This document shows, in pieces, positions 1 to 36,387 of a DNA stretch of 36,387 nt. The notes under the pieces were generated by a model. It saw only the letters and a list, made by a program, of their open reading frames with translations. It was not told the DNA's origin and ran no database searches. The stretch comes from Erysipelotrichaceae bacterium (GTDB taxonomy: Bacteria > Bacillota_I > Bacilli_A > RFN20 > CAG-826): contig DURD01000026.1 of NCBI GenBank assembly GCA_012837435.1, forward strand, positions 1-36,387, in the 5' to 3' direction. The stretch's first letter is position 1. Each line of letters starts with the position of its first letter. A program made the translations under genes and the position numbers.

Positions 1-165
1 AAAAAGCAAAAGTTCACCGAGCATGGCTTTTTCTAAACCATAGATAAGAGCGATGCCATCTCCCACAGATATGACATTTCCTACATTATCGCTAACAATT
101 TCATGACGATATTTTTTGATTTGCTCCTTGATAAGAGCGCTAATTTCATCTGTTTTAATTTTCAT
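1..165 (-). CDS. atpA: ATP synthase F1 subunit alpha, N-terminal fragment (runs off the window)
   Basis: Reverse-strand translation from ATG at 165: MKIKTDEISALIKEQIKKYRHEIVSDNVGNVISVGDGIALIYGLEKAMLGELLLF, typical of the AtpA N-terminus; follows atpH. Confidence 0.9.
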   Translation of the reverse strand, partial: MKIKTDEISALIKEQIKKYRHEIVSDNVGNVISVGDGIALIYGLEKAMLGELLLF

Positions 166-706
166 ATGGTCTTTCTCCTTTTGCTAAGAGTTTGATCTGC
201 ATTTTTTCCAACTGATTTTGAATGGAATCATCGTAGACATGTCCAGCGATGACGACTTTGACTCCCCCGATTAAAGATGGGTCTATACGCGTTCTAAGCG
301 AAACTTTGCACTTTTCGATTTGACTAATTTTGTCTTCGATTTGTGTGACAGTAGCCTTATCTAAAGTGAAAGCGGAATAAAGCAAACCTTCTTTAATGCC
401 GAAGGATTGATTGCATAGAGAAACAAAGGTTTCAAAGATTTCTGTTAAGTAACTCAAACGATGATAATCGATAATTACTTTGATTAAATTAACGATTTCT
501 ACTTCGAAGTCTTTAAATAATTTTTGTGCATTATTTTTTCTTTCCTCTAAACTGAGAAAATGAGAACCTAAAAGCAAAACTACTTCTTCATTATCTCTGA
601 TAATGTCGAGCAATAGCTTACTTTGAGAATGCCATAAAGAAATCTTATTTTCTTCTTTAGCAATGCTAAATAGGGCGTTCGCGTAATTTAAGGCAATTTC
701 ATTCAT
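155..706 (-). CDS. atpH: ATP synthase F1 subunit delta
   Basis: 183-aa ORF in atp gene order; C-terminal 'LRTRIDPSLIGGVKVVIAGHVYDDSIQNQLEKM' is typical of AtpH. Overlaps the atpA start by 11 bp. Confidence 0.93.
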   Translation of the reverse strand: MNEIALNYANALFSIAKEENKISLWHSQSKLLLDIIRDNEEVVLLLGSHFLSLEERKNNAQKLFKDFEVEIVNLIKVIIDYHRLSYLTEIFETFVSLCNQSFGIKEGLLYSAFTLDKATVTQIEDKISQIEKCKVSLRTRIDPSLIGGVKVVIAGHVYDDSIQNQLEKMQIKLLAKGERPYEN

Positions 707-710
707 AAAT

Positions 711-1229
711 CTAATTCAATCGACTGACAAAATCCTCAGCGAGTCGCTTGTTATCGATCTCATCGACTTCGCGTTTTAAAATTTCTTTTGAGGCCGCGAG
801 GGCGACACTCACCATTTCATTTCTGATGTCTTCCAGAGCTTCTTGCTTAGCCGTAACGATATCGACTTGTGCTTGCTTTAGAAGAGAGTGAGCTTCTTCT
901 TTAGCTTCGTCGATAATTTCATTAGCCCGAAGGGAGCCTTGTTGTTCAGCGCTTCTAATAATATCGCTAGCTTGAACTTTGCTGCTCGCTAAAATGGTTT
1001 TAGCTTCTTCCGCATTTTTAACCGCTAGAAGTTGATTTTCCTTAGCGTCATCCATTTCTTTTTGAATATAATCTGCCCGTTTGGCTAGGATTTTTTTGAC
1101 GGGTTTGTATGCGAAGAAAAAGACGATTGCCAGCAAGATGAGGAAAGAGGAAAATTGGATGACAAAAGACAACAAATTTGGCACCATTTTTTCGGCAATC
1201 GTCCCGATTATTTCACCGATATTTTTCAT
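711..1229 (-). CDS. atpF: ATP synthase F0 subunit b
   Basis: One N-terminal TM followed by a long charged/Ala-rich helix; position between atpE and atpH. Confidence 0.93.
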   Translation of the reverse strand: MKNIGEIIGTIAEKMVPNLLSFVIQFSSFLILLAIVFFFAYKPVKKILAKRADYIQKEMDDAKENQLLAVKNAEEAKTILASSKVQASDIIRSAEQQGSLRANEIIDEAKEEAHSLLKQAQVDIVTAKQEALEDIRNEMVSVALAASKEILKREVDEIDNKRLAEDFVSRLN

Positions 1230-1241
1230 ATTTTTTCCTCC

Positions 1242-1463
1242 TTAGCCAATAAATAAAATTAATAATGAGACGAGCAAACAATAGATTGCCGTCGTTTCCA
1301 CTAGAGCACAAGCTAAAATCATAGTTGTTCTCAACTTTGAAAACATTTCTGGGTTACGTGACATCCCATCGATAGCGTGGCAACATACCCAACCTTCGCC
1401 TATAGCGCTGGGTATAACGCCTAACATACAAATAGCCGCTGCCATTGCGTTTGTAATTTCCAT
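1242..1463 (-). CDS. atpE: ATP synthase F0 subunit c
   Basis: 73 aa, two TM helices with polar loop 'SRNPE' and TM2 carboxylate motif 'LVETTAIY'. Confidence 0.93.
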   Translation of the reverse strand: MEITNAMAAAICMLGVIPSAIGEGWVCCHAIDGMSRNPEMFSKLRTTMILACALVETTAIYCLLVSLLILFIG

Positions 1464-1465
1464 AT

Positions 1466-2230
1466 CTAAGCAGTCCTCCTTTCTAAAGTGCTTATACCGT
1501 AATCTTCTGGTACTTCTTGTCCGACGAATATTGTCGTTAATAATATAAAGACAAAGGTTTGAATCAACCCTGAGAATAAATCAAAATAAACACTTAATAT
1601 GGCCTTGGGAATGGGAAAAAGAAACATCTCATTCCAGTTGCCGGCTAAAATGCCTGTCCCATCTGTCGGCATAAATTTAAAAATCGCCGCAGACAAATCT
1701 CTTAAGGCGAGTTCGATAATCGTTAGTAGAGTCCAACCCGCAATGGCGTTACCAAATAAACGCATTGTCATAGAAAGTAGAGGTGCCCACATCGAAATCA
1801 AATTAATGGGCAATAAAACTGGAATTGGTTCAATATAGCGCTTGAAGTAAGACCATTTTGTAAATCTCGCGGAAGTAATGTGAATAGCTAAGAACGACGT
1901 TAGACCTAAAGATAAAGGAATAGCCATACTACAAGTGGGAGAAGGAAAACCGATTAATCCAAAGATAAAAGTCGAAAACAAATAAACTGCTATCCCCATG
2001 ATAAAACCACCAAAATTTGGTAGAGCGGTACCGATTAAATCTCTCGAAAGATCGTCGAAGAACTTAACGCCAATTTCCACGATAAGCAAAAGACCTTTTG
2101 GCTTTTCCAAAGGGTTTTGACGACGGGCTTTATAACCAATAACAAAAACTAGAATCATGATGATTGTCATGACTACTAATGAAGAGATGACTTCGCCAGA
2201 AATGTCTAGAGTTAAAAAATTATCAAACAT
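1466..2230 (-). CDS. atpB: ATP synthase F0 subunit a
   Basis: Multi-TM protein with 'SMTMRLFGNAIAGWTLL' (conserved Arg helix). ATG at 2230 with SD GGAAAGGA preferred over the ORF-track TTG start at 2245. Confidence 0.92.
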   Translation of the reverse strand: MFDNFLTLDISGEVISSLVVMTIIMILVFVIGYKARRQNPLEKPKGLLLIVEIGVKFFDDLSRDLIGTALPNFGGFIMGIAVYLFSTFIFGLIGFPSPTCSMAIPLSLGLTSFLAIHITSARFTKWSYFKRYIEPIPVLLPINLISMWAPLLSMTMRLFGNAIAGWTLLTIIELALRDLSAAIFKFMPTDGTGILAGNWNEMFLFPIPKAILSVYFDLFSGLIQTFVFILLTTIFVGQEVPEDYGISTLERRTA

Positions 2231-2609
2231 CTTTTTCCTTTCCAATATACGCGAAAAGCGTGCTGAGTGAAATAAACAAATAAGATACGACTAAATAAAT
2301 CGGCGAAATAATTACTAACGAGTAACTTATTTCTAAAAAAGTAAATAATATCGCTAATAAAAATACAAGAAACAAGCGAATGTAGGTCAGTACTAAATCT
2401 AGAGATATCTTAGGTTTAGCTCTTCTTTTATTTACATATAAAAAAAACCAAGATAATGAAATAATTGATCCACTTAACAATATCGCTAATGGAATATCAT
2501 AACGGTTGAACCAAAACAGAAACAAAGTCGATAAAAAACCCAAAATTGTAACCATTGAAGCTACGACAAAAGCTTTAAACTCAATATCTTTGGTCCAAAA
2601 TTTTTTCAT
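2223..2609 (-). CDS. AtpI-like small four-TM membrane protein
   Basis: 128 aa with about four predicted TM segments immediately upstream of atpB, overlapping its start; position and topology as AtpI, weak sequence signature. Confidence 0.55.
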   Translation of the reverse strand: MKKFWTKDIEFKAFVVASMVTILGFLSTLFLFWFNRYDIPLAILLSGSIISLSWFFLYVNKRRAKPKISLDLVLTYIRLFLVFLLAILFTFLEISYSLVIISPIYLVVSYLFISLSTLFAYIGKEKDV

Positions 2610-2611
2610 CG

Positions 2612-3817
2612 TTATTCTACTTTGAGGCGTTTTAATTTAGCAACAGGAGCAATGCCGTTTTTGTAGACGAGTTTAACTTCCCCTTCTACCAGTGGACGGA
2701 GATAATCTCTAAACTTGTCGCTCATACGAGTGTTATCGACGATCATTTCAGGAGTGACGTGACTAACTGCGTTCGCCACTTTATCTAAGGGAGCTAATTC
2801 ATAATTAATCTTGTAAGGATTGTTGCTGACTCGATTAAAGATAATCATCTTGCCAGTGATACCTTTTAGTGCCGCTTGAACCGCTCTTTTGCCAGTTTCA
2901 ATAGCTTCATTACGGTCGACTAAGGAAACCATCGCTGGAAAAGCTCTCTGAACGATGGAAAATTCAATGGCTCTAGTCGGTAAATCCAACCGAGATTCGA
3001 TGATGCGAGTGAGTTCTAAAGCGGCTCCGCCTAATTGAACGTGACCAAAACCATCTACTCGTACATTAGACATATCTCTTTCAAATTGTAGCCCTTCGCT
3101 AATCGCTACAAGGGCAAAACCTTTTTCTTGATAAACTCTCTTAACATCGACTAAGAATTGCTCTAAATCGAATTTCATTTCTGGAATATAAATTAAATGA
3201 GGTCTTGTTTCTTCTGGAAGCAAATCGACCGAAGCCGTCAACCAACCAGCAGTTCGACCCATGATTTCTACGACGTGGACTTTACCTTTTTTAAAGCAAG
3301 CCGCATCGACGGAAAAGGCATTGACGGAATTCATGACAAATTTAGCGGCGCTAGGAAATCCTAAAGAGTGATCGGTGCAAGCTAAATCATTATCGATAGT
3401 TTTTGGCACACCGATGACCACAACGTCTTCTATTCCTAATTCCTTAACTAATTTTGATAGTTTATTGCAGGTATCCATGGAGTCGTTACCCCCATTGATG
3501 AACACATAACCGATATTGTGTTTTTTGATGGTTTCGATGATTTTCATGTATTCTACAGAATGAATATCACTCGGTAATTTTCTTCTCGTCGTTCCTAAAA
3601 TGCTTCCGGGAGTTTGCAAAAGTAATTCGATTTGCTCATCGTCTTCTAAACTCAAATCGATTAAATGGTCATCAATTAAACCTTCAACACCGTGTTGAGA
3701 GCCATAAATGTGACCGATTTTATCGGGATGCTTTTTCGCTTCTTTAATCGCCCCGTATAAGGAAGAGTTAATTACTGAGGTAGGACCACCAGATTGAATG
3801 TAAACCATGTTTTTCAT
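2612..3817 (-). CDS. 6-phosphofructokinase, likely pyrophosphate-dependent
   Basis: 'FINGGNDSMDTCNKL', 'GVPKTIDNDLACTDHSLGF', 'EIMGRTAGWLTAS'; Lys in P-K-TIDND and GGNDS rather than GGDGS/PGTIDND of ATP-PFK. Confidence 0.9.
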   Translation of the reverse strand: MKNMVYIQSGGPTSVINSSLYGAIKEAKKHPDKIGHIYGSQHGVEGLIDDHLIDLSLEDDEQIELLLQTPGSILGTTRRKLPSDIHSVEYMKIIETIKKHNIGYVFINGGNDSMDTCNKLSKLVKELGIEDVVVIGVPKTIDNDLACTDHSLGFPSAAKFVMNSVNAFSVDAACFKKGKVHVVEIMGRTAGWLTASVDLLPEETRPHLIYIPEMKFDLEQFLVDVKRVYQEKGFALVAISEGLQFERDMSNVRVDGFGHVQLGGAALELTRIIESRLDLPTRAIEFSIVQRAFPAMVSLVDRNEAIETGKRAVQAALKGITGKMIIFNRVSNNPYKINYELAPLDKVANAVSHVTPEMIVDNTRMSDKFRDYLRPLVEGEVKLVYKNGIAPVAKLKRLKVE

Positions 3818-3856
3818 AAATTTGTAATCTCCTTGTTTTGTTTAATGTATTAAAAA

Positions 3857-4378
3857 TTAAATAATTTCGATGTGAAGATGTTTTAAAACATCAAATACTT
3901 TTTCTTGCATCGCCAGATTCGATGAAGAAGTCGCCGCTCGCACCACTTTAATCTGGCAGTAAGAGGAAGCAAAAGTCTTAGCGATAATGGCGTTAGAAAA
4001 AACACAAATATCGCTGACTAAACCACATAGATAGATTTCATCGAATTGATGATTAGCGATATATTGACCGAGAAGGGCACTGCCAAAGCTCGGTTTTTCA
4101 AAAACTTCTGAGTTACCCACTAAATCTTTTATAAGGGGATAGAGTTTCCACCCTTCTTGTCCTTTAAGGCAATGAGGAATGGGTAAATGCTGTCCTTCAG
4201 TGGTATTTAAGTAATCCTCATCATGGGTGTCCACCGTAAAAACAATTTCATCGTTCGAATTTTTAAAGTGCTTGATGAGTTCTACGATATTAGCGGCAAT
4301 TTTATCTGCCCCATCAAAGCCGAGAGCGCCATCGATGAAGTCATTTTGATAGTCGACCACAACCAGTAATCTTTTCAT
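3857..4378 (-). CDS. pncA: Nicotinamidase / isochorismatase-family hydrolase
   Basis: 'LLVVVDYQNDFIDGALG', 'FTVDTHDEDYL', 'LCGLVSDICVFSNAI' (catalytic Asp, Lys region, Cys). Confidence 0.88.
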   Translation of the reverse strand: MKRLLVVVDYQNDFIDGALGFDGADKIAANIVELIKHFKNSNDEIVFTVDTHDEDYLNTTEGQHLPIPHCLKGQEGWKLYPLIKDLVGNSEVFEKPSFGSALLGQYIANHQFDEIYLCGLVSDICVFSNAIIAKTFASSYCQIKVVRAATSSSNLAMQEKVFDVLKHLHIEII

Positions 4379-4452
4379 ACTTAAAGTCCTCCACCCGTGT
4401 AAAACTATATCACATTATATTTTAAATAAATATAGAAATCGAAAAAAATCAG

Positions 4453-4480
4453 TGTCAAATAGATATTAAATCGCTATAAT
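4453..4480 (+). promoter_or_regulatory. Candidate sigma-A promoter of the nucleoside kinase gene
   Basis: TATAAT at 4475-4480 with a weak -35-like TGTCAA at 4453-4458 (16-bp spacer); SD AGGAGGT at 4519-4525 before ATG 4530. Confidence 0.45.
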
Positions 4481-4529
4481 TAGGGAGAGTTTTGTCTATG
4501 CTTAGATTGTTCAATTTTAGGAGGTAGAA

Positions 4530-6173
4530 ATGATGTCATTCAAAGTAATCTATAACCAAAAAGAAACCATATATCAAGAGCCCGTAATGGTCTTAGATAT
4601 TGTCGGAAACGATACCGACATCGTCTGCGTTTATGTCAATCGTCGTGTGAGAGAACTGACCTATGTATTAGATAAGGATGCCGAGATTATTCCTTTAACC
4701 TATAAAGACCGTGATGCTAAACCGATTTATGAAGCTTCTTTGCGCTTCCTGGTGGCGATGGCGATGCACAATATTTATCCCCAATTTGAAATCAGATTTG
4801 CCTATAACGTCTCGCGTTCCATTTTCGTACAAATCTTAAATCAAGGAAAATGTGCTTCTGGCATGATGATTAACGAATTAATTAAAGAAATGAATCGCCT
4901 CGTGGCTCTAGATTTACCTTTAATCAGACAAATCGTCTCTAAAGAAGAAGCAGCGCGCATCTTCAAAGAAGATGGTTATCAGGATAAAGTTGATATTCTT
5001 AAATACCGTCCAGAGAAAACCTCTCATATTTATAAATGCGGCGATTATCGCAATTACATGTATAACCGTATGGTCCCCTCCACTGGTTATATTAAAAAAT
5101 GGTTAATTAGATACTATCATCCCGGTTTTATCATCCAATATCCTCGTCCAGATTTTAATGGAGAAATTCCTCCGTTTGAAGACGCTCCTACATTTGGTAA
5201 AACTCTAAAAAGAGCCCATCAATGGGCGACGGCTACAGGGTGCGATAATGTCGTTGGCATCAATCAAAAAATTGAAAAAGATGGCGATGTCGATCTCATC
5301 ACCCTGTGTGAACAAAATCACAATCGTCAACTGTGTGAATTAGGACAGATGATTGAAGATGAAAAAGATTCCTTTCGATTGATATGTATCGCTGGTCCTT
5401 CTTCTTCTGGCAAGACTACTTTCGCCAATCGCTTGCGGATTGAGTTGTTGTCTCGCGGTATTAGACCGATTCGTATTTCCATGGATGATTACTATATCAA
5501 TCGAAAAGATATTCCCCTAGATGAAAATGGCGATCCCGATATCGAAAGCGCTGATGCTCTAGATATTGCTCTATTCAATCGAAATCTCGCCGACTTAATC
5601 GCTGGTTTAGAAGTCGCTTTACCGAAATATGATTTTATCACTGGCACTCGTGTTAAAGGTCGAACATTAACTGTTCCCTACGATCAACCTATTATTATCG
5701 AAGGGATCCACGCTTTAAATGAAAGGCTAACTCAATCTATACCTTCTCATCAAAAATATAAAATCTTTATTGCGCCACAAAGTCAAATCAATATCGATAA
5801 TCACAATCCGATGAGCTTAACGGATTTGAGATTATTAAGAAGAATAGTAAGAGATAATCAATTCCGCAATTCCTCGGCCATAGAGACGATTGCCATGTGG
5901 CCCAATGTTCGAAAAGGTGAATTCAAATGGATTTACGATACTCAAGAAGGCGCGGATTTTGTTTTCAATTCCTTCTCCAGCTACGAACTGAGTGTCATGA
6001 AAAAATACGCTATGCCCCTGCTAGAAGAAATTGATACCGAAAATGAACATTTCCCAGTCGTCGAAAGATTGCTCCGCATGTTAAAATTCTTCAATGATTT
6101 GCCAGATACCTGGGTTCCATGTAACTCGATTATTCGTGAATTCATCGGTGGTTCTTGTTACCAAGAAGAATAA
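4530..6173 (+). CDS. Uridine kinase-like nucleoside kinase with N-terminal TGS/ThrRS-like region
   Basis: Walker A 'CIAGPSSSGKTTFANRL', 'ISMDDYYINRKDIP', 'IIIEGIHALNE'; N-terminal ~250 aa resembles the TGS plus second additional domain of ThrRS ('RMVPSTGYIKKWLIRYYHPGFIIQYPRP'). Confidence 0.85.
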   Translation: MMSFKVIYNQKETIYQEPVMVLDIVGNDTDIVCVYVNRRVRELTYVLDKDAEIIPLTYKDRDAKPIYEASLRFLVAMAMHNIYPQFEIRFAYNVSRSIFVQILNQGKCASGMMINELIKEMNRLVALDLPLIRQIVSKEEAARIFKEDGYQDKVDILKYRPEKTSHIYKCGDYRNYMYNRMVPSTGYIKKWLIRYYHPGFIIQYPRPDFNGEIPPFEDAPTFGKTLKRAHQWATATGCDNVVGINQKIEKDGDVDLITLCEQNHNRQLCELGQMIEDEKDSFRLICIAGPSSSGKTTFANRLRIELLSRGIRPIRISMDDYYINRKDIPLDENGDPDIESADALDIALFNRNLADLIAGLEVALPKYDFITGTRVKGRTLTVPYDQPIIIEGIHALNERLTQSIPSHQKYKIFIAPQSQINIDNHNPMSLTDLRLLRRIVRDNQFRNSSAIETIAMWPNVRKGEFKWIYDTQEGADFVFNSFSSYELSVMKKYAMPLLEEIDTENEHFPVVERLLRMLKFFNDLPDTWVPCNSIIREFIGGSCYQEE

Positions 6174-6418
6174 TTTAAGACTGGTGTATCAAACTTGAAT
6201 ATCAGTAGATGAACGAGAAGATGTTTTGTTTCTAAAACACATATTTTATCTTGAGCAAGATAGATGGTGCAAAGCGGGAATCTGAGGGAATCTTTTCTTA
6301 TACAAAAAAAGAGAACTAAGTTTAACCGACTGCATTATCCCCATCTCAGATATTTAATTGTGATTCAAGACCAAATACAAAAAAGTAGAATAGAGAATTG
6401 TTTAAAGTATCACAAAAA

Positions 6419-7549
6419 TTACCGCTCATGGCCTTTTTTGTTTACTTTAGCTTGCATATTTTTAAACGTTTGAAGTTCTCTTTTATGGATGGTAACTAGT
6501 TGGGCGTAATATACACTGCGCATTTGTCTATATTGTTTCATCTGTTCAGGATTGACTCTTTTAGAAAGCAAAGATACAAAGACATTTTCAAGTCGAAAGA
6601 AACTCTCGTAAAGACTGAGCAGAGTCATGTAATAAAAATAATCTTTGTTTGAGTAAATTAATAAAGGGGTGCTATGAACGATTTCACTAGAAATTTCATA
6701 TCTTTTCGCGTAAATCTCTAAGCCCGCGAGCTTTTGTAAGCCGTCTCTAAAATTGAGTTTAAAAGTTTCGTTATCGGAAGGAACAATTTGGTAGAGCCAG
6801 CCGTATTCAATATATTTTTTTATATCTTTGCTCTTTAGATTAAAAGTACGCATTTCTTCTTTCATCTCATAAAACACTTTATCTTGTTCTTCTTTATTGT
6901 CCATGGTGTTATTAAAAGCGAAACCATAATTCATATGTTTGAGATATCGATTGATTAAAGGTTCGCCGTGACGATCTAAAAGAATCAACGTGCATTCGCA
7001 TTCGTGGAGGGTCCGCCAGGAAGAAAAGGCTTCCGTCTCATAACCAGATAGTAGTTCGTCTAAAATACAACGGGATATCGTCAATGATTTCATAAGTAAA
7101 TCGCTAATTAAAGATGATTGTGGGTCATTTTTCTTATAGCCTTTAACGATATTGAGCATAAAATTGAGATAGAGATATAGAGAAGAAGCTGGAGGTAAAA
7201 ATCGATTAGAAAGTTTTCTTTCCACGTGATTGAAAATAGAAAGAGATAAATATTTATCCGCGGCTACGGAAGCCATAGAAGAGGCAACTTGTTCGTCTTG
7301 AATAAATTTATTTCTATTTTCTTCACTCAAATACGATACGGAATAATGGTATTCACCAATCGAATATAATAGCAGATCAAATTGATTGACCTCTTTAACC
7401 TCTATTTGTGCGTTTTCTTCCTCTAAATAATCGATGACTTCATTAGCCATTTCATAGACATCATAAAGATAATCCACATTTAAAATGGCATCTAGATGTA
7501 GATTACTAACAATTTCAGCAACTTTTTGTTTGGGGAGAAGTTTTCGCAT
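6419..7549 (-). CDS. DUF5677-like hypothetical protein
   Basis: Helical 376-aa ORF; 'LLSGYETEAFSSWRTLHECECTLILLDRHGEPLINRYLKH' resembles DUF5677-type proteins. Assignment from memory, not searched. Confidence 0.6.
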   Translation of the reverse strand: MRKLLPKQKVAEIVSNLHLDAILNVDYLYDVYEMANEVIDYLEEENAQIEVKEVNQFDLLLYSIGEYHYSVSYLSEENRNKFIQDEQVASSMASVAADKYLSLSIFNHVERKLSNRFLPPASSLYLYLNFMLNIVKGYKKNDPQSSLISDLLMKSLTISRCILDELLSGYETEAFSSWRTLHECECTLILLDRHGEPLINRYLKHMNYGFAFNNTMDNKEEQDKVFYEMKEEMRTFNLKSKDIKKYIEYGWLYQIVPSDNETFKLNFRDGLQKLAGLEIYAKRYEISSEIVHSTPLLIYSNKDYFYYMTLLSLYESFFRLENVFVSLLSKRVNPEQMKQYRQMRSVYYAQLVTIHKRELQTFKNMQAKVNKKGHER

Positions 7550-7554
7550 AATAT

Positions 7555-9030
7555 CTACTTAAATATTCTAGTGGCTTTAATGGCCTTTTTCCATCCTTCG
7601 TACAATCGATCGACTTCCTTTTTATCCACATAGGGAGTATAAACTGCCTGATATTCATGTATTTTTTTAATATTGTCGAGACTCTTAAAAAATCCGCATT
7701 GTAAGCCCGCCATATAGGCGACACCTAAGGCGGTAGTTTCTAAACATCGAGGCAATCGTATTTCTGTTTGTAAAAGATCGCTTTGAAATTGCATTAAGAA
7801 ACGATTTTTAGTGGCTCCCCCATCAACTTTTAGTAGTTTGAGAGGGATTTTAGTTTCTTCTTGCATGACTTCGACGACATCTTTACATTGATAGGCAATC
7901 GATTCCAAAGAAGCTCTAACAAATTGACTGCGGTTCGTGCTTCTCGTTAAGCCAAATACCGCGCCTTGAACTTTATCATCCCAATAAGGTGTTCCTAATC
8001 CAGCAAAAGCTGGGACCACATACACTCCCCCACTGGGACTCTCTAAGGCGACGCTTTCTGAATCGTCTGAACTCTTAATGAGATGCATTTCATCTCTCAA
8101 CCATTGAACAACTGCTCCTCCAATAAAAACTGAACCTTCCAGAGCGTAAGTAACTTTGTCGCCAATTTGCCAAGCGATGGTCGTTAACAAACCCTTCTTA
8201 GAAAATACAAGTTTATCACCGGTGTTAAGAAGTAAAAAACATCCAGTTCCATAGGTATTTTTACTTTCACCTTTTTCAAAACAAGTTTGACCGAATAAAG
8301 CGGCTTGTTGATCGCCGAGAACTCCGGTGATGTGGACATGGCTTTTTAGATAAGATAAGGAGCCATAGTCATGGGCGGAGGGACAAACAGTCGGTAGCAT
8401 CTTCATCGGAATATTAAAAAGTGAGCACAATTCTTCGTCCCACTTCAAAGTATTGATATTAAAAAGCAAAGTCCGCGAAGCATTAGTGACATCGGTGGCG
8501 TGAACTTTACCCATCGTCATCTTGTAGATAATCCATGAATCAATCGTTCCAAAAAGTAGTTCACCGTTCTCCGCTTTTTGTTGCCCGTTTTTAGTAGCGT
8601 CTAAAATGAAACGCACTTTACTCGCTGAAAAATAGGGATTGATTAATAGGCCAGTTTTTTGTTGAATTACCTCTTGGTATTTTGATAAGTTATTACAAAT
8701 ATCGATTGATTGACGGGATTGCCAGACGATTGCGTTATAGACGGGCATCCCCGTTTTTTTAGACCAAACCACCGTCGTCTCTCTTTGATTAGTTAGACCG
8801 ACGGTAGCAATATCGTTGATAGAAATATTGCTTTTAATTAACACTTCGTTGATGACATCGGTGACGCTAACCCAAATGGCGAGAGCATCGACTTCTACCC
8901 AATCGGGTTTAGGAAACAAACAAGCCACTTCTCTTTGAGCGATTTGCAAAAGGTGACCGTTTCTATCAAACAAGATAGCGCGTGTGCTCGTGGTTCCTTG
9001 ATCGATGGCTAAGACGTATTTCATAGTCAA
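7555..9030 (-). CDS. glpK: Glycerol kinase (FGGY family)
   Basis: 'LAIDQGTTSTRAILFDRNG', 'GVLGDQQAALFGQTCFEKGESKNTYGTGCFLLLNTG', 'PAFAGLGTPYWD'. Confidence 0.95.
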   Translation of the reverse strand: MTMKYVLAIDQGTTSTRAILFDRNGHLLQIAQREVACLFPKPDWVEVDALAIWVSVTDVINEVLIKSNISINDIATVGLTNQRETTVVWSKKTGMPVYNAIVWQSRQSIDICNNLSKYQEVIQQKTGLLINPYFSASKVRFILDATKNGQQKAENGELLFGTIDSWIIYKMTMGKVHATDVTNASRTLLFNINTLKWDEELCSLFNIPMKMLPTVCPSAHDYGSLSYLKSHVHITGVLGDQQAALFGQTCFEKGESKNTYGTGCFLLLNTGDKLVFSKKGLLTTIAWQIGDKVTYALEGSVFIGGAVVQWLRDEMHLIKSSDDSESVALESPSGGVYVVPAFAGLGTPYWDDKVQGAVFGLTRSTNRSQFVRASLESIAYQCKDVVEVMQEETKIPLKLLKVDGGATKNRFLMQFQSDLLQTEIRLPRCLETTALGVAYMAGLQCGFFKSLDNIKKIHEYQAVYTPYVDKKEVDRLYEGWKKAIKATRIFK

Positions 9031-10283
9031 TAACTCAGCATTAATCTTTCAATTTCATCCATTTCTTTTGCGATATTTTTGCTTAAGACAATCGCCCCAT
9101 CTTCGGTGATTAATATATTATCTTCGATCCTTACCCCGATGCCCAGTTTAGCAAAATATAAACCCGGCTCCACGGTGATGACGTTGCCTTTTTCCAAGGG
9201 TTTTTCTCTATCGGAAACATCGTGAGTATCTAGCCCTAAATGGTGAGAAACATTGTGATAATAGTGATTAATTAGTTGTTCTTCGTTTTCGATAAGACCG
9301 AGCCGCAAGCACTCTTTTTTTAGTGTTTCAATGGCAAAATTTTGTAAATCGCTAATCGTTAAACCCGCTTTAGCGTATTTTATTACCGCTTTATTAGCAA
9401 TCAAAACTGCTTCGTAAATCTTAGCTTGAACGCCGACAAACTTACCGCTTACCGGGAAGGTACGCGAAATATCAGCGCAGTAATGATCATGTCGAAAACC
9501 TAAATCAAACAGAATTAAGTCATGGTCTTTGATTTTGTCATTTTGAGTGGGATAATGCAAGCAAGTAGCGTTTTTACCCGCTGCTACGATGGTGGAAAAA
9601 GCCAATTTTGTCCGATCTTGCGTCCGGCCATACATCTCAAAATGGTCAGCGAGTTCGTGTTCGAGCATATCGGGTTTTAAATGCCTTAACATATAAGCGA
9701 TACCTTGATTGGTTTTATTGATGGCTTTAACAATATTTTGGACTTCTAAAGGCGATTTAACCATTCTTAAATCTCTCAAAATTGGATAGACATCGACGAT
9801 TTCTTTATGGGGATAATCAACCTTTAACTTCATATAATAATCATTCATAAAAAAGTTTTCATAAATCTTTTGTTCTTTGGAAGTTAAATCGAGATAGACG
9901 CAATCGATGTTTCCATATTGATTATCTTCATCGGACAAAGCCAAAGAGACCATCGTTTCAAAATTTTCTGTTGAATAGACATTTTTAATACCGCTGATAA
10001 GACCCGCTCTTTCAAAAGTGAGCCGTTTTCCTGTCCATTTTTCTTTTAATTCACTATAGGGATCGACAAAGAGATAAACGCTTTTTTCCCCGATAGCGTT
10101 AACCAAAATAAGGGCGCTGTGCTCTTGTTCAATGTTCGTTAAATAAAAAAAGTTTTTATTGACACAAAAGGGTAAAAATTCATCTTCACTCGAAACTTTG
10201 CTTACACCAGAAAAGAATATAGCTACGCTATTTTCTTTCATTTGTTTAAATACTTCTTTACGGCGAGATTCTAATTCCTTCAT
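9027..10283 (-). CDS. pepP: Xaa-Pro aminopeptidase (M24B family)
   Basis: 'LILFDLGFRHDHYCADISRTFPVSGKF', 'HHLGLDTHDV', 'ITVEPGLYF', 'GVRIEDNILIT' metal-ligand motifs. Confidence 0.92.
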   Translation of the reverse strand: MKELESRRKEVFKQMKENSVAIFFSGVSKVSSEDEFLPFCVNKNFFYLTNIEQEHSALILVNAIGEKSVYLFVDPYSELKEKWTGKRLTFERAGLISGIKNVYSTENFETMVSLALSDEDNQYGNIDCVYLDLTSKEQKIYENFFMNDYYMKLKVDYPHKEIVDVYPILRDLRMVKSPLEVQNIVKAINKTNQGIAYMLRHLKPDMLEHELADHFEMYGRTQDRTKLAFSTIVAAGKNATCLHYPTQNDKIKDHDLILFDLGFRHDHYCADISRTFPVSGKFVGVQAKIYEAVLIANKAVIKYAKAGLTISDLQNFAIETLKKECLRLGLIENEEQLINHYYHNVSHHLGLDTHDVSDREKPLEKGNVITVEPGLYFAKLGIGVRIEDNILITEDGAIVLSKNIAKEMDEIERLMLSY

Positions 10284-10287
10284 ATAT

Positions 10288-11109
10288 TTATTCTCCGATT
10301 ATTTTATTGATGATATCATGCATTTCTTCTAAATTCATCTTTTCAATTTCTCCCTGATCCATTAGTAACGAGTTTTTGCTATCTAATGGCAATCGACCTA
10401 GAATATTAAAATTCATCTCTTTAGCAAACTTTTCTAGAGAGGATTTTCCAAATAGAAAGATTTTTTCCTTACATTTTGGACAGAGGAGATAAGACATATT
10501 TTCAATCACCCCTAAAACTCGAATATTCATCATTTTTGCCATATTAAGAGCTTTAGAAACAATAAGAGAAACTAAATCTTGAGGGGAGGTAACGACAATT
10601 AAATCATCGATGGGTAAACTTTGGAATATCGTTAGAGCGACATCGCCGGTGCCAGGAGGCATATCAATCAACAAAACATCTAATTCGCCCCAAGCGACAT
10701 TTTCAAAAAACTGTACTACAAGATTAGAAACGAGCACCCCTCTCCAGAGAATAGGATCGGTTTCTTTTTCCAAAAGCATAGTCGCTGATATAACTTTGAT
10801 GCCCCCGATAGTTTCCGCGGGGAAGATATAATTTTCTTCTCCATAAGCTTTTTCTTTTATCCCAAAAGCTTTGGGAATACTGGGGCCGGTAATGTCCGCG
10901 TCGAGTATCCCCACGTTCAAACCTCTTCTCGATAAATAAGTAGCAATACTGGAGGTTACAAATGACTTACCGACCCCTCCTTTGCCACTTAAAACACCGA
11001 TAATTCTTTTGATTTTACTCAGCTCGTTAGGTTTTGATTTTTTTATTGGTTGACTAGCACAACTATCTTTTGCCCCACATTCGGTGCAGTTTCCATCACA
11101 ATGATCCAT
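10288..11109 (-). CDS. Mrp/Nbp35-type Fe-S cluster carrier P-loop ATPase
   Basis: 'GVLSGKGGVGKSFVTSSIA' deviant Walker A, 'DADITGPSIPKAFGI', 'DMPPGTGDVALT', 'CPKC'; N-terminal CX3CX2CX5C. Confidence 0.93.
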   Translation of the reverse strand: MDHCDGNCTECGAKDSCASQPIKKSKPNELSKIKRIIGVLSGKGGVGKSFVTSSIATYLSRRGLNVGILDADITGPSIPKAFGIKEKAYGEENYIFPAETIGGIKVISATMLLEKETDPILWRGVLVSNLVVQFFENVAWGELDVLLIDMPPGTGDVALTIFQSLPIDDLIVVTSPQDLVSLIVSKALNMAKMMNIRVLGVIENMSYLLCPKCKEKIFLFGKSSLEKFAKEMNFNILGRLPLDSKNSLLMDQGEIEKMNLEEMHDIINKIIGE

Positions 11110-11117
11110 AATGTTGT

Positions 11118-11504
11118 TTACCTTTCTATCTCGACGAGTTCGCTGATATCGATGACCGAAATACCGGCTCGTAAATAGGTTCTTAGTAGACGCGAAGCTC
11201 CTAATTTTGAGCCTCCGAAATATCGAACAACACAGAGAGCGACATTTTCGATATCTCTTTTATAGAGGAGTTCGAGCAAAGGACGCCCTGCTGTTCCTCT
11301 AGGTTCCCCATCATCGGTGGATTTACTTTTCGTATTGACGCGATAAGCGTAGACAATGTGTCGAGCTTTTTTATGTTCTTTAGCTAGGTTAGCTAATAAA
11401 GGTTTAAAATCCTCTTCTAGGTTTAGGGGAAATAGGTAAGCAATGAATTTACTTCTCATCACTTCTATTTGATTTTGATATATTTCTTCAACTGTCAGAG
11501 CCAT
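11118..11504 (-). CDS. YigZ/IMPACT family protein
   Basis: 'HIVYAYRVNTKSKSTDDGEPRGTAGRPLLELL...VVRYFGGSKLGASRLLRTY' is the UPF0029/IMPACT signature. Confidence 0.92.
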   Translation of the reverse strand: MALTVEEIYQNQIEVMRSKFIAYLFPLNLEEDFKPLLANLAKEHKKARHIVYAYRVNTKSKSTDDGEPRGTAGRPLLELLYKRDIENVALCVVRYFGGSKLGASRLLRTYLRAGISVIDISELVEIER

Positions 11505-11506
11505 AA

Positions 11507-14500
11507 TTAAGCATTTGCGTAAGTTTCCACTCTGTCTCCGTATTCTTTAAAGGAGAAGGTGTTGCTGTAAATGTTATTGTCTAGCAGCGGATCTTTTTTA
11601 GTCTCATCGACAGGAATAAAGTAAATGGGGTGTTTAGCTGGAGATAGTCCCAAAACTTTAAAATAGGAATGGGCTTCTGTTAGGTATAAGGCTCTCGCGA
11701 TTTCAGAATTTTTATTGTTTTCTCTTCCCATCTTGGTAAAGCATTCTTTTAAATGAGCAATTTTTTCAGGATTTACTAATAAAGAAGCGAAGTCTTTAAT
11801 GTCTGCTAAAGAGTCGAGAAGTCCCTCTAAACCATCTCTTTCGATGACATTAATCTTGTCATAACTTGCAAAAGTTAACAATTCCGCGTCATCTTCGCCA
11901 AAACTAAATAGTTCATAAACGTATGAAGCGTATGCTGCATCAGTCTCTAATTTATGATATTGATTTTCCAAAATAGTATTGAAGAGACCAGCGACGAATT
12001 CACTCACAATGGCGGAACGGCGATAATCGGCTTCTTCAACAGCACTTTCAGCGTTATAAGCACTTTCCACAATTCCTAGGATCAGAGCCTTTTTCGCTTG
12101 AATAGTTTCGGTATCTCCACCACCGAATGTCGTAGCATCTAAATTACCCTGTATGGAAGTGATTAGCTTCCTAATTCCTTGGGCTTCGACCGCCGGAGTG
12201 TCATGAGCATGAGTCTCATCGATGTACTCGATCATGTGAGCAATTTTGGAAAGGACGGCAATTTTTTGAATTTTTGTTCTAGCGGGAGTACTTTCATCAG
12301 CATCTCGAGCAACATAACTACAAACGGTGTCACCCATCGCATTGTAGAGCAAAATACCTTGAGCACTGATTTTTTGTGATTCGACAACATTGTACTCGTT
12401 GTAGTTACCTGCTAATGAAGTATTGAGAATACGGGAATTATAAATCAATCTCAGGATAGCCCCTAAGTGTTTATCGGCTTCCGCCCCACCCGCTAAGGTT
12501 GTAAAGTTGGTAAAGTTAGCGATATATTGACTTCCGGTTTCATCATATAGATCAGACATGGCGTTACAAATCGTGCTGATTTCTCCTTTATCAGTGCCCC
12601 CCACGGCATCTCCGCCATAAATTCCTTGACCTAAATAATAGTAAGCATAATTTTGCTCGTTATATGTCAATAAATTATCGATATTTAATGCGGCAAAGCC
12701 TCCTTTAATGAAAGATGGGACCGCATCGCTGATTAAATCTGAATTATTGATGCGGTGCAATAAGGCTTCCACTTTATTCGGAGCAATTTCATTGAAACTG
12801 AAACTAGATAAATCTAAACTAGCGGAGCCTTCATCGAGAGTAATGGCTTCGTTAGCTAGAAGCATAATTGAATCAATCTCTTGATTTGCACCAGTCCAGG
12901 CTTTGCCTTCCTCATTATGATAGTAAGGAGGAGTGTCGCCTAATAATAAGTTATCGTCGTCAGCGCGAGTTAGAAGTTTTACTTTAGCTCTTAATTTAGC
13001 TTCCGCAGTGGCATAGCCAATATCGTGAGCAGCGTCATAAGCAAAAGTATCAAGACCGACGAACGAACAGACTTTCGCCATTAATTCTTCGAATAAAGTA
13101 TAGCTATCTCCATCAAATTTATTCGTGTAATAGACATTAGGATAATTACGCGCTGGAGTGTGGAAGAGATTCGAATCGTGCATATGTTTGAGTAAGTTAG
13201 GCAGAGGACCATTGACCGCCTCTGTTTCATCCACTCCGATTAAATCGGCCAGTATTTGTGGAGCAGAAACACTTCCACCCGCTAGAAGCTCGTTGAAGTC
13301 TTGATAGTCTTCTAGGATAGTCATGATGTTAGAAATATCTTTAACCAAATAGCGGGCTTCGAAATTTACCGATGGTCTAAGAACATTATCATTATAGTAA
13401 TAATGATAGAATGGGTCGACTCGGTTAAATTCAACGCTTAAAGCTCCGCTAGAGATGCTTAGTTGATTATTTTTAACGAGCATATTGTATAGAGTGTTCG
13501 GGACACAGTCGTAAAGTAAACCACTAGAATTTAATATGTTAAATAAATTCTCAATAGTCTCGAGGTTATCGGATTTACTCATATCTGCGGAAGCAAAGTC
13601 CGCGACGGTTTGTCCAGCAGTATCGACCAAAGAATAAATCTGTTCAATGGCCTCCATCAATAGATCGATTTCATTACTTTGTTGGGTTAAAGAAGTGTCG
13701 ATATCAATACCAAGAGCGGCGGCATCATCATCAGTCAAAAAGGTTCTCAAAACTAAATATTTGACCTTATCCTCGGCGTTAGCGTATTGAGTAGCCGCTT
13801 TGTCTTTCGGTGAATCGTCACCTAAGTAAACGATATTTTTCATTTCGCTCATATCGAGCATAGAATGGAACAATCTCTGGAAGGTGGTTGGCTGATTATC
13901 GATAGAAGGACCAGCGCGATGGAAAACGAACGAATTATTTAAACTCGATAACGCTTCTTTGATATCGCTGACAAATCCTTCTTCATTCATCTTAGAAAAA
14001 TCAAAATCTCCACCGATGATACCACCGTCATCTTTAGCGCTATTGATAATATCGTAGAAGTTAATTAGAACGTTTAGCTCATCTTGTCGAGCCGGGCGTC
14101 CAAGATCAAAGTTTTGTATATCTTTGTTGCAGTCAACCATGTACACATTTCTTGCCGTACTCAAGTTGAAAGCACTATAGCCACTGAGCATCGCATCGCT
14201 GGCGATTAGGTAGAAATTGTATATACTCATCCGTAGGCAAGTCGTGTCATTAATTGACGTTAGTAAACCGCCTATCAATTCGGTGTCCATATTATCAAAA
14301 GCCACTAAATTACCCTCGCTATCCTTCACGACCAAGCGCATGACGTAGGACATGAATTTAACAAAGCGAGAAATTTCATCGACGTCGAAAAGTTCGTAAT
14401 CATCATAGTCACTGATAAAATCAGGATCCGCAAAATAACTCCCCCAAGGATTATCATAATATAGAGATTCCGTATTGGTAATATTCGAACCTTTATCCGC

Positions 14501-17500
14501 TTTAAAGTTGTTATGTTTAGCAATAAAGCTATCGTAATCACACCAGAATTTTGAGATATTTGTATAATCATCATCATCAATTCCTTCGGGGCTCACAAAA
14601 TCGCGATAAGCGATATAATGCGTCTTTTTAGCAGGGTCATAATATCGATCGTGCCATTCGGCAAAATATGGGTCAGTAGTTCCCGCATCGCCAGGACGAA
14701 TGCCCCACTCGGGATTCCAAGACCAATTTTCACCCGCTTTTGGAACAGGGTCAGCTAGTAAATCAAAAGAATCATCGCCCGCCTCAAATTCACTCAAAAG
14801 ATCATTCATCTTCGAGTAGAGCCATTTGCCAAATTGATAATGGGTGACATTCTCACTATCGATGTAAGTAAAGACACCAGAATTGGCTAATTCATGGAGC
14901 ATTTTATTTAATTCGATGACATTGGTGACATTAGCTATATCGAAATTCGACAAGAGGTCACCATCATCATCTTCAGGGAATAAGTCACATAGGGAATTTA
15001 AGAGATTGCGTATATTTATAGCTTCGGCTTCCCAATCCTTAATATTGCTGAAGCAAACACCATTATCAGTATCGATTAGGAAACCAGAAAGAGCATCGCC
15101 TAACATCTCATCGAGGAAGGGTCCTAACCTCTGAGAGAATATATAAGAACCACCAATGATAGTCAAGAAACCCGGTAAATCTATATGACCTTCTCCTGGA
15201 TCTTTTAGACTCTCGAGAGCTTCGCGTGTCATGCCACCCTCAAATACATCCGCGGCATTGAGAATGTCGTGGCTGGCGATGTAGTAGATGATATCGCCAA
15301 ACGCTTCAAATTCTGCGGACCAATCCGCTACTTCTTCTAAAGTCGCTCGAGGGACTACTAGACCGATATCAGCGGTGTTGTCAAAAAGACTACCTAACAT
15401 GCCATACAAGTTTTCGTTATGCACATAGGTATCACCAGCTTCGGGAACGGGGTTAATAATTGGATTTTCATATAAAACTTTTAAAACTGACACTAAAGAA
15501 TCAACCATATCTCGATCGTTTAACTTTTCTAAAGCATCAGAACCATCACCACCATCAAACAATGTGGATAGAGCGGCTAAATCATCCCATTTGTCAAATA
15601 GGGAAGATAGATCTGTAAAGAATTGCCGATTTTCTCTATCTCTTCTCATATCGTGATCGATGGCGCTAGCAATGACGTTGACATCAAGACCAATGTCTGA
15701 AAGCGTGTCAGCGAACTCTCCATCAGTAATAAGGGTTTTAATAACTGGAGTTAATATATTGTAGAGTAAAATCGAGTCGTCGATTTTGCTCATAGCGGTT
15801 TGGAGGGATTGGATATGTCTTTTTTCGATAGAGAAAGGATTACCTTCTTCAACCATCAAACCATCTAAGCCATTCTCGCTCATCAAAGCGTTCAAAAGTT
15901 CTTCGTTTTCAGCAATTGATGTCACAATACTCAAGATTGCGTGGAATTCTTTTTTATAGTTTTTCAACTTTTCGCCAGTATTTAAAATCGCTACCGCGGC
16001 TTTATAAGAATTAATATCAGCTTCGCTAAATTCCGCAGAAAGGTCTCCTAAAAATTCATAGTCGAATAAGTTAGTCATGAAGTTTGGTAGAATGTAGTTC
16101 ATCAAACTCATATCGAATAAGCAGTACTTTCTACCTTCGATACGTTCGCCGTTATTATCAAAAACTATCGTGCGACCATATTTATCAACATTGATTAGTT
16201 GATTATCAGCCACTTTTCCTACTAGTAAATCGCGAAAATCTTCAGCATATTCAGAAATTAGAGAGGACAAAGCGGGTATTTCTTCTCCCGCAGAAGGGGT
16301 AAGGGCTTCAGTTTGAACGAGAATTGCTTTGAAAAAATCATCATCTAAAGTCACCGCTTGATGCAAGAAATCTAGTAAAACATAGCATTCATAACCCCAA
16401 GAAATTTCATTTAGTTGTTCCCAAGAAAGGGGTAAAAATTGTCTAACTTCCCCAGTTTCGTCGCTTTCAAGACCAATATTTATCAAAACAGGTAAAACTC
16501 TAGAGATGATTTTTGACTTATCGATTAATCGAAATACTTCGAGAAGAGAATCGAAGTTTTCAGAATAAAGTATGTCATTTATAAGGAGGAAAACCTCTTG
16601 CTCATTTTCAACATTTCGTAAAGTTTTTCTACCATCCTCTCCTTCGACAAAGAGAAGGTCGACCACCCCACTATCGAATAAACAATTTGCCATTTCTTTG
16701 AGGTTAGAAACTTCGCTTTTCCATTCAAAATCACCAATGTTCAACATTTCTTTTGGAACGTTGTTTTCCAATAATTCGCTCAATATATCGCTGTTTAATG
16801 CTACTTCAACGGCGAGCGGTAAGACCGTGCCGAGTATTTGCGATTTGCCTAGAGAATCAAACACGGAGTTAACAACTTCCTTGGTAATAAAGGAGGTGGG
16901 CTCGACATTGAACTCTTCTCCTTCAATCTCCAAGCCATTGATAACGACCATGGCTAAATCAGTTAAATTAGCAATTTCGCTTACCAAACCAATAGCGACA
17001 TCTCCGCTGACGCCAGTCGTAAATGAATCGAATAGGCGGGTATCAAGAGTCATGCCCGAATCGTCAACCGTCCAATTGAAGAACACTTGCGCAAACAAAG
17101 AGTTATTATAAGCATCAATGAAATTTCCGACTGTCAAAATTATTTCGTTATCGTTGTCCGGACGATTTCTCTGATAAGCCTGGTTAACTGAATTGAGAAT
17201 CGAAGTAAACGGAATAAAAAACAAAACTGCCAGAGCAAAATAAGTTACCGCGTGTTCGATAGCTGCCACCCATCTAAATTTAACAATTTTCCGTGCAGCT
17301 TTAGGCACGATGCGTTTGAAAGCGATATGCCACATGATAAAGCAAAATAGATTGCCAAGAGTAACAATCAATACCATATCGACGATAAAAACAACTATTT
17401 TTAAAACCGAATCTACGACAGCTAAAGCAAAATTAGTAGCGCTCGCCTCTGTCACTGAAACGTTAAATAGAACGTAAAGTCCTTTAATTATTTCACCAAT

Positions 17501-17809
17501 AGTTTCCTTAACACTAGTCACAGGAATGTAATAGGTAAATGTTTCTCCTTCCACTACTCGAGAAACATAAAATTCTCCAGTGAGAAATTTTGAAAGGTCA
17601 AAGGAACTAATAAAATTCGTAAGAGGCCCTAAAGTTAACAAAGCGATAAAAACGAGAGAAAACATGAATAACATGCGATATGTTGATTTCCATATTCCTT
17701 TTTTAAAACCTATGAGGGCAGAAACTAATGTTGTAAGTAAAATCAACAGAAAGAGACCGAGTAATCCTCCCTCTACATACTGCATTATTTGTTCAGTGTT
17801 TATGTCCAT
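11507..17809 (-). CDS. Giant (~2100 aa) membrane-anchored protein with CvpA-like N-terminal TM region and a long uncharacterised repetitive region
   Basis: Single uninterrupted ORF; N-terminal TM segments 'GGLLGLFLLILLTTLVSALIGFKKGIWKSTYRML' and others, then ~1850 aa without recognisable domains. ATG at 17809 follows SD GGAGGG; the ORF-track start at 17824 is a TTG. Confidence 0.85.
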   Translation of the reverse strand: MDINTEQIMQYVEGGLLGLFLLILLTTLVSALIGFKKGIWKSTYRMLFMFSLVFIALLTLGPLTNFISSFDLSKFLTGEFYVSRVVEGETFTYYIPVTSVKETIGEIIKGLYVLFNVSVTEASATNFALAVVDSVLKIVVFIVDMVLIVTLGNLFCFIMWHIAFKRIVPKAARKIVKFRWVAAIEHAVTYFALAVLFFIPFTSILNSVNQAYQRNRPDNDNEIILTVGNFIDAYNNSLFAQVFFNWTVDDSGMTLDTRLFDSFTTGVSGDVAIGLVSEIANLTDLAMVVINGLEIEGEEFNVEPTSFITKEVVNSVFDSLGKSQILGTVLPLAVEVALNSDILSELLENNVPKEMLNIGDFEWKSEVSNLKEMANCLFDSGVVDLLFVEGEDGRKTLRNVENEQEVFLLINDILYSENFDSLLEVFRLIDKSKIISRVLPVLINIGLESDETGEVRQFLPLSWEQLNEISWGYECYVLLDFLHQAVTLDDDFFKAILVQTEALTPSAGEEIPALSSLISEYAEDFRDLLVGKVADNQLINVDKYGRTIVFDNNGERIEGRKYCLFDMSLMNYILPNFMTNLFDYEFLGDLSAEFSEADINSYKAAVAILNTGEKLKNYKKEFHAILSIVTSIAENEELLNALMSENGLDGLMVEEGNPFSIEKRHIQSLQTAMSKIDDSILLYNILTPVIKTLITDGEFADTLSDIGLDVNVIASAIDHDMRRDRENRQFFTDLSSLFDKWDDLAALSTLFDGGDGSDALEKLNDRDMVDSLVSVLKVLYENPIINPVPEAGDTYVHNENLYGMLGSLFDNTADIGLVVPRATLEEVADWSAEFEAFGDIIYYIASHDILNAADVFEGGMTREALESLKDPGEGHIDLPGFLTIIGGSYIFSQRLGPFLDEMLGDALSGFLIDTDNGVCFSNIKDWEAEAINIRNLLNSLCDLFPEDDDGDLLSNFDIANVTNVIELNKMLHELANSGVFTYIDSENVTHYQFGKWLYSKMNDLLSEFEAGDDSFDLLADPVPKAGENWSWNPEWGIRPGDAGTTDPYFAEWHDRYYDPAKKTHYIAYRDFVSPEGIDDDDYTNISKFWCDYDSFIAKHNNFKADKGSNITNTESLYYDNPWGSYFADPDFISDYDDYELFDVDEISRFVKFMSYVMRLVVKDSEGNLVAFDNMDTELIGGLLTSINDTTCLRMSIYNFYLIASDAMLSGYSAFNLSTARNVYMVDCNKDIQNFDLGRPARQDELNVLINFYDIINSAKDDGGIIGGDFDFSKMNEEGFVSDIKEALSSLNNSFVFHRAGPSIDNQPTTFQRLFHSMLDMSEMKNIVYLGDDSPKDKAATQYANAEDKVKYLVLRTFLTDDDAAALGIDIDTSLTQQSNEIDLLMEAIEQIYSLVDTAGQTVADFASADMSKSDNLETIENLFNILNSSGLLYDCVPNTLYNMLVKNNQLSISSGALSVEFNRVDPFYHYYYNDNVLRPSVNFEARYLVKDISNIMTILEDYQDFNELLAGGSVSAPQILADLIGVDETEAVNGPLPNLLKHMHDSNLFHTPARNYPNVYYTNKFDGDSYTLFEELMAKVCSFVGLDTFAYDAAHDIGYATAEAKLRAKVKLLTRADDDNLLLGDTPPYYHNEEGKAWTGANQEIDSIMLLANEAITLDEGSASLDLSSFSFNEIAPNKVEALLHRINNSDLISDAVPSFIKGGFAALNIDNLLTYNEQNYAYYYLGQGIYGGDAVGGTDKGEISTICNAMSDLYDETGSQYIANFTNFTTLAGGAEADKHLGAILRLIYNSRILNTSLAGNYNEYNVVESQKISAQGILLYNAMGDTVCSYVARDADESTPARTKIQKIAVLSKIAHMIEYIDETHAHDTPAVEAQGIRKLITSIQGNLDATTFGGGDTETIQAKKALILGIVESAYNAESAVEEADYRRSAIVSEFVAGLFNTILENQYHKLETDAAYASYVYELFSFGEDDAELLTFASYDKINVIERDGLEGLLDSLADIKDFASLLVNPEKIAHLKECFTKMGRENNKNSEIARALYLTEAHSYFKVLGLSPAKHPIYFIPVDETKKDPLLDNNIYSNTFSFKEYGDRVETYANA

Positions 17810-17892
17810 CGGCATTCCCTCCAATAACTAAAAGTTATGGTATATTTGTTCTTTACTTTAGTGTATAGTTTTTTTAATAGGATTAAAAGAAA

Positions 17893-18705
17893 ATGTTGTT
17901 TAAGGAAAAAAAATGCTCAAATTGTCAAAATAACTTTGATCCGACACTTGAGAAGTGTCCGTTTTGCGAAAATACCAATGAATCTTATAGATCTAACTCC
18001 GTTCCAAAGCGCGTTTTATTTTTACACCCTCTCGCGCAGGCTGGCTTATTCCTAGGTGGTTTCGCATACGTAGGGATGTTACTGACGCAGCTGGTTGTCG
18101 CTCTTTGCATCAGAAATTTTTTCTCTTCAACAGATATTACCTTAAAGCAAACTCTCTTGTTGACTTTCACTTACTTACTTATGCTAGTAGGTTTATTTGC
18201 TATTCCCTTTTTTACGAGGAGACAGTTGTTTTTAAGCAAATACAAAAAAGTTCTCGATTATATTTACGGAATTGGTTACGCTGTCACTCTGGTTTGTGTT
18301 GGTTCTATTGTTAATGGTTTAATCTCTTTGTTTTATCAAGTTCCGAGTGATAACGCCAATCAAGAAGCGGCGATAACTATCGCTAAAAATTATCCTATTA
18401 TTGCTTTTTTAATTTTAGGTGTTATCGGTCCGATATGCGAAGAATTTACTTATCGAATAGGCCTATATTCTTTGCTGAGAAGGATTAGCAAATATTTGGC
18501 CATCATCTTAACTTCTGTTATTTTTGCTCTCATTCATTTTGATTTTGCATCCGAAAATATGATAGTTGAGTTAGTTGCTCTACCCTCGTATGTTATTTCT
18601 GGTCTCATTTTAAATATTGCCTACGAGCACCGCGGACCCGCTTGTTCTATGACCGCTCATGTCCTTTATAATATCTTTGCTTTTGTGCTTATTTTATTGA
18701 AATAA
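17893..18705 (+). CDS. CPBP-family intramembrane protease with N-terminal zinc ribbon
   Basis: N-terminal 'CSNCQNNFDPTLEKCPFC'; 'GPICEEFTYRIGLYSLLRR' (EExxxR), 'ALIHFDF', 'HVLYNIFA' CPBP motifs. Confidence 0.85.
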   Translation: MLFKEKKCSNCQNNFDPTLEKCPFCENTNESYRSNSVPKRVLFLHPLAQAGLFLGGFAYVGMLLTQLVVALCIRNFFSSTDITLKQTLLLTFTYLLMLVGLFAIPFFTRRQLFLSKYKKVLDYIYGIGYAVTLVCVGSIVNGLISLFYQVPSDNANQEAAITIAKNYPIIAFLILGVIGPICEEFTYRIGLYSLLRRISKYLAIILTSVIFALIHFDFASENMIVELVALPSYVISGLILNIAYEHRGPACSMTAHVLYNIFAFVLILLK

Positions 18706-18707
18706 AT

Positions 18708-19598
18708 ATGGATAATAAATTGCGTTTTCCTTTAATTTTAGATGGTTTTTGGCTCAAAATATTAGCTCTTTTAACCATGACTATCGATCACATAGGTTAT
18801 TTGTTACCTCCTTCCATGGTCAGTGTAGTTTTTCGTTATATCGGTCGCCTAGCCCTACCTTTGTTTTGTTTAATGATCGCGGAAGGGGCTGTTCACACTA
18901 AAAGTATGGGAAAATACCTCTTTAGATTAGGTTTAATGGCTAGCTTTATTTCAATCGTAATAATTTGCTCTGAATACATTCCCTTTTTCAAAAATCAAGG
19001 TTTTAGCATGAGAGATGAAGGCATAATATTTCTTGACCTACTTTTAGGAGCGCTAGCGATATATCTTTTAAGACAAAAAAATTGGTATATAAAATTATTA
19101 GCAACTCTTCCGATTCTTTATGGTATCGCTTCATTTACGGCTGATTGTTTAGAAAGTTGTGGTTGTTACGGAAAAATATTGTGGTTACCATTTTTTATGA
19201 GAACGCAGTATGGCTTTTTTGCAATTCTACTAAGTGTAGGTTTTTATCTAGCACGGGTTTTGACTGATTTTTTTATTCGTTATCAAAGCAACCTTTCAGG
19301 AATCGATTTAAGTCTGTATGACAATTCATATTTTAAAAGAAATGTTTTAAACGCTTTTTCACTAATGATTTTATTTATGGTATCCACTATTCTTTATTTC
19401 GTGGGTTACTTATTACCAGATGAATTTGTATCTTGGGATTTAAGCATGCAATTTTGTGCGGTTTTTTCTGGTGCGTTTATTTTGCTTTACAATGGAAGAC
19501 GTGGATATAATAAAGCATGGTTTCAGTATGGATCGTACTTATACTATCCCTTGCACCTGGCCATACTCTACATCATATTTTCGATTATAGGAGGATAA
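18708..19598 (+). CDS. TraX-family membrane protein (putative acyltransferase)
   Basis: 'LDGFWLKILALLTMTIDHIGYLL', 'FRYIGRLALPLFCLMIAEGAVHTKSMGKYLFRLGLMA', C-terminal 'YYPLHLAILYII'. Confidence 0.85.
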   Translation: MDNKLRFPLILDGFWLKILALLTMTIDHIGYLLPPSMVSVVFRYIGRLALPLFCLMIAEGAVHTKSMGKYLFRLGLMASFISIVIICSEYIPFFKNQGFSMRDEGIIFLDLLLGALAIYLLRQKNWYIKLLATLPILYGIASFTADCLESCGCYGKILWLPFFMRTQYGFFAILLSVGFYLARVLTDFFIRYQSNLSGIDLSLYDNSYFKRNVLNAFSLMILFMVSTILYFVGYLLPDEFVSWDLSMQFCAVFSGAFILLYNGRRGYNKAWFQYGSYLYYPLHLAILYIIFSIIGG

Positions 19599-19601
19599 AA
19601 A

Positions 19602-19907
19602 ATGTTAAAACATATTGACAACAAAGATGAATTTGCAAATGCCATTAAAGAAGGAACTGTCTTAGTAGACTTCTTCGCCTCGTGGTGCGGACCATGTAGA
19701 ATGATTGCCCCTGTTTTAGAACAACTAGCGGAAGAGAACAAAGATTTACTAATTATCAAAGTCGATGTTGATAAAGCAACGGCTTTGGCTTCTCAATATC
19801 AAATTCAAGCCATTCCCACTTTAATGCTCTTTAAAGATGGTAAGCATATGGGCACAAAAATGGGCTATCTCAATAAAAATCAGCTGGTAAAGTTTGTTAA
19901 TCAATAA
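19602..19907 (+). CDS. trxA: Thioredoxin
   Basis: 'LVDFFASWCGPCRMIAPVLEQLAEE', 'YQIQAIPTLMLFKDG'. Confidence 0.95.
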   Translation: MLKHIDNKDEFANAIKEGTVLVDFFASWCGPCRMIAPVLEQLAEENKDLLIIKVDVDKATALASQYQIQAIPTLMLFKDGKHMGTKMGYLNKNQLVKFVNQ

Positions 19908-19911
19908 TTAT

Positions 19912-19940
19912 TGGATTTATGCGAAGTAGTAAGTTATAAT
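19912..19940 (+). promoter_or_regulatory. Candidate promoter of tRNA-Gly
   Basis: TTGGAT-like -35, ~18-bp spacer, TATAAT just upstream of the tRNA. Confidence 0.5.
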
Positions 19941-19952
19941 CTATTTCGCGAC

Positions 19953-20026
19953 GCAAGTGTAGTTCAATGGTAGAACATCAGCCTTCCAAGCTGATTACGC
20001 GGGTTCGATTCCCGTCACTTGCTCCA
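19953..20026 (+). tRNA. tRNA-Gly (anticodon TCC), CCA encoded
   Basis: Acceptor GCAAGTG (19953-19959)/CACTTGC (20016-20022); anticodon stem TCAGC-CTTCCAA-GCTGA; T-arm GGGTTCGATTCCC; terminal CCA 20024-20026. Confidence 0.96.
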
Positions 20027-20275
20027 TTAAATATGAAATTGCTCCCTAAATTTGAGCCAAAAAATTGGTATGAAGGAAGGGAGTTTTATTATGAAAACAA
20101 CGCTGAAAGAAAAACTTAAGTATGTTCGTCTTCACCTCTGTTTTTGAAATCGAAGGGCTCTAATGCCGTTTTTTAGCTTCTGCTACTGACATCATCAAAA
20201 GTTACCGATGGCAAAACAAATACCTAAATAACATTTTTGGTATTAAAATAATTGTTGGGATAGAAGTTTATCTAA

Positions 20276-20947
20276 ATGAAAATTGTAGTTAAAGCGCTGG
20301 TGAAATTCCTAATGGGCCTCGTAATTGTTGGAGCCCTACTCTTTCTTTCCGCGGGCACTTTTAACTATATGAATGGATGGTTATTCATCGGGCTTTTGTT
20401 TATTCCGATGTTTATTCTAGGAATTTTTCTCCTTATCAAAAATCCCGCTCTTCTTGAAAAAAGACTAAACGCCAAAGAAGAACAAAAAACTCAAAAAGTT
20501 GTAGTGGCTATTTCGGGACTTTTGTTCATTATAGAATTCATCATCGCTGGCCTCGATTTTAGATTTAAATGGTCGTACTCGTATGTACCATTATGGGTAG
20601 TAATTATCGCCTCCGTCGTATTTTTAATTACCTATGCCCTCTATGTTGAAGTTATGCGAGAAAACGTTTATCTATCAAGAAAAGTAGAAGTTCAAGAAAA
20701 TCAAAAAGTAATTGACACTGGACTTTATGGTATCGTTCGTCATCCTATGTATGCAGTCACTCTCTGGATGTTTTTTATGATTCCTATAATTCTTGGTTCC
20801 TGGTGGGCACTCATTAGCTTTTCACCCTATATTGTCTTATTAATAATTAGGATAATAAACGAAGAAAAAATTCTTGAAAAAGATCTGGATGGATATATTG
20901 AATATAAAAAACGAGTGAAATATAAAATAATTCCCTTTATTTGGTAA
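20276..20947 (+). CDS. Isoprenylcysteine carboxyl methyltransferase-like membrane methyltransferase
   Basis: TM-rich; C-terminal 'VIDTGLYGIVRHPMYAVTLWMFFMIPIILGSWWAL...RIINEEKILEKDLDGYIEYKKRVKYKIIPFIW' is ICMT/PEMT-like. Confidence 0.88.
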   Translation: MKIVVKALVKFLMGLVIVGALLFLSAGTFNYMNGWLFIGLLFIPMFILGIFLLIKNPALLEKRLNAKEEQKTQKVVVAISGLLFIIEFIIAGLDFRFKWSYSYVPLWVVIIASVVFLITYALYVEVMRENVYLSRKVEVQENQKVIDTGLYGIVRHPMYAVTLWMFFMIPIILGSWWALISFSPYIVLLIIRIINEEKILEKDLDGYIEYKKRVKYKIIPFIW

Positions 20948-21095
20948 TAGCAAAACACAAATTAAAAAAATACTTTTAGTTTCACTAGAAGAATTAAAGC
21001 GTTTTCGGTTAAATAAAACGCTTTTTAAAAATTTAAAAAGAAATAATTTAGCAATAGTTTAATTTATTAAAACATTAAAAATATGAATTGTTATT

Positions 21096-21147
21096 GACAT
21101 ATGTCAGAAAATAAGCGAACATTAAGTGAACGGACATATGTCAGAAA
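21096..21147. promoter_or_regulatory. Pair of identical palindromic boxes GACATATGTC(AGAAA), candidate operator of the ORP-like cluster
   Basis: Copy 1 21096-21110 and copy 2 21133-21147, both GACATATGTCAGAAA; the 10-bp core is perfectly self-complementary; start-to-start spacing 37 bp; immediately upstream of the DUF134 SD. Confidence 0.7.
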
Positions 21148-21167
21148 CTATTAAGGAGGTGAACAAT

Positions 21168-21605
21168 ATGCCAAGACCAAGAAAATGGAGAAATATTTGT
21201 CGTCTTCCTCGTTGCGATCGCTTTGGTCCTCATGGTTTTCCAGTGGATGATAACAACGCGGTTATCATGACTGTTGATGAATATGAAGCCATTAGATTAA
21301 TCGATCTAGAACGATTAACTCAAGAAGAATGCGCTAAGCAAATGAATGTCTCTCGCACGACAGTTCAAGGAATTTACGACGATGCTAGAAAAAAACTCGC
21401 CGATTCTCTAGTCAATGGAAAAATGCTTTTAATAAGAGGAGGCAAATATAGGCTTCGGGGCGATGATAGCAACCTTAATTGTGGAAGAGGATTCCGCAAG
21501 CACAAAAGATGTGTCGGAGGTTTTTCTTCAAAATTTAATGAGAAAAATTATTTGAATGATGATAGAAAGGAGATTTCAGATGATAATAGCCATACCGATA
21601 AATGA
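21168..21605 (+). CDS. DUF134 family DNA-binding protein (sigma-70 region 4-like HTH)
   Basis: 'MPRPRKWRNICRLPRCDRFGP...MTVDEYEAIRLIDLERLTQEECAKQMNVSRTTVQGIYDDARKKLADSLVNGK'. ATG 21168 with SD AAGGAGGTG preferred over the ORF-track GTG at 21126, which lies across the palindromes. Confidence 0.93.
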   Translation: MPRPRKWRNICRLPRCDRFGPHGFPVDDNNAVIMTVDEYEAIRLIDLERLTQEECAKQMNVSRTTVQGIYDDARKKLADSLVNGKMLLIRGGKYRLRGDDSNLNCGRGFRKHKRCVGGFSSKFNEKNYLNDDRKEISDDNSHTDK

Positions 21606-21945
21606 GAAAAATTTAGAAGCGACTGTGTGTCAGTCCTTTGGTAGAGCTCCGTATTTTCTTTTTTACAACACTGAAACAAAAGAGTGTCGCTACCTAAATA
21701 ATAGCGCCGCTACTTCTCAAGGCGGAGCGGGGATTAAAGCTGCCCAAATGATTGCCGATAATGGCGCCACTGTACTATTAACACCGCGCTGTGGTGAAAA
21801 TGCTGGGGAAGTATTAAGTAGGTCAAAAATAACAATCTATAAATCTATACCTGGTACCGTGCAACAAAATATCGATGCATTTTCAACTAATGAGCTTATT
21901 ACACTCGATGATTTTCACCCAGGGTTTCATCGTCGTGGAAGATAA
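21580..21945 (+). CDS. NifX/NifB-type dinitrogenase iron-molybdenum cofactor-binding family protein (first copy)
   Basis: 'MIIAIPINEKNLEATVCQSFGRAPYFLFYNTETKE...QGGAGIKAAQMIADNGATVLLTPRCGENAGEVL'; SD GAAAGGAG before ATG 21580. Confidence 0.9.
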   Translation: MIIAIPINEKNLEATVCQSFGRAPYFLFYNTETKECRYLNNSAATSQGGAGIKAAQMIADNGATVLLTPRCGENAGEVLSRSKITIYKSIPGTVQQNIDAFSTNELITLDDFHPGFHRRGR

Positions 21946-22792
21946 AAATCTAAAGATTGCTATCCTAAGTGGAAAAGGCGGTACCGGAAAAACCTTGGTC
22001 GCCGTTAATTTAGCTTCCGTTAGTGATAGATCAATGTATGTCGACTGCGATGTTGAAGAGCCGAATGGGCATTTGTTTTTTAAGCCACAAAATATCGAAA
22101 AAGAACTGGTCCATGTAAAAATACCAGTCATTGATAAAGACTTATGCAGTGGCTGTAGAAAATGCGTTGATTTTTGTAAATTTAACGCTCTTGCCTTTAT
22201 AGAAGACAAACCATACATTTTTGAAAATATCTGTCATTCGTGTGGTGGCTGTACTTTGGTTTGTCCAGAGAAAGCCATTAAAGAAAAAGATGTAAGTATT
22301 GGAGAAGTTCGAAGAGGTATTTCTGAAAATGTCAGTGTTCATTCGGGAATTATGAACACTGGAATTGCTTCTGGAGTTCCAATAATTAAAAGATTGCTCG
22401 AGAAGAAGAATGTCGATAAAGGAATTCCAGTCTTTATAGACTGTCCTCCTGGAAATTCTTGCATTGTCATGGAAAGCATACAAGATGCAGATTATTGCAT
22501 ACTCGTTGCGGAACCAACAATTTTTGGTGCTCATAATCTGGCATTAGTTTACGACTTAGTAAAACTTTTTAAAAAACCCCATGGTGTTGTTTTAAACAAG
22601 AATCTAAAAGGAGATAATCCGATAGAAAAGTTTTGTTTAGAAAAAAATATTCCTATCTTGATTGATATACCTTTTGACCAAGAACTTGGTGAACTTAATT
22701 CGAACGCTAAAATCGCCGTTAGAGAAAATAGTAAGTATAAAAAAATGTTTGCGGCATTGCTTGAACGTTTAATGAAGGAGGTGCAAACATGA
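21935..22792 (+). CDS. MinD/ParA-type P-loop ATPase with inserted two-[4Fe-4S] ferredoxin domain (ORP-cluster type)
   Basis: 'IAILSGKGGTGKTLVAVNLA', 'CSGCRKCVDFCKFNAL', 'CHSCGGCTLVCPEKAI', 'DCPPGNSC'. Likely GTG start at 21935, overlapping the previous gene. Confidence 0.93.
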   Translation: MEDKNLKIAILSGKGGTGKTLVAVNLASVSDRSMYVDCDVEEPNGHLFFKPQNIEKELVHVKIPVIDKDLCSGCRKCVDFCKFNALAFIEDKPYIFENICHSCGGCTLVCPEKAIKEKDVSIGEVRRGISENVSVHSGIMNTGIASGVPIIKRLLEKKNVDKGIPVFIDCPPGNSCIVMESIQDADYCILVAEPTIFGAHNLALVYDLVKLFKKPHGVVLNKNLKGDNPIEKFCLEKNIPILIDIPFDQELGELNSNAKIAVRENSKYKKMFAALLERLMKEVQT

Positions 22793-23700
22793 AACAGCTA
22801 TTAATCCTAAGCGGTAAAGGCGGTACCGGAAAAACCACTGTCGCTAGTGCTTTTATAAAATTATTAAAGGCGAAGACTTACGCTGATTGCGATGTTGATG
22901 CCCCTAATCTCCATTTAGTTATGGCTCAAAAAAGCGAACCTAAAAAAACAGATTATTATGGAATGCCAGTCGCTGTAATTAACAAAGACAAATGCATTAG
23001 ATGTGGGTTATGTAAAGAAAGTTGTCGATTCGAGGCCATCAGTCTAGAAGACGATTTCAAAATTAATCCTTTTGCTTGTGAAGGATGTGGAGTTTGTGAA
23101 TTGGTTTGTCCCGTAAATGCTGTAAACTTAAAACCTGCTATTTCAGGACAGTTAACTCTTTACGCTGATGACGAAAATACTTTTTCAACGGCCCAGTTAA
23201 AAATGGGAGTGGGTGCTTCTGGTTTGCTCGTAACTGAAGTAAAAAAACAGATGAAAACGGCAGCGAACCCAAGAACTAAGATTGCTATCATCGATGGATC
23301 TCCAGGAATAGGTTGTCCTGTCATCGCGTCTTTAAGTGGCGTTGATATGGTTCTGATTGTTGCCGAACCTTCTGTTTCGGGAATTAGCGATATGGAACGA
23401 ATTATAAAAACCGCCAGAACCTTTGAAACGCAAATTGCTGTTTGTGTAAATAAATACGATAGCAATATTTTACACACTCAAAAAATAGAAAACTTTTGTA
23501 AGGAAGAAGGAATAGTTTTTACAGGAAAAATACCTTTCGATGAAAACGCTGTTAAAGCAATTAACAATGGGCAAACTGTAGTTGATATCGATTGTCCCTC
23601 GGGATTAGCTATAAGAAAAGTATTCAAAGAAACAATGTTGCTTCTTCAAGAAAATAATCAAAAATCATTTAAAAATGTAAATATGGAGGAAAAAATATGA
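22789..23700 (+). CDS. MinD/ParA-type P-loop ATPase with inserted two-[4Fe-4S] ferredoxin domain (second copy)
   Basis: 'LLILSGKGGTGKTTVASAF', 'CIRCGLCKESCRFEAI', 'CEGCGVCELVCPVNAV', 'DGSPGIGCPVIASLSG'; ATGA overlaps with both neighbours. Confidence 0.94.
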   Translation: MKQLLILSGKGGTGKTTVASAFIKLLKAKTYADCDVDAPNLHLVMAQKSEPKKTDYYGMPVAVINKDKCIRCGLCKESCRFEAISLEDDFKINPFACEGCGVCELVCPVNAVNLKPAISGQLTLYADDENTFSTAQLKMGVGASGLLVTEVKKQMKTAANPRTKIAIIDGSPGIGCPVIASLSGVDMVLIVAEPSVSGISDMERIIKTARTFETQIAVCVNKYDSNILHTQKIENFCKEEGIVFTGKIPFDENAVKAINNGQTVVDIDCPSGLAIRKVFKETMLLLQENNQKSFKNVNMEEKI

Positions 23701-24050
23701 AAATAGCCATTGCTTGTGAAGGAAAAAATATTACCGAACATTTTGGTCACTGCTCAAACTTTTTAATTTTTGATGTTGAAGACCAGGAAATTAAAAATGA
23801 AATATCTCTACCAAATCCTGGTCATAAACCTGGTTTTTTACCAAATTTCCTAGCTGATAAAGGTGTCAATGTCATCATCAGCGGAGGAATGGGAGGAGGT
23901 GCGGTCAGCATCTTCAACGAAAGAAATGTTGAAGTTATCTTAGGGGCGTCAGGTGACGCTAAAAATGCCGTTAAAGATTATATTGACGGCAAATTAAAAT
24001 CGACAGGTTCTGTTTGTCATCAGCATCATCATGATGAATGTAATAAATAA
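23697..24050 (+). CDS. NifX/NifB-type iron-molybdenum cofactor-binding family protein (second copy) with Cys/His tail
   Basis: 'MKIAIACEGKNITEHFGHCSNFLIFDVED...GVNVIISGGMGGGAVSIFNERNVEVILGASGDAKNAVKDYIDGKL', C-terminal 'CHQHHHDEC'. Confidence 0.93.
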   Translation: MKIAIACEGKNITEHFGHCSNFLIFDVEDQEIKNEISLPNPGHKPGFLPNFLADKGVNVIISGGMGGGAVSIFNERNVEVILGASGDAKNAVKDYIDGKLKSTGSVCHQHHHDECNK

Positions 24051-24056
24051 CAAAAA

Positions 24057-24082
24057 CACCGCAAGGTTCAACACTTGCGGTG
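24057..24082 (-). terminator. Intrinsic terminator hairpin for the minus-strand zinc-ribbon gene
   Basis: Perfect 9-bp stem CACCGCAAG / CTTGCGGTG; reading on the minus strand it is followed by TTTTTG. The plus strand lacks a U-tract. Confidence 0.8.
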
Positions 24083-24097
24083 ACAATGGAATCAAAT

Positions 24098-24412
24098 TTA
24101 TTTATCAGAATTCCCTTTGTTTTGCTTCATTTTTTTAAAGCATTCGTTACAGTAAACAGGACGGTCGTCGTGGGGTTCGAAGGGAACCTCGCAACTGCAT
24201 CCACATGAAGCACAAACTGCAGGATACATATGGCGGTGACCGTCTTTATCGTTTCCGTTAGCGTTGTGGCTAGCTTTTCTAGCATCGCGACATGCTTTGC
24301 AGCGTTGTGGCTCGTTTGTAAAGCCTTTTTCTGCGAAGAATTCCTGCTCTCTAGCAGTGAAAGTGAAGCTTTGTCCGCAATCTTTGCAGACGATTGTTTT
24401 GTCTTTGTACAT
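24098..24412 (-). CDS. Zinc-ribbon protein (zf-trcl-like)
   Basis: 'MYKDKTIVCKDCGQSFTFTAREQEFFAEKGFTNEPQRCKACRDARK', then 'CASCGCSCEVPFEPHDDRPVYCNECF'. Confidence 0.88.
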   Translation of the reverse strand: MYKDKTIVCKDCGQSFTFTAREQEFFAEKGFTNEPQRCKACRDARKASHNANGNDKDGHRHMYPAVCASCGCSCEVPFEPHDDRPVYCNECFKKMKQNKGNSDK

Positions 24413-24578
24413 GACTTACCTCAGAAAAATTATTGTTAGAATAATAACATCCAACAAGACTTAATTTAACTCTACGAATCAAACAAAGTCAACAAGTATT
24501 TATTGCTATTTGAAATATTTAATCTATTTTAGATTTTCATATCGCAAATTAACTAAATATTGTATAAAAATAAAATTA

Positions 24579-25298
24579 TTAATCCAATTTTTCTATCTCT
24601 TCTTCTTTTTTTGCTTTTTTTCTATTTTCATTGATTTTCCAAACAATATAGGTTAAAACCGCGAATAGAACCCAAGCTAGTGAAACGACAATCCAGCCCC
24701 ACCAGTAACGACTTAGTAAGCCGTATCCATATACACTGAAAGCGGTATCAATACCACGAGTGATAAGAGAAGCGAACATAATAAACCAAGAATTCATTTT
24801 GGCGGTACCACTTAAGATTGTGACAATATCATCCGGTAAAGGTAGTAGCATTCCCAAAGGATAAAATATCCAACCGCGGTTGAGCCAGGCGATGATTTTT
24901 TTGGTTTGTTCCTCATCATCGTTGAGTAACCATTTTAAAATTTTCTCTCCCCCTAATCTACCAATCCAATACAAAATAACTGTCGAAACCCAAATAGAAA
25001 TCCAAGAAGTAATCCATACTTTCCATAGTTGATCGTTGAATACAATAGCGACAGGCACAGTGACAATTTGATTAGAAATGGGGATAAAAATTACTTGGAT
25101 AACCTGCAATATAGCAATAATAATCCAAAACCATACACTATCTCCTAAGCGATCTTTTAAAGCTTGAAAGTCTTCGACAGTCGTAAAACCACATAGTCTA
25201 AGAATTAAATAAGTAATTAATGTGATAACTACTGCAACGGCGATAATGATTAATCCTTTGATAATAGTGAGACGATATTTTTTTAGAAAATTCTTCAT
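24579..25298 (-). CDS. TVP38/TMEM64 (VTT/DedA-like) family membrane protein
   Basis: Multi-TM, 'GRLGGEKILKWLL', 'LLPLPDDIVTILSGTAKM' VTT-type motif. Confidence 0.85.
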   Translation of the reverse strand: MKNFLKKYRLTIIKGLIIIAVAVVITLITYLILRLCGFTTVEDFQALKDRLGDSVWFWIIIAILQVIQVIFIPISNQIVTVPVAIVFNDQLWKVWITSWISIWVSTVILYWIGRLGGEKILKWLLNDDEEQTKKIIAWLNRGWIFYPLGMLLPLPDDIVTILSGTAKMNSWFIMFASLITRGIDTAFSVYGYGLLSRYWWGWIVVSLAWVLFAVLTYIVWKINENRKKAKKEEEIEKLD

Positions 25299-25345
25299 GC
25301 GTTAATTATATATTTTTTAATAAAAATCTACTAGAATATGAGAGT

Positions 25346-25951
25346 ATGAATTTTGAAATTGTTCTAGCCACGAATAATAAACATAAGTTACAGGAAGTAA
25401 GAGAAATATTGTCTCCGCATAAAATCATTGTTTATGGTTTGAGCGATTTAAATGTAAAAATCAAGGATGTGGAAGAAAATAATTCTACATATGTAGAAAA
25501 TGCTTTAGCAAAAGCCAAAGCTATCCAAAAAATAACTAACATGCCTATCATCGCTGACGATTCTGGTTTGGAAATAAGTTCTTTAAATCATGAACCCGGT
25601 GTTTATAGTGCCCGTTATGCTTCTTCTTTGGGGGGACATGACCAAGCGATAAAAGAAATTTTAAAACGCTTAGAAAACACTAAAAATCGTTCCGCGCGTT
25701 TTGTGTGTCAAATTGTTTTGCTAAACACCGAAGATAAACCTTTAATATTTGAAGGAATCGCGAAAGGTTATATTGCTGAGAAAATAATGGGTGAAAATGG
25801 TTTTGGTTATGACCCTATCTTTATCGAAGAAGAAACAAATCAATGTTTTGGTCTAATGGACAAAAAAGAAAAAAATGCGGTGAGTCACCGCGCTAGAGCA
25901 CTTAAAAAATTGATAACTTATTTGAGAATAAACGGATTTATACCACTATAA
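25346..25951 (+). CDS. rdgB: XTP/dITP diphosphatase (RdgB/HAM1 family)
   Basis: 'LATNNKHKLQEVREIL', 'IIADDSGLEISSLNHEPGVYSARYA', 'FGYDPIFI', 'SHRARALKKL'. Confidence 0.95.
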   Translation: MNFEIVLATNNKHKLQEVREILSPHKIIVYGLSDLNVKIKDVEENNSTYVENALAKAKAIQKITNMPIIADDSGLEISSLNHEPGVYSARYASSLGGHDQAIKEILKRLENTKNRSARFVCQIVLLNTEDKPLIFEGIAKGYIAEKIMGENGFGYDPIFIEEETNQCFGLMDKKEKNAVSHRARALKKLITYLRINGFIPL

Positions 25952-26991
25952 TATCTTTCTATCAACTTCTTCTTCCAAACGAAACGGAAAACAAATAAGG
26001 TAATAGAAATAGCAATTACTCCCATAGAAATAATAAACAAAAGTGATTTATTAAATAAGGTAGCTTCATTCACATAAGCGATAACGATGCCTACCATTCC
26101 GATGATGAATAGGAAAATAGCTAGGGGGATACTTATCTCGACTAAAATGGTCAAGTGATATTTGTCACGAAATATTTCATCCTTGATAAGTTTTCTATTG
26201 TTGTTTCTTGGATATAAACTGGCGCTTCTAGAAATTTTCCTTTTGTAATTATGTTTTTCTCTCTGCAGAGTGATTAAAGGTGAACTAGGGTTGCTATATT
26301 TGTTAAAAACATAATTGCTGCCATCGAGGATGGGAAAAGTTTCACTGTATACATCTTGATAACGAGGCAAATCACGATTGACGAGATCGACAATTTTTTT
26401 GAATTGATTTTTGTTATTATCGACAAAATACTGGGCTTCACTAGCAATGAATTGTTTATAATTCTTAATCTCGTCGATTCTAGTAAGATACAAAACAACG
26501 CAATCGGGATCATAAAAAATACCATGATTCAGTATTCTTTTTTTCATTCGATTCTCGTAAGTATCTAGGGCACTGAGAAGCAACTTTAAAAAATGATAGT
26601 ATTCATTAATCGTTTCTTGGTAATGAAATAACTTATTGGCTTCATTTTTATGAAGTGAACAGGCTAGAGTGATTTTAGATTTTCTTAAAGTAGATAGACA
26701 CAACAAAGAATATATCCTTCCGAAATATGCTGCTTTAATCGTGTTATTGATATCTATCACGTGAGCGAATGTCTGGTAGGCTAAATGATATTGCGTGGTT
26801 TTAAAAATATATTTTGAACCTTTCTTTAGTAAAGAAGAGATTAAAGCATTATAGTTTGCGATGGCTTGTTTAGGAGACATTTCCGCCATGCAGTTTGGGC
26901 AAAAGCATTTATTGGCTTCTTGATTTACATCAAAGATGCGACTTTGCTCTTCGCCCTTACAATTAGTGCAAAAACCTTTTTTTAGTGCCAT
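25918..26991 (-). CDS. Hypothetical membrane protein with N-terminal zinc ribbon
   Basis: 'CTNCKGEEQSRIFDVNQEANKCFCPNCMAEM' at the N-terminus, two TM segments near the C-terminus, no recognised family. Confidence 0.75.
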   Translation of the reverse strand: MALKKGFCTNCKGEEQSRIFDVNQEANKCFCPNCMAEMSPKQAIANYNALISSLLKKGSKYIFKTTQYHLAYQTFAHVIDINNTIKAAYFGRIYSLLCLSTLRKSKITLACSLHKNEANKLFHYQETINEYYHFLKLLLSALDTYENRMKKRILNHGIFYDPDCVVLYLTRIDEIKNYKQFIASEAQYFVDNNKNQFKKIVDLVNRDLPRYQDVYSETFPILDGSNYVFNKYSNPSSPLITLQREKHNYKRKISRSASLYPRNNNRKLIKDEIFRDKYHLTILVEISIPLAIFLFIIGMVGIVIAYVNEATLFNKSLLFIISMGVIAISITLFVFRFVWKKKLIERYYSGINPFILK

Positions 26992-27023
26992 AAAGCCATT
27001 ATACTACCCAAATTCAATTTACT

Positions 27024-28307
27024 CTATTTTTGCCTAGCTTTTTCTAAACGTTTTTTAGCTATTTCAGCATTATGATATATTTCTTCAACGCTTTCACTGA
27101 GAAAAAATTGACCTTTTTCGTATAAAATCTTGCCATTAACCATCGTCATAACCACATTGCTTTTATTACCAGCGTACACCAGACTAGAAATTATATCGTT
27201 AGTGGGCTTTAGATTAGGAGCATGTAAATCAATCATGATTAAATCGGCATACTTGTTGACCGCTAAAACATCAGAGTCTTTTAAACCCATAGCTTTTGCG
27301 GCGTTTACGGTGGCCATTTTTAATATTTCATAAGCGGGAATGGCATTAGCGGTTTTCAGCAATAATTTTTGCATAGTCGCCGCCAGATACATTTCTTTGA
27401 ACATATCTAAGCTGTTGTTGCTCGCTGGTCCATCGGTGCCTAAAGCAATATTAATACCTTCCTTTAGATATCTATGTAAAGGAGCGATTCCCGAAGCAAG
27501 TTTAGCGTTACTACAGGGACAACTAACGATAGTGATATTATATTGTTTAGCAATTTTAATCTCTTCGTCATTTAAATATATTCCGTGAAATAAACCACCG
27601 CCATTATCGTATAATCCTTTGGAGATTAAATATTTTAAAGGAGTGGTTTGATGACGAACTAGACATTCCTCCACTTCTTTTTTAGTTTCCGACACGTGAG
27701 TGAAGAAGGATGAGTGGGTTAAATCAAGTGCCTGTTTAGTTCGTGCAATCATTTCTTCATCGCTCGTATATTCAGCATGAAAGCCAATGGAATAAGTAAC
27801 TAAATCTTCTTTTTTATCGTTATATAAACGATAGAGTTCATTTAGTTTATCGACCGAAGTAGTTTTAGGATTATATGTTCCTAGTAAAACTGTTCTCATT
27901 CCGAATTCTCTAGCGGCTTTCGCAGATTGTTCAGGATAAAAATAATGTTCGTAAATAGCGGTAATGCCACTCGTTAAATATTCTAAATAAGCTATTTTGT
28001 TAAGATGAAAAATATCGGAAGGAATCAAATGCTTTTCTCGTGGGAAAACAATATTATTAAGCCAATCTTCTAAATCTATATCATCGGCCAGATTTCTTAA
28101 AAACACCATCGCACTATGAGCGTGAGCGTTTTTAAATCCGGGCATCAAGAGATTTTTTTGACAATCGATGACGCGGTCAAAAGGACCAAACGATTCATCG
28201 TTTAAACCGATGTAAATGATGCGCTTATCATCAACCACTAAATGGGCATCGATAATCTCACTATTTTCCATCGTCAAAATCTTAGCGTTTTTAAATTGAA
28301 TCTTCAT
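27024..28307 (-). CDS. Amidohydrolase, 5-methylthioadenosine/S-adenosylhomocysteine deaminase-like
   Basis: 'NLLMPGFKNAHAHSAMVFLRNLADD', 'GFHAEYTS', 'LGTDGPASNNSLDMFKEM'. Confidence 0.87.
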   Translation of the reverse strand: MKIQFKNAKILTMENSEIIDAHLVVDDKRIIYIGLNDESFGPFDRVIDCQKNLLMPGFKNAHAHSAMVFLRNLADDIDLEDWLNNIVFPREKHLIPSDIFHLNKIAYLEYLTSGITAIYEHYFYPEQSAKAAREFGMRTVLLGTYNPKTTSVDKLNELYRLYNDKKEDLVTYSIGFHAEYTSDEEMIARTKQALDLTHSSFFTHVSETKKEVEECLVRHQTTPLKYLISKGLYDNGGGLFHGIYLNDEEIKIAKQYNITIVSCPCSNAKLASGIAPLHRYLKEGINIALGTDGPASNNSLDMFKEMYLAATMQKLLLKTANAIPAYEILKMATVNAAKAMGLKDSDVLAVNKYADLIMIDLHAPNLKPTNDIISSLVYAGNKSNVVMTMVNGKILYEKGQFFLSESVEEIYHNAEIAKKRLEKARQK

Positions 28308-28318
28308 ATTTTTTTAAT

Positions 28319-29020
28319 TTAACAAAGTTCCTGCAAGTACAATTCATACTCATGGAGCTTTTTCATGGCTTCTTTAATTTTTTCTAAATTTAAAATTGGT
28401 CCCACCAAATCTTTGATATAAAAAGGTTTTCCAATGACTACCTTAGTCATCCGCCAAATGCTTTTTCTTCTTTGATGATAAACGGGAATAATCGGGGCGT
28501 CGCTCAAATAGGCAATTAAAGCAACCCCACCTTTAAAAGAATCGATGACATCATCTTTTTTGATATGTCCTTCGGGAAAAACCGCGAGGAGATGACCTCC
28601 TCTAACATAATCTCCTAAAAATCTTATCGTCGAATGCGAAGGATTATCTCGATCGATAGGAAATGACAAAAAGACACGGCGATACATCCATTCAATAAAT
28701 TTATTAGTCATTATTTCTTTCATAACTACAAAATGAAAACGGCGATATAAAATGGCACACTGCAAAACAAAAGGATCGCTTAAACCCACATGATTGGACA
28801 AGATGATGGCTTTTCCTTTGATTTTTCTTTTAGCTTCTGGACCATCATATTTAACTTTTACTCGATACCATAATGCCACCTGCCACCAACCCAACCATTT
28901 TACGATGTCGTGTAAAAGATATTCAAAAGAGAATAATTTTGCCTTAAATGTTCGGGGTTTGGTCGTTGTTTTTTTCTTTAACATAACTTCATTATATTCT
29001 ATATAATCGTTGTTCCTCAT
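28319..29020 (-). CDS. plsC: 1-acyl-sn-glycerol-3-phosphate acyltransferase (PlsC-like)
   Basis: 'AIILSNHVGLSDPF' (variant of NHxxxxD), 'LLAVFPEGHIKKDD'. Confidence 0.88.
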   Translation of the reverse strand: MRNNDYIEYNEVMLKKKTTTKPRTFKAKLFSFEYLLHDIVKWLGWWQVALWYRVKVKYDGPEAKRKIKGKAIILSNHVGLSDPFVLQCAILYRRFHFVVMKEIMTNKFIEWMYRRVFLSFPIDRDNPSHSTIRFLGDYVRGGHLLAVFPEGHIKKDDVIDSFKGGVALIAYLSDAPIIPVYHQRRKSIWRMTKVVIGKPFYIKDLVGPILNLEKIKEAMKKLHEYELYLQELC

Positions 29021-29082
29021 TCAATCTCTGATTGCTTGATACTATCTTTACATTTTTTTACTGTTTTGTTATATTAACAAAG

Positions 29083-29340
29083 TAAGGCGAAGAAGGAAAC
29101 AAGTAAACTTAAGCAATTTTTTCTTTAGAGAGTGGACGGTGGGTGCAAGGACATAAAAAACTTAAGTTGAATACATTCTGGAGCTGCTTCCTGAAATACC
29201 AGTAAGGAGTGACGGGTACGCCCGAAATAGCGCTGTGTCACAGACACAATGAGGGATAATTTGTGAGAATTATCTAAATAGAGGTGGTACCACGATCATT
29301 CGTCCTCTATTCCTGTTTTTGGAATAAGAGGCCTTTTTAA
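29083..29340 (+). ncRNA. T-box leader, predicted tyrosine-specific, upstream of tyrS
   Basis: T-box AGGTGGTACCACG at 29282-29294; AGAGAG/GGGTGCAAGG distal Stem I; loop-E AGTA (29102-29105) and AACTTAAG/CTTAAGTT stem leading to GAA-TAC (29169-29174); terminator CCTCTATTCC/GGAATAAGAGG + T5. Confidence 0.93.
29304..29338 (+). terminator. T-box regulated intrinsic terminator
   Basis: CCTCTATTCC (29304-29313) pairs with GGAATAAGAGG (29321-29331), one bulge, followed by a T run. Confidence 0.88.
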
Positions 29341-29352
29341 AAGGAGTTAGGT

Positions 29353-30567
29353 ATGCAAATTTATGAGGAATTAGAACGTCGCGGTTTAATCGCTCAAGTA
29401 ACGAACGAAGAAGAAATCAAAGATTTAATCAATCGCGGAAAAGCAATATTTTATATTGGTTTTGATCCGACCGCTGATTCATTGCATGTTGGTCACTTTA
29501 TGACTTTATGTTTAATGAGACGCTTGCAATTAGCCGGCAATAAACCTATCGTTTTGCTCGGCGATGGTACGAGTCTAGTGGGAGATCCCAGTGGAAGAAC
29601 CGATATGCGTGCTATTTTAGATGAGAAACAAATTGCTCATAATTCCGCGCGATTTAAGGAACAAATTTCTCGATTTATCGATTTTAGTGAAGGTAAAGCC
29701 CTCTGTTTAAATAATGGTGCGTGGCTAAAAGAATTAAAATATGTCGAGCTCCTAAGAGATGTCGGCGCTTGTTTTTCTGTCAATCGAATGCTCGCCGCTG
29801 AATGTTACAAGCAAAGAATGGAAAAAGGACTAACCTTTTTAGAATTTAATTACATGGTTATGCAAGCCTATGACTTCTATCATCTTTTCTCTCATTATGG
29901 CTGCAATATGCAATTTGGGGGAGATGACCAATGGAGCAACATGCTCGCTGGTACAGAACTAATTAGAAAGAAAACTGGTAAAGATTCCTACGCTTTGACC
30001 ATTCCTTTATTAACAACCGCTGAAGGTCAGAAGATGGGTAAATCCGTTAAAGGGGCCCTTTGGCTTGATAAAGAAAAGACTTCTCCTTATGATTTTTATC
30101 AATACTGGCGGAATGTCGATGACGCCGATATCGATAAATGTTTAAAAATGCTGACTTTTTTACCGCTTGAAACCATCGAAGAAATGGGCCGATGGCCCCA
30201 CAAAAGAATCAACGAAAAGAAAGAAATTCTCGCTTTTGAAATTACCAAATTGGTCCACGGAGAAGAAGAAGCTAATCACGCACAAAGTGCCGCAAGAGCG
30301 CTCTTTACTGGCGAAGGTGATGATAGCAATATGCCGACGACTGAGTTAGAACTTGACGATGATATCGGTTTATTAGATTTGTTAGTTTTAACAAAATTAG
30401 CCTCTTCAAAAAGCGAAGCTAGAAGACTAATTGAACAAGGTGGAATCTTAATAAATGATGAGAAAATTAACGACGTCACTTTGAGAATTAATCGCGCTGA
30501 TTTAAAGGAGCCTATAAAAATTAAAAAAGGCAAAAAAAGTTTCCATAAAGTTACATTGAAAGATTAA
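29353..30567 (+). CDS. tyrS: Tyrosyl-tRNA synthetase
   Basis: 'YIGFDPTADSLHVGHFMTLCLMRRLQLAG', 'QFGGDDQWSNML', 'KMGKSVKGALWL', C-terminal S4-like domain. Confidence 0.97.
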   Translation: MQIYEELERRGLIAQVTNEEEIKDLINRGKAIFYIGFDPTADSLHVGHFMTLCLMRRLQLAGNKPIVLLGDGTSLVGDPSGRTDMRAILDEKQIAHNSARFKEQISRFIDFSEGKALCLNNGAWLKELKYVELLRDVGACFSVNRMLAAECYKQRMEKGLTFLEFNYMVMQAYDFYHLFSHYGCNMQFGGDDQWSNMLAGTELIRKKTGKDSYALTIPLLTTAEGQKMGKSVKGALWLDKEKTSPYDFYQYWRNVDDADIDKCLKMLTFLPLETIEEMGRWPHKRINEKKEILAFEITKLVHGEEEANHAQSAARALFTGEGDDSNMPTTELELDDDIGLLDLLVLTKLASSKSEARRLIEQGGILINDEKINDVTLRINRADLKEPIKIKKGKKSFHKVTLKD

Positions 30568-30568
30568 A

Positions 30569-31285
30569 TTATTGCTCAACGAATGTCACTTTACCAATAA
30601 ATGAAGGGATGTCGTCGTTAGTGACTCCAATAAATTCAGGATTGATACCGCTGGAATAAATGCTGACGGTTTCCTTTTCTTTTATTTCTTTGATGTAGTT
30701 TAAACTAATAAAGGATGGACGATACTTTTTATAAAATTCAAAATCATGGACATCTATCAAAAGTTCAACATATCTAACGTTGTTCATATGGCGGTTAAAA
30801 TCCATATCGCTATAATGAATTTTTCTTTGTTCGATAAATGTTTTATCTATCGGCATTTCAATCTTTTGAGGAAGTGGTAATTCATCAGGCGATGATTCTG
30901 GAGGCAATTTATCGATGATATTTCTATCGGTGATAACTTTGCGGCTCGTCGCATCCATCAGCGCCCAAATCGATGAAGATCGAATAATTATTTTATCGTT
31001 AGAATCTTTAATAATGAAATGACGAGGGTAGACCATTAATAGATCTCTTCCCGGATAAGTAATAATGGTTATTTCTTCATTGCATTTAGGTAAACGCAAT
31101 ATTTCAACATCCATGCGAGTGATGACCCAGTCGATATTTCTTTTAGATAATGAAATTGAGTCAGTACCACTTTCTTGTGTTGCTAATAAAGCAGCGTCTT
31201 GAAAAAGACGAAATATCGCTGTGACTTTTAATTCGAAACGGAAATCGACATCGTTATTGGAAACAATAGTTTTATATTGATACAT
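30569..31285 (-). CDS. Acyl-ACP thioesterase (FatA/FatB-like, hotdog fold)
   Basis: Hotdog-type protein: 'NIDWVITRMDVEILRLPKCNEEITIITYPG', 'IHYSDMDFNRHMNNVRYVELLID'. Confidence 0.85.
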   Translation of the reverse strand: MYQYKTIVSNNDVDFRFELKVTAIFRLFQDAALLATQESGTDSISLSKRNIDWVITRMDVEILRLPKCNEEITIITYPGRDLLMVYPRHFIIKDSNDKIIIRSSSIWALMDATSRKVITDRNIIDKLPPESSPDELPLPQKIEMPIDKTFIEQRKIHYSDMDFNRHMNNVRYVELLIDVHDFEFYKKYRPSFISLNYIKEIKEKETVSIYSSGINPEFIGVTNDDIPSFIGKVTFVEQ

Positions 31286-32383
31286 TTAACGTCCTCCTAT
31301 CGCTTTTTTAACTTTTTCCGCGGAAGCAAAAGCAAACATCAAATTGAAGCCCCCACACATACCATCGACATCGAGTATTTCTCCGCAGAAATAGAGGCCT
31401 TTTTCTCTTTTTGATTCTAATGAATCATTAATTTCTGTTAAGGAAATGCCCCCATGACTAACTTCTGCAACCCGAACATCATAAAAGTCTTTAAAAGTAT
31501 AAACTAGATTATGGATATCTAATTGATTTCTAATTAGATAATCAGCAACTTTAGGTGAGACATATTCGATATATTGCTCTTTTTCTATATCTTCTTGATT
31601 GGGTGCTAAATCAAGAGAAATTTTGATATTGTCTTTATAGGGAATCATATTAATTTTTTGAGACATATTTAAAATTACAATGCCGCTTAATCCCTCATCT
31701 TTAAATAAAACTTCACCCTCTTCTTGGTAAACTATTTTATTGTTAACAATTAAAGAAACTAAACCTCTTGCTCTTTGTCCTGCGACTCTCTTAGTGTTTT
31801 CTTTAACTTTTAAAGGGGATAAAGAAGGGGATAAGGGTTCGATTAAATAACCATGTCTTTTTAACATTTTAATGATGGCTCCGTCTGTTCCGAGCTGCGG
31901 ATAACACGCTCCACCTGCAGCGAAAACGATTTTATCGAATAAATATTTATTGTTTTGAGTAATAAGAGAATATTGTTTTTCTACTTTTTGATAATCGATG
32001 ACTTCTTCTTGACATAAAACCTTAATCTTTAATCGTTTTAAATGGTTCTTCAATATCGTTACTACACTGGACGCAGAGTTAGAAACTGGGAAGACTAAAT
32101 TATCGACTTCGCGAGGATGAATCCCTAAAGAATCGAAGACATCGATGAGATCTTGTGGTTTAAATTCAGCAAGCAATTTATTAGCGAATTCATCGTTATG
32201 ATATTTGTTTACAGTTGATCCCGTATTCGCATAATTGCACCGTCCATTGCCTGTGACGAGCATTTTTTTAAGAACATCCTCATTTTTTTCAAAAATGGTA
32301 ATAGAAAAAGAAGGTTGAACTTCTTTTAATCTAATAGCTAGGAAAACGCCAGAAACTCCCCCACCGACAATTGCGATTTTCAT
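31286..32383 (-). CDS. HI0933/BaiN-family FAD-dependent oxidoreductase
   Basis: 'MKIAIVGGGVSGVFLAIRL', 'MLVTGNGRCNYANTG', 'AAGGACYPQLGTDG', 'ICGEILDVDGMCGGFNLMFAFASA'-type C-terminus. Confidence 0.92.
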   Translation of the reverse strand: MKIAIVGGGVSGVFLAIRLKEVQPSFSITIFEKNEDVLKKMLVTGNGRCNYANTGSTVNKYHNDEFANKLLAEFKPQDLIDVFDSLGIHPREVDNLVFPVSNSASSVVTILKNHLKRLKIKVLCQEEVIDYQKVEKQYSLITQNNKYLFDKIVFAAGGACYPQLGTDGAIIKMLKRHGYLIEPLSPSLSPLKVKENTKRVAGQRARGLVSLIVNNKIVYQEEGEVLFKDEGLSGIVILNMSQKINMIPYKDNIKISLDLAPNQEDIEKEQYIEYVSPKVADYLIRNQLDIHNLVYTFKDFYDVRVAEVSHGGISLTEINDSLESKREKGLYFCGEILDVDGMCGGFNLMFAFASAEKVKKAIGGR

Positions 32384-32500
32384 AGGGTAATAATAACACT
32401 AATTAAATTATTTTGTTAGTGATTAGGAAATTTGATAATTCTAGCCGATAAGCTCTCAATGAAAGCAAAGCATTATCATAGTTAATAACTTTTGAAAAAA

Positions 32501-32686
32501 TTACTCATTTTTATTGTTAGAATTATACATCTTACGGTATTCTTTTAAGAGTTTCTTTCTCGATTTATGACAATGGGCACATTCACCAGTCGATAAATTA
32601 CGATATTTTCTATATAGGTAAAAAGATATGGTTCCAACGACAACAAGTATAGAAAAGATAATTAATAAAATTTCTAAAATGTGCAT
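32501..32686 (-). CDS. FeoB-associated Cys-rich membrane protein
   Basis: 61 aa, single TM followed by 'CAHCHKSRKKLLKEYRK', adjacent to feoB. Confidence 0.78.
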   Translation of the reverse strand: MHILEILLIIFSILVVVGTISFYLYRKYRNLSTGECAHCHKSRKKLLKEYRKMYNSNNKNE

Positions 32687-32700
32687 TTTTTATCTCCTTC

Positions 32701-35010
32701 TTACGAGCATACTATTTCGTCTGTTTTGACTGGATGTTTTTTGTTATATATGGCAATCGCGCCCGCGAGTAAAACAAAGGCCGCTAGCCAAATAAATAGA
32801 GTCCACCACCATGAGCCCACTGTGTAAATTATTGAACTTACGATGTAACTTGTTCCAATCCAAAATAATGTGGTGGTAAGTAGTTTTCCTTTTGGTAGTT
32901 CATTTTTCGCAGTTGCTATTGTAGCAAAGCAAGGGATGGTCAACACATTGAAAGCGATAAAAGAAATTAATCCGGGAATAGTGATTCCAGTGGCTTCAAT
33001 CATGCTGTGGACATAGAGAATGCCGGTAGCGTCTTCAACGGGGAGAGCCCCACTTGCCGTCGCGATGCAAGCCGATAAGGTGCCAAATGTGGCAATGACA
33101 TTTTCTTTAGCGATTAGACCAGTAATGGCGCTTAATGCGAAAACAAAACCCCATTTTGTCAGTTGAGAGCCGAACCCAAGAGGTGTAAGAATTGGTTGGA
33201 CAAACATACCGATATTAGCAAGAATTGATTGATCAATTTGTTCATCTGGCAAATATGACCAATTCCATGAAAAGTGGGAAAATAGCCAAATGACAATAGT
33301 ACTAGCCAATATGATTGTGAAGGCCTTTATGACAAAGCGCGCAGCTTTGTCCCACAGATGAATCATTAGCGATTTAAATTGAGGAAGACGATAGTTCGGA
33401 AGTTCCATGACAAAAGGTGGTACTTCGCCTCTATTAATTGTATGACGCATGATGATGATAGCTACGATTGCAGTCACCATGCCTAACAAATACATGCTAT
33501 AAGTTATGAAATCAGCATTGCCAACACCAAAATACATGACAATAGCGCCCGCGACAGCAGTTAGGATTGGAAGTTTTGCCCCACAAGAGAAAAACGGTAT
33601 GACTCGTATAGTAGCGGTTTTTTCTTTTTCATCCGCGAGAGTCCGGGTATTGATTATCGCTGGAACCGAACAACCAAAACCCATAATCATCGGCATGAAG
33701 GCTCTTCCAGACAAACCATATCTTCTAAAGATTCTATCTAAAATGAAAGCGACACGAGCCATATAGCCCGAATCTTCCAAAATAGCAAATAATAAGAACA
33801 ATACTAAAATAGGTGGTAAGAAACTAAGAACGGCTGCTAGTCCATCGATAATACCGTTATTTAGTAGTCCAATAGCCCAGTCAGACATACCGCTATTGCT
33901 AACTAGCTCTTGAATCCAGCCAAACATCTCGCCGACCAGCATCTCATTCCAAACGTTGTTTAGCATAACACCTGGCGAAAATATCGCTCCATCATATATA
34001 CATGCGAGCCATCTAATTCCATAGGCTTCCGTATCCATTCCTAGTTCTTCTAATGTAGGCATAGAAAATATCTTACCTAAGAAAAATAGATCTTCTGAAA
34101 ATGTTAAGTGAAAAATTGAAAACAAGATTAGAAGAAAGATTGGTATAGCCAGCCATTTATTAGTGAGAACATTATCGATTTTTTCACTTCTGGTGGCTGG
34201 TGTTTTCTTAGTTTTGATTTTATCTGTGTTTTTTCCTATTTTTACAATTCCATCATATTTTGAAGAAATATATCTATATCTTTCACTGGCGATAAGAGCT
34301 TCAAAATCTAATCCGAATGTCTCGTCAGAAAAAGTTTTTTCAAATTCGTGAACCATATTTAGTAATCCTGGATGGTTTTTCACTTCCTCTTCATCTCTTT
34401 CCACGAGTTTTATAGCATGAAATAAGGGGTGTGGGACACGGATTCCCCTAAAAGCAATTTCAACATCCCCAATGAGGTGTTTTAAATCTTTCTGCTCAAT
34501 GATGGTCTGTCCTTTTCTAGTTTTTTTACTTTCCTTATAAGCGACTTCCATGAGACTATCGAGATTTTCTTCTTTAAGCGCGGAAATAGGAACGACGGGT
34601 ATACCAAATTCTTTTTCTAATTTGCCGATATCGATTGAAATATTGGACTTTACTACTTCGTCCATCATATTTAAAGCAATAACGATAGGAATGTCTGTTT
34701 CCATGGCTTGAGTAGTTAAGTAAAGATTTCTCTCTAAATTAGTGGCGTCAACGATATTGATAATACAATCAGGATTTTCATCTAAGATATAGTTTCTCGA
34801 TATCACTTCTTCGCTCGTATAAGGTGATAAAGAATAAATACCTGGTAAATCGATAATCGATACTTTTTCTTCTAGTTTTTTGTAAACGCCTACCCTTTTT
34901 TCCACAGTCACTCCTGGCCAGTTTCCTACGCGAGCAGTACTGCCAGTCAAACAATTAAAAAGAGTGGTTTTACCGGAATTAGGATTTCCTAGCAACGCAA
35001 AACATTTCAT
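32701..35010 (-). CDS. feoB: Ferrous iron transport protein B
   Basis: 'LLGNPNSGKTTLFNCLTGSTARVGNWPGVTVEKRVG', 'IIDLPGIYSLSPYTSEE', large membrane domain with 'GFGCSVPAI' and 'FFSCGAKLPIL'. Confidence 0.97.
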   Translation of the reverse strand: MKCFALLGNPNSGKTTLFNCLTGSTARVGNWPGVTVEKRVGVYKKLEEKVSIIDLPGIYSLSPYTSEEVISRNYILDENPDCIINIVDATNLERNLYLTTQAMETDIPIVIALNMMDEVVKSNISIDIGKLEKEFGIPVVPISALKEENLDSLMEVAYKESKKTRKGQTIIEQKDLKHLIGDVEIAFRGIRVPHPLFHAIKLVERDEEEVKNHPGLLNMVHEFEKTFSDETFGLDFEALIASERYRYISSKYDGIVKIGKNTDKIKTKKTPATRSEKIDNVLTNKWLAIPIFLLILFSIFHLTFSEDLFFLGKIFSMPTLEELGMDTEAYGIRWLACIYDGAIFSPGVMLNNVWNEMLVGEMFGWIQELVSNSGMSDWAIGLLNNGIIDGLAAVLSFLPPILVLFLLFAILEDSGYMARVAFILDRIFRRYGLSGRAFMPMIMGFGCSVPAIINTRTLADEKEKTATIRVIPFFSCGAKLPILTAVAGAIVMYFGVGNADFITYSMYLLGMVTAIVAIIIMRHTINRGEVPPFVMELPNYRLPQFKSLMIHLWDKAARFVIKAFTIILASTIVIWLFSHFSWNWSYLPDEQIDQSILANIGMFVQPILTPLGFGSQLTKWGFVFALSAITGLIAKENVIATFGTLSACIATASGALPVEDATGILYVHSMIEATGITIPGLISFIAFNVLTIPCFATIATAKNELPKGKLLTTTLFWIGTSYIVSSIIYTVGSWWWTLFIWLAAFVLLAGAIAIYNKKHPVKTDEIVCS

Positions 35011-35011
35011 A

Positions 35012-35245
35012 TTACTTTACGACCTCCATAACTATTAATTGAGCTTCACTTTTTCTTAAAGTTAACTCGTAGTGGCGAATATTAATTTCTAGAGGATCTC
35101 CAAGCGGTGCTCTTTTTTTGAGAGTCACTTTGGTATTTGGAGTAACTCCCATATCAAATAAACGGCGTCTAATTTTACCTTTACCTTTTACTAATTTGAT
35201 GATTCCTGTTTCTCCAACCTCAAAGGTATCTAATGTTTTCTCCAT
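35012..35245 (-). CDS. feoA: Ferrous iron transport protein A
   Basis: SH3-like 77 aa protein: 'KIRRRLFDMGVTPNTKVTLKKRAPLGDPLEINIRHYELTLRKSEAQLIVM'. Confidence 0.94.
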   Translation of the reverse strand: MEKTLDTFEVGETGIIKLVKGKGKIRRRLFDMGVTPNTKVTLKKRAPLGDPLEINIRHYELTLRKSEAQLIVMEVVK

Positions 35246-35280
35246 ACATATATCCCCTTTTAAATAGTTCTGTAAATGCA

Positions 35281-35296
35281 GTTAGTATATGCTAAC
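35281..35296. promoter_or_regulatory. Near-perfect palindrome GTTAGTATATGCTAAC, candidate DtxR-family metal box
   Basis: 14 of 16 positions symmetric, located in the divergent intergenic region between feoA (-) and the DtxR-like gene (+). Confidence 0.6.
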
Positions 35297-35355
35297 CACA
35301 AGAAAAATATACTCACGATAATTGATAATGTCAACAAAAATAGTAAAATGTTTAT

Positions 35356-35733
35356 ATGTACACTAAAAAGAAATCAGTTGAGGATTATTTGGAAAGAATT
35401 TTAATGTTGAAAGAATCTAATGATGAAGTTAGAGCTATCGATATTGCTAATTCGATGAATTTCTCTAAACCTAGTGTTTCTATTGCCTTAAAAAAGTTAA
35501 TTGCCAGAGGCTATATCACTGTCGAAGAAAAAACTGGGTTTATTTCTTTGACTGAATCTGGACTTAAGATTGCCCAAGAAACCTATGAAAAACATGTGGT
35601 TCTCACTGAATACTTTGAATCGCTCGGCGTAGATAAAACCATCGCTAGAGAAGACGCTTGTAAAATAGAACATTTATTGAGCGATGAAGTTTTCAATAAA
35701 ATAAAAGAACAACTAATAAATAAGAAGAAATAA
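35356..35733 (+). CDS. DtxR/MntR-family metal-dependent transcriptional regulator
   Basis: 'SVEDYLERILMLKESNDEVRAIDIANSMNFSKPSVSIALKKLIARGYITVE...LTESGLKIAQETYEKHVVLTEYFESLGVDKTIAREDACKIEHLLSDE'. Confidence 0.92.
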   Translation: MYTKKKSVEDYLERILMLKESNDEVRAIDIANSMNFSKPSVSIALKKLIARGYITVEEKTGFISLTESGLKIAQETYEKHVVLTEYFESLGVDKTIAREDACKIEHLLSDEVFNKIKEQLINKKK

Positions 35734-35824
35734 TTAAACTAGAAGTAATCTACGTTTTAACTTTATAAGAGACAGTACTTTATAATCTAAATTTAAAAAA
35801 ATTGACTAATGTTTCATCAAAAAA

Positions 35825-35848
35825 CGGTACTGACCTATATCAATACCG
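35825..35848. terminator. Possible bidirectional terminator hairpin
   Basis: CGGTAcTG / CAaTACCG stem with one mismatch, A-run upstream and TTTT downstream. Confidence 0.45.
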
Positions 35849-35949
35849 CATTTTATAGATGCATGAAAAAATTAGTAAAACCAAGTAAAAAGCTAAAACT
35901 TGTTTTTAGTGTTTTCTTAAACTCAAGCTTTGTTATCTCTTTAATTCCA

Positions 35950-36219
35950 CTAACTTTCTTTTTCAGCCAATGTTAATCCGCCTAATTCAAACTTCATCAA
36001 GCGAACTCGACCCCAGCAGGTATAAATGCCGAAAGTAACCATAGTTAGTAAGAATATGATGATAATCTCAAGAAAGAGTTTGCCTCCATTACCTTCAAAA
36101 TTAAACAAATCGAGATAGATGGTTTGATGTTTATATTTCCATTTTAATTGTTTGATGATGAACCATGGCATATAAATTCCGAGGGTAACTGTTGTTAGTA
36201 AGAATCCGACCAACATCAT
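35950..36219 (-). CDS. DUF898-like small membrane protein; 5' end uncertain or truncated
   Basis: Two related segments 'GFLLTTVTLGIYMPWFIIKQLKW' and 'IFLLTMVTFGIYTCWGRVRLMKF'; the frame stays open upstream to 36294 without a standard start. Confidence 0.6.
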   Translation of the reverse strand: MMLVGFLLTTVTLGIYMPWFIIKQLKWKYKHQTIYLDLFNFEGNGGKLFLEIIIIFLLTMVTFGIYTCWGRVRLMKFELGGLTLAEKES

Positions 36220-36387
36220 AATGAAGAGATCTAAACCAGTACCAGTAAATTCCTCCGATACATTTGAGTTCCCCCTTTTTGCAAAAAAATTGAGCTAATT
36301 TTTGGCTTATTTTTTTATAATCTTTTAATATATTTAATTAATCTTTTTGTTAAACAAAATCTATGATTTTGAATAAAGATAATTGCC

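Follow-up and report, generated by a model that had tools for sequence, protein, structure and literature searches.

The closest described relatives of the gene cluster considered here are the orange protein (ORP) genes of Desulfovibrio vulgaris. In that organism, orp comprises two divergent operons that are driven by sigma54 together with the activator DVU2106 and IHF (PMC3897727). Two other systems invite comparison. The first is MrpORP, in which an Mrp/NBP35 ATPase is fused to a NifX domain, and the second is region 4 of sigma factors, as represented by E. coli sigmaE region 4 on -35 DNA (2h27).

The first gene of the cluster encodes a member of DUF134 (UPF0251, PF02001), which is listed as a family of unknown function. 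Our literature search yielded no paper that assigns a function to DUF134 or names an operator for it; subscription literature lay largely outside the search, and an earlier description is possible. A search for the palindrome described below yielded only work on E. coli motif modelling. One genetic observation concerns the family: an insertion in the UPF0251 gene Tsac_2480 is among the secondary mutations of adapted delta-rex strains of Thermoanaerobacterium saccharolyticum (PMC5886521).

We analysed a stretch of 36,387 nucleotides (the window) from an Erysipelotrichaceae bacterium whose genome assembly comprises 1.125 Mb in 44 contigs and is 93.6% complete. We consider it probable that the cluster is an ORP/MrpORP-type operon in which DUF134 serves as a dedicated, cluster-responsive repressor that sits over the -35 element. 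The most informative feature of the locus is a tandem operator ahead of the DUF134 gene, which was absent from the original prediction made for this DNA.

Gene content of the cluster

The five genes all lie on the plus strand. DUF134 (21168-21605) encodes a predicted sigma-region-4-like DNA-binding repressor of 145 aa and scores 88.9 bits against PF02001, where the cut-off is 27. Its most likely start is the ATG at 21168 behind AAGGAGGTG, rather than an upstream GTG. NifX-a (21580-21945) is an ORP/MTH1175-like protein (PF02579, 77.7 bits against a cut-off of 26.3) whose matches to 1eo1 (8e-16), 1rdu (9e-16) and the ORP structure 2wfb (E 1e-10) indicate that an Orp8-like NifX-domain protein is present. 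Two P-loop ATPases with Fer4 insertions follow, MinD-Fd 1 (21935-22792, with its start refined to GTG 21935) and MinD-Fd 2 (22789-23700). Each carries the deviant Walker A sequence SGKGGTGK and two inserted 4Fe-4S motifs of the form CxxCxxCxxxC, which read CSGCRKCVDFC and CHSCGGCTLVC in MinD-Fd 1 and CIRCGLCKESC and CEGCGVCELVC in MinD-Fd 2. These twin ferredoxin-MinD ATPases, and MinD-Fd 1 in its own right, resemble Orp3/Orp4 (PMC6345978). The last gene, NifX-b (23697-24050; PF02579, 79.7 bits), has a His/Cys-rich tail (CHQHHHDEC), matches 2yx6, 1t3v and 1o13, and aligns with MrpORP only over positions 265-365 of 365 (6e-32, 111 bits against a cut-off of 450). The reading frames of all five genes are intact, as are their metal and ATP motifs. 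Translational coupling of the genes is plausible, since each start overlaps the preceding stop (21580 inside DUF134, which stops at 21605; 21935/21945; 22789/22792; 23697/23700).

Pfam profile searches and the coordinates bear out the five genes, families and overlaps given in the original prediction. The resemblance to an ORP gene set that it proposed is upheld by the match of NifX-a to 2wfb, by that of NifX-b to the C-terminal domain of MrpORP and by the paired ATPases. On the basis of gene content, the cluster can be called ORP-like, which is a narrower claim than identity with the ORP complex. The prediction had noted the lack of nitrogenase and molybdenum genes in the window, and this extends to the genome, where ModA and MoeA were not found at 93.6% completeness and no NifH rose over the cut-off. 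PF02579 occurs at only two places in the genome, NifX-a and NifX-b, and the cluster is present once. Given no NifH over cut-off and PF02579 only at the cluster, we rejected a nitrogenase or FeMo-co context, and molybdenum use was set aside on the failure to find ModA and MoeA. The Mo-Cu-S cluster that had been suggested for this system, S2MoS2CuS2MoS2 in the ORP complex, is less likely because those two proteins went undetected. A ParA/MinD-like positional role, also raised earlier, found no support: the C-terminal hydrophobic moments of the MinD-Fd ATPases (0.68 and 0.44) stay below the 95th percentile for unrelated ORFs, which is 0.73, and this leaves no strong C-terminal amphipathic helix.

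Several features of the surrounding DNA deserve mention. The T-run of an inverted repeat at 24057-24082 is on the minus strand, which places the predicted terminator with the convergent zinc-finger protein gene at 24098-24412. A stand-alone Mrp/ApbC Fe-S carrier ATPase is encoded outside the operon at 10288-11109 on the minus strand (PF10609, 290.6 bits). A single frame of 2105 aa occupies 11507-17824 (minus strand); it has several apparent N-terminal membrane helices and an otherwise acidic sequence, and gave no Pfam match at 1e-5. A FeoB ferrous-iron transporter gene lies at 32701-35010 (minus strand), without a DUF134 operator ahead of it.

A tandem operator at the promoter

The 1.125-Mb genome contains just two copies of GACATATGTC, both upstream of DUF134 and 37 bp apart. 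The upstream operator, TGACATATGTCA, is located at 21095-21106 and includes the -35 hexamer TTGACA at 21094-21099, and the downstream operator, GGACATATGTCA, is located at 21132-21143. Every other site in this genome with one mismatch is either inside coding sequence or overlaps a start codon, which left no further operator targets.

The first four relatives inspected share the operator element, and the pattern holds in a wider sample that spans several phyla. When GTDB genomes were scanned with DUF134, 185 relatives were confirmed and 80 loci were kept. The palindrome TGRCATATGYCA is found exactly in 61 of the 80 loci, and in 78 with no more than one mismatch. In total there are 95 exact sites, where 360 permuted palindromes of equal composition average 0.58, although the loci share ancestry and were chosen with DUF134 queries, so the 95 are not independent events. 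The sole other high count in the permutation test came from an overlapping form of the TGRCATATGYCA site itself. The first site has the extended consensus AGTTATTGACATATGTCAtAAAC, a near-palindrome of about 24 bp.

The sites are mostly paired, with a spacing of 32-43 bp, and 65 such tandem pairs were compared. TTGACA falls inside the first site in 62 of these pairs, and in 61 a -10 box matching at least five of the six TATAAT positions follows the -35 element by 15-17 bp, as opposed to 4.4% at random positions. The other site of the pair then falls beyond the expected start site. One locus (L105, 4743-6372) has two divergent DUF134 operons that share a common intergenic region with four operator sites.

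Conceivably, DUF134 bound to the palindrome acts as an activator of the operon, perhaps one that aids polymerase at a weak promoter. The window promoter might be read in this way, in that its -10 sequence, GAACAT, agrees at only three of six positions and ranks last among the 65 tandem-operator promoters. The -10 box of a genus-mate (L115, the same DNA as L005 of genome G011) is also poor, at four of six, and the operators are intact in both. However, the near-consensus -10 boxes in 61 of 65 promoters imply that the typical promoter should be strong unaided, and sites over the -35 element and downstream of the start form a classical repressor layout. We therefore regard activation as unlikely, while granting it more weight than the alternatives taken up below, and retain repression by DUF134 as the preferred reading.

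Association of the operator with DUF134 and ORP-type operons

To what extent the site belongs to DUF134 can be judged from 395 Bacilli genomes, in which a pattern scan for TTGACATATGYCA was combined with a separate HMM scan for DUF134. Site and protein occur together in 45 of these genomes (odds ratio 20.7, Fisher p 4e-23, a value that is not corrected for kinship). An exact site lies within 1 kb upstream of 33 of the 73 Bacilli DUF134 genes, where about 0.01 would be expected. The exact tandem pattern was found in three of 392 genomes and its reversed control in none; it precedes DUF134 and ORP-type genes in two of the three (G259 and G148) and Mrp and NifXb in the other (G120). In at least 11 genomes the site stands ahead of DUF5320-NifXa-MinD1 or Mrp operons while DUF134 is located elsewhere, which argues for a link to this type of operon and not merely to a neighbouring gene.

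Most of the other exact single-site matches in the class scan fall inside coding sequence, several of them in one recurring reductase-like gene. These look like chance matches, and for this reason a site was taken as a target only if it was intergenic, promoter-like or tandem. One genome (G452) has sites ahead of an apparent NuoE/HydC-type subunit gene (L172, 2001) and a pyridine-nucleotide-disulfide-reductase-like gene (L175, 2002). Both are possible further targets of DUF134, in this one genome only.

A different regulator might bind the palindrome, with DUF134 as no more than a frequent passenger of the operon. In support of this proposal, 26 of the 71 site-bearing genomes have no DUF134 match over the cut-off, although most of those inspected have sites in coding sequence; furthermore, G252 and G364 carry true ORP-type sites and DUF134 was not found in them. 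Against it, these two genomes may be incomplete, DUF134 is the gene that most regularly adjoins the site and is itself an HTH protein, and it occurs in genomes whose ORP sites are distant from it. We judge the involvement of another regulator to be improbable, somewhat more so than activation. The sequence statistics establish that the site is conserved, that it overlies the -35 box and that it goes with both DUF134 and ORP-type operons, and they favour DUF134 as the protein that recognizes it.

Distribution and variants of the operon

The original prediction took the cluster for a stripped-down module. A reading of the gene combination as unusual, a rare novelty, was rejected: neighbourhood comparison reveals a widespread and common operon of anaerobes, with the 80 loci coming from Clostridia, Tissierellia, Erysipelotrichia, Spirochaetes, Chloroflexi, Dojkabacteria and others. 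About half of them have the order DUF134-NifXa-MinD1-MinD2, usually with NifXb. Recurrent additions are a DUF5320 protein ahead of DUF134, a NifU_N/IscU scaffold (15 loci), a metallo-beta-lactamase protein (25 loci), and Mrp/ApbC either beside NifXb or fused to it as MrpORP. The window operon is a short form that has neither the IscU-type scaffold, the metallo-beta-lactamase protein nor Mrp, its Mrp/ApbC gene being 10 kb away, and the description of the cluster as minimal is fair when set against relatives that carry these genes. The DUF5320 proteins are small and Gly/Arg-rich (for example L005 275-586 and L004 1815-2096) and are usually encoded by the first gene after the operator; the window operon has none.

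Occurrence is patchy, with a DUF134 match in six of 115 relatives. In a quick tree, the MinD1 protein of the window and that of the genus-mate L115 are placed apart from each other, which suggests, though it does not prove, that the two clusters were acquired separately. Herbinix hemicellulosilytica and Thermoclostridium caenicola (L050 and L051), which belong to different families, have almost the same MinD1, and this suggests either recent transfer or mixed cultures.

Properties of the DUF134 protein

The sequence of DUF134 identifies a sigma-region-4 HTH (Sigma70_r4, 4e-6), with a profile match to the sigma factor 5uxx at 0.003. In the predicted structure, the HTH core has a pLDDT of about 90 and superimposes on region-4 structures with an rmsd of 0.5-1.0 A over about 47 residues. 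The short length of the HTH, close to those 47 residues, accounts for the weak Foldseek E-values (0.08-0.6) of these matches. The protein is not a sigma factor, as its 145 aa include a region-4-like HTH only and no region 2.

Within the family, Cys 11 is invariant and Cys 97 and 105 are nearly so. An open frame of at least 225 aa is present in 29 of the 73 Bacilli DUF134 genes, and in all eight of the long frames inspected DUF134 is fused to a NifX domain; most of the eight also have a His/Cys-rich tail. These conserved cysteines and fusions make cluster or metal status a natural candidate for the signal to which DUF134 would respond. The protein encoded in the window does not have three cysteines that are frequent in relatives (C12, C97 and C109). 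Together with the poor -10 box, this suggests that the window copy may be either weakly expressed or under altered control.

A proposed mechanism

The specificity of DUF134 for the palindrome is well supported. In the following proposal, we infer not only physical contact with this DNA and a repressing instead of an activating effect, but also the signal and the biochemical task of the complex. The operon would encode a single complex of the ORP/MrpORP type for the assembly or delivery of a metal-sulfur cluster, in which NifX-a and NifX-b would hold the cluster and the two ferredoxin-MinD ATPases would provide electrons and ATP-driven binding or transfer. DUF134, the product of the first gene, would be the operon's dedicated repressor and would bind (AGTTAn)TGRCATATGYCA(nTAACT) as a dimer of sigma-region-4-like HTH units, each half of this palindrome resembling a -35 box. 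One dimer would cover the -35 element of the promoter in place of sigma, and a second would bind about 37 bp downstream, beyond the start site. RNA polymerase would thereby be excluded and DUF134 would restrict its own synthesis. Repression would shift when the cysteines of DUF134, or the fused NifX domain elsewhere, report on the supply of metal-sulfur clusters.

The far less probable idea of a miniature Desulfovibrio Mo-Cu-S orange protein complex that acts in cell-division positioning, to which we give the least credence, accommodates the likeness of NifX-a to 2wfb and of the ATPases to Orp3/Orp4 but conflicts with the failure to find ModA and MoeA, the different promoter type, the lack of the MrpORP fusion in the operon and the lack of a strong C-terminal amphipathic helix in the ATPases.

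More generally, we tentatively suggest, at somewhat short of even confidence, that DUF134 is a repressor family derived from sigma region 4 that competes with sigma at two inverted -35 boxes and that, together with NifX-domain proteins, to which it is fused in many Bacilli, acts as a metal-sulfur-cluster sensor controlling ORP-type operons of anaerobes across several phyla. The operator gives this family a directly testable role. At 12-24 bp, it also ties NifX-domain proteins to gene regulation and provides a motif with which members of the regulon can be found in any genome. Moreover, learning what alters repression would reveal what ORP-type complexes respond to, and hence their purpose.

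Comparison with known systems

Like the ORP complex and orp operons of D. vulgaris (Orp3, Orp4, Orp5, Orp8 and Orp9), the cluster is found in an anaerobe and brings together twin ferredoxin-MinD ATPases and NifX-type proteins. Unlike the D. vulgaris genes, those of the window form a single operon with a sigma70-type promoter (-35 TTGACA) and tandem DUF134 operators, and they are accompanied by neither MrpORP, for which a profile search of the operon was negative, nor detectable molybdenum genes. The likeness to MrpORP is confined to its C-terminal domain, which NifX-b matches; in other species Mrp is found beside NifX-b or fused to it, whereas in the window it is encoded by a separate gene. 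With sigma factor region 4, DUF134 shares the HTH fold, and its operator half-site, TTGACA, is similar to the -35 element that region 4 contacts. Where region 4 recruits polymerase, DUF134 is predicted to block it, acting as a dimer on two such elements in inverted orientation.
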